A DNA stretch of 64,000 bases. It comes from Gracilibacillus caseinilyticus (lineage in GTDB: Bacteria > Bacillota > Bacilli > Bacillales > Amphibacillaceae). The notes below the pieces were generated by a model. That model ran no database searches and had not been told where the DNA came from. It saw nothing but the letters and a program-made list of their open reading frames with translations. The stretch lies in contig NZ_CP095072.1 of the NCBI RefSeq assembly GCF_022919115.1, positions 2,170,001 through 2,234,000 of the forward strand. Direction: 5' to 3'. Shown piece by piece: positions 1 to 64,000 of this stretch; the stretch's first letter is position 1, and each line of letters begins with the position of its first letter. Position numbers and translations under genes: made by a program.

Positions 1-1
1 T

Positions 2-1021
2 CCTGAAAAACTGGCTGCATCTGTGATTCGAGCACTTATTCAAGATCTTCCTCTTCCTGTCGATGATATTTTGCTGGGAAATGCAGTTGGTCCAGGTGGA
101 AATCTGGCAAGACTGTCATCGTTAGAGAGCGGGCAGTTGGTTTCTGTAACAGGTATAACAATCGACCGGCAATGTAGTTCGGGATTGGAAGCGATCCGTC
201 TGGCGTGCCATCTGATTCAAGGTGGTGCAGGTGAGATATTTGTTGCGGGGGGTGTGGAAAGTGCCAGTCAATCACCATTTAAAACTCGGGCTCGTTTTTC
301 ACCCGAAGCTATTGGAGATCCAGATATGGGGATGGCGGCAGATCAAACTGCACGAAATTACGGGATTACAAGAAAAATGCAGGATGATTATGCACTGCTG
401 AGCTATCAACGAGCGATTCACTCACTGAAAGAAGGCTATTTTAAGGAGGAAATCGTTAGCTTGGATGGGGTTCCTAAAAAAGACGAAAGTCTCAATCCCA
501 GGATGAATTATAAACGAATGCTTGACCGCTTGTCACCCTGTTTTATGGAGAATGGAACGGTTACGATGGGGAATTGTTGCGGTATTAATGATGGCGCTGC
601 AGCGGTACTGGTGATGTCTGAGGAAAAGGCCCATCAATTGGGATATCGGCCTATCTTAAGATTTGTCGACAGCGCAGTAACCGGTGTGGATCCGAACTAT
701 CCAATTACAGGCGCTGTTTCTGTTATTTCTAAGCTGCTTTCTACGTGTAAATTAACGGCTGATGATATTGATTTAATCGAGTTAAATGAAGCATTCGCTG
801 CAAAGGCTGTGTTAGTTTCAAGAGAACTTTCGATGCCATACGAAAAAATAAATGTGGATGGTGGTGCCATTGCGCTGGGCCATCCCTTTGGTGCATCTGG
901 CGCTATATTGGTAACACGTCTATGTTATGAGGTGCAACGATATATGGCAAAGTATTGCTTATCTGTGATCGCGGCTGGTGGTGGAATAGGATGTTCAGTG
1001 CTATGGGAAAGCCTAAGATGA
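2..1021 (+). CDS. Thiolase (acetyl-CoA acetyltransferase family), 5' end outside window
   Basis: The reading frame is open from base 2, so the start lies upstream of the window and roughly 30 residues are missing. Thiolases cleave 3-ketoacyl-CoA or condense acetyl-CoA units in the cytoplasm. Visible marks are the nucleophile motif QCSSGLEA (Cys codon at 173), GGVESASQSP, the NEAFA motif and GGAIALGHPFGASGA with the active-site His. The last catalytic motif, normally CxGGG, reads AAGGG, so the second active-site Cys appears replaced by Ala. The gene overlaps the following MaoC-like gene by ATGA, which implies a translationally coupled operon for acyl-CoA metabolism. It resembles YhfS-type thiolases of bacilli, but I do not assign a symbol. 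Family is sure; direction of reaction and substrate are not. Confidence 0.9.
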   Translation, partial: PEKLAASVIRALIQDLPLPVDDILLGNAVGPGGNLARLSSLESGQLVSVTGITIDRQCSSGLEAIRLACHLIQGGAGEIFVAGGVESASQSPFKTRARFSPEAIGDPDMGMAADQTARNYGITRKMQDDYALLSYQRAIHSLKEGYFKEEIVSLDGVPKKDESLNPRMNYKRMLDRLSPCFMENGTVTMGNCCGINDGAAAVLVMSEEKAHQLGYRPILRFVDSAVTGVDPNYPITGAVSVISKLLSTCKLTADDIDLIELNEAFAAKAVLVSRELSMPYEKINVDGGAIALGHPFGASGAILVTRLCYEVQRYMAKYCLSVIAAGGGIGCSVLWESLR

Positions 1022-1359
1022 AAACAGAGATAGTGTCTGTGTCGATTACAAAAGAAATGGTTGAGGAATTTGAGTCGCTTTTTGGCAAGCAGCTTGCATT
1101 ACCGCCAACATTTCCGATGATCTTTTACCGTTATATGGACATTCCGTGGCAACCCCAGTCTCCTCCGATCTTAAGAAAACATCATGGCACAAAAAACAAG
1201 GAGCTTTCTGTCGGCGAAACGTATCAATGCCAGGTGAAGCTGGAAGTGAAAAAACAGAGGAGAAATACTATTTTTTATACCGAAACGCTTTTGGTAAATG
1301 ATGAGCATGGAGAGGAGTGTGCGCGATGTGTATCCTACTTACTCACAGGATCACAATGA
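1018..1359 (+). CDS. MaoC-like N-terminal (FAS1-like) dehydratase half
   Basis: This 113-residue protein looks like the N-terminal hot-dog half of a two-domain MaoC/FAS1-type enoyl-CoA hydratase. It opens with an 'ITKEMVEEF' helix, then a 'PPTFPMIFYRYMDIPW' segment and a C-terminal strand rich in charged residues. It lacks the catalytic DxNPxH signature, which sits in the next gene. I chose the ATG at 1018 because it overlaps the thiolase stop as ATGA; an in-frame ATG at 1003 is an alternative. Its own stop overlaps the next ATG in the same way. The pair probably forms a heterodimer that hydrates 2-enoyl-CoA upstream of the thiolase step. The domain is assigned from the overall pattern and from its partner, so confidence is moderate. 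Confidence 0.65.
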   Translation: MKTEIVSVSITKEMVEEFESLFGKQLALPPTFPMIFYRYMDIPWQPQSPPILRKHHGTKNKELSVGETYQCQVKLEVKKQRRNTIFYTETLLVNDEHGEECARCVSYLLTGSQ

Positions 1360-1691
1360 CGAAAGAACGGGTGAGGCAGTATGCGTTCCTTTCCGGTGAT
1401 GATAATCCGATTCATTTGGACGAGTCAGCAGCAGTGCGTCAAGGGTTTCCAGCACCTATTGCTCATGGATTACTGACAATGGGTCTTGTGATGAGCATTG
1501 CTTCCCCTTTTACTGAAAAAGGAATGAGTATTTCAACATATGTGATGCGGTTTCTCAAACCGGTATATGTAGATGAAACGATAGAAATCACTGCAGAAGT
1601 AGTACATATGGGGAACTGTATTCATCTTAAGATTACCGGTGAAAAGGTTAGAGGATCCTTAATTATGCATCCCAGTCATAATCTACAATAG
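1356..1691 (+). CDS. MaoC-family enoyl-CoA hydratase, catalytic half
   Basis: This 111-residue hot-dog protein carries the hydratase-2 signature SGDDNPIH near residue 14, with Asp and His as the expected catalytic dyad, followed by the AHGLLTMG helix typical of MaoC dehydratases. The ATG at 1356 overlaps the previous stop (ATGA) and has a CAGGA-like ribosome site just upstream, so I prefer it to the longer frame. With the preceding gene it rebuilds a split two-domain R-specific enoyl-CoA hydratase. With the thiolase it would form a short fatty-acyl or polyketide-like degradation or synthesis module. The substrate cannot be read from sequence. The frame ends cleanly and is followed by decayed DNA. 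Confidence 0.85.
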   Translation: MTKERVRQYAFLSGDDNPIHLDESAAVRQGFPAPIAHGLLTMGLVMSIASPFTEKGMSISTYVMRFLKPVYVDETIEITAEVVHMGNCIHLKITGEKVRGSLIMHPSHNLQ

Positions 1692-1710
1692 TATTTATGG
1701 AAAGGTATAC

Positions 1711-1997
1711 AAAAAGAAAAACTTACACCCTGGTATCTTATCATGGAATATGGAAGACTCTATTACGATTACAGAGGTCTCAATGCCTTAGACGGTTTCT
1801 GGGGTTTTTATGGCCACTACGTTAGGTGTTGACAACTTTGCCTTTTTACCATGGGCTATTTTTAACCATGGTGGTATTTATTTTCAGCGTTATATGGTTT
1901 TCTTGCTCCGATTACAGGAGGTTTTGGGATTCGGAAACTGGAGATAATGAATAAAGGTGATTTTTGCTTGTTTGATAGACATCTTCCGGAAAGTTGA
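1711..1997 (+). pseudogene. Decayed 3' remnant of an NhaC-type Na+/H+ antiporter
   Basis: Translation shows LHPGILSWNMEDSITITEV, an in-frame TAG at 1789, then TVSGVFMATTLGVDNFAFLP. After a frame change near 1870-1885 it continues YGFLAPITGGFGIRKLE to a stop at 1995. NhaC antiporters carry a closely similar C-terminal stretch (LEDSGT.T..L.PWN.CG.FM.TTLGV...). Only the last fifth of the gene remains and it holds at least one stop and one frameshift, so it is dead. Bases 1998-2195 show no further coding signal except the ribosome site of the next gene. Confidence 0.75.
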
Positions 1998-2195
1998 TGG
2001 CCATGGTTTTTTCGAGAGGTGTTTTTCCAATTTGTCTGTCGTTAGAAAAATTTTATTGAAAAGGATTCTCTTGGGAATTTTTGTGGAAAGTAAAATAATG
2101 CCAAAAGGTTAAGTAGGTTAATTTTTCTTATATGGTTAACAAACTTGGAGTGATCCACATATGCTTTAGTAAAAGTTATAGGTGGAGGAACTAGT

Positions 2196-2633
2196 ATGAT
2201 AAGACGTGCTACACAAAGGGATATTCACTATATATTGTCAAAGGCACAGGATTCCGCAGTCGAAGGGGCATTGTTGAAAGGTCAAATCAGTCAGGAACAA
2301 GCAGTGCAAATGCCTCTAGCTATTCTCGAACAAGGAGGTCATTATTTAGTATTTGGTAATCAGAGAAATGAAATAGCTGGCTGGATTTTACTAGGCGAAA
2401 ATATTGATTTTATTACCAATCAACCACATGTCTTTGTGTATGAACTTTATGTTTTACCAAATTATCGTAATCAGGGGATAGCAAAGCAATTATTACAAGC
2501 TGCGTTCCATGATAGCAAGCGCCATGGTTATCAGGATATTCGACTTAATGTGTATGCAGGCAACTATGCAAAAGAAATTTATCATAAAATGGGCTTCGAA
2601 GATTTTAACACAGTGATGTCTAGAAAATTATGA
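2196..2633 (+). CDS. GNAT-family N-acetyltransferase
   Basis: This 145-residue protein has the GNAT fold signature. The beta4-alpha3 acetyl-CoA loop is visible as LYVLPNYRNQGIAKQLLQAA (residues about 86-105), followed by the alpha4 region 'YAGNYAKEIYHKMGFEDF', where the usual N-x-x-A-x-x-x-Y-x-x-x-GF pattern is recognisable. The length is normal for a stand-alone GNAT enzyme. A GGTGGAGGA ribosome site lies a few bases before the ATG. It would acetylate an amine substrate in the cytoplasm; the substrate is unknown. Both neighbours are decayed genes, including a second GNAT remnant just downstream, so no operon context helps. Confidence 0.85.
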   Translation: MIRRATQRDIHYILSKAQDSAVEGALLKGQISQEQAVQMPLAILEQGGHYLVFGNQRNEIAGWILLGENIDFITNQPHVFVYELYVLPNYRNQGIAKQLLQAAFHDSKRHGYQDIRLNVYAGNYAKEIYHKMGFEDFNTVMSRKL

Positions 2634-2810
2634 GACATCAGTGTTTCGACATTAGAAGCTAGTAAGGCGCCAGAAGATATTACAAATTCAGGCGGAAGGG
2701 GATCAAAAAGGTCCCTATCACCAGAACAACATTTAACTTTTGTAGACGGATCGATTTTGGACTATATTAGATCAACGATCACTATCAGTAAAAAGATATA
2801 TAAGAAAATC

Positions 2811-2848
2811 AGCTAATTCTATTGTAAATTAGGGGATTAGCTTTTTTG
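2811..2848 (+). terminator. Rho-independent terminator-like hairpin
   Basis: AGCTAAT at 2811-2817 pairs with ATTAGCT at 2836-2842 and is followed by a run of T. It lies about 180 bases after the GNAT gene. The DNA between (2634-2810) holds no gene I can support. Confidence 0.6.
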
Positions 2849-2880
2849 CTTGATACAGGTGCAAGAAACGATTAAAAATT

Positions 2881-3230
2881 AAGAAGTATTATGAGGCGTG
2901 GGGATGAGAAGGGGACAAGGCATTCATTGCGCACACTTCGGAAGACCAGCCTGTTGGAGCTGTCTGGAATCGTTTGTTCGATTGTGATAACAAAGGCTAT
3001 GGGGATGTCAATTCGAATACCCCGGAGTTGGGGATCGCAGTTTCGGAAGAGGCAAGAGAAAAGGGTCTTGGTTATTTGTTATTGAAAAAATGATAGAACA
3101 TGCGAAATTGGATGGGTTTAGTAAGCTATCGTTAAGTGCAGACCGAGGAAATACGCCTGCGATCCATCTTTATGAAAAAACAGGATTTAAGCTGTATGCT
3201 TTTGATGGGACTCTCAAACAATGCTTTTAA
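2881..3230 (+). pseudogene. Decayed GNAT acetyltransferase
   Basis: The frame from 2881 reads KKYYEAWG, stop (TGA at 2905), then EGDKAFIAHTSEDQPVGAVW and ELGIAVSEEAREKGLGYLLL, which is a GNAT acetyl-CoA loop. A second stop follows directly after a run of six A near 3085. Moving one base restores IEHAKLDGFSKLSLSADRGN and a final YEKTGFKLYAF to a stop at 3228. The N-terminus is missing, there is one nonsense change and one indel in a homopolymer, so the gene is inactive. The two GNAT segments together cover most of a normal domain. Confidence 0.8.
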
Positions 3231-3320
3231 AAATGTGATGGAAGAAAGCGGGCAGAATGATTAGCGATTAGCTATCAAACTGTGTTCGGACATTTGAAAT
3301 ATTTTTGTGCTCCATTCCGT

Positions 3321-3600
3321 TTGAAGTTGTACTAATTCAAGCGAATGGGGCGTTTTTGATGCGTTTTCCATCTGAAGTTGAGCTGACTTCAAGCGATAGA
3401 GCCTTATTTAACACGCCTTCCTCCTGAAGTAGTGCTAACTTCGGGCTTTTGAACCTTATTCGATGCCACATCCGCTTGAAGTTACACTATCTTCAGGCGT
3501 TTGAATCCTTTTCAAAGTTCCTTGCGCCTGAACGTACTCTAACTTCAAAAGTTTGAGCTTCTTCCAATCACGCTTCCGCTTGAAAATGAAACAATAGAAC
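3321..3600. repeat. Degenerate tandem repeat, 52-bp period, about 5.5 copies
   Basis: The core TGAAGT (or a variant) recurs at 3322, 3373, 3425, 3477, 3529 and 3581, giving spacings of 51, 52, 52, 52 and 52. Each unit carries an imperfect palindrome of the form CTTGAAGTTnnACTAACTTC followed by a GCG and a T-rich spacer. Copies are diverged from each other but the period is constant. The array ends just before the 3' end of the YeiH-type gene on the opposite strand. No coding function is evident. Confidence 0.85.
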
Positions 3601-3613
3601 ATCCACACGCCTT

Positions 3614-4651
3614 TTATACAATAAAGTAAGTTAAAACAGATAGACAAATAGAAACAATCACCATCACAACCATTGGTTTCAGCGCTTTTGCGCGGAGATC
3701 TTGTAAGTTTACATTCAGTCCCAAGCCAACCATTGCTGCTGTCAAGCACCATGAACTAAGATTGGAAACACCGTTTGTAAATGTACTAGAAACAGGAATA
3801 GCATCCCCGAGTACATAGCTTCCCAATATACTCATGATGATGAATCCTATTAAAAACCAAGGAAAACCTATTTTTGTCTGAACATGTTCGTCTCGACTGC
3901 TTTTCAGTTTGATGATATACATAAATAGAAAGCACAGTGGAATGAGCAAGAATACCCTGCCTAATTTGGCTAGCAGACCGATAGCTAGTGCTTCTTTTCC
4001 TGCCGGTGCAGAAGCCAGGGCCACATGAGCTATTTCATGCAAACTAATGCCAGACCAGATGCCATATTCTATTGAGGTTAATGGTAAGAATGGCCGTAAT
4101 ACAGTGTAAGTAATAGCAAAAACAGTTCCAAATAATGCGATAATACCAACACTAATGGCTGTGTCTTCCTCTTTAGATTTTATAATTGGTGCAATGGCAG
4201 CGATGGCTGCGGCACCACATACACCTGTCCCCACGCCAAGCAGAAGGGAGATAGTAATGTCTGCCTTAAACAGTCGAGCTAACCATATAGTGGTTAGAAT
4301 AGCAAAGATGATAACACCAGTATCTCGCATAAGTAATCCTGCACCATCTTGTATTACCGTAGCCATATTGAGTTTTAATCCGAATAATACGATCGCAAAC
4401 CGTAATAATGATTGAGAAGAAAAGGCAATTCCTAAGCGGAAGAATGCAGGATACCCAAATAACTGACGATATAGCACAGCGATAACGATAGCGGATGCCA
4501 GCTGCCCCATATGGTCAAAGCCGGGTAACTTCGCCAAACCATAACCTAGTAAGGCGATTATAAAGGTGAAAGCTATGCCACCGCCCCCATTGATAACCGT
4601 TGTTTTATTAAACAGTTGGACAGGCTTTATAAGATTTTTTATGTTTTTCAT
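3614..4651 (-). CDS. YeiH/UPF0324-family membrane exporter (putative sulfate/sulfite exporter)
   Basis: This 345-residue, highly hydrophobic protein has about ten membrane segments and the family's glycine-rich blocks, including GVGTGVCGAAAIAAIAPIIK in the middle and a late WCLTAAMVGLGLNVNL segment. The family is annotated as a putative sulfate exporter. I chose the start at 4651 (MKNIKNLIKP) because GGTGGTGTTGAC directly precedes it; the longer frame to 4780 runs into the divergent regulator's promoter. It is transcribed divergently from a LysR regulator, the usual arrangement in which the LysR protein (YeiE/CysL type) controls the exporter. Family confident, transported substrate not. Confidence 0.85.
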   Translation of the reverse strand: MKNIKNLIKPVQLFNKTTVINGGGGIAFTFIIALLGYGLAKLPGFDHMGQLASAIVIAVLYRQLFGYPAFFRLGIAFSSQSLLRFAIVLFGLKLNMATVIQDGAGLLMRDTGVIIFAILTTIWLARLFKADITISLLLGVGTGVCGAAAIAAIAPIIKSKEEDTAISVGIIALFGTVFAITYTVLRPFLPLTSIEYGIWSGISLHEIAHVALASAPAGKEALAIGLLAKLGRVFLLIPLCFLFMYIIKLKSSRDEHVQTKIGFPWFLIGFIIMSILGSYVLGDAIPVSSTFTNGVSNLSSWCLTAAMVGLGLNVNLQDLRAKALKPMVVMVIVSICLSVLTYFIV

Positions 4652-4768
4652 GTCAACACCACCTGTTCTCAGATTACGTCCTCTCTGGATATAAGTAAAA
4701 TAATCATTTATTATAAGTATCATAAGTAAATCTATATAATGAAATGAATGGAGAAAGGTTGGAGAACA

Positions 4769-5659
4769 ATGGATCAACAATTACAGGTCTTTGTCACCGT
4801 AGCGGAATTGAAGAATTTCTCACGTGCAGCGGAAAAATTACATATGACGCAGCCTGCTGTGAGTCAGTACATACGATCGCTGGAGATTACAATGGGATCC
4901 AAATTGCTGGAACGAAGCAATAAGTTTGTACGCTTGAATCAGGCAGGTGAAATGGTGTATTACCATGCCAAGGAAATCTTAGGGCTTTATACAAAAATGC
5001 ACGACTTGATGGATGATCTTATTAATCAGGCAAGCGGTTCTATTTCGATTGGTGCCAGTTATACCTTTGGTGAATATGTATTGCCCCATGTGATAAAAAG
5101 AGTGCACCAGCACTATCCACTGATTCAGCCAACCATCACGATTGGAAATACATTCAAAATAGCCAATCTGGTATTGAGTCATCAAATAGATGTGGGAATA
5201 GTTGAAGGAGCGTTTCATGATAAGCATTTAGTTATTGAACCTTTTGCAGAAGATCTCATGTATATAGTGGCCGCTCCTAACCATGGTCTGGCTAGAAAAT
5301 CTATTTCAGAGTTAGAAAAGGAGACATGGATCGTGAGGGAACAAGGTTCTGGAACAAGGGAAGTCACGGAAAAAATGTTTCAATCGATTGGCATTGCTCC
5401 TAAGGAAAAGTTAGAGTTTGGCAGTACACAAATTATTAAAGAATCCATTGCAGCGGGTTTAGGTATTAGCTTGCTTTCTTACTGGGCGATTCGTGAAGAA
5501 AGTGCCAGGGGTTCATTGTCTGTTATGGACGTCAATCTACTGCCAATCAAGCGTGAATTCTCCATTGTTTTGCGTTCGCCGTTCCAAACCAAAGCGCTAA
5601 ACGTTTTTTTAAGCTTGTTAAGAGAATTCAGAAGCAAAAGCCCTCAAGAATTTGAGTAG
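4769..5659 (+). CDS. LysR-family transcriptional regulator (CysL/YeiE-like)
   Basis: The 296-residue protein has a classic N-terminal LysR winged helix (residues 1-60: FVTVAELKNFSRAAEKLHMT, QPAVSQYIRSLE) and a periplasmic-binding-fold effector domain from about residue 90. The ATG at 4769 follows GGAGAACA and fits LysR N-termini better than the ATG at 4748. It faces away from the YeiH-type exporter with a 117-bp shared promoter region, so it most likely activates that gene and represses itself. The likely effector is a sulfur-metabolism or small organic acid signal, inferred only from the pairing. Bases 5660-5822 downstream hold no gene; only a weak hairpin around 5688-5713 is visible. Confidence 0.9.
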   Translation: MDQQLQVFVTVAELKNFSRAAEKLHMTQPAVSQYIRSLEITMGSKLLERSNKFVRLNQAGEMVYYHAKEILGLYTKMHDLMDDLINQASGSISIGASYTFGEYVLPHVIKRVHQHYPLIQPTITIGNTFKIANLVLSHQIDVGIVEGAFHDKHLVIEPFAEDLMYIVAAPNHGLARKSISELEKETWIVREQGSGTREVTEKMFQSIGIAPKEKLEFGSTQIIKESIAAGLGISLLSYWAIREESARGSLSVMDVNLLPIKREFSIVLRSPFQTKALNVFLSLLREFRSKSPQEFE

Positions 5660-5822
5660 AAGCTGGGCTCATTCATTGCTTGATGTAACCATTTTCTTTT
5701 ATTAATAGATGGTTGTTAATGCTGCTATGCACCTAAAAAGAATGTTAACCAGATAACTCGAATGTACCGATTGCATTAAATAGATTGATAACTTCATTCT
5801 ATTTGATGCTTTCCTTTTGAGC

Positions 5823-6902
5823 TTATGACCGTCTAAACAAACGAATGACCAGAAGCAATATTGGAATCAATAAGCCAACTAATAGAGATGTAATTATATT
5901 CGTTCCATTAATATAGGCATTGGATGTAAAGGAGTTAGCAGTTGAATGCAAACTGCCAAAAAAGATAATAAACATCAATGGTATCGTTATTACTTTATAT
6001 TTTTGTATTTTTAAGGTGTAAGACAGAGCATGGACTAATATATAATAGGAGACACATATTTTAAAGAAAATAGTAAAAAACCAAATGAACGCTACAATAA
6101 TTTCTACTCGTTGGAAAAAATTATAAAGGTTAATTCGTTGCCCCAATGCGTATACTGGATACGAAGAATTTGCCGTACCGTTAACCCCCAAAACAGCAAT
6201 ACACATTACCGTAATAATAAGCAGTAATACACCACTTGTAATTCCACCATAGATCATCCCTTTCTTAGCACTCTGCTTATCGTGAACCATGTGTGTAATA
6301 CCTAACATAATGAATAGTTCCAGGTATGTAATAGAAATAATCGGAAGAATACCAGCGACGGTCGCCTCTTGATGTACACGGAAAATTGGTTTCGCGTTCG
6401 TCCAATCAGCCTGCCCCATGACAAGCAATGTCAACAGTATCGCGCAAAGAATCGTAAATGGAAAAAATAGCTGTGCGGTACGACCAATTACTTCTATACC
6501 ATAACGAATAGCAAATAGTACCGTTAATATAATGAGAAAAGTAATGACTTCAAATGGTGTACCCATCAATATCTGTATCGAGATAAAATCGCCAATTGCC
6601 CACAAGTTCCCAATAATATTCATGAAAGTATATAGCATGAAAATGATTAAAATCAGTTTACCAAACCATTTGCCTGTAATCTTATCTATGGTAGCATACA
6701 AACCTTTATCATAACTGATATGGATCAGATGATTATAAAGGAGGATTATCGCTAAACCGATGATGACCGTTAAACTGATGGTAATCCAACTATTTTCTTT
6801 GGCGTAACTGGCAGCAAGACTTGGAATAAATATTATCGCCGCTCCTAAAACATTCATTGTGACTAGAATAAAGAATTGAATACCATCTAATTTTGCTTCC
6901 AA
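5823..6902 (-). CDS. GerA-family spore germination receptor, B subunit (permease-like)
   Basis: This 359-residue integral membrane protein has ten or so hydrophobic helices and the endospore germination permease pattern (MNVLGAAIIFIPSLAASYAK near the N-terminus, then IDKITGKWFGKLILIIF). B subunits belong to the APC superfamily and probably bind the germinant in the spore inner membrane. The start is TTG at 6902, eight bases after GGAGG. It is the last gene of an A-C-D-B operon. Operon expression in GerA systems is forespore-specific through sigma G. I cannot read the germinant from sequence; sugars, amino acids or nucleosides are all possible. Confidence 0.9.
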   Translation of the reverse strand: MEAKLDGIQFFILVTMNVLGAAIIFIPSLAASYAKENSWITISLTVIIGLAIILLYNHLIHISYDKGLYATIDKITGKWFGKLILIIFMLYTFMNIIGNLWAIGDFISIQILMGTPFEVITFLIILTVLFAIRYGIEVIGRTAQLFFPFTILCAILLTLLVMGQADWTNAKPIFRVHQEATVAGILPIISITYLELFIMLGITHMVHDKQSAKKGMIYGGITSGVLLLIITVMCIAVLGVNGTANSSYPVYALGQRINLYNFFQRVEIIVAFIWFFTIFFKICVSYYILVHALSYTLKIQKYKVITIPLMFIIFFGSLHSTANSFTSNAYINGTNIITSLLVGLLIPILLLVIRLFRRS

Positions 6903-6930
6903 TTAATAATCCTCCTTTCCTTCAAATTAA

Positions 6931-7182
6931 TTACGGTTGCTTTTGTAGTGATTCTAACCATTTGGATAAAGGGGCAGAAATCGGATCAAATATCATACTG
7001 ATAATATCCGTGAAATATGGTAGTTGTACGTCAAAGAAATGTAAAGATAGTAGAACCACTGCGACACTCATGAATATGATAAGAAAAATACGATCCTGCT
7101 GCTCTTTTGGTTTACTTAGGTACTTCCATTCGAAGTAAAGAAGAAATATACTCAATGTCAAGATCAATAAAATAGTTAACAT
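6931..7182 (-). CDS. Small two-helix membrane protein, GerA-receptor D-type subunit
   Basis: An 83-residue protein with two predicted transmembrane helices (residues about 1-16 and 30-50) sits between the C and B genes of the germinant receptor operon. Its ATG follows the C-gene stop after one base, with GGAAGAG as ribosome site inside the C gene. Short two-helix D subunits encoded within gerA-type operons are known to modulate receptor function in bacilli. Position, size and topology support that role; the sequence itself has no diagnostic motif. It ends 28 bases before the B gene. Confidence 0.7.
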   Translation of the reverse strand: MLTILLILTLSIFLLYFEWKYLSKPKEQQDRIFLIIFMSVAVVLLSLHFFDVQLPYFTDIISMIFDPISAPLSKWLESLQKQP

Positions 7183-7183
7183 A

Positions 7184-8395
7184 TTACTCTTCCTTTGCGG
7201 TCTTTTTTTCTATATCTTCTGAGATAGGTTTTGTTATGGTACCTGCTTTCTTAATTTCTACCGTTATTTTTGTTTTTACCTCTGTTTCTGTAAAGTGGTC
7301 CTCCCAATCATTTCGAATTTCCATCCATTTTTTTGGTTTAGAGTGTCTAAGCGCATTTCCAAATCCAAAGATATCACTTTTATATGATTTCGCAGCGTTT
7401 ATACTTTCCTCAACTATGGTATTTGTTTTCGACTCAAGCTGTTTCTGAAGCTTCGGAATCGTTTTTGGATCAGTAAAGTCAATAGAGCACTCGACATCGC
7501 CAATATTTGCAATAATATCTATAGTAAGGTTAATAACAGGCTTGCCATTTTTCCAATCAGCTTTTAAATCAGTTTTACTTCTAACAACCTCAAATGATAT
7601 GGTTCCACTGTCACCGCAAGGTACAAACCCGATCGTATTCGTCACATTATCCGTTATATAATTAAACCCCTTACTCTCTGTTTCAGATAGCCATCCCTGT
7701 AACTTATCTGCATGAAAAATACCTAATCCATCCAGATAAATTCTGGTTGGCGAATCCACATTTTCTGCATTTTCAATATTTTTTCCTGCCTGGATATTTC
7801 CCACCACATATACACCAGTCAATACCGCATCTTTACCAGGAACAGATATAGAATTCACTAATTCATTTAATTCTACTTCTTTGGTAGGTGCCCAAAAATT
7901 CTGAGAGGAGTCCAGACTTGCTTTTATTTTGTTGGCAGGAATTTTTTCTAAAGGCGTAAGGATACTTATCAAATCCTTTCCTTTTAGACCCTGTGCAATG
8001 ACAATAGAAAAGTCTGTTCGTAATTCGTGATCTCTCATCAGAAAGTCGAGTGTTTTTCCAATCCCTTGCCGTGCGGTTTCTTCTCCATAAATGATGACCT
8101 GCAAATGGCTTAAATTAACCTTACGTGGTGCAACGGTCGTTAACTTTCTAATGGCCTCAAACATAGTTTTTCCAGTAGCAGTATAGGTAGAAACCGTTGT
8201 TCTAGTAGAAGTGTTCTCCCCGGCAATTTCACCTGGATTTATAGCTTGTATGGATAGCTCATAACCCTCGTCCGTAATATCAATGGCTAGAGCAGTGGAA
8301 ATCGTTATTTCTGTTAGTTCTTTTGCACTCCAGCAACCCGTTAACAAAACGGATAGCAACAGTAAACAAATGAACTTTTTGGTGAAAGCTATCAT
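7184..8395 (-). CDS. GerA-family spore germination receptor, C subunit (lipoprotein)
   Basis: This protein of about 403 residues starts with a lipoprotein signal: positive residues, a leucine-rich stretch and the lipobox LLTGC, so it is lipid-anchored on the outer face of the spore inner membrane. The body matches Ger(x)C proteins, with TISTALAIDITDEGYELSIQ early, 'RKLTTVAPRKVNLSHLQVII' and a repeated mixed alpha/beta architecture. I prefer the ATG at 8395 because GAGGG lies six bases before it; an ATG at 8401 overlaps that ribosome site. C subunits are essential for receptor assembly with A and B. It is followed almost directly by the small D-type gene. Confidence 0.92.
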   Translation of the reverse strand: MIAFTKKFICLLLLSVLLTGCWSAKELTEITISTALAIDITDEGYELSIQAINPGEIAGENTSTRTTVSTYTATGKTMFEAIRKLTTVAPRKVNLSHLQVIIYGEETARQGIGKTLDFLMRDHELRTDFSIVIAQGLKGKDLISILTPLEKIPANKIKASLDSSQNFWAPTKEVELNELVNSISVPGKDAVLTGVYVVGNIQAGKNIENAENVDSPTRIYLDGLGIFHADKLQGWLSETESKGFNYITDNVTNTIGFVPCGDSGTISFEVVRSKTDLKADWKNGKPVINLTIDIIANIGDVECSIDFTDPKTIPKLQKQLESKTNTIVEESINAAKSYKSDIFGFGNALRHSKPKKWMEIRNDWEDHFTETEVKTKITVEIKKAGTITKPISEDIEKKTAKEE

Positions 8396-8422
8396 GTTCA
8401 TCCCTCAATCAGTTTTTGCCGT

Positions 8423-9961
8423 TCATTTTATAGATTGGCGTTTTACATTTCGTTGGTTGATTAGTCTTGGTCTAGTGGTTAGTTCTTCTCTTGATTCACG
8501 CACCAGTGCATCTTTTTGATCCTTCTTGATAAATGGTGCAAATGGGGCAATATAGGGAACACCAAACGATCGAAGACTAGTGATATGCAAGGCTAAGAGA
8601 AGCAAACCGATAAAGATGCCAAATAATCCTAGTGTTGCTGCCAAGATCATAAAACCAAATCTTAAAATACGTACACTGCTGGTTAAGCTGTAATTAGGAA
8701 AAATAAAACTAGATATGGCTGTTAATGAGACAACAATAACCATTGTGGCTGATACAATCCCCGCATCAACCGCTGCCTGACCGAGCACTAATGCACCAAC
8801 AATAGAAATAGCTGCCCCTATCGCATTTGGTAATCTGATTCCAGCTTCTCGCAAGAGTTCAAAAGTAACCTCCATAATTAAAGCCTCTACGAATGCTGGA
8901 AATGGGATTCCTTCCCTCTGAGCGGCTAAGCTTATTAATAAAGTAGTAGGTATCATTTCTTGATGAAATGTGGTCAATGCAACATAAAGAGATGGAGTCA
9001 ATAAGGCTAAGAAAAACGCCAGGAATCGAAGCAGACGGATTGCTGTAGCAATATCGCTCCTTTGGTAATAATCTTCATTTGATTGAAGAAAATCAATGAA
9101 TAAGGATGGAACTAATAATGTAAAAGGTGTCCCATCAACAAATATCGCTACTTTTCCTTCCAGAATACCTGCACTAATGGCATCAGGTCTTTCACTGTTC
9201 ATTACGGTTGGAAAGGGTGAATGTTTACTATCTTGAATTAATTCTTCAATATAGCCACCTTCTAATACAGCATCCACATCAATTTTTGCTAACCTGTTCT
9301 TCACTTCTTCCACTATTTCAGGGGATACGATGCCGTTTAAATAGACGATCGAAACCTTTGTTTGTGTTTGCCTGCCAATTCTAAAGGATTCTTGCCATAG
9401 GTTAGGGTCTTTGATGCGTTTACGCACCAAAGAAATATTGACACCAATTGATTCGGTAAAGCAATCCTTTGGTCCTCGTACTACTTGTTGTGTGGTTGGC
9501 TGTTCGACGTTTCGCTCACTGGCACCTTTAGAGCCAATGGCGAATCCTTTCTCCATTCCATCCATAAGTAAAATGGTGTCGCCAGCAAGTAAATGTTTCA
9601 ATAACGTATTATAGGAATGGATTTCCAACAATTCAGCTGTTGTAATAACTGATTTATACATAAACTGATAGGCATCATTCCTATCAATTACATCCTCATT
9701 TAAGTCATTGGACTTCTCGATTAATGGGGTTAGTAAATAGTGTTGAATCAGCTCTTTATCAACTAATCCCTCTAAAAAGATAATGGCAGCCTGATGATTC
9801 TGTACGGCGAATTTTCTTGTTATTAAATCTGTGCTGTTTCCCATAAGCTGTGTGATACATTCTATATTTTTATCCAATTGGTCATATATTGGACGATTGT
9901 CAGTCTCGGCAGAAGGATTGCTTTGCTCTTGCTGTTGCTTAACATCCTTTTTTTTTCTCAT
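8423..9961 (-). CDS. GerA-family spore germination receptor, A subunit
   Basis: The 512-residue protein has a long soluble N-terminal region (residues about 1-290) and a C-terminal block of five or so membrane helices, the standard GerA layout. Family segments are visible: 'SIGVNISLVRKRIKDPNLW', VSIVYLNGIVSPEIVEEVKN, 'GILEGKVAIFVDGTPF' and PFPAFVEALIMEVTFELLRE. A subunits form the oligomeric channel-like part of the germinant receptor. It is the first gene of the operon; the ATG at 9961 follows GAGGG. The C gene begins 27 bases after its stop. Very low-complexity lysine and glutamine stretches occur in the first 20 residues, as is common in this family. Confidence 0.95.
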   Translation of the reverse strand: MRKKKDVKQQQEQSNPSAETDNRPIYDQLDKNIECITQLMGNSTDLITRKFAVQNHQAAIIFLEGLVDKELIQHYLLTPLIEKSNDLNEDVIDRNDAYQFMYKSVITTAELLEIHSYNTLLKHLLAGDTILLMDGMEKGFAIGSKGASERNVEQPTTQQVVRGPKDCFTESIGVNISLVRKRIKDPNLWQESFRIGRQTQTKVSIVYLNGIVSPEIVEEVKNRLAKIDVDAVLEGGYIEELIQDSKHSPFPTVMNSERPDAISAGILEGKVAIFVDGTPFTLLVPSLFIDFLQSNEDYYQRSDIATAIRLLRFLAFFLALLTPSLYVALTTFHQEMIPTTLLISLAAQREGIPFPAFVEALIMEVTFELLREAGIRLPNAIGAAISIVGALVLGQAAVDAGIVSATMVIVVSLTAISSFIFPNYSLTSSVRILRFGFMILAATLGLFGIFIGLLLLALHITSLRSFGVPYIAPFAPFIKKDQKDALVRESREELTTRPRLINQRNVKRQSIK

Positions 9962-10456
9962 CAGAATCTACCCTCACGTGTGAATTTTCTGTTTTTTAAC
10001 AGTTTGGACAACAATACTAGTTTTCAAACGTCTCATACATAAATGGTAAAAAAAAACATCTTAGTGTGATCCCCCGATATGTCTAGTAGCGGAGAATGAA
10101 TCTGTCGGATGTTTGGAATCGATCTTGTAAACTTGTTTCAACACTAAGCTTTTTAGTTCTAGAGTAGAAGACGCTTCAATATTAGCAAGTCATTTGCAAC
10201 ACGCCTTGTAAATGGGACTTAAAGATACATGCGATTTTCTGTTTTTATCTGTTTGGAAAGTGAAATTTTAGCAGAGTAGTAATGGAACGTGGGGGAATTT
10301 CAGGAATAAACAAGAGATGAAAACTTTTGCCAGTGCTTGGAGATCGAAAAGCCAAATTTTTCTTTAATGTAAAACCTCGGAATATCTGTAAGAGAATCAG
10401 AAAGAAGAGTGATTGTGCAAAGTTATTCTATAATCTGTGATAGAATGGGAGTATTC
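9962..10456. other. Intergenic region between germination operon and hybrid kinase
   Basis: About 495 bases separate the two divergently transcribed units. They must hold the promoter of the germination operon (expected to be a sigma-G type) and that of the kinase. I could not mark either with confidence. No small ORF with a good ribosome site and no repeat was recognised here. Confidence 0.4.
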
Positions 10457-13400
10457 ATGCTTAGTAGACTAGTTCTTGAAAATTGTTTCATAAGTGGGGC
10501 GAATCAGTTGGCGTTTAAGTATAGACGGTACATATTCGTATTTATTGTCACTTCATTGATGATGTTGGTGATAAATAATAACAGTACCTTTGCAAAGCAG
10601 TCAGATACATCAGAGACGATTCACCATTTGAATGAGATAGAGGGAAAGGATTTTTATACAGATTTAGATGGAAAGTGGCATTTCTTTGCAAAGGAATTGT
10701 TAACACCTGATAAAATAAACGAACATGTATTACATGGAAAAGGAAAAATAGTATCTCTTCCTAGCTCATTTGAAACGCAAACAGGGGAAGTGAATGCTTT
10801 CGGAACATATAGTACAACCATTGAAATACCTAAAGAATATGTTGGGAAAACATTAGCTATCCATATTCCTTATCAATACAGTGCATATATTCTTTATATA
10901 GATCAAGTAGAAGTTGCCCAAAACGGTACAGTTGGAAAGGATCCAGCTTCCCATTCAGCTGAAATGGCTCCAAAAACGGCTTATTTCGTTCCTGAATCAA
11001 AGGAAATCTTACTTACGATGCAAGTTTCTAGCTTTGACCATATTAGAGGTGGATTTGAGAATTCGATTTATCTAGGGGAAGCTTCAGTAGTGACCCAAAA
11101 ATTTAATAGGAAGATGATCGGTACGATTTTTCTCAATGGAATTATTTTTATCATCGGTCTATTTATGATTTTATTTGCTTGGTATCGCAGAAAAGAGTTT
11201 TTGTTTTTTTTATTCGGATTGTTTGCCATGCTAATATCCGTTCGTGCTATATTTGCTGTTCCTTTTTATTACACGCTTATATTCATTGATATGCCTTGGC
11301 TTTTGGGAACAAAATTAGAATATATACTAACCGAGGCGACTTCCATGTTTTATATTATTTTATTGTGGAAATGGCATGAAAAGGAGTTTTCTAAGAAAAT
11401 CATGTATGGACTAGTGTTCATACATTTATTCTTAATTGTGACTACCTTAATTACGCAACCGGTATTTTTTCAAGATTTATTTTTTCAAGTATTTTACATA
11501 ACCATTCCTACTTTTTTCTATGCGGCTTATGTTATTGCTAAGAGTATTCGCAATAACAACAAGAATGCCAAAATAAATTTAATCGGATTGTCGCTTATTT
11601 TTCTGGCATTCTTTAATGACTTTGCGATAGGACAGAATTGGTATCAGTCATGGACATTGATGCTGCCAGCGGTTGCTGTCTATGTCATGATTCACGTTAT
11701 CGTAATGAGTAAAGGCTTTGCCGATTCTGTATGGCAGACAGAGCAACAAAATAAACAGTTAATTTCATTAAATACTTCTAATGAAGAACTTGCTCTGGAA
11801 CTGCAAAAAGAGATTAAACAAAAAGATGAATTTCTTGCCAATACATCCCATGAGCTTCGCAATCCATTACATGGGATTATTAATATCTCGCAATCGATTT
11901 TGCAGAACAGATCGGAGCAAGTGGATAAAAAAACGCGTAGTAACATACAACTACAGCTGACCATTGGGCATCATATGTCACGGACTTTGGAAGATTTATT
12001 AGACATTACTCGCTTGAAAGAACATAGGATACACTTACATAAGGAGCGTCTGGACCTGCAAGCTATCACGAGAGGCGTAGTAGATATGCTTTCGTTCCTT
12101 ATGGAAAATAAAAATATCCAAATGGACGTCCAAATTGCTAGTGACTTTCCGAGTGTAGCAGCGGATAAAAACCGTCTGATTCAAATTTTGTTTAATGTAC
12201 TTCATAATGCAGTGAAATTTACTGACGAAGGCATCATTACAATAGATGCTGACATACATAATGGGAAAGCAAGAGTTCATATTACAGATCCAGGTATTGG
12301 AATGGATGACAAGACATTAAATACGATCTTCCAAGCCTATAAACAAGGTGATTCCAGTATGACAGCAATAGGGGGTGGCCTGGGATTAGGTTTATATATT
12401 AGCAAGCAGTTAGTGGAAATGCACGGTGGTAGTATAAAAGCGCATTCTGTCTTAGGCGAAGGAACCGTATTTACTTTTACCTTACCATTAGCAAAAGACT
12501 CCTCGTTTGAAAGCGGAAAAGGAGCAACCCCAGCTAAACATATGCAAATAGGAGAACTTTCATTAAAAGAAACACCAATTGTCATGAATCATGCCATGGT
12601 GGAGGCATTTACTAATAATGTTGCCGTTTCTAAACGGCCAAGAATATTGGCAGTCGATGATGATCCTGTAAATTTGCAAGTGTTACGGAATATCTTGTCT
12701 AAAGATCAATATATAGTCGAATCCGTTACTAATGGAAAAGCCGCCTTACAACTATTAGAAGGGCAGGACTGGGATTTAATTATTTCGGATGTAATGATGC
12801 CAACTATGTCTGGCTATGATTTAACGCGTGCGATCCGGAAGAAATTTTCCATTTCTGAACTTCCTATACTGCTTCTTACAGCACGAAGCAATCCGGAAGA
12901 TATCTATACAGGTTTTTTAGCAGGTGCAAATGATTACGTCACAAAACCCGTTGATGCTGTTGAGTTAAATGTTCGGGTACATGCTTTAACCAATTTACAA
13001 GCATCTGTTAATGAACGATTAGGGATGGAGGCAGCATGGCTACAGTCTCAAATTCGACCACACTTTTTATTTAATACGCTAAATGCTATTGTTTCATTGA
13101 GTGAAGTAGACACGACGAGAATGAAGCATCTTCTGGATAGATTCACCCAGTATTTGCAGAGTAGTTTTTATCTGCAAAACTTAGAGAAGGTCGTTCATCT
13201 CCAATACGAAGTAGATTTGATTACGTCTTATTTATATATTGAAAAAGAGCGATTTAGAGATAGGCTACAAATAAAATGGGAAATAGAAGAAGTGGGTGAT
13301 GTCATGATTCCTCCTTTATCTATCCAAACATTAGTAGAGAATGCTGTTAATCATGGCGTCTTAAAGCAATCTGGTGGTGGTTCCATTACCATTCGAATTC

Positions 13401-13624
13401 ACAAAGTTGAAGAGGATACTGAAATTTCTGTTATGGATGATGGGATCGGTATGGAGAAGGAAACAATAGAAAAAATCTTTACGATCCAACCTGACCGCAA
13501 GAAAGGTATTGGACTACTGAATACCCAGCAGCGTTTGAAGCAGTTGTATGGCAAGGGGTTACATGTCAGGAGCACACCTGGTATTGGAACAACCGTCACG
13601 TTTACTGTACCTAACATATCTTAG
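10457..13624 (+). CDS. Giant hybrid sensor histidine kinase: 7TMR-DISMED2, HisKA, receiver, LytS-type kinase
   Basis: The 1055-residue protein has a signal/anchor helix (about residues 20-45), an extracellular jelly-roll domain of the 7TMR-DISMED2 type (about 60-215), seven membrane helices (about 220-430), a HisKA box FLANTSHELRNPLHG with His465, a HATPase domain, a receiver domain with phospho-acceptor Asp778 in LIISDVMMP, and then a second, LytS-like kinase module (QIRPHFLFNTLNAI, His869) with its own ATPase (VENAVNHG). Two kinase modules thus flank one receiver. I chose ATG 10457 because GGGAG lies five bases before it; GTG 10409 is possible. A full-length paralog of the same layout lies at 51707-54766 beside two response regulators. 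No response regulator is adjacent here. The ligand is unknown; DISMED2 domains are thought to bind carbohydrates. Confidence 0.9.
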   Translation: MLSRLVLENCFISGANQLAFKYRRYIFVFIVTSLMMLVINNNSTFAKQSDTSETIHHLNEIEGKDFYTDLDGKWHFFAKELLTPDKINEHVLHGKGKIVSLPSSFETQTGEVNAFGTYSTTIEIPKEYVGKTLAIHIPYQYSAYILYIDQVEVAQNGTVGKDPASHSAEMAPKTAYFVPESKEILLTMQVSSFDHIRGGFENSIYLGEASVVTQKFNRKMIGTIFLNGIIFIIGLFMILFAWYRRKEFLFFLFGLFAMLISVRAIFAVPFYYTLIFIDMPWLLGTKLEYILTEATSMFYIILLWKWHEKEFSKKIMYGLVFIHLFLIVTTLITQPVFFQDLFFQVFYITIPTFFYAAYVIAKSIRNNNKNAKINLIGLSLIFLAFFNDFAIGQNWYQSWTLMLPAVAVYVMIHVIVMSKGFADSVWQTEQQNKQLISLNTSNEELALELQKEIKQKDEFLANTSHELRNPLHGIINISQSILQNRSEQVDKKTRSNIQLQLTIGHHMSRTLEDLLDITRLKEHRIHLHKERLDLQAITRGVVDMLSFLMENKNIQMDVQIASDFPSVAADKNRLIQILFNVLHNAVKFTDEGIITIDADIHNGKARVHITDPGIGMDDKTLNTIFQAYKQGDSSMTAIGGGLGLGLYISKQLVEMHGGSIKAHSVLGEGTVFTFTLPLAKDSSFESGKGATPAKHMQIGELSLKETPIVMNHAMVEAFTNNVAVSKRPRILAVDDDPVNLQVLRNILSKDQYIVESVTNGKAALQLLEGQDWDLIISDVMMPTMSGYDLTRAIRKKFSISELPILLLTARSNPEDIYTGFLAGANDYVTKPVDAVELNVRVHALTNLQASVNERLGMEAAWLQSQIRPHFLFNTLNAIVSLSEVDTTRMKHLLDRFTQYLQSSFYLQNLEKVVHLQYEVDLITSYLYIEKERFRDRLQIKWEIEEVGDVMIPPLSIQTLVENAVNHGVLKQSGGGSITIRIHKVEEDTEISVMDDGIGMEKETIEKIFTIQPDRKKGIGLLNTQQRLKQLYGKGLHVRSTPGIGTTVTFTVPNIS

Positions 13625-13650
13625 AAGTTTGTTACGGAAAGGCTCTTTTT

Positions 13651-13689
13651 CTTTTCTGATGGATTAAGAAAATTAATTCATCAGAAAAG
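13651..13689. terminator. Strong hairpin after the hybrid kinase
   Basis: CTTTTCTGATG at 13651-13661 pairs perfectly over 11 bp with CATCAGAAAAG at 13679-13689, with a 17-base loop. It starts 27 bases after the kinase stop. T-rich bases lie on the upstream side, so it could also act for the other strand. Confidence 0.6.
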
Positions 13690-13772
13690 CCGCATTACAA
13701 TAATTTTCGCTTAAGATTTAGAAAATAAAAGTGCAGATTCTTGTAGGTAATTTTGAAATGATTCAAGTACAA

Positions 13773-13930
13773 GGACAGCGATCCGGCCTCCTGCTGGGCA
13801 AAGAGGAAGCTAACTTTGTAAAGAAGACCATTTTGTCTGCAGCTGTGACTGCATGTATTGCTTCGAAGTCAGCTTCCTCGGCACCAGGCAGCAGAGAAGC
13901 CGTTCAAGTAATAGCCTAGCTGAAGCCGTA
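13773..13930. repeat. Dispersed hairpin-type intergenic repeat, copy 1
   Basis: The segment contains GAAGCTAACTTTGTAAAGAAG and later a GCCTAGCTGAAGCCGT end, both found again in the element at 18578-19155 (around 18683 and 19034). An inner pair, GAGGAAGCTAACTTTG against a GAAGTCAGCTTCCTC stretch, can fold back. A short frame through this DNA is not a gene. From 13931 to 14190 I see no further feature. Confidence 0.65.
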
Positions 13931-14192
13931 GCCCCATAACCGTCAAGCTAAGAAAAAGATAAAAAGTGCTTAAACTACCTTCTATGTTCGCTCCTAATAT
14001 AGAATCGATTCTTATGAACGGTTTAATACGTTTTTTCCGATTTTCGTCCATGAGATTCGATCTTATGACTGTTTGAAAAGGAAAAAAGCAAAAGTTGTCC
14101 GTAAGATTCAAATTTGTGACTTCTCAAGGATATGAAAGGACACTTGAGTCAATACCGATACTCTTTTTGCCAATATAGATTTTGCTCTTTTT

Positions 14193-14461
14193 TTAGTTTC
14201 TTCTGGCATTCCATAAATCCAGTTTCTTGAGCCAATTCTTGTAGTTTACCTCAGGAATAGCTTTTATAAATGGTTTCATTTTAGCCATTACGGTATCGTG
14301 TTCTCTTTGCTGTTTAAAAGCCTTACCTTATCTTGACGGTTATGAGCCGTGAAAATTACTTCATTGTCATACAGTTCTATTCTACATAATCCATTAAAAA
14401 GGTAGCGGTCGTTAGAACCGTTCGAATTGTTGCCCGGTTTAACTGAATAATCTTTATTCAC
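14193..14461 (-). pseudogene. Decayed coding remnant, family not recognised
   Basis: On the minus strand a frame from 14461 reads NGSNDRYLFNGLCRIELYDN then 'EVIFTAHNRQDKVRLLNSKEN' before a stop. One frame over, MAKMKPFIKAIPEVNYKNWL continues to a stop at 14193. The two pieces abut with a frameshift between them and have normal-looking amino-acid composition, so they are probably the C-terminal end of one broken protein. I do not recognise the family. Confidence 0.45.
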
Positions 14462-14490
14462 GTAAACGGCATCAATTCAACAATGGGCTA

Positions 14491-15519
14491 CTAGAGCGAT
14501 GGGTGGAAATCTTCTAATGTAAACAACTCATCCAAATGAAAAATACCAGGTGGTAAAGGTTGCTTTAACATCTTTTCTATCAATAATGCCGTTATCATTG
14601 CCGTCATTATCGCCTCACTCTTGCCATACACTACATGACTGACCTCTTTAATGGTATCGTCTGTTTGATTATTCCCTTCCACATGAATCGCGCAAATATC
14701 GGAACCTATGCTAAAGGAATGAATGAGCTTGATAACTGCTTTTTTTATCCATTTTTGCTTTAATAGTGCGGTAAGGCGTGTGAATCGCAGCAAAGAGATA
14801 AGACGATTTATGCCTTCCACATCAAATGTAATATAGGTTTTGACCGTGCCAGAGGAGAAATGCTTTCTTAATGTATGCTGATCAGAGAAATTAAACAGGT
14901 AACTGCTGCGAGGTCCGACCTTTTGAAAATATGTTTTTTTCTTTTGAGAGAAATTAGTCACTTCCTTCTTAGTTGCGGCGTTTTGCAATAAATAGGATTG
15001 ATTGAACTGATCAAGCATCCATTCGATTGCTCCTTTACCATGTGCCTCCCCTAGTCCTAACAAAATAGTTATTCGTAATTCATCCATGTTGGAAAGGTGA
15101 TTTGCTGTATGCTTTGCAAGTAGATTGGACAGACCTGGAGCAAATCCTACACTAATAATGCCTGTTGCGTCTTGAACAACGGAATGAAGCTGCTCTATTT
15201 GTTGAATAAATCCATAACTGGCTGTAATATCAATGTAGTGGACACCATTTTCTAAGCAAAGTTTAGCAAAATTCGTATTTCGTTGTTCTAAACACATGAC
15301 GATGAGGTCCATATTCTTAATTTGCTCGAAACTTATCGGTTCGGTTACGTCAAGCTGTATGGCATGTGCATATGGACAAGTCTCCTCACAAAAATTTAGC
15401 GCTTTATCCAAACTTCTTCCACCAATATAAATAGTGAGGTCGGTGGAATTTGCCAGTTGTTTTGCGATTTGTCCACCTACTTTTCCATATCCGCCAACAA
15501 TCAACACATTTCTCATCAT
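14491..15519 (-). CDS. Saccharopine-dehydrogenase-like NAD(P)-binding protein
   Basis: The 342-residue protein starts with a Rossmann dinucleotide motif, VLIVGGYGKVGGQIAKQLA, and has the saccharopine-dehydrogenase NADP-domain pattern, including 'LENGVHYIDITASYGFI' and 'GIISVGFAPGLSNLLA'. Members reduce or oxidise C-N linked (opine-like) conjugates or act on amino-acid semialdehydes. Its ATG overlaps the methyltransferase stop, so the two are translationally coupled. Upstream lie a 32-codon ORF and a Fur-box-like site, which suggests induction on iron limitation. The product could modify or build a small metal-binding or iron-stress metabolite, but no synthetase, NAS-like gene or transporter is present here. 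Family good, role open. Confidence 0.8.
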   Translation of the reverse strand: MMRNVLIVGGYGKVGGQIAKQLANSTDLTIYIGGRSLDKALNFCEETCPYAHAIQLDVTEPISFEQIKNMDLIVMCLEQRNTNFAKLCLENGVHYIDITASYGFIQQIEQLHSVVQDATGIISVGFAPGLSNLLAKHTANHLSNMDELRITILLGLGEAHGKGAIEWMLDQFNQSYLLQNAATKKEVTNFSQKKKTYFQKVGPRSSYLFNFSDQHTLRKHFSSGTVKTYITFDVEGINRLISLLRFTRLTALLKQKWIKKAVIKLIHSFSIGSDICAIHVEGNNQTDDTIKEVSHVVYGKSEAIMTAMITALLIEKMLKQPLPPGIFHLDELFTLEDFHPSL

Positions 15520-16184
15520 GGCAGAGCACCTTTTGTTGCTACTATCGCATCTATTGCATAACTCTTGAAGTAGGGAATGATCTTAATAAACCCTGCCTCT
15601 TGTAACCATTGATGAATCCATTCAGCAGAAACAGGATGAGTGGTTTTGCCAAAAGATGATGAAAACGTTTCTATTTCTTCATCAGGCACGCCATTATTAC
15701 GCATATGTTGTTGCCAATAAGATAGGAGACGACTATCTGCTGTATTAATAGAGGAGATAAAGCAAAGTCCGCCTTCTTTCACTCTTTCACCAATATCTAA
15801 CAGTAATTCTTTTTTTTCTTCATGCAAAAAATGAAGCATCAAATGGCATGTAACAATATCAAACGGAGTAGTTGTTGGCACGTTAGCTAATTCTGTCTCA
15901 TACCAATCGATATGTTTCATCGATTTGTTAAGTCTCGATTTTGCTAATGCCATCATTCGATGAGATGGATCTATAGCGGTATACCTGACATCTGGATAGT
16001 CTTTACTAAGTGTGACAAGCTCTTGACCACCTCCGGCACCTATGATCAGAATGTCTTCTGGTATCTGAGTGGATCGGATAATGGCTAACATCTGTTCGTA
16101 TATCAAATCATATCCGGGTACTTTATTGCGGATCGTTTGTTGGTAGTTTTGGACAACGCGACTGTTCCAATTACCATGTGTCAT
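15516..16184 (-). CDS. Class I SAM-dependent methyltransferase
   Basis: This 222-residue enzyme shows motif I as ILIIGAGGGQELVTLSKDYP (residues about 43-62), the acidic end of strand 2 in 'YTAIDPSHRMMALAKSRL', motif post-I, and motif IV near 'FDIVTCHLMLHFL'. It therefore binds S-adenosylmethionine and methylates a small molecule or peptide. GGAGTGATATC precedes its ATG and lies inside the end of a 32-codon ORF whose stop overlaps the ATG. Its own stop overlaps the dehydrogenase start. The three reading frames are thus one coupled unit behind a Fur-box-like site. The substrate is unknown. It does not look like a nicotianamine synthase-type enzyme. Confidence 0.85.
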   Translation of the reverse strand: MTHGNWNSRVVQNYQQTIRNKVPGYDLIYEQMLAIIRSTQIPEDILIIGAGGGQELVTLSKDYPDVRYTAIDPSHRMMALAKSRLNKSMKHIDWYETELANVPTTTPFDIVTCHLMLHFLHEEKKELLLDIGERVKEGGLCFISSINTADSRLLSYWQQHMRNNGVPDEEIETFSSSFGKTTHPVSAEWIHQWLQEAGFIKIIPYFKSYAIDAIVATKGALP

Positions 16185-16279
16185 GATATCACTCCTTTAA
16201 TTCCCGCGTATGTTCTTGATCCTGAACGTATAAGATCAACCAATGGATATCGACTAAAATACGATATAATCCTATTCAT
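16181..16279 (-). CDS. Small 32-residue ORF coupled to the methyltransferase
   Basis: This short frame begins with ATG at 16279, ten bases after AAGGAG, and its TGA overlaps the methyltransferase ATG (TCATGA). The product is basic and amphipathic: it opens MNRIISYFSRYPLVDLIRSG and ends SRTYAGIKGVIS, with five Arg/Lys and one Asp. It is the first coding frame after the Fur-box-like site and a plausible promoter. It has no signal peptide and no resemblance I can name. It could be a leader peptide that couples translation, a small regulatory or membrane-surface protein, or a substrate of the next enzyme. Its existence as a translated protein is inferred from the ribosome site and overlap. Confidence 0.5.
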   Translation of the reverse strand: MNRIISYFSRYPLVDLIRSGSRTYAGIKGVIS

Positions 16280-16308
16280 TTTTTCAACACTCCTTGTTAT
16301 CATTTGAA

Positions 16309-16323
16309 TAATAATCATTCTCA
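16309..16323 (-). promoter_or_regulatory. Fur-box-like operator in divergent promoter
   Basis: Read on the minus strand the site is TGAGAATGATTATTA, a 13 of 15 match to the Bacillus Fur consensus TGATAATnATTATCA. It lies between the methyltransferase operon and the divergent LuxR-type gene. On the minus strand TTGAGA (starting in this box) and GATAAC 17 bases later could be the -35 and -10, so a bound repressor would cover the promoter. Confidence 0.65.
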
Positions 16324-16385
16324 ATTATAAACCTTAATTTTGAAAGTCACCATCCCATAAACTAGGGAGAGGGAGATGCGTAAAT

Positions 16386-17435
16386 ATGCAAGCTGAAAAT
16401 CAATATTGGAAACAACTATCAAATCGATTGCGTGGGAAATATCATGATTCCTATCATTATCGAAAAAAAATGGTAGAGGCATTACAAACGAGCATTTTTT
16501 TCGATGCTTATTGCTGTACTATTGTCAATCCACATACCCTTACATCTGTTGGCGCTGTTACGGAAAGTTCCATTGATGTTATCCATCAGCAATTATTAAT
16601 AAGTGAGTATAAGGAAGACGATGTACACCTTTACAAAGATTTAGTTCAGAACCAGAAGAAGATTGGCAGATTAAGTGATACATTTGGAGAGGTGGGAAGC
16701 AGAAGGTATGACACAATACTTAAACCACATCGTTTTTCTGATGAAATACGTGTAGCGCTTATGGAGAAAAATCAATGTTATGGTTTTTTAACATTATTTA
16801 AGAAAGAGCAGGCTGTTCAACAGTCTTATTTTTCAGATACGGATGTATTCTTATTAGAGAATGTAGCACCGATAATGGCACAGGCACTGCGATCTTATTA
16901 CCATGCTATTTCAGATAATGTGGATAATAGACAACCAGCCGGAACTGGCATTATCCTATTGAACCAGGATCTTCAGATTATATCGTCGAATGATACAGGT
17001 TCAAGCTATCTGCAGACGTTACAGAATTTTGAACGTTCATCTGCTTTGCCAAAGCCCATTCAAGCAATTGGCGCAAAATTAATAACAGAAGGGGAACCAT
17101 TGGCTCCAGTGTTTGTCCCGATCATTAACAACGTTTACTTGGTAGTTTCGGCATCCTTTCTACAAACAGAGTCAGAGACTCCTAGTATTGCAATTACATT
17201 GAATAAAGCAACTTCAAGAGATATGCTTTTTTATCTAATGGAGGTCTATCGGTTAACTTTAAGAGAAAAGGAAGTGGTACTTGAAAGTATCAGAGGCATT
17301 CCAGCTAAAGAAATAGCAGACAATTTAAATATCTCTTATTATACTGTTCAGGATCATCTTAAAGTCATTTTTCAAAAAGCAGGTGTTACTACACGAAACG
17401 AATTGATTTGGACGTTATTTTCGAAGTATCAGTGA
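16386..17435 (+). CDS. LuxR-family (NarL-type HTH) transcriptional regulator
   Basis: The 349-residue protein has a C-terminal LuxR helix-turn-helix (residues about 290-345: YRLTLREKEVVLESIRGIPA, KEIADNLNISYYTVQDHLK, VIFQKAGVTTRNELI). The preceding 280 residues look like a GAF-type sensory region followed by a linker; no receiver aspartate or transmembrane helix is evident. GGGAGAGGGAGATGCGTAA carries the ribosome site. It is divergent from the Fur-box operon and shares its 106-bp control region, so it may regulate that operon or be iron-controlled itself. This regulator type often sits beside small-molecule modification genes; the effector is unknown. Confidence 0.85.
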   Translation: MQAENQYWKQLSNRLRGKYHDSYHYRKKMVEALQTSIFFDAYCCTIVNPHTLTSVGAVTESSIDVIHQQLLISEYKEDDVHLYKDLVQNQKKIGRLSDTFGEVGSRRYDTILKPHRFSDEIRVALMEKNQCYGFLTLFKKEQAVQQSYFSDTDVFLLENVAPIMAQALRSYYHAISDNVDNRQPAGTGIILLNQDLQIISSNDTGSSYLQTLQNFERSSALPKPIQAIGAKLITEGEPLAPVFVPIINNVYLVVSASFLQTESETPSIAITLNKATSRDMLFYLMEVYRLTLREKEVVLESIRGIPAKEIADNLNISYYTVQDHLKVIFQKAGVTTRNELIWTLFSKYQ

Positions 17436-17646
17436 TAGACGTACTATTTTTTAATGACAACATCACCATTAATTGCTTTATACTTGTATGCAATCTTTAT
17501 CAGGGGAATTATAGTATAATGTCATTATGAGTCGATTGCTTACTGTCTTTTTTTACATCAATAGAAGAATGGGTAGCCATTATTGGCATTAAATGATAAT
17601 TCAATCTTATGCTTGAATTAGTCCGTTTTTTGTAACAAGTAAGTTT

Positions 17647-17676
17647 TTGTGCAACAGACAACGTTTATGATAAAAT
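17647..17676 (+). promoter_or_regulatory. Candidate sigma-A promoter for the LOV-STAS gene
   Basis: TTGTGC at 17647 and TAAAAT at 17671 are separated by 18 bases and end 37 bases before the TTG start of the LOV gene. The region 17436-17646 holds a second -10-like TATAAT around 17515 but no gene that I can support. Confidence 0.45.
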
Positions 17677-17713
17677 CAAACTAATTGTATTTGCGCAGGA
17701 GGGTATTACTACG

Positions 17714-18472
17714 TTGAAACAAATCCTATTTGAAAAGGCACTTAATCGAACAAAAGTGGGAGTAGTCATTACGGATCCCGATCAACAAGATAATCCGATC
17801 ATCTTTGCTAATGAAGGCTTTTATAAATTAACTGGATATCGTAGTGAGGAAGTGATCGGACAGAATTGTCGCTTTCTTCAAGGTCCAGATACGAACAGGA
17901 ATAGTGTAAAAAAGATTTCTGAAGCTTTACATAATCGAAAATCGATTGAAATCTTGTTGTATAATTACAAAAAGAATCAGACAGGCTTCTGGAATGAGTT
18001 AATCATTGATCCGCTCTGGATTGAAGAAGAATCCAAGTTTTATTTTATTGGCATTCAAAAAGATATCAGTGAAGAAAGAGAAAAAACAATTATATTAGAA
18101 GAGACATTAAAAGAGATGGATAGCATCTCTACACCGATTGTGCCGATAACAGATAATGCGGTTATCCTGCCTTTAATTGGTAACTTTACCGATAAAAGAT
18201 TTGAATCGATGAGCAACAGGCTATCCTTTTATTTGGAAGATTCGGATGAAGATTACCTTATTATCGATTTGTCGGGCTTGTATGAAATGGATACGTATGT
18301 TGTTTCCCGTTTCTTTGAGATCAGTCAATTAGCTCGTTTAATGGGAAAAGAAACACTATTGGCAGGAATCGGTCCTAATCTGGCTATGAAAACAGCTGGT
18401 CTGGTTGACACGGTAAATAAAATTCCGACATTTAACAATGTGAAAGCAGCTGTTAAATATATTTCCGAATAA
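17714..18472 (+). CDS. ytvA: LOV-STAS blue-light photoreceptor (YtvA-like)
   Basis: The 252-residue protein has an N-terminal LOV/PAS domain (residues about 5-110) with the photoreactive motif GQNCRFLQ; Cys52 would form the flavin adduct. GYRSEEVIG precedes it, followed by 'RNRKSIEILLYNYKKNQTGFWNELIIDP'-type strands. A linker helix (112-137) leads to a STAS domain (about 145-252) with LIIDLSGLYEMDT. In B. subtilis YtvA feeds blue light into the general stress response through the stressosome. Translation starts at TTG 17714, ten bases after GGAGGG. The gene stands alone between its promoter and a strong terminator. Confidence 0.92.
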   Translation: MKQILFEKALNRTKVGVVITDPDQQDNPIIFANEGFYKLTGYRSEEVIGQNCRFLQGPDTNRNSVKKISEALHNRKSIEILLYNYKKNQTGFWNELIIDPLWIEEESKFYFIGIQKDISEEREKTIILEETLKEMDSISTPIVPITDNAVILPLIGNFTDKRFESMSNRLSFYLEDSDEDYLIIDLSGLYEMDTYVVSRFFEISQLARLMGKETLLAGIGPNLAMKTAGLVDTVNKIPTFNNVKAAVKYISE

Positions 18473-18481
18473 TATTTCTTG

Positions 18482-18513
18482 AGAAAAAGCATCTGATCGA
18501 AGATGCTTTTTCT
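18482..18513 (+). terminator. Rho-independent terminator of the LOV-STAS gene
   Basis: AGAAAAAGCATCT at 18482-18494 pairs perfectly over 13 bp with AGATGCTTTTTCT at 18501-18513, with loop GATCGA. The T run is inside the descending arm. It starts ten bases after the stop codon. Confidence 0.85.
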
Positions 18514-18577
18514 GGTAGGTAAGAAAGTATAAAAGTAAAGTCATAGAAGTAAACATGCTAAACATGATTGATGGGTT

Positions 18578-19155
18578 CTTATAATATGGATTATGTCAAC
18601 TAACACAGTGGTAACTTTGAAATGTTTCATATGCTGGGAGACCGCTCCGTCCAACCACTCCGCGTCCTGCGGGGCACGGCTGAAGCTAACTTTGTGAAGA
18701 AGATCGCTTCACAAAGTGGATCTTCAGCACCTGCATGTCCCGCGGGAGTCTTCGTGGTTGGCCTACGTTCTAGTATTGGTTCTACAACGGACGCAAGAGG
18801 TAACATTTTGGGCAGTCTCCACCGATTTCATCATTCACTGTAACAATGCTTAAAATCCTTACTTTTAGCTGTTACAAACGCTGTAGCACTTCCCTAAAGC
18901 GTAGGAAATATGCGGAGACTCCTCATGCGTCAGCGCGAGCTGAAGATCCACTTTGTCTGTGCCTGTGTCTGCTAGAATCACTTCGAAGTGAGCTTCCTCG
19001 TCACAAGGCAGCAAAGAAGTTGTTCAAGTAGTAGCCTAGCTGAAGCCGTGCCCACTGGACGCGGAGCATATTTCCGGAGCTTTGCTGAGCAAATGAAATC
19101 TATCAAAATTAACACAATGTCAGATAGTTCTACTTTACTTAATCCATATTATAGG
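18578..19155. mobile_element. MITE-like non-coding element with terminal inverted repeats
   Basis: TATAATATGGATTA at 18580-18593 is repeated in perfect inverted orientation as TAATCCATATTATA at 19140-19153. Inside lies a long fold-back: CCAACCAC (18651-18658) pairs with GTGGTTGG (18754-18761), enclosing CTGAAG/CTTCAG and ACTTTGTGAAG/CTTCACAAAGT. A second half (about 18860-19085) has a GAGGAAGCTC-type fold and ends with GACGCGGAGCATATTTC. No transposase is encoded; the open frames here are by-products of the repeats. Partial copies of its parts occur at 13773, 39030, 56738 and 59555. Bases 19156-19394 hold only a weak hairpin near 19183. Confidence 0.65.
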
Positions 19156-19394
19156 TAGTTGTATATTATTTATGTTAGTTAGGACCGGGTGGTCTTTCCC
19201 GTTTTTTCTTAATTCACCCTCTATAGTGCTACTTCTACATCAAACATGTCCTGAACTCAACGTTCTGTTGACTAATGATAGTTATGTATAGTGTTTAATC
19301 GAATAGTATATCCGTTAGTACTTGATATGATTAGAAGACGCCTCCCCCTAAAGATAAGCGTGTCAGATGAAACAACATAACTTCCAAATAATGT

Positions 19395-19439
19395 TTGAAT
19401 TGCAATTCATTCTGAGCATATTATATAGTAATCGATTAC
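19395..19439 (+). promoter_or_regulatory. Promoter and LacI-type operator of the lacI-family gene
   Basis: TTGAAT (19395-19400) and TATTAT (19419-19424) are 18 bases apart. Directly downstream is the perfect palindrome GTAATCGATTAC (19428-19439), just before the GGAGG of the regulator gene. Its placement suggests that the regulator represses itself. Confidence 0.7.
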
Positions 19440-19457
19440 ATTTTGGAGGAAAAGGAA

Positions 19458-20480
19458 ATGAAGCAGAAACCCGTCACTATTTATGATATTGCCAAAGAAG
19501 CCAAGGTCTCAACGGCAACAGTGTCGAGAGTGATAGCTAATAACTATCCTGTCAGTGAGAAAACGAAAAAAATGGTATTGGACCTTATTAAAAAATATGA
19601 CTATCAACCAAATGCTGTAGCAAGAAGCTTAACCAAAAAAGAATCGAAAATGATTGGCTTTATATTACCTGACATCACCAATCCATTTTTTGCGCAAGTG
19701 TTTATTGAAGCGGAGAAATATGCGTTAACGAAAGGGTATACGCTTATATTAGGGAACTCCATGAACAGTAATGAAATAGAATCCAAGTATTTACGGGACC
19801 TTTCGGAACGACAGGTAGAGGGGATTATTTTCATGGGCGGCAGAATAAATAAAAGCCAACCAGATCATATGGAAATAAATGAACTTAAAGATGTGATGAA
19901 TAAAATACCTGTCATAATGGTAAATGGCAAAATAGATGGTATTAATTGCAGCAGTGTACATACAAATGAAGCAAAGGGAATAGATTTAGTTATTGAACAT
20001 CTAGTTAGTCACGACCATAAAAAAATTGGTCTCATCGGTGGTGTGAAAGGAGTAACAACGACTGATATCAAAGTGAATGCTTATTGGCGCTCTCTAACGA
20101 AACATGGACTGCTGATGAAAGAGAACTGGCAGATCTATAGTGGTTATGATGTAGATAGTGGAAGAAAAGCAGTAGAGACATTCATTCATGTAAACGAGTC
20201 CGATTTACCGACTGCATTAATTGGTATAAATGATTTAGTCATTATTGGTGCATTAAAAGCATGCAGACAGAATCATTTGCATCCATTTTCCTTTGTCGGT
20301 TTTGATAATACAGACTTGACCAAAAATGCAACGCCAGAAATTACCTCTGTCAGTCATCCCTATAAAGATCTAGGAGAAAAAGCTATTGATCTTATTATCC
20401 ATACCAAAACAATGAAACCAGAAGAAATATGGCTGGATCCCTATTTAGCAATAAGAGAATCAACAAACCGACCGCATTAG
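19458..20480 (+). CDS. LacI-family transcriptional regulator
   Basis: The 340-residue protein has the LacI helix-turn-helix at its N-terminus (VTIYDIAKEAKVSTATVSRV, residues about 6-25) and hinge 'NAVARSLTKKESKMIGFILP', followed by a sugar-binding-protein-like effector domain. The ATG at 19458 is set by GGAGG nine bases upstream. It precedes the CUT1 transporter operon in the same orientation. A palindrome of the same form as its own operator (GTAAccGgTTAC against GTAAtCGaTTAC) lies upstream of that operon. It therefore very likely senses a sugar or oligosaccharide and derepresses uptake plus the GH2 enzyme. The sugar cannot be read from sequence. Confidence 0.93.
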   Translation: MKQKPVTIYDIAKEAKVSTATVSRVIANNYPVSEKTKKMVLDLIKKYDYQPNAVARSLTKKESKMIGFILPDITNPFFAQVFIEAEKYALTKGYTLILGNSMNSNEIESKYLRDLSERQVEGIIFMGGRINKSQPDHMEINELKDVMNKIPVIMVNGKIDGINCSSVHTNEAKGIDLVIEHLVSHDHKKIGLIGGVKGVTTTDIKVNAYWRSLTKHGLLMKENWQIYSGYDVDSGRKAVETFIHVNESDLPTALIGINDLVIIGALKACRQNHLHPFSFVGFDNTDLTKNATPEITSVSHPYKDLGEKAIDLIIHTKTMKPEEIWLDPYLAIRESTNRPH

Positions 20481-20524
20481 ATAGTAACTGATTTTACAAA
20501 AAGTTATTATCTTTTTTTATACAC

Positions 20525-20645
20525 GTTATGAAAGCATAAATTTTCAACGATGAAGCAGACCGACGTAGAAAAAATTTAAAACGTACAAAGTATAAGAAAA
20601 ACTTCGGCACTCCCTAAAGACTAGGTGTATACCGAGTTTTTCTAA
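20525..20645. repeat. Dispersed 120-bp repeat with 3' hairpin, copy A
   Basis: This segment matches 38430-38555 along its length: shared blocks are ATGAAG, CGACGTAG, AAATTTA, AAGTATAAG and a final hairpin ending CGAGTTTTTCTAA. In both, an AAAAC stem pairs with GTTTT around a variable loop. It lies after the LacI gene and may serve as a terminator; it could also be a small-RNA or REP-like unit. Confidence 0.6.
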
Positions 20646-20653
20646 TAGGTAAA

Positions 20654-20669
20654 TAGTAACCGGTTACTA
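20654..20669 (+). promoter_or_regulatory. LacI-type operator upstream of the CUT1 operon
   Basis: TAGTAACCGGTTACTA is a perfect 16-bp palindrome located 156 bases before the solute-binding protein gene. Its core GTAACCGGTTAC differs from the regulator's own operator only in the central four bases. Confidence 0.75.
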
Positions 20670-20708
20670 TGGCTTAGCTGGCTGGTTACAAACTGGCTCA
20701 CTGCACAA

Positions 20709-20724
20709 ATGACAGCGTTTACTT
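20709..20724 (+). promoter_or_regulatory. Candidate cre (CcpA) site
   Basis: ATGACAGCGTTTACTT matches the cre consensus WTGNAANCGNWWNCAW with two mismatches. A near-identical 16-mer, ATGATAACGTTTACTT, lies upstream of the oxidoreductase gene at 39451. Catabolite control of both units is plausible. Confidence 0.45.
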
Positions 20725-20824
20725 TATGTTGATCTGGTCCACATTTAAGGGGGTGATTTCGGTAGTAGCTTTCTGTTGAACAAATGCTTCTCTATGTAAA
20801 AATCTTAAAAATGGGGGAAAGAAG

Positions 20825-22258
20825 ATGAAAAAAATTAGTCTGTTCGTTTTGGGTATGTTCGTTATTCTATTACTTCTTAGCGCGTGCAGTGAGAAGGAAA
20901 GTAGTAACACGGAAAGTGAAAGTGGTGAAGATGTTGTCACGTTAACCTTTTGGAATAGATATCCAGAATTGAGAGGTGGATTTGAACAGCTCATTAAGGA
21001 TTTCGAAGCGGAGTATCCTGGCATTAAAATAGAAAAACAGGAGACACCAGAGGCAGAAACACAGCTTCGAACAGCATTGTCAGAAAGTAATTTACCAGAT
21101 ATGTGGACGAATATCGTTGAATTATCTGAACTGGTGGAGGTAGATGCAGTCAAGAATTTAGATGACATTTTTACTGAGGAAGTAAAAGGACAGTTCCAGG
21201 AAGGTACCTGGTATGAAAATGGTACAACATCAGATGGTTCTGTTTACGGGTTTCCATTAGCTTCGCCAAGAAGTAAAGCAATGATTATGTATTATAACAA
21301 AGATGTATTTGAGATGTTAGGACTATCGGAATCAGATATTCCTGCTTCCTGGGAAGAATTTAAAACGATCGGGCAGAAGATTATTGAAGAATCCAATGGC
21401 GCTGTATATCCGATAGTCTGGAATAACCCGGGATGGGCTAACGAACAGTTAGTTTCGATGATGGGAACAGCGATAACGCCTGAAGTACCTTGGCAGGAGA
21501 ATTATAAGGAAGGTGTACCACAAGTATTAACAGAAGGGAAAATAGAAAGCGCTAAATTTATCAAGGAATTATTAGAGGAGGGACTTATGGCTCCTCAGAG
21601 TGTTGAAATTGGTCTAGGGGAAGCAGAAGCAACATTTGCGGTAGGACAGAGTGCTTTCTTATGGAGTGGTGACTGGGTAGGACGACAATTATTCAAAGAA
21701 AATGAATTTGAGAATTGGGGAGTCGCACCATTACCAACGAAAGATGGCAAGCCGTATTATTATCCGGCAGGTTCTGAAGCGACAAGTATTCGAGTGAACA
21801 ACCATACAGAAAACTGGGATGAAGTGAAGACTTTCTTAGAATATGCATTAGAACATCTTCATGAGACGGTGTATGTAAATACAGGAGCAGGCTTGCCAGC
21901 GAAAAAAGATGTAGGTGGAGAACCTCCTTTTGAACAATATAATGACATCTTAGAACTGGAAAGTGAATTAGCTATTCCGGTGCCTAAGCCAGCAGAGTTT
22001 AATAAAGAAGTGATTGCATTTAATAAGGCATATCGAAATAAATTGGAAGTTGGCGGAATCGGGGATGCAGTCGTCGGCTACATTACTGGTAATAGTGAAA
22101 AACTTGAAGAGGAAATAGGAAAAATAGATCAAGACATGAAAGACGCATTTTTAGAGACACTCGAAGAGTTTCCAGAAGTGTCGCAAGATGATTACAAGTA
22201 TCCAAATTGGGTCCCATTTGAACCTTATACAGTCGATAAGTATGACGAATTGAAATAA
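20825..22258 (+). CDS. Carbohydrate ABC transporter substrate-binding lipoprotein (CUT1)
   Basis: The 477-residue protein has a lipoprotein signal ending in the lipobox LLSAC (Cys about residue 20), a short acidic linker and a family-1 extracellular sugar-binding domain with VTLTFWNRYPELRGGFEQLI at its start. It would capture a sugar or oligosaccharide outside the membrane and deliver it to the two permeases that follow. No ATPase gene is in the operon, as usual for CUT1 systems served by a shared MsmX-type ATPase. A hairpin after its stop separates it from the permeases, which fits higher expression of the binding protein. The GH2 enzyme and LacI regulator nearby suggest a plant or algal glycan fragment. 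Confidence 0.92.
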   Translation: MKKISLFVLGMFVILLLLSACSEKESSNTESESGEDVVTLTFWNRYPELRGGFEQLIKDFEAEYPGIKIEKQETPEAETQLRTALSESNLPDMWTNIVELSELVEVDAVKNLDDIFTEEVKGQFQEGTWYENGTTSDGSVYGFPLASPRSKAMIMYYNKDVFEMLGLSESDIPASWEEFKTIGQKIIEESNGAVYPIVWNNPGWANEQLVSMMGTAITPEVPWQENYKEGVPQVLTEGKIESAKFIKELLEEGLMAPQSVEIGLGEAEATFAVGQSAFLWSGDWVGRQLFKENEFENWGVAPLPTKDGKPYYYPAGSEATSIRVNNHTENWDEVKTFLEYALEHLHETVYVNTGAGLPAKKDVGGEPPFEQYNDILELESELAIPVPKPAEFNKEVIAFNKAYRNKLEVGGIGDAVVGYITGNSEKLEEEIGKIDQDMKDAFLETLEEFPEVSQDDYKYPNWVPFEPYTVDKYDELK

Positions 22259-22263
22259 GAAGA

Positions 22264-22303
22264 CTTAGGCTTTCGCCAGTATATGGCGAAAAGCCAAGTT
22301 TTT
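22264..22303 (+). terminator. Intra-operon hairpin after the binding-protein gene
   Basis: CTTAGGCTTTCGCCA at 22264-22278 pairs with TGGCGAAAAGCCAAG at 22284-22298, followed by TTTTT. It probably ends part of the transcripts and protects the 3' end of the binding-protein message. Confidence 0.8.
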
Positions 22304-22344
22304 CTTCATTATGTATCCTTAAGTCTAGAAAGGGTGATCTTCTT

Positions 22345-23343
22345 TTGGCTAATCATATAAAAGTAGACGACAAAACAACAACGAAAAGTAAGTCCAATCT
22401 CAGAACCTTAAAAAAGAGAAAAGCGATCTGGGCATATATTTTTCTGGCACCACAAATTATTGTATTCTTTGTATTCTCTGCCTATCCAATCGTGATGAGT
22501 TACGTTTATTCGTTTTATGAGTGGAGTGGAATTGGTCCATTAAATGATTTTGTTGGATTAGGAAACTATCAACAATTATTAACATCCGAAAGATTTTGGA
22601 ATTCAGCAGTCGTTTCGATTTATTACATTTTAGGCACGACTGTTCTCGGTGTAGGTGGAGCTTTAATTTTAGCGATCATCTTAAATGATCAAAAATTAAA
22701 GGGAAAAGGTTTTTATCGCGCTATATATTTCTTGCCGGTTGTAACGACTACAGCCATTGTCGGGATCATTATGGGAAATATTTTCGGTATTAACGGTTTC
22801 TTTAATCAGTTTCTTCTCCATGTCAGTATCATTGATAAACCGATTCCCTGGCTAACGGATCCGTTATTAGCGGTCATCTTATTAATTGTAATTGGTTCAT
22901 GGAAAGGACTAGGTATTAATATGGTTTATTGGTTAGCCGGTCTGCAATCGATCCCTAATGAATTGTATGAATCTGCTCAACTGGATGGCGCCGGATTTTG
23001 GGCTACATTAAGACATATTACGCTACCATTATTAAAGCCAATTGCTGCCGTGATTATATTATTATCATTAGTAAGTGGTATTAATGCCTTTGACCTGGTC
23101 AAGACATTAACGAACGGTGGCCCAAACTTTGCAACGGAAACGATGGATTTGCTTATCTATAATTTTGCTTTTTCCAGTCAGCTTGGTGGTGGGCAAGTCA
23201 GAATGGGATATGCTTCTGCTGCGGGTGTTTTGCTTGGTATATTTACATTTGTTATAAGTATGATTTTTGGTGCGGTATCCTTTGGTAAACAGGTGACGAA
23301 ATTCAGAGTGAATAAGAAGAAAAAGGGTGGGGTGAGCGTATGA
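22345..23343 (+). CDS. Sugar ABC transporter permease, MalF-type (CUT1)
   Basis: The 332-residue membrane protein has six predicted helices and the EAA-loop segment 'SIPNELYESAQLDGAGFWATLRHITLPLL', the site of contact with the ATPase. N-terminal basic residues precede the first helix 'AYIFLAPQIIVFFVFSAYP', typical of MalF/UgpA permeases. Translation starts at TTG 22345 after AGAAAGGGTGATC. The stop overlaps the next permease start as ATGA, so both subunits are made together. It forms the membrane channel for the sugar bound by the preceding lipoprotein. Confidence 0.92.
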   Translation: MANHIKVDDKTTTKSKSNLRTLKKRKAIWAYIFLAPQIIVFFVFSAYPIVMSYVYSFYEWSGIGPLNDFVGLGNYQQLLTSERFWNSAVVSIYYILGTTVLGVGGALILAIILNDQKLKGKGFYRAIYFLPVVTTTAIVGIIMGNIFGINGFFNQFLLHVSIIDKPIPWLTDPLLAVILLIVIGSWKGLGINMVYWLAGLQSIPNELYESAQLDGAGFWATLRHITLPLLKPIAAVIILLSLVSGINAFDLVKTLTNGGPNFATETMDLLIYNFAFSSQLGGGQVRMGYASAAGVLLGIFTFVISMIFGAVSFGKQVTKFRVNKKKKGGVSV

Positions 23344-24170
23344 TAGCAACCAAAACAGCTCGTACGACCATTCATGTTTTTTTAGTCATTTTCGGGATTG
23401 TTTGGATTTATCCTTTCGTATGGATGGTGTTCTCCTCGTTAAAAACAAACAAAGAATTTCTAACCAGTGGGACCAAACTGATGCCAGAAGAATTGAGATG
23501 GGAAAATTATGCAAATGCGTGGGTGACAGCAAACTTTTCGGGTTATTTTGTGAACACGGTTATTTTTACCGTCGCAACCGTATTAATTGTCATTGTTCTC
23601 TCCTCTTTGACAGGGTATGCGCTGGGAAGAATAGATTTTCCAGGTAAAAGAGTCATCATGATATGTGTGGTGGCCATTATGTTCATTCCTAAAGGATATA
23701 CGATTATTCCATTGTTCAAATTAGTCAGTGCAATGGGGCTGGATAACTCGATACTAGGCATCATTGTAGCAGAGTCATCTGGTGCACATGTTCTGTTCAT
23801 TCTTATGTTTGCCTCCTTTTTTGCCAATTTGCCAAAATCCGTTGAAGAAGCGGCAGAGATTGATGGAGCGGGCTTTTTGACTGTATTTTCAAAAGTAATG
23901 CTCCCTTTAAGTATGCCTATTGTTGCAACAACTGCGATTATGCAATTTATCTGGACTTGGAGTTCCTTCCTTGTGCCACTCGTATTAACGATTAGTAAAC
24001 CAGAATTGCGAACGTTAGCGGTAGGGATGCAGAACTTCGTGCAAACCTATTCGATTGACTTCTCTGGAATGGCCGCTGGGGCAACCATCTCCTTGCTGCC
24101 AGTTATGATCATCTTTATTATCATGCAGAAATACTTTATTGAAGGGGTTGCAGGAGCGGTTAAAAGTTAA
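23340..24170 (+). CDS. Sugar ABC transporter permease, MalG-type (CUT1)
   Basis: The 276-residue permease has six helices and the EAA-loop 'SVEEAAEIDGAGFLTVFSKVMLPLSMPIV'. The start 'IYPFVWMVFSSLKTNKEF' is typical of MalG/UgpE subunits. Its ATG at 23340 overlaps the stop of the preceding permease. With it the transmembrane dimer of the uptake system is complete. The YesL-like gene starts 25 bases after its stop and belongs to the same operon. Confidence 0.93.
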   Translation: MIATKTARTTIHVFLVIFGIVWIYPFVWMVFSSLKTNKEFLTSGTKLMPEELRWENYANAWVTANFSGYFVNTVIFTVATVLIVIVLSSLTGYALGRIDFPGKRVIMICVVAIMFIPKGYTIIPLFKLVSAMGLDNSILGIIVAESSGAHVLFILMFASFFANLPKSVEEAAEIDGAGFLTVFSKVMLPLSMPIVATTAIMQFIWTWSSFLVPLVLTISKPELRTLAVGMQNFVQTYSIDFSGMAAGATISLLPVMIIFIIMQKYFIEGVAGAVKS

Positions 24171-24195
24171 AGAGTGACTAAGGGAGGTTAAGTAT

Positions 24196-24831
24196 ATGAA
24201 TATATCGGATACTTCATTTGTGTATAAAATATCGGTATGGATCATGCGGTTAAGTGTGTTAAACCTTCTCTGGATTTTCTTTTCTGTTGCTGGACTAGGA
24301 GTTATCGGATTATTCCCGGCTACGGTAGCCATGTTTACAGTGGTGAGAAAGTGGATCAGGGGCGAAACAGAAATCCCTTTATGGAGAACGTTTTTTGCTT
24401 CGTTTAAAAGTAACTTATGGAAAGCGAATGTATTAGGCTATATCGTTTCTCTTGGCGGTGTGCTGTTATACATGGATTATATATTCATTCAGAATATGAG
24501 TGGGAATCTCTATCTTATTTCGTTGTTGTTATTGTTCATGATTACGTTCTATTATGCGATGATTCTCTTTTTTATATTTCCGGTGTATGTTCATTATGAT
24601 ATCAAGCTGATGGAATGTTTGAAGTATGCTTTCATTATTGGAGCGTCTTATCCATTAAGGACATTGTACATGGCGTTTACTATATTTGTTATTTACTACG
24701 TAACGGCTTCCTTTCCTATTCTTTTCTGTTTTTTCTCTGGAAGTGCAGGGTGCTGGCTCGTGATGCGCTTTGCATACGTAGTGTTTGAGCAAACACAAGC
24801 GAAGCATAGAAAAGAGCTGAAAACGGCCTGA
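24196..24831 (+). CDS. YesL-like DUF624 membrane protein
   Basis: This 211-residue protein has five or so membrane helices and the DUF624 signature near the N-terminus (LNLLWIFFSVAGLGVIGLFP followed by ATVAMFTVVRKWIRGE). YesL-type proteins are found in carbohydrate-uptake operons of bacilli and their function is unknown. It lies between the permeases and the GH2 gene, preceded by GGGAGGTTAAGTAT. A paralog (33606-34238) occupies a comparable place in the second ABC locus, which supports a common accessory role in glycan import. Confidence 0.85.
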   Translation: MNISDTSFVYKISVWIMRLSVLNLLWIFFSVAGLGVIGLFPATVAMFTVVRKWIRGETEIPLWRTFFASFKSNLWKANVLGYIVSLGGVLLYMDYIFIQNMSGNLYLISLLLLFMITFYYAMILFFIFPVYVHYDIKLMECLKYAFIIGASYPLRTLYMAFTIFVIYYVTASFPILFCFFSGSAGCWLVMRFAYVVFEQTQAKHRKELKTA

Positions 24832-24867
24832 ATAAAATAAATATATCCACAAAATGAGGTGAATCGG

Positions 24868-27249
24868 ATGAATAGAGTATTGGAAAATATCAATCTAGCT
24901 TGGAAGTTTCACAGGGGAGATGTACCAGAAGCATGGTACAAAGGTTATGATGATGCTGATTGGAGAGATGTAACCTTGCCACATGACTGGTCTGTGGAAG
25001 AACCTTTCTCTAAGGAACACTCAAGTGGTACGGGATATGTAGCAGGTGGAATCGGCTGGTATCGGAAGGACTTTACGCTTCCACCGGATGCTGCAGGTAA
25101 AAAAGTATCGATCACATTTGAAGGGATTTATAATAATGCACAAGTGTGGTGCAATAGCCATTATTTAGGGAAGAGACCATTTGGTTACAGCAGTTTCACT
25201 TATGATATTAGCGATTTTGTTAGCGCGGATAGTACGAATGTAATCTCTGTGAAAGTGCATCACAAAGATATTGCAGACTCCAGATGGTTTACAGGTTCTG
25301 GTATTTACCGTCATGTCCATCTTACCATCACGAATGATATTCATATTGGTCAATATGGTGTATTTGTCACGACTCCAGATGTGTCAGCAGAGAAAGCTAC
25401 GGTACGAGTGAATTCCCGCATAGTAAATGAATCTAGCGGGGAAGGGACTATTAAAATGAAACAGACTCTTTTTAATCAAACAGGTGTACAGATCGGTGAG
25501 GTGACGGAAAGCCTGACGGTAGAAGCAGCTGCCAGCTTGACGAAGGACCAATCAATAGAGGTTGATCATCCGGAGTTATGGTCACCGGATCGACCTTATT
25601 TATATACGGTTGTGACAGAGATTATCAAAGATCGCCACGTAATGGATCAGGTAAAGACAACAACAGGGATAAGAACAATTTCCTTTGATCCAAAGGGAGG
25701 TTTTTATCTGAATAAGCAGAACATGAAAATAAAGGGAGTTTGTATTCATCATGATGCTGGTGGGCTGGGGGCAGCAGTACCTGCGAAGGTTTGGATTCGC
25801 AGGTTGACGGCTTTAAAAGAAATGGGATGCAATGCGATTAGAATGAGTCATAATCCTCCAGCACCTGATTTGTTAGATTTGTGTGATAGTATGGGGTTTC
25901 TTGTAATGGATGAAGCCTTCGATGAATGGGAAGGTGTCAAAAATAAATGGTGGACGGGTCATAACGTCTATCCACCTAAACATTATGGTTATTTTGAAGA
26001 TTTTCCACAATGGGGTGAACAAGACCTGAAAGAAATGGTCTTAAGAGATCGTAATCATCCGTCTATTATTATGTGGAGTATAGGAAATGAAATTGATTAT
26101 CCTAATGATCCGTATTGTCACCCTTTTTTTGACTGGATGACAGGAAATAATGACGCCAATAAACCAGCAAGTGAGCGAATGTATGATCCGAATAAACCCA
26201 ATGCTGAGCGTCTGTCAACGATTGCGAAGCGGTTAGTTCAATATGTGAAAGAATGCGATACGACAAGACCGGTGACGTCCGCACTCGCCTTTCCTGAGTT
26301 ATCTAACCTGACTGGGTATGCACAGGCTTTGGATGTAGTTGGCTACAATTATAAAGAGCATTTGTATGAAGCAGATTTAAAACATTTCCCTGATCATGTC
26401 ATCTACGGTAGTGAAAACAGCCCTTCTTTACAAGATTGGCTTGAAGTAAAAGATAATGATGCTATTTGTGCCCAATTTATCTGGACTGGCATTGATTATT
26501 TAGGCGAAGCTGCCGGCTGGCCAGTCAGAGCTTCTCCAGCAGGTTTTCTAGATCTTGCTGGTAACAGGAAATCCAGCTATTATTACCGTCAAAGCTTATG
26601 GAGTAAAGACCCAATGGTATATGTAGCTGTAAAGAATAAGCAAGAATCTCAAACTGATCCAGATTCCAGATGGAAGGGGGATTCACATTGGGAATGGCAT
26701 GACAATGAGGAACTTGAAGTCTTTTGTTATACCAATTGTACGGAGGCTGAATTATTTTTAAATGATCAATCGTTAGGGATAAAACGAATGAACAAAGATG
26801 ATAGCTATCTTAGCTGGGATGTTTCGTTCCAGCAAGGAATATTGGAGGTAACAGCAAGGGATGATAAGGGTAAGCAACATTCTTATCAACTGATTACGCC
26901 ATCAGATCCCAAACATATTGTGATGACATCGGATACTTCCTGTTTAGTACCGGATGGGCAAGATGTCGCACATGTTGAGATGCAAATTACCGATAAGAAC
27001 GGCAACCCTTATTTTTTCGCTGATAATCGGATTAAACTGTCAGTGGAAGGGCCTGGCGAACTGATTGGAATAGAGAATGGTGACATACAGGATGTACAAG
27101 GTTACAAAGATAACAATAGAAAAGCATATCACGGAAAGTTGCTTGCTTTTATTAGAGCTGGTACGGATGAAGGCAAGCTTGTTATCACAGCAACTGCAGA
27201 TGAATTGGAATGGGGACGAATTGAGATTCATAGTGATGGGCGTGGCTGA
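24868..27249 (+). CDS. Glycoside hydrolase family 2 enzyme (beta-galactosidase-like)
   Basis: The 793-residue enzyme shows the GH2 order: jelly-roll sugar-binding domain (about 1-180, with DVTLPHDWSVEEPF and IGWYRKDFTLP), immunoglobulin-like domain (about 180-290), TIM barrel (about 290-590) and two C-terminal beta domains of the kind found in many bacterial GH2 proteins (after about 600). The likely acid/base is Glu408 in WSIGNEIDY and the nucleophile Glu516 in YGSENS. There is no signal peptide, so it acts on imported oligosaccharide in the cytoplasm. ATG 24868 follows GAGGTGA. Placement as the last gene of the LacI-controlled operon links it to that substrate. Galactosidase, glucuronidase or related specificity cannot be settled by eye. 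Confidence 0.9.
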   Translation: MNRVLENINLAWKFHRGDVPEAWYKGYDDADWRDVTLPHDWSVEEPFSKEHSSGTGYVAGGIGWYRKDFTLPPDAAGKKVSITFEGIYNNAQVWCNSHYLGKRPFGYSSFTYDISDFVSADSTNVISVKVHHKDIADSRWFTGSGIYRHVHLTITNDIHIGQYGVFVTTPDVSAEKATVRVNSRIVNESSGEGTIKMKQTLFNQTGVQIGEVTESLTVEAAASLTKDQSIEVDHPELWSPDRPYLYTVVTEIIKDRHVMDQVKTTTGIRTISFDPKGGFYLNKQNMKIKGVCIHHDAGGLGAAVPAKVWIRRLTALKEMGCNAIRMSHNPPAPDLLDLCDSMGFLVMDEAFDEWEGVKNKWWTGHNVYPPKHYGYFEDFPQWGEQDLKEMVLRDRNHPSIIMWSIGNEIDYPNDPYCHPFFDWMTGNNDANKPASERMYDPNKPNAERLSTIAKRLVQYVKECDTTRPVTSALAFPELSNLTGYAQALDVVGYNYKEHLYEADLKHFPDHVIYGSENSPSLQDWLEVKDNDAICAQFIWTGIDYLGEAAGWPVRASPAGFLDLAGNRKSSYYYRQSLWSKDPMVYVAVKNKQESQTDPDSRWKGDSHWEWHDNEELEVFCYTNCTEAELFLNDQSLGIKRMNKDDSYLSWDVSFQQGILEVTARDDKGKQHSYQLITPSDPKHIVMTSDTSCLVPDGQDVAHVEMQITDKNGNPYFFADNRIKLSVEGPGELIGIENGDIQDVQGYKDNNRKAYHGKLLAFIRAGTDEGKLVITATADELEWGRIEIHSDGRG

Positions 27250-27273
27250 CTTTAGCGATAATCTAGTAGATAG

Positions 27274-27297
27274 AGATCCGGGTGGTTGCCCGGATCT
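27274..27297. terminator. Bidirectional terminator between convergent GH2 and GH43 genes
   Basis: AGATCCGGG at 27274-27282 pairs with CCCGGATCT at 27289-27297 around a six-base loop. It lies 25 bases after the GH2 stop and 9 bases before the GH43 stop. T-rich DNA follows on the plus strand. Confidence 0.75.
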
Positions 27298-27305
27298 ATC
27301 TTTGA

Positions 27306-28274
27306 TTATTTGTCCCACTTCGTCAGTAGGGCAAGATATTCGATTTCCGTCACAGGCAGTATCGTGCCATGACGCTTTTTTAAATGGCCAAACGAATATT
27401 CATCCGGGTTTAATTTACGCCAGCATGTGCCTGTTGTGTCACCTATGTCTGTAGTGATGATTGGCAAATATCCTCCTTCTGTAGCGTATTGATCAACGAG
27501 CAATCCCCATTTATTTTCGCCATTAAACTTGAAAAATTCTGGTCCTTCGACATCTTTTCCAGTAAGTGCTAAACCTAAAGATTCTAGGTTAGAAATGACT
27601 TTCCATTCACGCATTAATTGGTCGCTTGATTCAATGGTGATTTGCCCGTCACCTGACGCCCTGTAATAGCTACCATTGACCGAAATGATTGTCGTATCCA
27701 GGATTTCATTATGTTCCCCACGAGTGATATATAGTTGAGGTTCTGTAAAAGTATGAAAGTCTGTCGTCTTACTGCAATAGATATGCATGCCTCTGCCATC
27801 ACCGTCCGTTGCATCTCTACTAGATGCCCAGAATACGAGATAATCACCTTCCTGCTCGTCAAAAAAGGCTTCCGGTGCCCAGGCACAACCTGCCTCTTTC
27901 GGGGCAACCTCTACCATACGAGGTTCTGACCAGTTCACAAGATCCGGTGATTCCCAAATAACTAATGAATGACTGCCAGTAATCGTAGCTTGTGCGTTTT
28001 TCCAGCCCCCGCGGTGATAGATACTGAGATCAGTAGCCAGTAAATAAAAGGTCTTTCCGTCGTTACTTCGAATCAAATAGGGATCCCGTACCCCTCGTTC
28101 TCCGACTGTGGAATACAAAATCGGCTGCTTGTTATTTAAATCTTGCCAATGCAGCCCATCCTTACTCAGCGCGAAGTAGATTTGTTCCCCGTTTTTTTCT
28201 TCGCCAATGAAATGGGCAAATAAATAGCCGTAGAAATAATTGTTATCATTTTCTGAAACAGCTTTTTCCATCAT
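27306..28274 (-). CDS. Glycoside hydrolase family 43-like protein
   Basis: The 322-residue protein reads as a five-bladed beta-propeller of the GH43 type: 'YFALSKDGLHWQDL', VRDPYLIRSNDGKTFYLLAT (with the conserved Asp after Arg), AWAPEAFFDEQEGDYLVFWA (conserved Glu in the APE motif), and a late 'DVEGPEFFKFNG' containing another candidate catalytic Glu. GH43 enzymes act as arabinosidases, xylosidases or related exo-hydrolases. There is no signal peptide, so it is cytoplasmic. AGGAGGCGTC precedes ATGATG at the start. It is monocistronic and convergent with GH2; both probably process sugars brought in by the neighbouring ABC systems. Confidence 0.82.
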   Translation of the reverse strand: MMEKAVSENDNNYFYGYLFAHFIGEEKNGEQIYFALSKDGLHWQDLNNKQPILYSTVGERGVRDPYLIRSNDGKTFYLLATDLSIYHRGGWKNAQATITGSHSLVIWESPDLVNWSEPRMVEVAPKEAGCAWAPEAFFDEQEGDYLVFWASSRDATDGDGRGMHIYCSKTTDFHTFTEPQLYITRGEHNEILDTTIISVNGSYYRASGDGQITIESSDQLMREWKVISNLESLGLALTGKDVEGPEFFKFNGENKWGLLVDQYATEGGYLPIITTDIGDTTGTCWRKLNPDEYSFGHLKKRHGTILPVTEIEYLALLTKWDK

Positions 28275-28703
28275 GACGCCTCCTATTTACTTATCTTAGA
28301 TTTAGTGTACCAAAGAGAGTGGTGTACTGGAATACAATAGTTGAATTAGAGCGATTTTTTATAAACAAAGCCTTTTTTAGGTAATGTTGGAATAGAAAGC
28401 ATTTGAAGAAGGATGCTTTATGATGAAATGATTGGAAATTAAAAGAGGACCAGAAGCATTCATTCCACTTAAGTTGTATGCCGAAGCTATATCTGGTAAT
28501 ATAGTTTACTTTATTCGCAAAGACCACGCATCGATGTATATGACTTTGTTTTTGGAATCGGATGTTTCAACTCATTCATTTTTATAATCAATAGAAGTTG
28601 GAGTGAAGTGTCTACTTTTTTAGAAAAAATTTTACAGGGTACGAAATAAGCTGTAATGGTCGAAGCTGGTTTTCTGATTTACAGAGCCCTTGTAAAAGTA
28701 TGG

Positions 28704-28882
28704 GCGGTAGAGTACGCCAATGGCCAACTTTTCATCAGTACAAGCGCGGATTAGCCGGAAGAGGCTTCCATTGGACAATATCATTTCAAAACAAGCACGT
28801 AATGTCCGATAGAGCTCTTCAAACGGACAACTATGCCCCAATTCAAGCACAGATTGTCCGATAGAACTTTCCAATTGTACCA
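28704..28882. repeat. Degenerate tandem repeat, 50-52-bp period, about 3.5 copies
   Basis: Units start at 28704 (GCGGTAGAG), 28754 (GCCGGAAGAG), 28804 (GTCCGATAGAG) and 28856 (GTCCGATAGAA), spaced 50, 50 and 52. Each holds a GGACAA half followed by a CAAGCAC and a GTCCGATAG, which can pair as GGAC/GTCC. The sequence is unrelated to the array at 3321 but has nearly the same period. The rest of the 28275-29121 gap shows no gene. Confidence 0.75.
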
Positions 28883-29121
28883 CCCCACTCCTCAACAATC
28901 AAAACGCCAGGAAGTCTCACTATTTAATGGTTTGCAGTTCTTTCCTGCTCTCTATTTGCTTGTACCAATTCAAACTGGCTTATTCGACTTCTAGTTACGC
29001 CCTTTTGTTATGCTTTTTTGAAATCACAAGCAATTCACTTTGGATCCAAGATGTTTCATGCTAAGCTTTCTTTAACAATCAGTCGTTTTTTAAAAACAAG
29101 AGATAAGGTAAGGGACCAGCC

Positions 29122-30174
29122 ATGAAAAATTATTATGTAGATGTGATGCAATTTAGGGGCGATCATGCTTCCTTCGGTTTTAAACAGGGACAGTGGCTGC
29201 TGCAATCCTATTTGCATCCAATATATACGAATCCAGATAGTATGAAAAAGGTACGGTTTTCTTTTGATCGTGGAGAAGCTGTGCAATGGATAAAGTCACT
29301 TTTTCCTCACTTTTATGAAGAATTAAATGGATTGGCAGAAGGTATGAAAATGCCGCTTGAGCAAGTGCTGCTCCACTTTAGCGGTTATCAGCAGGAATGG
29401 AGACGGTCGGGCTGTTCGATTATAACGGGTGATCATTTTCTCGTGCGCAATTATGACTTTCATCCGAAGACGTATGAGGGAAGATTTGTACTTTATCAGC
29501 CTGATCAAGGTTACGCTACGATCGGTCCTTCGCAACGAATCGTGGGAAGGGCAGATGGCCTCAATGAGAAAGGACTGACGACTGGTTATAATTTTGTTAA
29601 CCGCCGAAATACCGGTGATGGATTTATTCCTACGATCATTACACGCATGATGCTGGAGACATGTCAGTCCAATGAAGAAGCAATAGCTTTATTAAAAGAA
29701 GTGCCACATCGCGTAGCATTTAATTATGTGCTGGCTGATCGATTTGGAAATAGACATGTGGTGGAGGCAACGTCAGAAGCTGTCCGTGTAAAAGAAGACA
29801 CCATAAGTACCAATCATTTTGATCTACTCCCGGAATCGAATCGTTATCATTTGGATGATTCCAAACGACGAATGGCGATTTTAAGAAATCAAACTCAAGC
29901 ATTAACCAAGCGCGAAGCCTTCCAGTTGCTAAATAATAAAGAAAATGAAGTGTTTTCCGAGAAATATCCTCAATCAGCTGGAACATTGCATACGGCGATC
30001 TATGATGTGAATTCGCTTGAAGCAGGAATTGCATTAGGTCATAATCGTATACCTACCATGTTTTCATTTCATAATTGGTTACATGGACAGGATAGCTGGA
30101 TCAGCAAAGTAAAAGGTCAAATCAATACAAAGGAACGAATGCCTTATATGGAGGGGATAGGGGAGGAAAGTTAG
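29122..30174 (+). CDS. C45-family Ntn hydrolase / acyltransferase (linear amide hydrolase)
   Basis: The 350-residue protein resembles C45 autoproteolytic acyltransferase/choloylglycine-hydrolase-type Ntn enzymes. It has an N-terminal 'FRGDHASFGFKQGQ' motif, then WRRSGCSIITGDHFLVRNYD, where Cys98 would become the nucleophile after cleavage of the Gly-Cys bond, the RNYDFHP segment, and 'GRADGLNEKGLTTGYNF'. Such enzymes hydrolyse or transfer acyl groups on amide bonds (penicillin or bile salt-like, or unknown natural amides). There is no signal peptide. It stands alone between repeat-rich DNA and a bidirectional terminator, so the context says nothing about substrate. Confidence 0.82.
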   Translation: MKNYYVDVMQFRGDHASFGFKQGQWLLQSYLHPIYTNPDSMKKVRFSFDRGEAVQWIKSLFPHFYEELNGLAEGMKMPLEQVLLHFSGYQQEWRRSGCSIITGDHFLVRNYDFHPKTYEGRFVLYQPDQGYATIGPSQRIVGRADGLNEKGLTTGYNFVNRRNTGDGFIPTIITRMMLETCQSNEEAIALLKEVPHRVAFNYVLADRFGNRHVVEATSEAVRVKEDTISTNHFDLLPESNRYHLDDSKRRMAILRNQTQALTKREAFQLLNNKENEVFSEKYPQSAGTLHTAIYDVNSLEAGIALGHNRIPTMFSFHNWLHGQDSWISKVKGQINTKERMPYMEGIGEES

Positions 30175-30272
30175 GTGCTGTTGCCTTTATTGTTTTGTGG
30201 TGGTGTGACAAAACCATGAGATATAGAGCAGATGAAAAACTAATTCTGTAATCAATGTCTTCGATTAACATA

Positions 30273-30305
30273 AATGAGACACAGGAGCGATCCATGTGTC
30301 TCATT
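30273..30305. terminator. Bidirectional terminator
   Basis: AATGAGACACA at 30273-30283 pairs perfectly with TGTGTCTCATT at 30295-30305 over 11 bp. It serves the C45 gene on the plus strand and the ABC operon on the minus strand, whose last stop is at 30319. Confidence 0.8.
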
Positions 30306-30318
30306 ATTAATAGCCGTT

Positions 30319-31164
30319 TCACCCTTTCACACTCCCTGCCGTAATCCCTTCTACCAAATACTTTTGAAAGAACAGAAACACCAATAATTGTGGCAGAATC
30401 GAAGCAACGGACATGGCAAACATTGGTCCCCAGGCTGATAAAGAGGAAGGATCAGAGAATAGCTGTAATCCTAATGCAACGGTATATAATTTTGTATCAT
30501 TTAAATATACTAGAGGAGTCATGAAGTCGTCCCATGTCCAATAGAAAGAGAAAATAGCCACTGTTGCTAACGCAGGGGTTGTTAATGGTAAAATGATTCG
30601 CCAAAAAATTCCAAAAGTGCTAGCACCGTCTATATAGGCCGCTTCATCTAGTTCACGCGGTATCCCTCTTATAAACTGAATCATCAGGAAGATAAAAAAG
30701 GGTATTCCTCCAATAAAAGCCGGAACGATTAAGGGCAAGTAGGTGTTTACCCAGCCTAAATTATGAAACAATATATATTGTGGTATTAGGGTAACCTGTT
30801 GTGGCAGCATGAGTGTCACAATCATACAAACAAATAAGGGAGTGCGAAAGCGAAATTTCACCCTCGCAAAACCGAATGCTACTAAAGTAGATGAAAACAA
30901 AGTTCCAATAACTACCATCGTAGTGACAAAAGTCGAATTAACAAAAAAGGTAGAGAATGATAAATTTCCGAATCCTTCCCATCCTTGCAGGTAATTTTCC
31001 CATTTTAGTTCAGAAGGGATTAAGGAAGCAGCATTTCGAAAAATCTCATCTTCCGGTTTCAACGAACTGGCAATGGTCCAAAGGATGGGATAAATCATTA
31101 AAAATCCCAGAAGTATGATGCTACCATGATAGATAATCGTTTTTTGGGTGGATTTTTTTTGCAT
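30319..31164 (-). CDS. Sugar ABC transporter permease, MalG-type (second CUT1 system)
   Basis: The 281-residue permease has six helices, the MalG-type start 'MIYPILWTIASSLKPEDEIF' and an EAA loop 'IPRELDEAAYIDGASTFGIFWRIILPL'. GGGAGGCAGATAATC precedes its ATG, two bases after the stop of the partner permease. It is the third gene of a binding protein-MalF-MalG operon on the minus strand. No ATPase is encoded, so it likely shares a general MsmX-type ATPase with the system at 20.8-24.2 kb. Confidence 0.93.
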   Translation of the reverse strand: MQKKSTQKTIIYHGSIILLGFLMIYPILWTIASSLKPEDEIFRNAASLIPSELKWENYLQGWEGFGNLSFSTFFVNSTFVTTMVVIGTLFSSTLVAFGFARVKFRFRTPLFVCMIVTLMLPQQVTLIPQYILFHNLGWVNTYLPLIVPAFIGGIPFFIFLMIQFIRGIPRELDEAAYIDGASTFGIFWRIILPLTTPALATVAIFSFYWTWDDFMTPLVYLNDTKLYTVALGLQLFSDPSSLSAWGPMFAMSVASILPQLLVFLFFQKYLVEGITAGSVKG

Positions 31165-31166
31165 GA

Positions 31167-32111
31167 TTATCTGCCTCCCTCTGACTCGTAGTAGACCCAG
31201 CTTTGCGCTGATTTAAAAATCAAGGCGGTGAATAAAGCACATATTAATAATAAAATCCAAGCTAAGGCAGAGGCATATCCCATATCAAAATGGGCAAAGG
31301 CTTTCTCATATAAATAAACCGCATAAAATAAGGTGCGATCCATGGGACCACCATTGGTAATCAAGAAGCTTTGTGTAAAGGCCATGAACCCTTGAATGGT
31401 TTGCATCACTAAGTTAAAAAAGATGACAGGGGAAAGCATAGGTAACGTAATCTTTAAAAACTGTAAAAAGGGACTGGCACCATCGACCGCTGCTGCCTCA
31501 TACAACTCATTCGGAATTGCCTTTAAACCAGCTAGGAAAATAAGCATCGGCGATCCAAATTGCCAGACGACTAATAAAATCAGTGTAGATAATGCGAAAT
31601 CCGGACTGGTTACCCAGCTGGTCCCCTCGATACCAAAGATGCCCAGCACATCATTTAGGGCACCTTCACGACCGAACAATTCTCGCCAAACGACAGCTAC
31701 TGCAACACTTCCACCTAAAATAGAAGGGACGTAATAAAGCGTGCGGTAAAGGCCAACACCTTTTCTTTTTGTATTGAATAGCATCGCCACGAATAAAGCA
31801 AAGGCTAATTTTAATGGAACCGAACCAAAAACGAAGATAAAGGTCACTTTCAATGCTTGGATAAACCGGGCATCATCTGTGAACATTGTGATATAATTTT
31901 CAAATCCAATCCAGGTAGGAGCGGATAGTAAATCGTAATTGGTAAACGAAAAATATAATGATGCAATCATTGGACCGACAATAAAACCAAGAAAACCAAT
32001 TAACCATGGTGCGATAAAAGTAAAACCTGTTATGTCAATGGAACGCTGGGACCTTAATTGTTTTTTCTTTTTCATGACGGATTCCTGCTTTATCGAACTA
32101 TTCTCTTGCAT
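31167..32111 (-). CDS. Sugar ABC transporter permease, MalF-type (second CUT1 system)
   Basis: The 314-residue protein begins with a lysine-rich cytoplasmic tail, then 'FTFIAPWLIGFLGFIVGPMI' and five further helices. The EAA loop is 'IPNELYEAAAVDGASPFLQFLKITLPML'. I place the start at 32111 (MQENSSIKQ) because AAGGAGGTG lies seven bases before it; the longer frame to 32177 overlaps the end of the binding-protein gene and its hairpin. It pairs with the MalG-type protein that follows to form the transport channel. Confidence 0.92.
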   Translation of the reverse strand: MQENSSIKQESVMKKKKQLRSQRSIDITGFTFIAPWLIGFLGFIVGPMIASLYFSFTNYDLLSAPTWIGFENYITMFTDDARFIQALKVTFIFVFGSVPLKLAFALFVAMLFNTKRKGVGLYRTLYYVPSILGGSVAVAVVWRELFGREGALNDVLGIFGIEGTSWVTSPDFALSTLILLVVWQFGSPMLIFLAGLKAIPNELYEAAAVDGASPFLQFLKITLPMLSPVIFFNLVMQTIQGFMAFTQSFLITNGGPMDRTLFYAVYLYEKAFAHFDMGYASALAWILLLICALFTALIFKSAQSWVYYESEGGR

Positions 32112-32133
32112 CGTCAAGCACCTCCTTGATAGT

Positions 32134-32163
32134 GGATGAGCCATCTGTATTGATGGCTCATCC
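32134..32163 (-). terminator. Hairpin after the second binding-protein gene
   Basis: GGATGAGCCATC at 32134-32145 pairs perfectly with GATGGCTCATCC at 32152-32163. It follows the binding-protein stop by a few bases and lacks a T run on the transcript's 3' side, so it is more likely an mRNA-stabilising element than a terminator. The first ABC operon has a hairpin at the same place. Confidence 0.65.
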
Positions 32164-32169
32164 TTTTCT

Positions 32170-33534
32170 TTATTCATTCTTTGCTAGAATTTCATTTGCC
32201 TTTTCTCTAAAATTAGCAGCAGCTTCTTCTGGGGTTACTTGGCCATAATAAATAGGTTCTTCCACTTCGCGTACATACAATGTTTCTACTTCTGTAGCAC
32301 CTTGCGGGTCTGGTGGATCAATGGGTTTAGCGTGATCCTGCGCCATTTCAACGTAGTCAAACATTTTCTTTCCTGCATCATCCAGCTTATCTCTTAAGTG
32401 ATCACGAACAGCACCAGCGATTGGCACGCCGCGTTCTGCATTTAAGACTTCGTTTGCTTCTAAGTTATTTGTGAAATAACTGATGAATTTAGCAGCTTCT
32501 TCCTGATGTTTCGAATCTTTGGTCACCGAGAAAAACTGACTCGGTTTCAGGAAGTGACCAGGTTCGCCACCTTCGAGTGCAGGGTTTAACATCAATTCTA
32601 ATGGTCGACCTGCAGCAGATTCGATGGCTACCAGCTGATTACTATAGATATCGAGTAACATAGCTGTATCACCATTTACAATAGGTTGCTGCTCTACATT
32701 AGAACCAGCATCCATGAACACATCTGGAGGTGCAGCAGCGCCGGATTCGATCATATCGACCGTGTTTTGTAAGAAATCCACTAATAATTGATCATCTTCA
32801 TAGCCTAGGCTTTTTCCATCTGGTGCATATAAGGAGACACCATTTTGTCTTAAATAATGTCTGAGCGTATTAGTACCTACCGAAGGCTGAACACCATATG
32901 CTCCGTCTAAATTATCGGATAATTCCTTTGCGAATGATTGAACGTCTTCATACGTGTAACCAGGCTCAGGCGGTTCTACACCAGCTTCTTCAAATAAGGC
33001 AGGATCATATACTGTACCATGTACATTTGCCCCTAAGTTAACGGCGTACAAACTGTCATCAATTTTTCCACCATCCATATACACATCTTCCACATCACTT
33101 AAATCCAATGTCCCATCTTCGACAAATGGATTCAGGTCCACTAACAAATCTCTCCCAACGTATTCCGTTAAATAGGCGTAGTCCATTTGTACAATGTCCG
33201 GTAAATTCCCGCCGGCAGCTTGGGTAGCCATCTTCTCCCAATAGCCGTCCCATCCAGTAAATTCAGGTGATATCGTTACATTTGGATTTTCTTCCATATA
33301 CATATCGATGACTTCTAATGTCCGGTCATGCCTGTTCTGGGAACCCCACCATAAAATACGGAGCTCAATCTGTTCTTCACCATTGTCTGCTGTATCACCG
33401 TTATTCTCTGTTTCTCCGGCATCATTTCCGCTATCAGAGGCAACATCTTCACCTTCCGAACTACAAGCGCTTACGAAAATAACAATAAGACCGAGCATCA
33501 AGAGAAAAAGAAATGACTTTCGCTTCTTCCACAT
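32170..33534 (-). CDS. Carbohydrate ABC transporter substrate-binding lipoprotein (second CUT1 system)
   Basis: The protein of about 454 residues has a lipoprotein signal ending VSACSS, an acidic low-complexity linker (EGEDVASDSGNDAGETENNG), and a family-1 sugar-binding fold with 'IELRILWWGSQNRHDRTLEV' at its start. The acidic linker is the kind seen in halophilic bacilli. ATG 33534 follows GGGGAG nine bases upstream. It heads the operon with the two permeases. The YesL-like gene upstream on the same strand and the divergent YesN/YesM pair probably belong to the same system, with YesMN sensing the transported sugar. Confidence 0.92.
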   Translation of the reverse strand: MWKKRKSFLFLLMLGLIVIFVSACSSEGEDVASDSGNDAGETENNGDTADNGEEQIELRILWWGSQNRHDRTLEVIDMYMEENPNVTISPEFTGWDGYWEKMATQAAGGNLPDIVQMDYAYLTEYVGRDLLVDLNPFVEDGTLDLSDVEDVYMDGGKIDDSLYAVNLGANVHGTVYDPALFEEAGVEPPEPGYTYEDVQSFAKELSDNLDGAYGVQPSVGTNTLRHYLRQNGVSLYAPDGKSLGYEDDQLLVDFLQNTVDMIESGAAAPPDVFMDAGSNVEQQPIVNGDTAMLLDIYSNQLVAIESAAGRPLELMLNPALEGGEPGHFLKPSQFFSVTKDSKHQEEAAKFISYFTNNLEANEVLNAERGVPIAGAVRDHLRDKLDDAGKKMFDYVEMAQDHAKPIDPPDPQGATEVETLYVREVEEPIYYGQVTPEEAAANFREKANEILAKNE

Positions 33535-33605
33535 CACATGTATCTCCCCTTTTTTGAAAAAATATATTTAAAACAACTACTAGGAAGTAATTGCTTCAAA
33601 TCAAG

Positions 33606-34238
33606 TTATTTTGCATATTTGTGCTGCAAAGCAGACAGATCCTCAATAGCTTGTAAGGCAATGATCATCACAATAAAACAAGTTAGGCTAATTCCAAGCG
33701 AATATAAGATTTGCGGAATATAGAACGATAAATAAATCATTCCACCTGCAGATATAGTCATTCCGAATGTTTTCAACGGATTAAGCATTCCGAGAATAAA
33801 GGCATACTTTATATAATCAACCAGCTTAAGCTGGTATTTTGTATAGATTGGCAGAATATAAATAACGGTAATCATGAACCACACGGATAATATAAATAGG
33901 ACTATACTGATGATTTGATTGAACGCGCCACCTCTATCGATGAAAAACTTCAAATCAAAATAAAGCAAAAAACCTATCACAAATAATAGAATAGCCAATC
34001 CATTAGACTTAACAAAATGGAAACGAAATTGGTTCCAATATTCACGGAAGATAGAAGATATGTGCTGTTTTTCCAGCCATGACTTCTCCACGTTACACAA
34101 TGCTACTGTTGCTGGCGCGATCCCGAATATACCAAGACCTATGATCATAAAGAAGAACCACAGCAGATTGAGATATACTAATTTAAGTAGAGCTATACAG
34201 AAGTTACGGGCAATCTCTGTTAACTTGACTGCATTCAT
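33606..34238 (-). CDS. YesL-like DUF624 membrane protein (second copy)
   Basis: The 210-residue protein has about five membrane helices and the DUF624 start LNLLWFFFMIIGLGIFGIAP followed by ATVALCNVEKSWLEK, matching the protein at 24196-24831. I chose the ATG at 34238 after AGGAAGGGACAGG rather than the TTG at 34274. It is the first gene on the minus strand, 71 bases before the binding-protein gene, and probably co-transcribed with it. The control region shared with the divergent yesN-like gene contains a cre-like palindrome. Function unknown, but its repeated place in glycan ABC loci is informative. Confidence 0.83.
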   Translation of the reverse strand: MNAVKLTEIARNFCIALLKLVYLNLLWFFFMIIGLGIFGIAPATVALCNVEKSWLEKQHISSIFREYWNQFRFHFVKSNGLAILLFVIGFLLYFDLKFFIDRGGAFNQIISIVLFILSVWFMITVIYILPIYTKYQLKLVDYIKYAFILGMLNPLKTFGMTISAGGMIYLSFYIPQILYSLGISLTCFIVMIIALQAIEDLSALQHKYAK

Positions 34239-34311
34239 ACAACCTGTCCCTTCCTGTAAATTTGGTGTTGGCAAACAATATAGTCCATGAAATTAATAGT
34301 TGTCTTTATTA

Positions 34312-34327
34312 TAGTAAGCGTTTACAA
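34312..34327. promoter_or_regulatory. Candidate cre / LacI-type palindrome in the divergent control region
   Basis: TAGTAAGCGTTTACAA reads on the minus strand as TTGTAAACGCTTACTA, matching the cre consensus at all but one fixed position. It sits between the YesL-like gene and the yesN-like regulator and could serve both. Confidence 0.55.
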
Positions 34328-34448
34328 TTTTATATAGTCATTCGTCTTATCAAATGCCCTCATTTTCTTAAGCGTTCCGGTAAGAAGTGTCTTTTCTTAC
34401 GATTTTTAAAAGATGAAGATACTTTTTATAAAGAAAGGAGTCCTGACC

Positions 34449-35192
34449 ATGTATAAAATGATGATTATCGACGATGAGTCTGAAATTCGCATGGGATTGA
34501 AAAATTATTTCCCCTGGAATCAAATCGGCTTTGATGTAGTGCAAGATTGTGTCGATGGCAAAGTAGCATTAAATTATTTAGACCAACATGACGTTGATGT
34601 CATCCTGTCTGATATCCGTATGCCCGTTCTGGATGGCATTGAGCTTGCAAAAACACTTCACGGAAGAAGTTCGAATATTTACCTTATCTTTCTTAGTGGC
34701 TATAAAGATTTTTCTTATGCAAAGGAAGCACTTAAATATGGGGTAAAGGATTATATTGTGAAGCCCGGAAAGTTTGAAGAAATTCAAGAAGTATTTAGCA
34801 GGGTGAAGCAGGAACTGGATAAAGAGTGGCGAGAATTAGATGAAAACCAAGCTAGTTATTGTGAAAATATTATCCGTACCATGAAAGAGCATATTCAAAA
34901 ACAATACGCCAGTATTTGCTTAGAAGATATGGCGGAAGTATTAAACATGTCCCCAACTTATATTAGTTCTTATTTTAAGGAAAAGACAGGCGTGAATTTC
35001 TCCACCTATCTCACGAAAATCAAAATGGAAAAAGCAGCAGAATTATTGGTGGATTACCATTACAAAACCTATGAAATTAGTGAACTAGTCGGTTACCATA
35101 ATCCGAAGAATTTCACTAGGATGTTTAAGAAATATTATGGGATGACGCCAAGAGACTATCGCACTTCCAACATGGAGAACATGGAATCGTGA
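34449..35192 (+). CDS. YesN-like response regulator (receiver plus AraC HTH)
   Basis: The 247-residue protein has a receiver domain (residues 1-120) with the acidic pocket IIDDE, phospho-acceptor Asp in VILSDIRMPVLDGIELA and the conserved Lys in KDYIVKP, then a double AraC-type helix-turn-helix (about 145-245: SICLEDMAEVLNMSPTYISS, YFKEKTG, 'SELVGYHNPKNFTRMFKKYY', GMTPRDYR). The ATG at 34449 follows AAAGGAGTCC. Its stop overlaps the kinase start as GTGA. It would activate the adjacent divergent ABC operon when phosphorylated. The linker between the domains is shorter than in most YesN proteins. Confidence 0.94.
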   Translation: MYKMMIIDDESEIRMGLKNYFPWNQIGFDVVQDCVDGKVALNYLDQHDVDVILSDIRMPVLDGIELAKTLHGRSSNIYLIFLSGYKDFSYAKEALKYGVKDYIVKPGKFEEIQEVFSRVKQELDKEWRELDENQASYCENIIRTMKEHIQKQYASICLEDMAEVLNMSPTYISSYFKEKTGVNFSTYLTKIKMEKAAELLVDYHYKTYEISELVGYHNPKNFTRMFKKYYGMTPRDYRTSNMENMES

Positions 35193-36949
35193 ATAATCGA
35201 ATATTAATTAAAAACATTCTTCTCTTCGTTTTTCCATTATTGATTCCTGTATTTATTTTAGGTTCTTTTGCAATTGTGATCACAGATAAATATATTAAAG
35301 AGTCGATTACTGCTAACAATCGCAATGTGTTGCAACAGCTGGAGCAGCAAACCAATACGGTATTAAATGAAATGTATTTACTCAATCTCGACTATAATTG
35401 GAATCCTGATATTACGCTATCTTTGAGGAATTTTTTTGATTCTGAGCATTTCAACTATCTGGATATTAAAATGATCGACTATGAAGAAGGAAACTTGAGA
35501 AGGAAAGAAATTGCAACATCCTATATTCATTCGATGTATATTTATTATGAGAATGATAATGACCGTGTACTTACATCTCGATCAGGATTTATGAACATTG
35601 CTAATATGCATGATGATACTTGGCTGAAAGAATATGACGCGAAATCAACGAATCGAGATATTTGGATGGAAAACCGTCAGATTTCACAATATGATTTTGA
35701 AAATGAAGAGCCAGTTATCAGTATTTATCGCAATATCTTTAACTCCAATGCTCAGACTTCTGAAGGATTAATCGTATTAAATATTTACCAGAGCTATTTT
35801 GAGAACTTAATTAGTGAATTAAATAACTATCACAATCAAAGTATCTTTGTATTAGATGAAACGAATACCAAATTGTACGGAAATAATATAAGTGAGGAAT
35901 TAGCATTGGAAGAGGAGATAATCGAAAACAGAAAACAAACCTTTGAGGTCCAATTAGATGGTACCTCCTATATTGTCAGTCAATTACAATCGGATTTATA
36001 TCCTCTTCGTTATTATTCAATGGTAGAGAATAATATTATTTATCGTGTACCTAATCAACTGCTATTTTTAACGATTTTATTCGTGTTATCCTCGCTTATT
36101 CTTGGCACAGCAACGATTTATTATTTGTCACGCAAAAATGCCAGGCATGTGGGCGACATTATAAAAATATTGAACACGACGAACCAGAACGAACAAGACT
36201 TGATCAGACATATATCGTTTAAAGATAATGAATACCAATATATTGTCAGAAGAATTCTCAAGCATTATATTGCGCAAAACGAGCTTGAAAAAGAATTAAA
36301 TGAAAAGAAATACGAGCTTCAAGCTGCCGAATTACTGGCATTGCAAAATCAGATTAATCCACATTTTCTTTCCAATACACTCGCCATTATTTATTGGCGT
36401 GCCATGGCACTGACAGGTAAACCAAACAAGGTCACCAAAATGGTTGAAACGCTCACAGATATTCTGAATTTTTCTTTGAGGATCAGGCATCATACCGTTA
36501 CCTTAGAGGAGGAAATGAACAATACAAAGAATTACCTCGAAATTTTACGCGTCCGATCGGATAAAGATTTTCGCATTACATGGGATTATCATGAGCAGGA
36601 TCAATCTATTCAAGTATTAAAATTTGTATTGCAGCCACTTATCGAAAACAGCATACAACATGGAATGGATTACGAATCCGAAGCAAGCCAAATCGATATA
36701 AAAATTAAAATCCGGACAAAAGGGGACGGGACTATCCGGTTTACAGTAATTGACAATGGTCAAGGCATATCAAAGTCTGACCTAAGTATTTTAAGAAATA
36801 AATTAGATAAAGATGAATATGTCACCAATCACATCGGACTAGCTAATATTAATAAACGATTATCATTGATTTATAATAATCAGTTCTCCTTCATTATTAA
36901 AAGTAAACGAACATATGGAACGGTTATTACGATTGAACATCCAGTTTAA
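35189..36949 (+). CDS. YesM-like sensor histidine kinase
   Basis: The 586-residue protein has a membrane helix (about 9-30), a long extracellular Cache-like sensor region (about 30-285), a second helix (about 290-310), a linker and a LytS/YesM-type kinase core with LQNQINPHFLSNTLAIIYWR carrying the phospho-His, and an ATPase domain with N-box 'PLIENSIQHGMD', DNGQG and 'GLANINKRL'. GTG 35189 overlaps the yesN-like stop. Together they form a two-component system for a sugar signal; the surrounding ABC operon is the expected target. A terminator 108 bases downstream closes the unit. Confidence 0.94.
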   Translation: MNNRILIKNILLFVFPLLIPVFILGSFAIVITDKYIKESITANNRNVLQQLEQQTNTVLNEMYLLNLDYNWNPDITLSLRNFFDSEHFNYLDIKMIDYEEGNLRRKEIATSYIHSMYIYYENDNDRVLTSRSGFMNIANMHDDTWLKEYDAKSTNRDIWMENRQISQYDFENEEPVISIYRNIFNSNAQTSEGLIVLNIYQSYFENLISELNNYHNQSIFVLDETNTKLYGNNISEELALEEEIIENRKQTFEVQLDGTSYIVSQLQSDLYPLRYYSMVENNIIYRVPNQLLFLTILFVLSSLILGTATIYYLSRKNARHVGDIIKILNTTNQNEQDLIRHISFKDNEYQYIVRRILKHYIAQNELEKELNEKKYELQAAELLALQNQINPHFLSNTLAIIYWRAMALTGKPNKVTKMVETLTDILNFSLRIRHHTVTLEEEMNNTKNYLEILRVRSDKDFRITWDYHEQDQSIQVLKFVLQPLIENSIQHGMDYESEASQIDIKIKIRTKGDGTIRFTVIDNGQGISKSDLSILRNKLDKDEYVTNHIGLANINKRLSLIYNNQFSFIIKSKRTYGTVITIEHPV

Positions 36950-37056
36950 AATGGTGAGAAACTTGGTGATATGGGAAATCCACATATCTCTCAAAAAAGG
37001 AAAGGTAATAAGCGAGATGGCTAAAGGTAGGATCTCTATCTATTCATCCAAACTAA

Positions 37057-37090
37057 AAAACCACTCAAGATACCTATCCTGAGTGGTTTT
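37057..37090. terminator. Bidirectional terminator
   Basis: AAAACCACTCA at 37057-37067 pairs perfectly with TGAGTGGTTTT at 37080-37090. A and T runs at the two ends suit termination of both the kinase gene (plus) and the MFS gene (minus). Confidence 0.88.
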
Positions 37091-37106
37091 ATCATTGCGA
37101 TTTTCC

Positions 37107-38306
37107 TCACGAATGCACCGGAAAATGCTCTGCTTGCTGTTTGTGTGCAGTGTGCTTCAGCGTATAGAAAAGTCCAATCCCGCTAGCAAGCAACAGACCA
37201 CTGCTGAAATAAAAGACAGTGGAAATTGTGTACATGCCAGCGATCCAGCCACCAATGACAGGGCCAATGATATTACCTAGAAAGCGAATGCTGGTATTGT
37301 AACCTAATACTTCTCCCTGTATATCAAGTGGTGATACCTGGCGAATATACGCGGTTCGAATCGGAATGACACCGCCAATCGCTATCCCTAATAAGAATCG
37401 AACGATGACTAACTGCCAAATCGTATCGACGAATGCACCCGGTATGAAAAAGATAGCAGATAAAAACAGCAGTATCACTAACACTTTTTCAAAACCGATA
37501 CGATCCCCTAATTTGCCCCAATTGCGTGACATGAGTAAATTGCCAAGCCCTGCTGCAGAGAATGCGAGGCCAGAAAAGAAGGCAATACTTGTCGCGCCAT
37601 GTATCTCATTCACATACAGAGAAAGAATTGGCTGAATGCTGAAATTGGCCAATTGGACAAACATCGAGACAATCATTACCATGACAAGGACGGGCTTACT
37701 GAAAATATGCTTTAACACGTCTGCAGGAGAATATTCGCTTGCCTGTTGTTTTGTTTCTGATTTGAATTCTTTTGTACCAAGCATTACCAAGCATGCTGCA
37801 ATAAATAGCGGTACAGATGTCAGCTGAAATGTGGCAGCATAACCAAAGATATCGGCTAAGACGCCGCCTAACAGTGGTCCTAATAAGCTGCCTGTGACAT
37901 TACCCGTTTGTAAAGTGCCTAACACTTTCCCGGCGATGTTTGGCGGTGTTTGTGTCGAGATAAAGGCTTGTGACATGGAAATAAATCCAGTGAAAAATCC
38001 CATGAACATGCGAAGGATAAACAGCTGGGGGACATTGGTGACAAAGCCCATCAGCAGTACACTGATACCTAAGCCAAACGCGGCAAAGACTAAGAATATT
38101 TTGCGACCATGCTTATCACCGAATCTTCCCCAGAACGGTGAGACGATAAAGGCGATTAAGAACGTAATGGCAAATACCCATCCTGACCATCGTTGTACAT
38201 AGTCATCAGAATAATTACCTAACGTTTCTATATATAAAGACAAAAATGGAATGACCATTGTCAGACTAGCTGCAATAAAAAAATTCGCAAACCACATAAT
38301 ATACAA
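37107..38306 (-). CDS. Major facilitator superfamily transporter, multidrug-efflux type
   Basis: The protein of about 400 residues has twelve hydrophobic helices and the MFS motif A 'GRFGDKHGRKIFLVF' in the loop after helix 2. The N-half motif LGPLLGGVLADIFGYAATFQ supports a drug:proton antiporter of the DHA1 type. The coordinate given uses the TTG at 38306, but that codon has no ribosome site and homologous N-termini usually extend some ten residues further. In frame upstream, AAGGGG is followed after seven bases by ATA at 38334-38336 and no ATG or GTG, so the real start may be non-canonical. It is monocistronic, with convergent transcription towards the YesM-like gene. Confidence 0.88.
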   Translation of the reverse strand: MYIMWFANFFIAASLTMVIPFLSLYIETLGNYSDDYVQRWSGWVFAITFLIAFIVSPFWGRFGDKHGRKIFLVFAAFGLGISVLLMGFVTNVPQLFILRMFMGFFTGFISMSQAFISTQTPPNIAGKVLGTLQTGNVTGSLLGPLLGGVLADIFGYAATFQLTSVPLFIAACLVMLGTKEFKSETKQQASEYSPADVLKHIFSKPVLVMVMIVSMFVQLANFSIQPILSLYVNEIHGATSIAFFSGLAFSAAGLGNLLMSRNWGKLGDRIGFEKVLVILLFLSAIFFIPGAFVDTIWQLVIVRFLLGIAIGGVIPIRTAYIRQVSPLDIQGEVLGYNTSIRFLGNIIGPVIGGWIAGMYTISTVFYFSSGLLLASGIGLFYTLKHTAHKQQAEHFPVHS

Positions 38307-38429
38307 ATTACGCTTTGCGATCTGTTCTTGTTGTATGATAATACCCCTTCTTTTGACATTTATTTCGAGTACCTAAACATTAGCATACGCCTAATATTGG
38401 CGGAAGGGAAATAATTTGCACAGTTTTTA

Positions 38430-38555
38430 ATACGCTGGGAAAGTATAAAGTTTTAGCAATGAAGAAGCTCGACGTAGTGAAAATTTAGAGTGTACCAAGT
38501 ATAAGTAAAACGATGGCATTCGCTAAAAGACGAGGCGAATGTCGAGTTTTTCTAA
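38430..38555. repeat. Dispersed 120-bp repeat with 3' hairpin, copy B
   Basis: Matches 20525-20645. Here the terminal hairpin is clearer: GCATTCGC pairs with GCGAATG inside an AAAAC/GTTTT outer stem, ending CGAGTTTTTCTAA. Between the two copies the stems differ but keep pairing, which suggests that the fold matters. Confidence 0.6.
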
Positions 38556-38736
38556 CAAGCACCAGAAAGTGTATAATCGAGCTGCAACGTTTGAAACAGC
38601 TGACAGCAGTAGTACGATGCATAATGTTTGATAGGTATTATATTTTAACCTATAAGTACGGTTGATTACACTTCTATATGCTCTAGCTATTACTAAGGAA
38701 AACAGTTCATTGATATGTGTATTGTCTAGAAGAGAA

Positions 38737-38960
38737 GGAGCCAAAAGTGAGGAGCAGTGCACCGAGATTTGTATTGTTTAACAGGGAAAGGAGCCAAAAG
38801 TAGAAAGTCGCGCACCGGGATTTGTATCGTTTAGAAGGAAAGGAGCCAAAAGTGGGAAGCGTCCCATCGAGATTTGTATGGTTTAGAAGGAAAGGAGCCA
38901 AAAGTGGGAAGCGTCGCATCAAGATTTGTAGCGTATAAATAGAAAGAAGACAAATGTATG
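38737..38960. repeat. Tandem repeat, 52-53-bp period, about 4 copies
   Basis: GGAGCCAAAAG recurs at 38737, 38790, 38842 and 38894, spaced 53, 52 and 52, with a degenerate fifth unit at about 38946. Units carry 'GTGGGAAGCGTCGCA' and 'GATTTGTATCGTTTAGAAGG'. Copies are closer to each other than in the other arrays, so this one may be younger. It is unrelated in sequence to the arrays at 3321 and 28704. Confidence 0.85.
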
Positions 38961-39029
38961 GTGTTGCCCGGCTAGTTTTGTCTTCTTGTAGAGTCTGTAC
39001 CATAGCGTAGCCCAACACTTAGACTCCAG

Positions 39030-39065
39030 TGGGACGTGCCCCGCAGGACGCGAAGTGGTTGGTAA
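39030..39065. repeat. Half copy of the dispersed hairpin repeat
   Basis: GACGTGCCCCGCAGGACGCG followed by AAGTGGTTGG is, apart from one base, the reverse complement of 18651-18680 within the MITE-like element. Only one arm of the hairpin is present. The remaining gap to 39547 contains a cre-like site at 39451 and no gene that I can support. Confidence 0.65.
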
Positions 39066-39450
39066 TGTTTTTCTTATGGAGCCATCATTGGTTCGTGACT
39101 TCAGCGTGATTCTCTTATCTCATACGTTTTTAACCGGGTGATTGTGTTTTTCAAACAGGTAGTTATTTACATGACGATAAAAGAATTTGTGGAAAATAGG
39201 TCAAATATATTGAAAATTATATAGGGAGCCAATATAATGTAACCACAACTACCATACTAGTATGTACGGTTAATGGATGAGGAAGAGAGGTGGCATTCCC
39301 TATTAGTTAGCCTCCAGATGGAATGTTTGAGTCTTGAGGAAACAAACACCCAAGAAATCTACACATCTTGCAAAATCTTAAAAGCGTTAACAGGTAATGC
39401 TAGCTGCAATCTTCACAGACGAACATGCTGGCGGATATGTTAATAGAAAA

Positions 39451-39466
39451 ATGATAACGTTTACTT
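39451..39466 (+). promoter_or_regulatory. Candidate cre-like operator of the oxidoreductase gene
   Basis: ATGATAACGTTTACTT, 82 bases before the gene, is almost the same 16-mer as the site at 20709 (ATGACAGCGTTTACTT). It matches cre with two mismatches and may bind CcpA or a LacI paralog. Confidence 0.45.
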
Positions 39467-39547
39467 AATGTGAGCATGAGAGGTCATTCTAGATCTAGCA
39501 AACTATCGGAAAGTATGGAAAATCATAAGAATAGGAGAGTGTAAAAG

Positions 39548-40702
39548 ATGATCAATGTTGCAATAATTGGTACAGGAGCAATCTCAACATCCCATTTGAA
39601 AGGATATTTGGAATTTAAGGATCGCTGTAAGATCGTCGCGGTGTGCGATATTTATCCAGAGAAAGCGGAGAAAGAAGCAAGCGAATTTGGGTTAGATGTT
39701 ACAGTTTATCGTGATTATTCAGCGTTGTTAGAGCAGGATGACATCGATTTAGTATCGGTTTGTACACCACCGTATACCCATGCAACTATTGCAATGGAAG
39801 CTTTACGGTCAGGAAAGCATGTACTCGTAGAAAAACCAATGGCGTCCTCTTTAGAGGAATGTGATGCGATGAATGAGGCAGCAGATCGAAACGGGAAAAT
39901 TTTATCCGTGATTGCCCAGAACCGGTTCACTTCCCCAATGATGAAGCTGAAGCACGTATTAGATACGAAATTAATGGGACCGATTCTGCATACACAGGTA
40001 GATTCCTTCTGGTGGAGAGGTCACTCCTATTATGATTTATGGTGGAGAGGCACTTGGGAGAAAGAAGGTGGCGGCTGTACATTAAATCATGCCGTACATC
40101 ATATCGATATTTTTCGTTGGATGAATGGCATGCCGTCAGAAATTACGGCAGTGATGAGCAACGTTGCGCATGATAATGCGGAGGTGGAGGATATTTCTGT
40201 AGCCATTGGACGTTATCCAAATGGAAGTCTTGCACAAATCACAAGCTCCGTTGTTCATCATGGCGAAGAACAGCAGCTCGTCTTCCAAGGAAAAAATGCT
40301 CGCGTCTCTGTTCCATGGAAACTAACGGCTTCCCAATCACTTGGCAATGGCTTTCCCGAGAAAGATAAAGATCTCGAAATGCAATTACAACATATCTATG
40401 ATGCTCAACCAAATTTACAGTATGAAGGGCACGTCGGTCAGATAGAAGATGTATTGTCAGCAGTCGAAGGCAAAAAAGAAGTGTTAGTTACGGGACGAGA
40501 TGGAAGAGCAACATTGGAACTGATTACTGCTATTTTTCAATCTGCAAGCTTAGGGAAAACAGTAGCGTTACCATTGGATCAAACCAGTCCATTTTATACA
40601 ACGGAAGGGATTCTGAAGAACGCCACGTATTTTTATGAGAAGACAGCTAGTATTGATAATTTCCAAACAAATGACATTACAACCGGAGGAAATTACGAAT
40701 GA
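39548..40702 (+). CDS. Gfo/Idh/MocA-family NAD(P)-dependent oxidoreductase
   Basis: The 384-residue protein has the N-terminal Rossmann motif 'VAIIGTGAISTSHLKGYLEF', the family EKP motif in HVLVEKPMASSLEECDAMNE (Lys predicted to contact cofactor and substrate), and a C-terminal substrate domain with GGGCTLNHAVHHIDIFRWMN, where the His residues are the expected catalytic ones. These enzymes oxidise or reduce sugars, inositols or sugar acids in the cytoplasm. AGGAGAG precedes its ATG. A strong GGAGG and an ATG that overlaps its stop show that a second gene once followed, but that frame is only nine codons long. A cre-like site lies upstream. Confidence 0.9.
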   Translation: MINVAIIGTGAISTSHLKGYLEFKDRCKIVAVCDIYPEKAEKEASEFGLDVTVYRDYSALLEQDDIDLVSVCTPPYTHATIAMEALRSGKHVLVEKPMASSLEECDAMNEAADRNGKILSVIAQNRFTSPMMKLKHVLDTKLMGPILHTQVDSFWWRGHSYYDLWWRGTWEKEGGGCTLNHAVHHIDIFRWMNGMPSEITAVMSNVAHDNAEVEDISVAIGRYPNGSLAQITSSVVHHGEEQQLVFQGKNARVSVPWKLTASQSLGNGFPEKDKDLEMQLQHIYDAQPNLQYEGHVGQIEDVLSAVEGKKEVLVTGRDGRATLELITAIFQSASLGKTVALPLDQTSPFYTTEGILKNATYFYEKTASIDNFQTNDITTGGNYE

Positions 40703-40728
40703 TGATGGAAAAGGTCTATTTCCAGTGA
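40699..40728 (+). pseudogene. Truncated start of a former downstream gene
   Basis: CGGAGGAAATTACGA gives a strong ribosome site before ATGATGATG at 40699, which overlaps the oxidoreductase stop. The frame ends after nine codons (MMMEKVYFQ). Behind it a weakly protein-like frame (about 40768-40910) contains stops. The layout suggests a lost operon partner; the family is not recognisable. Confidence 0.35.
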
Positions 40729-40940
40729 AGCATCCTAACGTGAGGAACCAGGTAATAAACGAATCCTCAGAGTGAATGTAGCAGTGGAGGTTATGGATAA
40801 CCTGAGTAAACAGTCGTATGCAGTGTCAGTAACGTGAACAGTCTGTCATACAGATGGTGAGTGGACACCGTCATTGGAAGGGGATATGGTTAAGATGGAG
40901 TTGGTTTTTGTTTGAACGGATTAGGAATATAATTTGTCAG

Positions 40941-40967
40941 GCATCTGCAGTGTGCAGGTGTCTTTTT
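40941..40967 (+). terminator. Rho-independent terminator
   Basis: GCATCTGCA (40941-40949) pairs with TGCAGGTGT (40953-40961) around a three-base loop and is followed by CTTTTTT. It closes the oxidoreductase transcript. From 40968 to 41512 I see no gene; the A+T-rich DNA before 41513 should hold the adhesin promoter. Confidence 0.8.
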
Positions 40968-41512
40968 TGTTTTGGGGTTATGTGAAAAAAATAGATGAAT
41001 AGGATGAAAAACAACAAGAAGTGTGACCGTTTGAATAGCGTGGCCAGGAAGGTGCTTACTCCTTTTTTATGCCCCACTAACCTGGCAATGAATAAGAGAT
41101 TCTTCACTAACTGAAAAATTACCTCAACGCTTCAGAAGAGAGCTTTATTAAACCAGGATTAGCTCATATCGTGGACATTTCCTGATAAGTGCTTTATCAA
41201 AAGTAAATAACAATTTTCTGCCTTTTAATGAGTAGTCATGCAGTTGTATTCAAAATCATTGGGAGTAGTAAAAAACAGACAATTAGGATAAAGAAATATT
41301 ATCTTGTTATTCCCCCCTTAAGATCATTTGTCTCCACCTTAAATTTGGTTTTAATTGTAAATTTTAGATAATTAAATAGTTCTATTTACTTATAAAATTA
41401 ACAATAGAACATGAATGTGTATAGAAAATGTTAAGTGGTGAAATGTAGACTGATTCATTGGTGCCTGTGCTTCTTAGGTACTAAATTCACAATAAGGGAA
41501 GGTGATTAAGAA

Positions 41513-44500
41513 GTGGGAAGAAAAATAAGCATACTGTTGATCTGTATGTTGATGTTTCAGACTGTTACCAGTTTTGCTGTTACGACTCAAGATGAGAATG
41601 AGAACACGGTCACAAGTGTCTTTACAAATGTATCATATACAGATGCAGATGGTAATGAGGTAACAGACATGTCGTCTGCCACATCGACAATTCAAGTCAA
41701 TGTTGATTGGTCAGTCGAGGATTTGCAAATCGAAAGTGGTTATGCAGAGTCATATGAGCTACCAGAAACACTGACTGCAGATGGCAACCAACAAGGTACT
41801 TTACATACAGAACAGACAGAGGTGGGGACATATGAAGTTTCCAAGGAAGGTATTATAACGGTTACATTCAACGACAGGATAGAGGAACAACATGATGCCA
41901 AGGGTGAATTCCGTTTTGACACGGTGAATCGTAAGGAAGAAGTAGCGGAAGAACAAAGCCCTGACAGTAATACGGATGAAAAAAAGGTAACAAAAGAAAA
42001 AACACAAGACGATGAACCGATCGCAACATCTGAAAAACAAACAACCTCATCAGAAACGAAAGATACTAGCAATATCGACCAATCCTCAGACAATGGAAAA
42101 GTATCGATATCTTCGCAAAGCATGAAGGAAGAGAGTGCTTCATTAGCCTCAACGGAAATTACCGATAATATTATCACAGATGTAACATTATATCAGCGTT
42201 TTGAAGAGAATGGCGATCGACAAGAACTGGTTCCAGGAGAAGAGATCGTAGTGGAACATCCTTATGATGAGTTCCAAGTCGAATTAGAATATGATTTTGC
42301 GCTACCGAATGATCATAGCTATGGCGATGGTTACCAATATACGATTACCGTTCCAGAACAATTTGAAACAGTGGCAAATCCCGAACCACAGCCGTTAACA
42401 ACAGCAACTGGCACCGAATTTGGGACCTATATTGTCAACAATAATAATGAGATTATCATCACGTTCAATGAGAATATTGAGAATAACTCTAATATTAGCG
42501 GATATATCAGTTTGTGGTCAGCATTTGATGCACATTATGACGGAGCATCACAAGAGGAAATTAATTTTCCTGTTTCGTCCGGTGGTACGGTCACCTATCC
42601 GATTAAATTTATTCCGAACGCATCATCCATTGATAAAAGAGGTGTACCGGATAAATCCTACAACACGGACACTATCACATGGACAGTAGATTTCAACAAG
42701 GATCTCCAGACTGTAGAAAATGCAGTCTTACAGGATGAAACATCAGGAGATCATCAATTTATCGATGGTTCTTTACACGTTTACGAGCTTGCAATGAATG
42801 CAGATGGTACCATAAACGAGGAGAAAACGACGGAGGTAACCGACGAATTCGGTACAACGTTTCCGCTTGCATTAGGAAGTATTGATTCGGCATATCGGGT
42901 TGTCTATGAAACGTCGATAGAAGATAGTGAAGGAACACAATATACCAATACTGCCACATTAGACGGGGATAATATCGAACCATTGAACGCAAGTGCTTCG
43001 GTTTCTGTAGCAAGAGGAGAGGCGCTAGAGAAGTTCGCAACAGACTATAATCCGACAACACAGACCACTACATGGGAAATTAAATATAATTATGATGAAC
43101 AAAGCATTGCCGCAGTGGATGCTTTGTTAAAAGATACACTTGGTGACAATCAACAATTGGTTGACCCTAGTAGTTTTGAAGTTCTCGAGGTAGCTATTAA
43201 CCCAGATACAGGAGAAGAAACGGGTACCACCGACTTCACTAACTACACGGTCACAGACAACAATGATGGTACGTTTGACTTTCAATTTGATCAAGCTATT
43301 AATAAAGCATATAAAATTAGATATGAAACAACGGCCATTGATCGAATAGAAGAAAGTACCACGATTACCAACACGGTGACAGATCAGTTTGCCCATGAAG
43401 CTGATGCAAGCCAAAGTATTTCTCAGCAGGTTTTACAGAAGTCAAACAGAAGTACAGATTACAACGGCAAAGCAACCGAGTGGCAAGTCATGTTAAATGG
43501 TGACGAATATACCATGGAAAACGTGGTGTTCACAGATAAATTGCCTGAAGGTTTTACGCCTAGAGATATTGTTGTGGAGCATAATGGGGAAGCTTGGAGT
43601 AATGGCGATCAATATAATATGAATTTTGACGCGTCTACCCAAACGTTAACGATTACATTTAATCAACCCATAACCAATCAAGTCTACATTACGTATAAGA
43701 CCGATATTGATTTCGATATTATTGATAACACGAAAAATACATTCGAAAATGGAGCAGCAATTACCTGGAATCCAGAAGGTTCAGCAGAGACCCGGACGAA
43801 AACAGGTTCTGCTACGTTCACACCGGATCAGTATACAAATGCCAATGGATTTAAAGGGGCTTCTTATCATGTAGCAGATAAACAAATTGATTGGGAAATA
43901 GGAGTCAACTATAATAATGCAACATTGGATCAAGTGGTGATCGAGGATGTCATTTTAGATAACCAGAATTTCGATATAAATTCGATCGAAGTCTATCATA
44001 TGACACTTACTGGTGGGGCAAATGGCGTGGAGACAGGTGAGCAGCTAACGTTAGGAAATGCTGACAATCCTGATGAATACGAAGTGGAAGCATTCACTGG
44101 ACCTGACGGTGAAGAAGCATTCCGTGTAGTACTTGGTGATATCACGAGCCCGTATTACATTACGTATCAAACCGACTTACATGGTGAATTAGTAAAACCA
44201 CGTTATGATAATACAGCTACAGTGAAAAGTGACAATCGCGATGATTTTAATCTGGATGCTTCTGTATCTCCATATCATGGGGGAGAATATTCCGATAAAT
44301 CAGGCTCGCAAAACAATGAAAATCCTAGAGTAGTTAATTGGAGAGTGAATATTAACTATGCACAATCGACGGTATCGGATGTTACGATTACCGATACACC
44401 AAGTGCTAATCAGACTTTACTCCAAGATTCTATCAAGCTGTATGATACTGTAGCAACCAGTAATGACATTACCAAAGGCGATCAATTAGTAGAAGGCGAA

Positions 44501-47500
44501 GATTACACGCTAGAATTCACAGAAGATGAGAATGGTATTGTTACGTTCTCCCTTGATTTCCCTGAAACCATTGATCACGCCTATGTTTTGGAATATGATA
44601 CGTATATTCTGTATGAAGGGGATGGCAATATCTCCAATGATTTTCAATTTGATGGCGCGGAGACAACAGGTTTGCCTACCAATGATTCTGTCAACCAAGC
44701 TATTAATCTAGGTGGTATTGGTGGAGGTATTGATGGTGAAGTAGGAAGTCTTGAGATTACTAAGGTCGATGCTGATAATGATTCCCCATTGGAAGGTGCA
44801 GAGTTTACATTATACGATAATACTGGTGAGCAAGCGCTCAGAACCTACACAACAGATACGGATGGTAAGGTTGTATTCCAAAATCTTCTATATGGCGATT
44901 ATATTTTAAAGGAAACCAATGCACCAACTGGATATGTTACAGGTATTGCGAATGAGCAGACAGTTGAAGTTAACGGTGACCCAACGAATATCACGATTGA
45001 AAATGAAAAAATAATTCGTGATGTGACATTAACCAAAGTGGATGCCGATACAAATCAGCCGTTAGAAGGCGTTGTATTTGAACTGCAGGATCAGGATGGG
45101 AATGTAGTAGCAGGTTATGAACAATTAGAAACAAATGAAGATGGTAAGGTAACTGTTCGTGACCTTGATCCAGGGAGTTATTCCTTTGTTGAGCTGGAAC
45201 CACTATTCGGTTATCACGCTCTAGAAGATCCGATAAACTTTACCATTGATTCTGAGCAAACAGAAGTGAAAGAATTAGTTGCTGAAAATCATATCATTTT
45301 AGGTGCTGTACAGTTACAAAAACTAGATGCAGAGAACAATAATGCACCTTTAGCAAATGCTGTTTTTCAATTGGAAGATGAAGAAGGGAATAAAATCGTT
45401 CGCAATGGTCAGGATCAATTTACAACAGATGAAAACGGCATAATTGATATTGCCGATTTACGTCCGGGCACATACTATTTTAGCGAAATAGAAGCGCCAC
45501 AACATTACCAGCTTGATGCTACACCAGTGGAAGTGGTGGTTGAGAAAAACGAAACCGAACCAGTTGTTGTTACTGCCTCCAACGAATGGATAACCGGATC
45601 TGTGCAATTGACGAAAAAAGGGGAAAACGGCCAATTGCTAGAAGGTGTTAACTTTGAACTCCAAGATCAAAACGGAAATACTATTCAAGAAGGTTTAACA
45701 ACAGATCAAGATGGAAAAGTTGTAGTTTCTGATTTAAAACCTGGACTCTATCAATTTGTGGAAACAAAATCGATACCAGGTTACCAATTAAATGATACAG
45801 TCGAGAAATTTGAAATTGTAAAAAGTCAACCGGAAATGCTGGAATTGGAGTTTACTAATGCATTAACACCAGGTTCCGTAGAATTAACCAAAATCGGTGA
45901 AGAAGCAGAAACACTTGAAGGAGCTGAATTCAAGTTACTAGATGAAGCAGGAAACGAGTTGCAAACGGCTTTCGTAACGGATGAAAATGGCGTTATTACC
46001 ATTGACAACTTAAAGCCTGGAAATTATCAGCTTGTGGAAACAAAAGCACCATTTGGCCATGAGTTAGATGAGACACCGATAGATTTTGAGATTAGCTTTA
46101 ACCAGCAGGAAACACTTGAATTAACGAAAGAAAACAGTCGAACAACCAGCTCTGTCGTCTTAACGAAACAAGGGGAAAGAGGAACCCTGTTAGAGGGAGT
46201 AATATTTGAACTGCAAAATGAGCAGGGAGAGACATTGCAAACCGGTTTAACGACAGATGAAAACGGCGAAATATTGGTAGATGACTTGAAACCAGGTAAC
46301 TATCAATTTGTCGAAACAGAAACCATCCCTGGTTATCAAATAGATGAAACGCCTGTAACATTTGAAATAGCCCTTGGTCAAGAGGAGAGCACACGAGTAG
46401 AAGCAATAAATGAACTGACAACCGGAACTGTGCAATTAACCAAAGTCGGCGAAGAGGAAGAATCATTAAGTGGTGCAGCATTCAAACTGCTAGATGAAGC
46501 AGGTGAAGCACTCCAGTCCGGTTTAACAACAGATGACAATGGACGTATTATAATTAATGACCTGAAGCCTGGTAACTATCAGTTTGTAGAAACAAAAGCA
46601 CCATTTGGTCATGATCTGAATACAAGTCCCATATCCTTTACCATCGATTTTAATCAGCAGGAAATCGTAACATTGACAGCAGAGAATAGTAGATCTACAA
46701 GTTCCGTAGTATTAACGAAAAGCGGTGAAAGAGGAAATCTTCTGGAAGGTGTGGAGTATGAACTGCAGGATGATGCAGGTAATACCCTCGATACAAATCT
46801 TGTCACAGATGAAAATGGTGAACTTTTAGTTGATCAATTAAAGCCAGGAAATTATCAATTAGTGGAAACTGCTACTATTCCTGGGTATGACTTAGATCCG
46901 ACCCCAATTGCGTTTGAAATAGCTCTAGGCCAAACAGAAAGCACAGAAATCGAAGCAGTAAATGAGTTGACCACTGGTGCTGTAATGTTGAGGAAGCAAG
47001 GAGAAGAAGGGGAAGCCCTGGCAAATGGGGAGTTTTCTTTGCTTGACGAAGAAGGTAATGTACTACAAACTGGTTTAACTACAAATGAAACTGGCGAGAT
47101 CTTTGTTGACCAGCTTAAACCTGGAAGCTATCAATTTGTCGAAACAAAAGCCCCTTTTGGTCATGTATTAAAGAAGGAACCAATCTCTTTCGAAATCGTC
47201 TTTAATCAACAAGCACCATTATCCCTAACTGCTGAGAATGAACGGACTACCAGCTCTGTTCAACTGACAAAGGTGGATGATGAAACAGGCGAAACATTAG
47301 CTGGAGCAGTCTATCAGATAAGACAAAATGGTGAAGTGATTAGAGACAATCTGGTAACGGATGAGAATGGTCAATTATTCGTGGATGGACTGAAACCAGG
47401 CAGCTATCAGTTTGTTGAAACAGAAGCGCCTGAGGGATATACGTTGGATCCTACGCCAATCGAATTTACGATCGACCTGGGTCAAAGTGAGACGTTAGCT

Positions 47501-48238
47501 TTATCGACCGACAATGCGATTATCAAGGGAGATTTCGCATTAACCAAGGTGGACTTTGATAACCCTGAACGACCTTTGGCAGGAGTAGGATTTGAATTGC
47601 AGGATGCGGATGGTCATACGATAAGAGAAGATCTCCAAACGGATGAGAATGGAAAGCTACTCATCAACGATTTACGACCTGGCCAATATCTTCTTGTTGA
47701 AACGGGTCCATTACAAGGGTATCAAGCACATCCAGCTGTAACCTTTACGATCGGAAAAGGACAATTAGAAGCCAAAGAAATAACGATAACGAATAAACAG
47801 ACTCGTTCTGGTGTAGAACTGACGAAACTGGATCGTGAGAACAAGGATAACGTCTTACAAGGAGCAGAATTTAAGCTTCAGGATGAAGAAGGCAATATCG
47901 TGGCACAAGGTCTGACAACGGATCAAGATGGGAAGCTGATCGTGGACGGACTGAAACCAGGTGTCTATTCCTTCATCGAAACAAAAGCACCCCAAGGCTA
48001 TCTATTGGACGAAAGTCCGATTGCGTTTACGGTGGAGCGAGGACAGTCGACTCGAACCGAAGTAAAAGCGTACAATCAGATGGAACAAGTAAGCAGCAAT
48101 CGTGAAGAAGTCGAACAGGAAGGCAGCAACCTCCCGAGTACCGCGACAAATATATTCAATTATATTTTATTTGGCGGTTTATTAATGATTGGCGGGACAG
48201 TTGTTTTAACAATGTATAGACGCAAGAAACAACAATAA
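41513..48238 (+). CDS. Giant Cna-B repeat adhesin with LPxTA-type sorting signal
   Basis: The 2241-residue surface protein has a signal peptide (about 1-23), a Ser/Thr/Glu-rich region (about 150-215), a collagen-binding-like domain (about 220-390), five related 'TWTV/TWEI' isopeptide-type domains (about 395-1075), then twelve Cna-B/SpaA repeats of about 92 residues (1077 to about 2185), and a cell-wall sorting end: LPSTAT at 2207, a hydrophobic helix and RRKKQQ. The Cna-B units keep the strand-one Lys (LTK) and the FVET Glu, consistent with self-forming isopeptide bonds. Units 4-9 alternate between a 'KAPFGH' and a 'TIPGY' form, which points to growth by two-unit duplication. Start is GTG 41513 after GGGAAGGTGA. 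No sortase gene is in the window. Confidence 0.93.
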   Translation: MGRKISILLICMLMFQTVTSFAVTTQDENENTVTSVFTNVSYTDADGNEVTDMSSATSTIQVNVDWSVEDLQIESGYAESYELPETLTADGNQQGTLHTEQTEVGTYEVSKEGIITVTFNDRIEEQHDAKGEFRFDTVNRKEEVAEEQSPDSNTDEKKVTKEKTQDDEPIATSEKQTTSSETKDTSNIDQSSDNGKVSISSQSMKEESASLASTEITDNIITDVTLYQRFEENGDRQELVPGEEIVVEHPYDEFQVELEYDFALPNDHSYGDGYQYTITVPEQFETVANPEPQPLTTATGTEFGTYIVNNNNEIIITFNENIENNSNISGYISLWSAFDAHYDGASQEEINFPVSSGGTVTYPIKFIPNASSIDKRGVPDKSYNTDTITWTVDFNKDLQTVENAVLQDETSGDHQFIDGSLHVYELAMNADGTINEEKTTEVTDEFGTTFPLALGSIDSAYRVVYETSIEDSEGTQYTNTATLDGDNIEPLNASASVSVARGEALEKFATDYNPTTQTTTWEIKYNYDEQSIAAVDALLKDTLGDNQQLVDPSSFEVLEVAINPDTGEETGTTDFTNYTVTDNNDGTFDFQFDQAINKAYKIRYETTAIDRIEESTTITNTVTDQFAHEADASQSISQQVLQKSNRSTDYNGKATEWQVMLNGDEYTMENVVFTDKLPEGFTPRDIVVEHNGEAWSNGDQYNMNFDASTQTLTITFNQPITNQVYITYKTDIDFDIIDNTKNTFENGAAITWNPEGSAETRTKTGSATFTPDQYTNANGFKGASYHVADKQIDWEIGVNYNNATLDQVVIEDVILDNQNFDINSIEVYHMTLTGGANGVETGEQLTLGNADNPDEYEVEAFTGPDGEEAFRVVLGDITSPYYITYQTDLHGELVKPRYDNTATVKSDNRDDFNLDASVSPYHGGEYSDKSGSQNNENPRVVNWRVNINYAQSTVSDVTITDTPSANQTLLQDSIKLYDTVATSNDITKGDQLVEGEDYTLEFTEDENGIVTFSLDFPETIDHAYVLEYDTYILYEGDGNISNDFQFDGAETTGLPTNDSVNQAINLGGIGGGIDGEVGSLEITKVDADNDSPLEGAEFTLYDNTGEQALRTYTTDTDGKVVFQNLLYGDYILKETNAPTGYVTGIANEQTVEVNGDPTNITIENEKIIRDVTLTKVDADTNQPLEGVVFELQDQDGNVVAGYEQLETNEDGKVTVRDLDPGSYSFVELEPLFGYHALEDPINFTIDSEQTEVKELVAENHIILGAVQLQKLDAENNNAPLANAVFQLEDEEGNKIVRNGQDQFTTDENGIIDIADLRPGTYYFSEIEAPQHYQLDATPVEVVVEKNETEPVVVTASNEWITGSVQLTKKGENGQLLEGVNFELQDQNGNTIQEGLTTDQDGKVVVSDLKPGLYQFVETKSIPGYQLNDTVEKFEIVKSQPEMLELEFTNALTPGSVELTKIGEEAETLEGAEFKLLDEAGNELQTAFVTDENGVITIDNLKPGNYQLVETKAPFGHELDETPIDFEISFNQQETLELTKENSRTTSSVVLTKQGERGTLLEGVIFELQNEQGETLQTGLTTDENGEILVDDLKPGNYQFVETETIPGYQIDETPVTFEIALGQEESTRVEAINELTTGTVQLTKVGEEEESLSGAAFKLLDEAGEALQSGLTTDDNGRIIINDLKPGNYQFVETKAPFGHDLNTSPISFTIDFNQQEIVTLTAENSRSTSSVVLTKSGERGNLLEGVEYELQDDAGNTLDTNLVTDENGELLVDQLKPGNYQLVETATIPGYDLDPTPIAFEIALGQTESTEIEAVNELTTGAVMLRKQGEEGEALANGEFSLLDEEGNVLQTGLTTNETGEIFVDQLKPGSYQFVETKAPFGHVLKKEPISFEIVFNQQAPLSLTAENERTTSSVQLTKVDDETGETLAGAVYQIRQNGEVIRDNLVTDENGQLFVDGLKPGSYQFVETEAPEGYTLDPTPIEFTIDLGQSETLALSTDNAIIKGDFALTKVDFDNPERPLAGVGFELQDADGHTIREDLQTDENGKLLINDLRPGQYLLVETGPLQGYQAHPAVTFTIGKGQLEAKEITITNKQTRSGVELTKLDRENKDNVLQGAEFKLQDEEGNIVAQGLTTDQDGKLIVDGLKPGVYSFIETKAPQGYLLDESPIAFTVERGQSTRTEVKAYNQMEQVSSNREEVEQEGSNLPSTATNIFNYILFGGLLMIGGTVVLTMYRRKKQQ

Positions 48239-48245
48239 CTAATAA

Positions 48246-48278
48246 AAACTCCCATATCGTGGTATGTGGGAGTTTCTT
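48246..48278 (+). terminator. Terminator of the adhesin gene
   Basis: AAACTCCCA (48246-48254) pairs with TGGGAGTTT (48267-48275), followed by CTTT. It lies eight bases after the adhesin stop. Confidence 0.8.
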
Positions 48279-48326
48279 TATAGAAAAATATTTGCTCTGG
48301 TTGTTTGGTTCACATCAAAATACTTA

Positions 48327-49439
48327 TTATCTCCAATTCTTATACCATGCTTCAATTTGTGGATCTATCGTTAAATCTAATTCGGCTAAGTTTCTTTGCA
48401 ACTGCTTATATTGATGATCTACTAACATTCGATAGTGTAAGGAAGCATATATTTTCATTAAAGCAAAAGCGGCTCTTTCGTCCTCAGGTCTCTTTTTTAA
48501 AATAGCAGTATACCAATAAATAGCCTTTTCTTGATGCTCTGTTTGATTGAAGGCATCTGCAATTAATTGAGCATGATGGAGCCAAATTTCTTCAAGTTCA
48601 AATCTTTCCCCTTCTACCCAAATATAATCATGACTCTCTAAATAGCTACCTTTATACAAGTGCATTATTCTTTCTTGTTCTTCTAAATCTGCTTTCGCCA
48701 GTGAGGCTGTATCAAATAATAGATGTTTCCATTCATTTTTATCTAAAAGAACATGGTGTAACTTTAATTGATAACCATCCTCTGTATTTACGATTTTTAT
48801 GTTCTTATTTATGGATTGTAAGGCTTGTCTAATATGATAAATAGTGACATATAAATGCGAAAAAGCCTTTTCTACATCAAGATGATGCCAGAGTGTGTCG
48901 ACTATTTTTGATTTTAATACTACACTTCCTTCATGATGCAGCAGATATAAGAACAATTCCTTTGATTTTGCTGTCCGCCATTTAATATTCTCTGGCTCCG
49001 ATTTATACTCAAATTGAAAAGACAGGTCCCCCAGCACATGTAAATGCAAGGGGTGAATACTGTTACTGTCTTTTGGTTCGAACGGGGCAATAGTAACTCG
49101 TTGTATAGTTTTTTTTAAACGATCAAGAGAAACGGGTTTTAGTAAATAGTCTAAAGCATGTAATTCAAATGCTTTAATAGCATATTGATCAAACCCTGTA
49201 ACAAATACAATGTGTATGTAAGGGTTGTATGCAAGAATTTTTTCCGCTAGTTCTAGCCCGCTGATTTCTGGCATTTCTATGTCTAGAAAGATAATATCAA
49301 TATCATTTAACATTTTTTTCTTTTCATCAAGAAATGGTTGGGTAGAAGTGAAGAGGACATGGATATTATCTAATTTTTCTAGTTGATGAACAAGAATATC
49401 TATGGCTAATAATTCATCATCAAATAAACCAACATTCAT
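48327..49439 (-). CDS. Response regulator with receiver, winged-helix and BTAD domains
   Basis: The 370-residue protein has a receiver domain (1-120) with the acidic pair FDDE, phospho-acceptor Asp53 in [20 protein letters not shown] and Lys in '[15 protein letters not shown]'. It continues into an OmpR-like winged helix (about 145-230, '[21 protein letters not shown]') and a BTAD/TPR-like domain typical of SARP regulators (about 235-370). Such COG3947 regulators pair with LytS-like or hybrid kinases. AAGGTGAAATTTT precedes ATG 49439. A close paralog lies at 50278-51414, with the giant hybrid kinase beyond. The adhesin ends 88 bases away on the opposite strand, so attachment genes are a possible target. 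Confidence 0.88.
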
Positions 49440-49621
49440 AAAATTTCACCTTCCAAAATAGGAGTGTAGTTATTTATACCTAATTTCAAAGTGGGGATGT
49501 TAACAAAACGTTTAGCTCCTTATTATATAGTAGAATCGTTTATTTTCATTGGCTTTCTAATACCAACTATATCCTTGATCTGCTATAAGATCTAATAATA
49601 GAAACCGCAGGAGTTGTTAAC

Positions 49622-50197
49622 GTGTTGAGTTACAAATTGGAATTATTGTCACTTATCATCGTCATGCTATTGATTGTCACCATTGTTCAATTCATTAAAT
49701 TGTATCAATATAAGAAAATGGCCTTTAAAGATTTTAATTCGGAATTACCAAACAGTCATGCTTTACATAAATTTGTACGTAGAAGTAACAAGAAGAAAAT
49801 GAGTATTCTCTACATCGATCTAGACAATTTCAAACGGATTAATGATCGATTCGGTCATTTTGTCGGTGATCAGGTAGTGTATCAACTTGGTAATAGAATG
49901 ATGACATTCAAAAAATCTCGTCAAGGTTTCTTTCGTATTGGTGGAGATGAATTTATATTTATGACAGATTACATAAGTAAGGAAGATACCGTCATGTTAG
50001 CAGAAGCTTTACTGCATCTTATTGCTAAACCAATAAGTATAGAGAATGATGATGACACTATCTATGTATCAGGAAGTATTGGAATAAGTTCGGGAATTCT
50101 AAAACATAATGACAATCTATTATTTAAACAAGCAGATCAGGCATTATATCGTTCTAAAAAACTTCCCAATAATAAAGTTCTATACTTTGATGAGTAA
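49622..50197 (+). CDS. Membrane-anchored GGDEF protein, probable diguanylate cyclase
   Basis: The 191-residue protein has one N-terminal helix (about 8-28) and a GGDEF domain with an intact signature RIGGDEF (GGDEF at 107-111). The metal and substrate motif is MSILYIDLDNFKRINDRFGH, and the end carries 'ADQALYRSKKLPNN'. It should make cyclic di-GMP at the membrane. No RxxD inhibitory site is present five residues before GGDEF, so product feedback is not expected. Start is GTG after GCAGGAGTTG. It lies between two divergent or opposing response-regulator genes and near the adhesin, which fits control of sessile life; there is no sensory domain of its own. Confidence 0.88.
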   Translation: MLSYKLELLSLIIVMLLIVTIVQFIKLYQYKKMAFKDFNSELPNSHALHKFVRRSNKKKMSILYIDLDNFKRINDRFGHFVGDQVVYQLGNRMMTFKKSRQGFFRIGGDEFIFMTDYISKEDTVMLAEALLHLIAKPISIENDDDTIYVSGSIGISSGILKHNDNLLFKQADQALYRSKKLPNNKVLYFDE

Positions 50198-50277
50198 GTT
50201 GTCAGTGAGAAGTGTAACGTATCAAGAAACTGGCGCCGATGAGTGTAAATAACAACTCATCGGAGTTTCTGGGTATA

Positions 50278-51414
50278 CTAATATTTACTGGATAATTTCC
50301 AATCGTGATACCACTTTTCAATTTCTCTGCTTAAAGGTAGATTCAGTTCCTCTAAATTGTGAATGAGTTGCTGATAATGAGAGGTCACCAATACCCCGAA
50401 ACCTTCTTCTGCGTAAATTCTCATCAGTTCATAATGAGCATTTTCGTTCTCTGGCATCACTTCCAGTGTTTGATTAAACCATAATGCAGCCTTTTCTAAA
50501 TAGTGATGATCCAGATAATAATGAGCCAGCTTCAGAGCATGATTCACCCATAATTTTTCTAATCTGTAACGTTCACTTTCTAACCAGACAAAATCATAAT
50601 TTTTTAAATAGGGACCATGATAGGAATGTAATAAATGGTCATGTATCTCCACTGTTTCCAGGTTTATTGCAGGAGCTGTATGGAGTTTTTCTTCCCAAAT
50701 TTCTTTATCAATACATGTGTTAGAGTGTAGCTTCAACATATATCCACTCTGGACATTGTGAATAGATATAAAGGAGCTAAAATCTAGCAGCGCCTGTCTT
50801 ATTTGATAAATCGTTACGTATAAAAGGGAATAAGCTTTTTCTATATTTGTATTAGAGAAAAACAGTTCTATTATTTCATCTTTTGTGATTATTTTATCAT
50901 GGTGATGGAGGAAATAAATAAACAGATTTTGTGCATTCGTTGTTCGCCAAGAGATGATCTGCTTATCGCTCTCGTTCATTTGAAATGTAAACGCTCCTAA
51001 TACTTGTATAGTTAAAGAATGGGAACCTTCTAATGTTTTTATGGCCGTTTTATACCGCATATATAAATCAAGGCGCTCGACCGTTTTCTTTAGTCTATCT
51101 AAATAGACAGGTTTCAACAAATAGTCTAAAGCATTTAATTCAAATGCCTGAATGGCATATCTATCATAAGCTGTTACGAAAATAATCGCTAACTGAGGAT
51201 TTATTTCTAATAGTTTCTCAGCTAGTTCGATGCCATTTAATTCAGGCATTTTGACATCAAGAAATACGCAATCGGATCGCTTTATCTGATCCATTATTGC
51301 TGTAATGTTTGGGTGTGTATATTTACCAAGAATCGTTACGTTCTTCACTAATTTCAACTGGTGCTCCAAGAAATTAAGTGCAGGCACTTCATCATCAAAA
51401 AGAATTACGTTCAT
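50278..51414 (-). CDS. Response regulator with receiver, winged-helix and BTAD domains (paralog)
   Basis: The 378-residue protein repeats the layout of the 48327-49439 product: receiver with FDDE, Asp53 in VFLDVKMPELNGIELAEKLL, Lys in [20 protein letters not shown], then winged helix ('WRTTNAQNLFIYFLHHHDKI') and a BTAD-like helical domain ending 'LSREIEKWYHDW'. The two proteins share most motif positions, which points to gene duplication. It lies on the same strand as the hybrid kinase whose stop codon is about 290 bases upstream, with a terminator between. It is the natural candidate partner of that kinase's LytS-type module. Confidence 0.88.
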   Translation of the reverse strand: MNVILFDDEVPALNFLEHQLKLVKNVTILGKYTHPNITAIMDQIKRSDCVFLDVKMPELNGIELAEKLLEINPQLAIIFVTAYDRYAIQAFELNALDYLLKPVYLDRLKKTVERLDLYMRYKTAIKTLEGSHSLTIQVLGAFTFQMNESDKQIISWRTTNAQNLFIYFLHHHDKIITKDEIIELFFSNTNIEKAYSLLYVTIYQIRQALLDFSSFISIHNVQSGYMLKLHSNTCIDKEIWEEKLHTAPAINLETVEIHDHLLHSYHGPYLKNYDFVWLESERYRLEKLWVNHALKLAHYYLDHHYLEKAALWFNQTLEVMPENENAHYELMRIYAEEGFGVLVTSHYQQLIHNLEELNLPLSREIEKWYHDWKLSSKY

Positions 51415-51674
51415 TTGCTTACCTCCTAAAACGCCTTGCTTATCAATAGTCTGATCGAACTATTAGTGAGCAAAATTTGTTTAGAAAATGTCTATTTTCT
51501 AACGTTACAATATTTTTAGTTGGTAAAATATTGTCGTTTTAGGAGGTTATATATCTACTATTCCAAAATTGGCTTGGTATTTACAAGAGTAATATTACAT
51601 GAATCATCGAGTTAATTCAAAAGAGACACCTTACTGCCTATTGGATAGCTACATAAGGTCAATTTTACCAATGA

Positions 51675-51705
51675 AAACCATCATGCATGCAGCGCATGAT
51701 GGTTT
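51675..51705 (-). terminator. Terminator of the second hybrid kinase gene
   Basis: AAACCATCATGC (51675-51686) pairs perfectly with GCATGATGGTTT (51694-51705) over 12 bp. It begins two bases after the kinase stop on the minus strand and ends in a T run on that strand. Confidence 0.85.
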
Positions 51706-51706
51706 G

Positions 51707-54700
51707 TTATAATAGTGGTATAACTAAAGTTATTTCGGTACCTTTCCCCTCTTTACTTTGGATGGAGATACCTTTTCCAAACAGTTTTTCAAATCTTTTG
51801 TTAGTGTTGATTAATCCAATTCCATGAGATTCTCCATGTTGGCTGAGAATCGTACGGATTGTTGATGCAGGCATGCCAACCCCGTCATCCAAGACCTTTA
51901 TTTGGTAGGAATGATTCACGTTAATCCCTTCGATTCGGATCATACCTCCTGTATTTTTCTTAAGTATGCCATGTTTGATGGCATTTTCAACTAAGGTTTG
52001 GATCGATAGCGGGGGGATTTGGATGTCTGTTGTCTCTTCTATCTCCCATTCAATCCGTATTTTGTCTTGGAATCGTTGCTTATTAATATACAAGTAGGAT
52101 TCGACTAATGCTAACTCGTCTTCTAAAGGTACTAACGGTAATGTATTCTTGATATCGAAGCTTTTATATAAATAGGTTCCAAATTCATGTAATAATATCG
52201 TCATTTTCTCGGTATCGATTTGACTTAATGAAGCGATTGTATTTAATGTATTAAAAATAAAGTGTGGTTTGATTTGAGCCTGTAGCCAAGCTGCTTCGAT
52301 TTGTAACTGTTTTGCTATAGATTGCTTTAATTCGGTGAGTGCCTTGACACGTGCCTGCAATTCTAAAGCATCTACAGGTTTGGCTATATAGTCATTTGCA
52401 CCCGATTGAAAGCCAGCATATATATCTTCTGGCTGATTTCGGGCTGTTAAAAGTAAGACAGGAAGCTCTGAAATCGTATATTTTTTTCTAAGTTGTTTCG
52501 TTAATTCGTAACCGGATATATGAGGCATCATGACATCAGTTATGATCAAATCCCACGAGCTAGCATCAATAAGGTCGATGGCTTGTTGGGGGTCTGTTGT
52601 ACTAACAATATCATAGTCATGTTCCAGTAAATTTCGAATCACTTTGAGATTGATCGGATCATCGTCAATGATAAACAGTTTGGCCAGATAACTGTTTGGA
52701 CCAGATTTCTGCCCTGATTTTGTTGCTAAAGGTTTGATGTCCTTCAATAAGGAATTGGTTTCAAGATGTGGCAGTTCCTCTTCAGAGAGCTCAGCTAATG
52801 GCAGGCTAAAAGTAAAAGAGGTTCCTTTTGCCACTTCTGATTCCACATGTATCGTTCCACCATGAAGTTCTACTAATTGCCTGCAAATATTTAATCCAAG
52901 TCCTATCCCACCACTATCAACCTCTTCTTTGCTTAATTTTTCATATGGGACAAAGATTCTATCCAATTCTTGTTGACTTATACCAATCCCTGTATCTTGA
53001 ACCGATATCATCGCATAATGATTGTTCTCTTTTGCACGCACTGTAATTTGACCAGAATTCGTGAATTTGACTGCATTATGAACAAGGTTGAACAGTATTC
53101 GAATGATTCGATTTTCATCTGCCAGTATTGGTGGAAAATTAGTAGGAATTTCATTTTTCATTTTAATAGACTTATTATCTGACATGAACTGAATCATTTC
53201 CAACACAACAGTTGTTACCTGATGTAATTGGATGGGTGTTTTTTGTAAGTGAATTTGTCTTTCTTTTAATCGTGTAATATCTAATAGGTCATTTAAAGTA
53301 AACGTGAGTTGATGCCCAATCCGGACTAACAAGTGCAAATTATTGGTTGTCTCTTTATCCAGTGTTTTTATGTGTTTATTAATAATAGATTGAGCAATAT
53401 TAATCATCCCGTGCAGGGGATTACGAATCTCATGTGATGTGTTAGCTAAGAATTGATCTTTTTTCTTATCCTCCGCCATAAGTTTGGCCGTCTGTTTTTC
53501 AGAAAGTTGCACTAACGCAATATGCCTTCTAAATAATAGAATGGCAATTAAAACAATCGAGATAAAGAAATCAAATGGATAAAATGGAAACTCAATTTGT
53601 CCTGTCTGAATGGCAGCGCCCCAAATAATGTTGGACGTATAGCTGCAGATAAATAATAAAATAAAGATAGCATTTCGATCGCCATTAAGGATGTGTCTAA
53701 ATGTAGTAATAAACATAAAGGATATCGAAATGAAATAATAGATGTATAGAATCATTACTAGTATCACAAAATGTTCGAATGGGAAAAGGAATAATGTCAA
53801 GGCTGATAAAATAATGTTACTAGCGGATAAAACTTTTATGAACCATGCATTGGTTTTGTACAAATGATGAATAAAATAAATGAGAACATATAATGTCGCA
53901 ATAAAGATAAACATGAGCAAGCGAAACGAAAACTCTGTATCAAATGGTAATTGTAAGAACACTTCATCATCTATTACGTTTCCAAATGCCATTAGTAAGA
54001 GCATGATGCCAAAGTACATTAATTCTTTTTGTGATGCTCCTTTGCCTAGGAAAAATAATGCAAATGCATAAAAAGCATGTAGTAATAAGATAACAATAAC
54101 CGCTAGCTGTAAAAATTCTAACATATTTGTTTGGCTAGTAACTGCCTTTTCAGTACCAAAAAGGATGGACCTGTTAATTCCTCCGAAGAATGGTATTTCG
54201 TAGTTAGAAGCTTGGATAACAATATTTAATTCCTTGGTATTCTCCTCTATGTAAAATCGGGTCGTCAGGGGACCACGAAAGGTAGCTGGTTCTTGTTGTG
54301 TTGTTACAGGATTATTTATACTGGCAATTGTTTTTCCATTTATCCTAATCGTTGCAGCAGTATGTATATTGTTCATGCGCAATCCGTAAAAATGATGATC
54401 TGTATCAGGTAAAAGAATTTTTAAATGATAGCTTCCATATCCATAACCAGGAGAGATGGGATGGTTACTGTTTAACTCTGTGCTCCAATCACTTGGAACG
54501 TCGATAAATCCTTTCTCTATTAGATCAACGTTGGTTTCCTTATTTACAAATGTTTCGGGATAAAAAGCCCATTCCCCATTTAGAGCAATCGTATCCTTGT
54601 TTGTTAATGTCCATTCTCTCAGATCAAGTACACCATTTTCGATTATTGGCTGATTTGTATCTTTATGGTAATGAATCCAGACTAATCGAAACGTAATTAA

Positions 54701-54766
54701 GAGAAATGTAAATGCTAACAGGATACTGCATACTTTAAAGAAAACTATTGATGACTTCGGTAACAT
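51707..54766 (-). CDS. Giant hybrid sensor histidine kinase, paralog of the 10.4-kb gene
   Basis: The 1019-residue protein has an N-terminal helix, a DISMED2-like jelly-roll (about 45-205), seven membrane helices (about 210-400), HisKA with FLANTSHEIRNPLHG (His445), an ATPase domain, a receiver with Asp744 in LIITDVMMP, and a LytS-type kinase with QIKPHFIFNTLNTI (His835) plus a second ATPase (VENAIKHG). The layout and motif spacing are the same as in the protein at 10457-13624. I chose the ATG at 54766 because GGAGTGA precedes it. The neighbouring BTAD-type regulators give this copy likely output partners, which the other copy lacks locally. The ligand is unknown; the DISMED2 fold suggests a carbohydrate-like signal. 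Confidence 0.92.
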   Translation of the reverse strand: MLPKSSIVFFKVCSILLAFTFLLITFRLVWIHYHKDTNQPIIENGVLDLREWTLTNKDTIALNGEWAFYPETFVNKETNVDLIEKGFIDVPSDWSTELNSNHPISPGYGYGSYHLKILLPDTDHHFYGLRMNNIHTAATIRINGKTIASINNPVTTQQEPATFRGPLTTRFYIEENTKELNIVIQASNYEIPFFGGINRSILFGTEKAVTSQTNMLEFLQLAVIVILLLHAFYAFALFFLGKGASQKELMYFGIMLLLMAFGNVIDDEVFLQLPFDTEFSFRLLMFIFIATLYVLIYFIHHLYKTNAWFIKVLSASNIILSALTLFLFPFEHFVILVMILYIYYFISISFMFITTFRHILNGDRNAIFILLFICSYTSNIIWGAAIQTGQIEFPFYPFDFFISIVLIAILLFRRHIALVQLSEKQTAKLMAEDKKKDQFLANTSHEIRNPLHGMINIAQSIINKHIKTLDKETTNNLHLLVRIGHQLTFTLNDLLDITRLKERQIHLQKTPIQLHQVTTVVLEMIQFMSDNKSIKMKNEIPTNFPPILADENRIIRILFNLVHNAVKFTNSGQITVRAKENNHYAMISVQDTGIGISQQELDRIFVPYEKLSKEEVDSGGIGLGLNICRQLVELHGGTIHVESEVAKGTSFTFSLPLAELSEEELPHLETNSLLKDIKPLATKSGQKSGPNSYLAKLFIIDDDPINLKVIRNLLEHDYDIVSTTDPQQAIDLIDASSWDLIITDVMMPHISGYELTKQLRKKYTISELPVLLLTARNQPEDIYAGFQSGANDYIAKPVDALELQARVKALTELKQSIAKQLQIEAAWLQAQIKPHFIFNTLNTIASLSQIDTEKMTILLHEFGTYLYKSFDIKNTLPLVPLEDELALVESYLYINKQRFQDKIRIEWEIEETTDIQIPPLSIQTLVENAIKHGILKKNTGGMIRIEGINVNHSYQIKVLDDGVGMPASTIRTILSQHGESHGIGLINTNKRFEKLFGKGISIQSKEGKGTEITLVIPLL

Positions 54767-55136
54767 ATTTTTTCTCACTCCATGAGTATGATCATCTTGA
54801 TAGTAACATAGTACTGCATAAATGAGAAAAAATAGATTTTTGGTAATAGGATAGCAAGATAAATGGGTGAAAGGCATTGTATGATGAATATTGTACTTGA
54901 CAAGTTATCTGACTTGAAAAAAAGATGCTAAAGTAAAGATGATGAAAGCTATGAGGCAGTTGAGCAAGTCTGTCCGTTGAAAGAATTCGATCAAAAAGTC
55001 AGTATTGCATTGTAGGTGCGAAATGGTCGATAGAAAGCTGGGTTCCATGCTGTATGGCTGAGTGCGCAGATACGTTTTTAGTTAAAGTGGTCAACACTGT
55101 TCGTCTTCACACTCTTCGGATGCCTCAGCTTCGTTG

Positions 55137-55384
55137 TTATTCATCCCGTAAAAAGCTATCAATATAATCAGTATGTTTCTGGATTTCATAGCTTCGATAC
55201 AGTTCACTTAACAGACGATGGGGATTTCCAAAGAAAAAGCGTTCATACTGGATTTGCCTGGTGCCAAACGCACTCATTGTTGAATCCCAGGCAAGTCGAA
55301 ACAATTGCACACGTTCTTTTGCGTCTAGTGTGGTGCACTGTAAATATTGATCAAGATCCGGTCTGATGTCTGATATTGGTCACT
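55137..55384 (-). pseudogene. Remnant of a 4-hydroxyphenylacetate 3-monooxygenase (HpaB) type gene
   Basis: On the minus strand the frame preceded by a TGA reads PISDIRPDLDQYLQ, then ERVQLFRLAWDSTMSAFGTR, QIQYERFFFGNPHRL and ends 'DYIDSFLRDE' at a stop at 55137. HpaB-family flavin-dependent hydroxylases end with a matching R.xLFrLAWDltgseFG.R...YERF.aGdP block. Only the last 75 or so residues remain and no start or upstream part is present, so it is a dead fragment. The rest of the gap 54767-55578 shows no other coding signal. Confidence 0.7.
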
Positions 55385-55578
55385 CCTTCAAACCTAATGT
55401 AATTTCATTATATTTTCTGTGTGCCTATAATATTCCAGTAGCCACAGTTCTAATTTTATTACAAAAAGTCACATAAAAAATGTACGATCTAGTCATTTTT
55501 TGTTATATTAAGGTTACTATTTTCTTGAATTAGGTATAAAAATAGATGACTAAAAGACATACAACACGGAGGGGTTCG

Positions 55579-56655
55579 ATGACAAGAAGGGCTATCATCT
55601 TAAGTTTATTTTTTCTTTTCTTTTTATTACCAGTATCAGTCAGTGCAAACGATGTATATGAAGTGGATGCAGATGTTCTCATGGTCAGAGAGGGGCCGTC
55701 ATCAGACAGTGACATCATAGGAAAACTGAAACACGGTGATCGTGTATCGGTTTTTAATGAATCGTATGGTTGGTATCAAACATACTTCGGTGGTGAAAAA
55801 GGTTGGGTAGCATCGCAGTATTTAGTTGGTACAACGGACTCGAACAGTGAGAATGTTGATACTAATGAAGAAATTAATATTACGAAGGAAAACGTGCGAA
55901 TTCGTTCCGGCCCAGGGACTAATTATCGAATGATTGGTTCGGCCTCGCTTGGAGATACATATCCATTAGTGGAGACTAGCGGGAATTGGGTGAAGGTCGA
56001 ACTATTTAGCGGAAACTCTGGTTGGATCGCTTCCTGGTTGACGAGTAAACAAACAGGTTCTTCTTCGGCGGAATCAAAAGATACTGTATCCAATCAGTCC
56101 AGTGATCAGGCGAAAGGTGATTTGCAAGGCAAAACGATTATTCTTGATCCCGGTCATGGAGGGATTGATCCTGGAGCAATTGGTATGGGGGGAGTATTTG
56201 AAAAAGACTTGACCTTGCAAGTTGCTGACGATATTGCGACCGCATTGCGTAATGCCGGGGCACATGTTCTTTTAACGCGGAGTGATGATCGATATGTCTC
56301 GCTTCAACAAAGAGTGCATATCAGTAATGCGTATAATACTGATCTATTTCTAAGTTTGCATTTTAATGCGATGAATTCTTCTGCTATTAATGGGACAAGT
56401 GTCCATTATTATGGTGAGGACAGCCGCCAGTTGGCCTATCAGATGCAGAATGATGTGAGTGACCACGCTGGATTAACAAATCGCGGCGTGATGCAAGACG
56501 GTTATTATGTTTTGCGAAATAATCAGCATCAAGCTTTATTGTTGGAGTTAGGGTTTATTACCAATCCGCATGATTTGCTAACGATTCAGACACAAGATTA
56601 TCAAGTGGGACTGGCTAAGGGGATTACGCAAGGATTGGTGGAATATTTACAATAG
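55579..56655 (+). CDS. N-acetylmuramoyl-L-alanine amidase with two SH3 domains
   Basis: The 358-residue exported enzyme has a signal peptide ending VSVSA, two bacterial SH3 domains (about 25-85 and 105-165: VLMVREGPSSDSD and VRIRSGPGTNYRMIGSA), a Ser-rich linker and a C-terminal Amidase_3 domain (about 185-358). Zinc and catalytic residues are visible: His in 'ILDPGHGGIDPGA', Glu in FEKDLTL, His in 'LSLHFNA' and the final Glu in LLLELGFITNP. It cleaves the amide between muramic acid and the peptide in peptidoglycan, in wall turnover, spore formation or lysis. The ATG at 55579 follows GGAGGGG; the upstream ATG at 55546 lacks a ribosome site and would hide the signal. It is followed by a strong terminator. 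Confidence 0.94.
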   Translation: MTRRAIILSLFFLFFLLPVSVSANDVYEVDADVLMVREGPSSDSDIIGKLKHGDRVSVFNESYGWYQTYFGGEKGWVASQYLVGTTDSNSENVDTNEEINITKENVRIRSGPGTNYRMIGSASLGDTYPLVETSGNWVKVELFSGNSGWIASWLTSKQTGSSSAESKDTVSNQSSDQAKGDLQGKTIILDPGHGGIDPGAIGMGGVFEKDLTLQVADDIATALRNAGAHVLLTRSDDRYVSLQQRVHISNAYNTDLFLSLHFNAMNSSAINGTSVHYYGEDSRQLAYQMQNDVSDHAGLTNRGVMQDGYYVLRNNQHQALLLELGFITNPHDLLTIQTQDYQVGLAKGITQGLVEYLQ

Positions 56656-56663
56656 GTTTGTAG

Positions 56664-56696
56664 CAGATCTTCTTATGTGAGGAGATCTGTTTTTTT
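56664..56696 (+). terminator. Terminator of the amidase gene
   Basis: CAGATCTTCT (56664-56673) pairs with AGGAGATCTG (56680-56689) with one G-U pair, followed by seven T. It lies eight bases after the stop. Confidence 0.88.
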
Positions 56697-56737
56697 ATAA
56701 GTTGGGAAGCATGATTAAAATAGTAAAAGTAAGGGTT

Positions 56738-56860
56738 CTTATAATGTGGATTATGTAAAGTAGCTTAGTGGTAATATGACGTGCTTAGCAAAGCCCGAAA
56801 AATGCTCCGCTTCTTGTGAAGTCGGGCTCAGCTAGGTTACTAATTGAATATCCTTGCTCC
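56738..56860. repeat. Partial copy of the MITE-like element
   Basis: Its start (CTTATAATGTGGATTATGTA) matches the left end of the element at 18578 with one mismatch in the 14-bp terminal repeat, and further bases 'AGTGGTAA' also match. A fold of GTGCTTAGCAAAGCCCGA with a TCGGGCTCAGC stretch follows. No matching right-hand inverted end is present, so this copy is truncated. Confidence 0.6.
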
Positions 56861-56932
56861 GTTGTTCTTACTAGAAGTAGTCAGGAAAAACATGATAAAC
56901 TAAATTTGTAATAGTACCGTGGGAGGGCTTGG

Positions 56933-57892
56933 ATGACAAAGCGTACACTAGTAATCAACTGGAATCTGAATGAAACATTAGTTAACGAGATAAAACAAGA
57001 AATCCCTGAGTGGAACGTTATTACAAAAGACACGGACACGATCGAGGATGAACTGGCTGAGGCCGAAGTGGTGCTGCATTGGAAAAGGGCCATTGCGCCG
57101 ATTGTGCTGGAGAAGAATGAGAAGCTTAAGTGGATACAAACATTTAGCGCTGGTGTCAACAGCCTTCCGCTTGATGCACTCCAACAACGAAATGTGATGC
57201 TGACGAGTGCCAATGGTATACATGCTTACCCGATCTCGGAAACCATCTTTGCATTGATGCTTGGTTTGACACGGAATATTCATACATATGTGCGTCAACA
57301 GCAGGAGAAGACATGGCACAATGCAGACCTTCGTCTTGAAATCCATGAAAAAACAATTGGCATTATCGGTGTTGGTGCAATTGGTCAAGAAACAGCTAAA
57401 ATAGCTAAAGCGTTTGGTATGAAAGTGCTCGGCATGCGTCATTCTGGCAAAGCAACGGAGCACATTGATGCTATGTATGCGCCGGATCAGCTGGCCGACC
57501 TTTTGCCTCAATGTGATTATGTCGTTATTACGCTTCCATTGACCGACGAAACGACCGATATGTTCGGTGCAGAAGCGTTCCGGCAAATGAAAGACAGTGC
57601 TTTTCTGATTAACATTGGAAGAGGACCAATTGTCAAAGAGGAAGAGCTGATTCAAGCATTGCAACATAAGGAGATCGCAGGAGCTGGCTTAGATGTCTTT
57701 GCGACAGAGCCTTTACCAGAAGACAGTCCTTTATGGACGATGGAGAACGTGATCGTTACACCACATTCCGCTGGAGCGACGGAATATTATGATGAGCGTG
57801 TGGTCCGGGATGTTTTTATTCCTGACTTAAGACATTACCTGGAGTACGATACCGTGAATATCAATTTGGTCGATTACAATAAAGGGTATTAA
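56933..57892 (+). CDS. D-isomer-specific 2-hydroxyacid dehydrogenase
   Basis: The 319-residue protein has the split substrate domain and inserted NAD-binding Rossmann domain of this family. Visible motifs are GIIGVGAIGQETAKIAKAFG (dinucleotide fold), the conserved Arg in NIGRGPIVKEEELIQAL, Glu in FATEPLPEDSPLW and the proton-relay His in 'NVIVTPHSAG'. It would interconvert a 2-keto acid and a D-2-hydroxy acid with NAD(P)H in the cytoplasm. GGGAGGGCTTGG precedes its ATG. It appears monocistronic. Substrate is undetermined; phosphoglycerate specificity is unlikely at this length, without an ACT domain. Confidence 0.92.
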   Translation: MTKRTLVINWNLNETLVNEIKQEIPEWNVITKDTDTIEDELAEAEVVLHWKRAIAPIVLEKNEKLKWIQTFSAGVNSLPLDALQQRNVMLTSANGIHAYPISETIFALMLGLTRNIHTYVRQQQEKTWHNADLRLEIHEKTIGIIGVGAIGQETAKIAKAFGMKVLGMRHSGKATEHIDAMYAPDQLADLLPQCDYVVITLPLTDETTDMFGAEAFRQMKDSAFLINIGRGPIVKEEELIQALQHKEIAGAGLDVFATEPLPEDSPLWTMENVIVTPHSAGATEYYDERVVRDVFIPDLRHYLEYDTVNINLVDYNKGY

Positions 57893-58053
57893 CATTTTGG
57901 TTTAACGTCTGATAACAGGGGCGGGAAAAAGAAGTGACATTTGGAATTATATTTTTGTGGTTTCGTTTTGGAATTGCTGTGGTATTATCTAATTAAATCT
58001 GATAATATATGGTAAAATGAAGATTGAATCCAGATAAAAGGAAGTGATTCAAA

Positions 58054-58821
58054 ATGGACGCTTTTTTTTCCTTCTTTATCTTAGGTATTCCGGGAGTACT
58101 GACCTACTTAATTACCAAAGGTTTAGGAACCTCAACTTCTAATCAACAATCTAATACGGAATTGGTGGCGATAACGTCTTTACTATGGATTCCCACTATA
58201 TTAGTCTCCATTCTATTGTTTAATCTACTTTACTTTTTTTCTGATCTCATCTTAACCGCTACTAATATTGCTTATTTTTCAAAGTTTGATATTACCTATA
58301 TTAACTCGATCTCGACCCTGAAAGATAACATTGATCCGTTTATTTTCATCTTCTTCTTTTCTATCATTATGATCATTAGCAGTATCGCAGTCTCAATCAT
58401 CGCTCCATCTATTTACTCTATCTTTATTCATCTCGTTAACAATATAAGGTTAAAGAAAAAACATGCTAAAATCAGCCCAGGGATTTCTGTTTGGCATAAA
58501 TTTTTTATTTTAAAAAATGACGAACAGCCGAGTGAAGCAAATAATGAGCAAAGTCTACTTGTTCAAATGCATTATCTTGATGATAAAACAAATCCCATTT
58601 ATGGCAGCTTGACCTTTATACCAGCAGACGATAAGCAGAAAAAACAGTTTATCATTGCATACAAAAATGAATGGACGGAATTGATCGAAGAACTACATCA
58701 TATAAAGGGGAATTTCAGCGTTCCAATATCCCGTACCTTTTTTGATGCAGATTCGAGATTGGTCGTAAACGAAATTGACAGGATTAAATTAGATGAGATC
58801 ATTGAGGAGGTGAATCGTTAA
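58054..58821 (+). CDS. Membrane protein of unknown function with cytoplasmic C-terminal domain
   Basis: The 255-residue protein has three or four hydrophobic helices in its first half (about 4-20, 42-72, 90-125) and a soluble C-terminal half (about 150-255) with 'PIYGSLTFIPADDKQKKQFI' and a conserved-looking acidic end. The N-terminal 'FFILGIPGVLTYLI' resembles the start of small bacterial DUF6338-type membrane proteins, but I cannot confirm the family by eye. GGAAGTGATTC precedes its ATG. Its stop overlaps the start of a small basic protein gene (TAATG), so the two are coupled and probably act together. Confidence 0.7.
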   Translation: MDAFFSFFILGIPGVLTYLITKGLGTSTSNQQSNTELVAITSLLWIPTILVSILLFNLLYFFSDLILTATNIAYFSKFDITYINSISTLKDNIDPFIFIFFFSIIMIISSIAVSIIAPSIYSIFIHLVNNIRLKKKHAKISPGISVWHKFFILKNDEQPSEANNEQSLLVQMHYLDDKTNPIYGSLTFIPADDKQKKQFIIAYKNEWTELIEELHHIKGNFSVPISRTFFDADSRLVVNEIDRIKLDEIIEEVNR

Positions 58822-58949
58822 TGCCTTCTAAACATAACAAGAAGAGCGATAAAAAAGGAAGCAGTATTAAAAAGAGTTATGGTGAAGCTGTAGAGAGGCC
58901 ACCTGTAAAACCGCCTAAATTAAAGCCAAACAAAAGTGAAAAAATATAA
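58821..58949 (+). CDS. Small basic protein of 42 residues, coupled to the membrane protein
   Basis: The ATG shares one base with the stop of the preceding gene (TAATG) and has GGAGGTG seven bases upstream, a strong ribosome site. The product begins MPSKHNKKSDKKGSS and ends with a Pro/Lys-rich tail (PPVKPPKLKPNK). It has a high lysine content, no hydrophobic helix and is probably disordered. Actual expression is supported by the ribosome site, the coupling and a terminator 29 bases later. No known family is recognised; proteins of this kind may tether nucleic acid or a partner protein to the membrane protein. Confidence 0.65.
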   Translation: MPSKHNKKSDKKGSSIKKSYGEAVERPPVKPPKLKPNKSEKI

Positions 58950-58977
58950 GCGGAGGACGTTCCTCTTGTTCGGAAAG

Positions 58978-59010
58978 AAACGCTAAATCAATAATGGTTT
59001 AGCGTTTTTC
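58978..59010 (+). terminator. Terminator of the membrane-protein operon
   Basis: AAACGCTAAA (58978-58987) pairs with TTTAGCGTTT (58998-59007), followed by further T. It closes the two-gene unit. Confidence 0.85.
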
Positions 59011-59112
59011 TAATAATGTAAGAAAGCATTTAATCCGCGGTACAAAGGGATTTTTAATGGGGCAAAGGAAAAAGTCAGGTTCAGTGAGAGAAGTTAATTA
59101 ATCGTACATTGC

Positions 59113-59163
59113 GGCGCAATCGGACAAAAAGAAGTTCGAGAAGCGTTCAATTATCCGATAGAA
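59113..59163. repeat. Single diverged unit related to the 28.7-kb repeat
   Basis: GCGCAATCGGACAAA and, 30 bases later, TTCAATTATCCGATAGAA resemble the GGACAA and GTCCGATAGAA parts of the 28704 array. The two ends can pair with each other (ATCGGA/TCCGAT). One unit only. Confidence 0.4.
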
Positions 59164-59213
59164 TAACATCCCGTAAAGCCCCACCTACCACAGCTCCATC
59201 ACACTATTTACTA

Positions 59214-59442
59214 TTAATAAATACTTCCTCAAGCGACTGTTGTTCCATGCTCATTTCATATAATGGAAAGCAGATTGTATCAATGGCTGGGATAACCTAG
59301 GCAGGTTCTCATCAATGCTAACATTGACAACGATGTAAGGCATTTTTGATGAAACAAACTCCACATTAAAATCCCACGCTGCCGATAGCTCTGTCATTTT
59401 ATCAAATGTTAAAGCAGGCGCTATCGGGATCGCATCACTGTC
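59214..59442 (-). pseudogene. C-terminal remnant of an ABC-2 type transporter ATPase
   Basis: On the minus strand a frame reads SDAIPIAPALTFDKMTELSA, 'AWDFNVEFVSSKMPYIVVNV', and after a frame change ends YEMSMEQQSLEEVFINSK at a stop at 59214. The final SLEEVF block is typical of ABC-2 exporter ATPases. No Walker motifs remain. It is a decayed 3' end with at least one frameshift. Confidence 0.6.
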
Positions 59443-59554
59443 TCATTCACCGTAGTTACTTACAATTCAGCAGGTGTACCAAGCCTCGTTATCTTTCTTT
59501 TACTAATGATACCAAGCGGACACTGATTTTATCAGTGCCTTCGGTCAGCCGTCC

Positions 59555-59600
59555 CCCCACAAGACGCGGAGCATATTTCTGGAGCTTTGCTACGCACAAT
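59555..59600. repeat. Right-end fragment of the dispersed hairpin repeat
   Basis: GACGCGGAGCATATTTCTGG and AGCTTTGCT match the element end at about 19058-19090 with one mismatch. It sits directly before the 3' end of hxlR on the opposite strand. The gap 59443-59554 holds nothing else recognisable. Confidence 0.65.
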
Positions 59601-59609
59601 AAAAAATGT

Positions 59610-60281
59610 CTAACTTGAAGTCTTGGTATGCTCTATGTAACGCTTTCCCCAATCCTCTAACAGATGCAGGATAGGAAGTAAGCTTTTTCCTTTGGCGGTC
59701 AGCGAGTATTCTACTTTTGGCGGGACAACAGGATATACTTCCCGGTGGACTAATTCATCTTTCTCTAATTCTCTTAATTTATTTGTTAACATTTTTTGCG
59801 TGATGCTGGGTATTAGTTTTCGGATCTCGCCAAAGCGTTTCATGCCTTTTAACCCTAAATGACACAATATAATCAGCTTCCATTTGCCTTCGATTACAGA
59901 CAGGGTGAGTGTTTTTTCGTAATAAACATCATCAGTACCTGTTAACTCTTTGGTCAAATGTTCTTTTCCCCAATCATAAAACAATTCTAATATAGGTAAC
60001 AGGCTTTTTCCTTGATCTGTCAGGGAGTATTCCACTTTGGGAGGGGCAACACGATAGACCTCTCTACAGACAATATGGTTATTTTCTAATTCTCTTAATT
60101 GATTCGTGAGCATCTGCTGTGTAATGTTAGGGATCAATTTTTTTAATTCTCCAAATCGCTTGGTACCTTTTAGTCCTAAATGACAAAGAATAGTGATTTT
60201 CCATTTGCCCTCTATGACAGACAATGTTAATTCCTTTTCAGGATAGATGTTTTCCATATGTATCGCCGGTCCTTTTCTCAT
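59610..60281 (-). CDS. hxlR: HxlR-family regulator, internally duplicated (two winged helices in one chain)
   Basis: HxlR proteins are normally about 120 residues with one MarR-like winged helix and act as dimers. This 223-residue protein contains two complete copies: residues about 15-109 and 122-216, offset by 107, with about 71 of 95 aligned positions the same by my count. Each has [20 protein letters not shown], a recognition helix region ('[14 protein letters not shown]' and '[14 protein letters not shown]') and PPKVEYSLT. In B. subtilis HxlR the formaldehyde sensor is Cys11 in CEKELTL with Lys13. Here the same positions read PEKELTL and YEKTLTL, so both copies keep the Lys and lack the Cys. 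It is divergent from hxlAB. ATG 60281 is used; ATG 60257 is an alternative after AAAAGGA. Confidence 0.92.
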
Positions 60282-60325
60282 GCGTTAGTCTATGTTTAGA
60301 TACTATAACAGAAAAAAGTGCCTAC

Positions 60326-60354
60326 TTACACAATTTAGATTTCGTTTATATAAT
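60326..60354 (+). promoter_or_regulatory. Promoter of hxlAB
   Basis: TTACAC (60326-60331) and TATAAT (60349-60354) are 17 bases apart and 37 bases before the hxlA ATG. TTTAGAT occurs twice in the divergent region (about 60295 and 60334), which could mark tandem HxlR-binding boxes. Confidence 0.6.
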
Positions 60355-60391
60355 AGACGATGTAATCGAGATAAAGAAGGAGAGAAACCAT

Positions 60392-61024
60392 ATGAAATTA
60401 CAATTAGCATTAGATCTGGTTAACATCCCGGAAGCAAAGGAATTAATTAAAGAAGTGGAGAACCACATTGATATCGTCGAAATTGGCACACCAATTATCA
60501 AGATTGAAGGACTTAATGCTGTTAAAGAAATAAAAGAAGCATTCCCTGATTTGGAAGTATTGGCAGACTTAAAAACAATGGATGCGGCAGCATATGAAGT
60601 CTTAAAAGCGTCAGAAGCGAAAGCAGACATTGTGACAATTCTTGGGGTAGCAGAAGACGAATCGATTAAAGGTGCGGTAGAAGAAGCGAAAAAACAAGGC
60701 AAGCAAGTATTGGTTGATTTAATCGCTGTGAAGGATATTGAAGCAAGAGCGCAAGAATTGGACGCTTTTGGAGTGGATTACATTTGTGTACACACAGGAT
60801 ACGACTTGCAGGCAGTAGGCAAAAACTCTTTTGAAGATCTAACCAAGATTAAAAAAGTAGTAAAAAATGCGAAAACAGCAATTGCTGGCGGTATTAAATT
60901 AGATACACTTCCAGAAGTGATCAAGCAACAGCCTGATTTAGTGATTGTCGGTGGCGGCATTGCCAATCAGGAGGATAAACAAGCCGTTGCGGCCAAAATG
61001 CAAGAGATGATCAAGCAAGGATAA
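60392..61024 (+). CDS. hxlA: 3-hexulose-6-phosphate synthase
   Basis: The 210-residue enzyme fixes formaldehyde onto ribulose 5-phosphate to give hexulose 6-phosphate, the first step of the ribulose monophosphate route, used in bacilli for formaldehyde detoxification. It is a TIM barrel of the OMP decarboxylase superfamily, with LQLALDLVNIPEA at the N-terminus, the 'LADLKTMDAAAYE' Asp-x-Lys-x-x-Asp motif, 'VDYICVHTGYDLQA' and GGIKLDTLPEV with IVGGGIAN for phosphate binding. ATG 60392 follows AGGAGAG; the longer frame upstream crosses the promoter. hxlB begins five bases after the stop. Confidence 0.96.
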   Translation: MKLQLALDLVNIPEAKELIKEVENHIDIVEIGTPIIKIEGLNAVKEIKEAFPDLEVLADLKTMDAAAYEVLKASEAKADIVTILGVAEDESIKGAVEEAKKQGKQVLVDLIAVKDIEARAQELDAFGVDYICVHTGYDLQAVGKNSFEDLTKIKKVVKNAKTAIAGGIKLDTLPEVIKQQPDLVIVGGGIANQEDKQAVAAKMQEMIKQG

Positions 61025-61028
61025 TCCG

Positions 61029-61586
61029 ATGAATACGACAGAATTTTTGCAGGAGATTATCACAGAGCTGTCCCAATCGGCAAATCAAATTGACGGGCAA
61101 GAAGCGGAAGACCTCGTGAACAAGATTTCCGAAGCGAACAAGGTATTCGTTGCAGGTGCTGGCAGGTCAGGTTTTATGGCCAAATCATTTGCGATGCGGA
61201 TGATGCATATGGGACTGGATGCTTATGCGATTGGTGAGACGGTAACCCCTGGTTTTGATCAAGACGATATCTTATTGATTGCAACTGGATCCGGTGAGAC
61301 AAAAAGTCTGGTAACTATAGCGGAAAAAGCGAAGAAGATTGGTGGTACGATTGTAGCTGTTACTTTATCACCCACTTCTACTATTGGTAATCTCGCTGAT
61401 TTTACTGTTACGTTACCTGGGGCACCGAAAGATCATACAGGTACTGATGCTCACACGATCCAGCCAATGGGATCCTTGTTTGAACAAACCTCCTTACTTT
61501 TCTATGATGCCGTCATTTTACGGTTTATGGAAAAGAAGGGCTTGGATACGAATAACATGTATGGAAAACATGCGAATCTTGAATAG
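61029..61586 (+). CDS. hxlB: 6-phospho-3-hexuloisomerase
   Basis: The 185-residue SIS-domain protein converts hexulose 6-phosphate to fructose 6-phosphate, the second RuMP step. Motifs are 'VFVAGAGRSGFMAKSFAMRM' and 'IATGSGETKSLVTIAEKAKK' for sugar-phosphate binding, and the C-terminal 'QPMGSLFEQTSLLFYDAVIL' with the family Glu. Length is normal for HxlB. It follows hxlA within five bases, so both come from one message under HxlR control. The end of the gene abuts and slightly overlaps a decayed MFS gene on the other strand, which may share the 3' region. Confidence 0.96.
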   Translation: MNTTEFLQEIITELSQSANQIDGQEAEDLVNKISEANKVFVAGAGRSGFMAKSFAMRMMHMGLDAYAIGETVTPGFDQDDILLIATGSGETKSLVTIAEKAKKIGGTIVAVTLSPTSTIGNLADFTVTLPGAPKDHTGTDAHTIQPMGSLFEQTSLLFYDAVILRFMEKKGLDTNNMYGKHANLE

Positions 61587-62420
61587 CATGGGGAGGGAGT
61601 GTAACGTCATTTGTTACACTCCTGTCTTTTTTCTTCTTCGAATCTAAAAAGGTAGCAACCAAGCCGATGCAATCATAAAGGATAAAGGCTGTACCATATC
61701 GCCAGCTTCCGATGATATAGCCAGCAAGTGAGGAACCTAATACTTGCCCGACTGCCAAGAGCAGAAAAGACATGCCAATACCTGGTGATGCATTCGTAAT
61801 AAAGGCGCGTATTCCCAACACAAGAAGAATGCCGGTTAAAAATACATAGGTAACCGAAGAGTCCCCGAAGAGTCCCGTTGATACATAAGGGATTAGCCAA
61901 TCAATTGTTGCGAGAGGTAATATAATGGATGCACAACCGATCGCTAAGCTTCCGATTTTATATGCGAAAGACAGTCCATATTTTCAATCAATGAACCAGA
62001 AAAGCCTCCTAGTACCCCGAATATACCAATGGCGATCCAAAATCCTTAGAGCAGCGCCTCTCCCCATTCACCTGCGACTTCCATATATGATCTGGAAAAG
62101 GTACAATAGGCTGCAGAAGAAAAGCCCAAGATAATGGAGACCCAAATCAAGGAAAGAGCTCACTCTACACCTAGAATGAAGAGGGTTCCTTTTTTAAATC
62201 TCACTCTTGCAGCCGATGAAACTTGAGTATTATCCGCGAGTTCCATATCCAAATCAGCATTGTTAAGAATAACGAAGAGATCACACCAGATACAAACTCA
62301 GACATTTCAAGGGATGTATTGATATCTGGAAGAAGCAACCAAAGCTGAATCTCGCAAAGCCATAGGTGACAGCAATCATCGCTACACCGGGCAAAACGAT
62401 CCTTGAGAATTTTTATGCTA
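61580..62420 (-). pseudogene. Decayed MFS transporter, YbfB/YjiJ type
   Basis: On the minus strand the pieces SRIVLPGVAMIAVTYGFARF, LLPDINTSLEMSEFVSGVIS, 'FKKGTLFILGVE' (stop), AYCTFSRSYMEVAGEWGEAL (stop), FWIAIGIFGVLGGFSGSLIE (frameshift), AYKIGSLAIGCASIILPLAT and LGIRAFITNASPGIGMSFLL follow one another as in a single MFS protein. There are at least two nonsense changes, two frameshifts and a missing middle part. The last long frame reaches into hxlB on the other strand. Its promoter region still carries an operator for the adjacent TetR regulator. Confidence 0.85.
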
Positions 62421-62447
62421 TAGTATCATCCTAACTTAACAAATTAT

Positions 62448-62465
62448 ATAGAACGACCTTTCTAT
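62448..62465. promoter_or_regulatory. TetR operator, copy 1
   Basis: ATAGAACGACCTTTCTAT is an inverted repeat (ATAGAA...TTCTAT) and the exact reverse complement of the site at 63175-63192. It lies between the TetR gene's 3' end and the start of the decayed MFS gene, so it was the operator of that gene. Confidence 0.8.
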
Positions 62466-62481
62466 TTTTTGTGTAAAAAAA

Positions 62482-63036
62482 TTACGATGTGTGTTGGACA
62501 AGCGTCCTCGCCATCGCAATAGAATATTCGGTTGCTTTCTCAGCACCAATTAAGGTTGTCATAGAGGTGGTTCCTTCCAGAAGCAATATAAACTGATTAG
62601 CTAAATCACGCTCGTTATCTATCTTTTTTTTCTGAGCTAGCTGTTGAAAATAGTGAAGTAATTTTGATTTATGCCCTCTGGCAATGTTCTCAATTTCATT
62701 ATCGGATCCCGCATAATCCTCAATCGCTCGTATGAACATATCTCCTTTATAAGATTCTTCTTTTAACCAGCGACCATGAGCTTCTACCACTAGAATAAAA
62801 GGAGAATCAGAATCCATCTCTACATGTGAATCCAGATAGGACCAATAGCGTTCTTCTCGTTGTTTTAACACTTCTTCTACTAAATTTTCTTTGGAAGAAA
62901 AATGATTATACAGCGTCATGGATGCGACATTCGCCTCATTAATGATTTGCTTTAACCCTACGCCGCGAAAGCCATGTTCATAAAATAAGCGTTCAGCTAC
63001 TTCTAGTAATGCTTCTTTTTTTGCAGATCGTCTCAT
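62482..63036 (-). CDS. TetR-family transcriptional repressor
   Basis: The 184-residue protein has a TetR helix-turn-helix in its first 50 residues (AERLFYEHGFRGVGLKQIIN followed by EANVASMTLYNHFSSKENLV), then a helical ligand domain with 'FIRAIEDYAGSDNEIENIAR'. It is divergent from the BCCT transporter and transcribed towards the decayed MFS gene. Two identical 18-bp inverted repeats, one before each of those genes, are its probable operators. The effector is probably a compound moved by the transporters. GGAGAAATAATCAC provides the ribosome site. Confidence 0.9.
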   Translation of the reverse strand: MRRSAKKEALLEVAERLFYEHGFRGVGLKQIINEANVASMTLYNHFSSKENLVEEVLKQREERYWSYLDSHVEMDSDSPFILVVEAHGRWLKEESYKGDMFIRAIEDYAGSDNEIENIARGHKSKLLHYFQQLAQKKKIDNERDLANQFILLLEGTTSMTTLIGAEKATEYSIAMARTLVQHTS

Positions 63037-63174
63037 GTGATTATTTCTCCTTTAAACTAGATAGAACAGTCAATATAGCTACAGATTATCAAATGGATAT
63101 AACATCGTCAACTGATTATGACGGCTCATTGGATCATGGAATGGGTTGATTATTTGAATCTTCCTATGTTATAA

Positions 63175-63192
63175 ATAGAAAGGTCGTTCTAT
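63175..63192. promoter_or_regulatory. TetR operator, copy 2, over the BCCT promoter
   Basis: ATAGAAAGGTCGTTCTAT, inverted relative to copy 1, lies 36 bases before the BCCT start codon. TTGATT (about 63146) and TATAAA (63170-63175) 18 bases apart may be its promoter, whose -10 the operator touches. Confidence 0.8.
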
Positions 63193-63227
63193 ATAAAGAA
63201 GTAACAAAATGTAGTAAGGTGGTTTTT

Positions 63228-64000
63228 ATGAACAAAGTATCAAATGTTTTTTGGATTTCGTTATTTATTTCCATTGTTTTTGTAGCGTGGGGAGCATTGG
63301 CACCAGAGAATCTGGACAATGTTTTTTCCAGCATCCAAACATTTTTGACGGATAAATTCAATTGGTTATATATTTTTTCTGTTACGATTTTCCTTGTGTA
63401 TTCTATTTACTTAATGTTTAGTAAGTATGGAAAAATGAAGTTGGGGAAGCCTGACGAAAAGCCTGAATATAGCCGTATTTCATGGTTTGCAATGTTATTC
63501 AGTGCTGGAATGGGAATTGGTATCATATTCTGGGGTGCAGCAGAACCACTTGTTCACTTTGCAACTCCTCCAGAAGCTGATCCTGAAACAAAAGAAGCTG
63601 CAACTAAAGCGTTACGGTATTCTGTATATCATTGGGGCCTTCAAACATGGGCGATTTATACAGTGATAGCTCTTGCCATTGCTTATTTCAAATTTAGAAG
63701 AGAAGTGCCTGGTGTGATCAGTGGAACGTTGCAACCACTCTTGGGCGACAGAGTAAATGGCGCTATTGGTAAAGTGATTGATATTATCGCTGTTTTTGCG
63801 ACTATATTTGGCGTAGCGACATCGCTTGGACTAGGAGCTTCACAAATTAATGGCGGTCTGGCTTTTATTTCGGATATTGAAAATTCAATGTCCACTAAAT
63901 TTATCATTATAGGCATTGTGACCGTATTGTTTTTAATATCTGCCTGGTCGGGTATTAATCGAGGAATCAAGTATTTAAGTAACCTTAATATTATTTTGGC
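63228..64000 (+). CDS. BCCT-family transporter (betaine/carnitine/choline type), 3' end outside window
   Basis: The frame opens at ATG 63228 after AAGGTGG and is still open at the window end, with 257 residues visible of an expected 500 or so. BCCT carriers import betaine, choline, carnitine or related trimethylamines with Na+ or H+. The family marks are FSAGMGIGIIFWGAAEPLVH with the Gly-rich helix-3 motif, 'ALRYSVYHWGLQTWAIYTVI' and 'FKFRREVPGVISGTL', then 'GVATSLGLGASQINGGL'. The first helix lies at about residues 8-26. It is probably an osmolyte or quaternary-amine uptake system repressed by the adjacent TetR protein. The position of the end and the presence of C-terminal osmosensing tails cannot be judged. 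Confidence 0.93.
   Translation, partial: MNKVSNVFWISLFISIVFVAWGALAPENLDNVFSSIQTFLTDKFNWLYIFSVTIFLVYSIYLMFSKYGKMKLGKPDEKPEYSRISWFAMLFSAGMGIGIIFWGAAEPLVHFATPPEADPETKEAATKALRYSVYHWGLQTWAIYTVIALAIAYFKFRREVPGVISGTLQPLLGDRVNGAIGKVIDIIAVFATIFGVATSLGLGASQINGGLAFISDIENSMSTKFIIIGIVTVLFLISAWSGINRGIKYLSNLNIIL

Follow-up and report, generated by a model that had tools for sequence, protein, structure and literature searches.

What purpose is served by an operon in which a putative Fur box precedes a 32-codon open reading frame (ORF), a methyltransferase (MT) and a saccharopine-dehydrogenase-like enzyme (SDH), and does the short ORF encode a working peptide? We found this arrangement in a 64,000-nucleotide stretch of the Gracilibacillus caseinilyticus genome (contig NZ_CP095072.1, positions 2,170,001 to 2,234,000), referred to as the window in the following. 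The original prediction, made from the sequence alone, saw in it an iron-stress pathway acting on a small molecule or peptide, possibly with the small basic peptide as a substrate or scaffold of the enzymes, and regarded it as matching no described system. On balance, we lean towards the following account as a whole: the operon is an iron-repressed, LuxR-controlled two-enzyme module of Bacillales, which has lost an importer and whose 32-codon ORF is non-functional as a peptide.

Layout and promoter of the operon

The predicted layout, i.e. the Fur box, the 32-codon ORF, the MT and SDH genes, their overlaps and the divergent LuxR gene, is present as described (Table 1). On the minus strand, the TGA of the 32-codon ORF overlaps the ATG of the MT gene as TCATGA, and the TGA of the latter overlaps the ATG of the SDH gene as ATGA. 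The promoter had been recognized in part: the Fur box is there, but a LuxR-type dyad (ATCCCA-N6-TGGGAT) had been missed, which is the commoner of the two elements among related loci (46/46 compared with 34/46).

Table 1. Features of the operon and of its divergent regulator gene in the window
Feature	Positions	Strand	Basis
Fur box TGAGAATGATTATTA	16309-16323	-	directly abuts TATAAT (leader alignment)
-10 element TATAAT of the MT-SDH operon	16324-16329	-	aligned across loci
LuxR-type dyad CTCCCTAGTTTATGGGAT	16352-16369	-	10/12 to ATCCCA-N6-TGGGAT
ATG ORF, 32 codons, preceded by AAGGAG	16181-16279 (incl. stop)	-	start/stop reading
Class I SAM methyltransferase (MT), cmo5U34/CysG-like	15516-16184	-	family and structure likeness
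Saccharopine-dehydrogenase-like NADP-dependent enzyme (SDH), carboxyspermidine-dehydrogenase fold	14491-15519	-	family and structure likeness
Divergent LuxR-type regulator gene	16386-17435	+	C-terminal GerE helix-turn-helix

The Fur regulon of bacilli is controlled through a 7-1-7 operator over the start region. The window operon has such an operator as well, with 13 of 15 positions in agreement with the consensus TGATAATGATTATCA and 12 of 14 with the 7-1-7 operator when the centre is left out; unlike in the regulon, it is overlaid on a private LuxR dyad and targets an enzyme pair rather than an importer. With one mismatch allowed, the pattern TGAKAATNATTATYA has a single match in the window, namely this box with 0 mismatches, compared with an average of 0.5 in shuffles, and this count is weak evidence of a site. 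In the whole 4.51-Mb genome, which is a single contig, the exact pattern occurs at five distinct places (0 in the reversed control), and the other four all lie directly upstream of siderophore-type ABC importer genes, three upstream of Peripla_BP_2 lipoproteins and the remaining one upstream of an ABC ATPase. Three of the four sites have FecCD permease genes no more than a few kilobases downstream, while no FecCD match is among those listed near the fourth (2109289); the exact 15-mer of the window recurs at one of the four. Because all four precede siderophore-type ABC genes, the sequence context strongly supports the box in the window as a genuine Fur box.

The near relatives L032, L033, L034 and L035 have perfect boxes (14/14). 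Among the best 80 of 460 SDH loci from an alignment-based genome scan, a Fur score of at least 11/14 is reached at 23 of the 41 loci with a LuxR gene, compared with 1 of the 39 without. To these 41 loci we added the window, L121-L123 and L140, the latter found via the dyad, to obtain 46 LuxR-linked loci; counts on this set include close kin and near-copies and are therefore not independent. In the leader alignment, the dyad is located 21-22 bp upstream of TATAAT. It scores at least 9/12 in 46/46 loci (15.8% of shuffles) and at least 10/12 in 38 of them (1.9% of shuffles), and in 45 loci it lies 21 or 22 bp from the -10 element. A Fur-like box abutting the -10 element, as counted from the listing, is present in 34. 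The other 12 loci (L059, L063, L076, L077, L082, L094, L095, L097, L104, L106, L108 and L109; the box of L082 is shifted) include all five of the Bacillus pumilus group. As the dyad occurs in all loci and the Fur-like box in 34, control by LuxR seems to be the constant part and control by iron an overlay. Because the 12 loci have no such box next to the -10 element, iron cannot be indispensable for the module, and since iron control is not universal across it, we do not take its product to be a siderophore.

The dyad, the -10 element and the Fur box at fixed spacing make up a promoter signature. A search with this signature in 20 genomes, all picked for holding the module, gave 16 matches in 15 genomes and 0 in the control. 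By coordinate comparison, all 16 fall at modules, and the sixteenth is that of a second LuxR gene with a truncated MT in Saliterribacillus. As the signature matches only the module in these genomes, both how the module is regulated and what it makes can be tested directly in culturable relatives that have it, such as Lysinibacillus, the Bacillus licheniformis group and Paenibacillus.

The linkage between dyad and regulator gene suggests that the LuxR protein binds the dyad. This protein scores 39 bits against GerE and 103 bits against NF041232, whose cut-off is 700, and weakly resembles BagY/FevT over most of its length. In the working that we propose, it would sense a metabolite, bind the dyad, stand in for the -35 box and activate the operon; when iron is plentiful, Fe-Fur would sit over the start region and block it.

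The two enzymes and the occurrence of the module

The SDH has 342 residues and matches the Sacchrp_dh_NADP family. Its two-domain fold with an NADP-binding domain places it in the superfamily of carboxyspermidine dehydrogenase, saccharopine reductase and homospermidine synthase (8h4z, 8deb, 1ff9, 6s65), although it is only 17-18% identical to carboxyspermidine dehydrogenases and shorter (342 versus about 390-475 residues), and its surroundings did not stand out for any polyamine gene. Based on this fold, we propose that it performs imine or C-N chemistry. The MT is nearest to the cmo5U34/CysG methyltransferases (8k5l, with CmoA among the cmo5U34 comparisons). CysG and BelI are described as O-methyltransferases (PMC11408123). 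His118 of the MT is kept in 22 of 25 MTs, and the next residue, Phe119, is invariant (25/25). It is this phenylalanine that aligns with the second histidine of the His-His-Asp metal motif of CysG; the motif is not kept, and the Phe at this position in all 25 speaks against the MTs being metal-dependent O-methyltransferases of the CysG/BelI type.

Among the best 80 SDH loci, 41 have the LuxR gene and 30 the MT. The latter is found in 28 of the 41 LuxR loci, with a weak score of 25 bits in L067, and is missing from 13. In the family to which the window belongs, 10 of 159 genomes have the SDH (E<=1e-30) and seven have the MT (E<=1e-15), all seven among these 10. The module is also carried by a genus-mate of the host. 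When 397 genomes were drawn evenly from the order, among them that of the window and one genus-mate, 10 had the MT (E<=1e-18). Of the 11 MT places listed, nine further ones were inspected over 1.5 kb on each side: the SDH adjoins in L162, L164, L166, L168, L169 and L170, and the MT is without SDH over this distance in L163, L165 and L171, where L163 has the LuxR gene and an in-frame stop in the MT. The MT relatives P0122 and P0124 are as close as any locus seen, and the nearest module locus examined has 58% SDH identity to the window. The occurrence of the module is patchy. Judged by these sequences, its core appears to be formed by a LuxR-type regulator and the SDH, to which the MT is often added and, in a few species, an SsuABC-type importer.

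Wider SDH relatives adjoin MarR, MFS, EamA or P450 genes. In Brevibacillus (L065:5295-10547 and L073:5329-10427), the LuxR dyad promoter is followed by genes for an MFS transporter and SDH in place of MT and SDH, and after these come DinB-like and nitroreductase-like genes, both named by eye. In Bacillus pakistanensis (L081:2316-10452), a decaying LuxR-ABC-MT module adjoins a second, MarR-linked SDH and a P450 gene. Plasmid contexts of distant SDHs (4 of 39 records) gave no functional lead, and the main text of two Bacillus stress papers (PMC3896406, PMC3878961) makes no mention of saccharopine.

The short ORF and the slot it occupies

The 32-codon ORF looks translatable: among dinucleotide-shuffled leaders, just 2.7% contain an ORF of at least 25 codons preceded by a ribosome site, compared with 39% for ORFs of this length with any start, and the ORF may be translated and may feed ribosomes to the MT. 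Its good ribosome site, its coupling to the MT and the two modifying enzymes adjoining it would also suit a ribosomally made substrate or scaffold, but we consider it highly improbable that the MT and SDH modify this peptide. The leaders of other species hold unrelated small ORFs (L033, 35 aa; L036, 33 aa; L035, 39 aa; L123, 26 aa; L078, 25 aa; L082, 24 aa; L031, 19 aa; L032, 12 aa), and the similarity of the window peptide to these eight lies within that of shuffles, with 27 to 458 of 500 being as good; L032 (27/500) comes closest to an exception. L121, L122 and six Lysinibacillus loci (L037, L038, L042-L045) have both enzymes and no small ORF with a ribosome site, and the product itself has no family match in Pfam and NCBIfam scans. 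The original prediction had named a lack of conservation in relatives that keep the two enzymes as what would speak against it, and the sequence is indeed not kept in them. Because of this, we reject the interpretation as a RiPP precursor or scaffold peptide.

The observation that no transporter is near holds for the window operon, but not for the module at large, as an importer occupies the same slot in four relatives and has left remnants in two close ones. In L040, L041, L081 and L107 (4 of the 41 LuxR loci), an NMT1/SsuA-type lipoprotein, a permease and an ATPase are encoded between the Fur box and the MT; each of the four lipoproteins exceeds the Pfam NMT1 cut-off, and the permease and ATPase domains were scanned in L041. 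The L081 copy of the module is itself decaying, as its permease gene is broken into two ORFs and just a fragment of the SDH follows the MT. Just upstream of the MT, a profile of the ATPase C-terminus matches in Saliterribacillus persicus (L031, 15.3 bits) and Amphibacillus cookii (L032, 14.8 bits), and none of 300 shuffles did as well in either case. These are two of six importer-less leaders tested; such remnants are absent from the leaders of L033, L035, L036 and the window, the last of which scores -0.4 bits (43/300 shuffles as good), and the binding-protein and permease profiles gave nothing clear in the six (best 18/300 shuffles). In the SDH tree, L031 is the sister of the window (96/86), and L032 belongs to the same clade of seven rows (100/99) but branches on its opposite side. 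Given ATPase remnants in two of the six leaders, one of them that of the sister locus, the ancestor of this clade probably had the importer, which was later lost within the clade. Furthermore, the beginning of the small ORF is lipoprotein-like and shared between L032 and L033 (0-1 of 500 shuffles as good), which is what the decay of a binding-protein gene would be expected to leave in sister species.

We therefore regard the 32-codon ORF as a scar or leader that probably remains from the lost ABC importer, its own leader having no detectable importer homology, so that an origin by deletion is inferred from its position and its relatives. In the lineage of the window, the importer genes would have been deleted, and the ORF in their slot probably keeps a ribosome site that feeds the MT by coupling; given its non-conservation, it would encode no functional peptide. 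In this way, a lost gene can leave behind a small ORF that resembles a peptide gene. A possible, albeit less probable, alternative is that the ORF is kept as a regulatory leader or as a translational coupler, in which case its position, though not its sequence, would be conserved. ORFs of 24-39 codons with a ribosome site are found in the window, L033, L035, L036, L123, L078 and L082, and those of the window, L033 and L123 overlap the next start, but many loci with the same promoter are without such an ORF, and leftovers of a gene start easily explain those that exist, which makes this reading compatible with that of a scar.

The importer binding protein has no match in the genome of the window at E<=1e-15. 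At the same threshold, it was matched in 3 of 299 genomes of the order, one of them that of L107; at another, L119, the transporter has as neighbours a different methyltransferase, a flavodoxin and a siderophore importer of the FecCD/SstD-like type. More generally, the regions L119:1335-9504 and L120:5432-8802 have relatives of the SsuABC-type importer beside another SAM methyltransferase (scanned in L119, assigned by eye in L120) and possibly represent a related iron-linked system for uptake and methylation.

Possible functions of the module

Of the proposed iron-stress pathway, Fur-type control, as judged by its site, and enzyme families acting on small molecules stand, while the peptide as substrate or scaffold does not. 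The likely role is the modification of a small amine or chelator under iron starvation. Considering the folds and neighbours, the MT would methylate a small amine, amino-acid-like or chelator molecule, the SDH would reduce or reductively couple the same kind of molecule, and importer-bearing species would take it up from outside. As predicted, no described system matches: within the limited collection of literature searched, we found no paper describing a LuxR-MT-SDH module. The genome (4.51 Mb) has 0 IucA/IucC siderophore synthetases, and Rfam gave 0 matches at gathering thresholds across the window.

Among the closest parallels are the opine metallophore (cnt) systems, whose described products are staphylopine, pseudopaline and bacillopaline (PMC7438024). 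As in these systems, to the extent that they are described there, a SAM enzyme and a dehydrogenase are combined with a metal-linked site, and relatives of the module are surrounded by MFS/EamA exporters and ABC importers. The MT and SDH might accordingly build a chelator that is exported and then re-imported, and the Fur box, the amine-coupling fold of the SDH, the importer in some relatives, the MFS or EamA exporters beside the SDH in others and, in L121 and L122, siderophore-type permease genes (FecCD) located about 5 kb or less from the module are all compatible with this. We nevertheless find it doubtful. In Pfam and NCBIfam scans, the MT does not match the CntL nor the SDH the CntM family: at E<=1, the families listed for the MT are mostly broad methyltransferase ones and include no nicotianamine synthase (CntL), the SDH matches Sacchrp_dh_NADP and, at the same threshold, no model of an opine dehydrogenase, and no CntM-type enzyme is among the structural matches listed for it. 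Moreover, the importer of the module is of the SsuABC type, not Opp or FecCD, the promoter has a LuxR dyad, and 13 of the 41 LuxR loci are without an MT. With no CntL or CntM family match in these scans and neither exporter nor importer in the window operon, we do not count the latter among the cnt-type systems. At the Pfam family level, the SDH is also alike to PchK of the enantio-pyochelin cluster (PMC3377617) and EqbM of the equibactin cluster (PMC3672683), both annotated as saccharopine-dehydrogenase family members; these belong to siderophore clusters, and the window operon, unlike them, has no NRPS.

Alternatively, and no more than tentatively, the module may detoxify or salvage a foreign small molecule, such as a xenosiderophore or a chelating antibiotic, which LuxR would sense and for which Fur would add iron control. 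The greater constancy of the dyad compared with the Fur box, the MarR-type regulators with MFS, EamA or P450 genes in the wider SDH family and the patchy occurrence of the SDH agree with this, but no defined resistance gene is present, and the perfect Fur box in two genera suggests that iron matters there. Rather improbable, in our estimate, is a new class of small metallophores, made by carboxyspermidine-dehydrogenase-like coupling of amines and methylation without nicotianamine synthase, CntM or NRPS, where LuxR would sense the product or its metal complex, Fur would gate the operon, and species without importer or MT would share or cheat. For the two-enzyme module that we favour, compact and patchily spread in Bacillales, either outcome would be informative: if its product binds iron, it represents a new minimal route to a metallophore; if not, it exemplifies iron control layered on a metabolite-sensing switch.

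Some neighbouring features of the window deserve mention. Positions 13746-13934 and 18610-19053 are copies of a genome-wide interspersed repeat without an Rfam match, of which at least 52 match pieces were found in the same genome (best 40 of 172 candidates scored). The two copies are 83% identical over 113 bp; other copies consist of two blocks some 200-300 bp apart, as does the one at 18610-19053, and the one at 13746 looks internally deleted. Directly downstream of the LuxR gene, positions 17714-18472 encode a PAS and STAS protein, which we take to resemble the blue-light/stress regulator YtvA. Finally, positions 10409-13624 encode a large hybrid sensor that combines 7TMR-DISM, histidine kinase, receiver and a second His_kinase domain (PF06580) in one protein.
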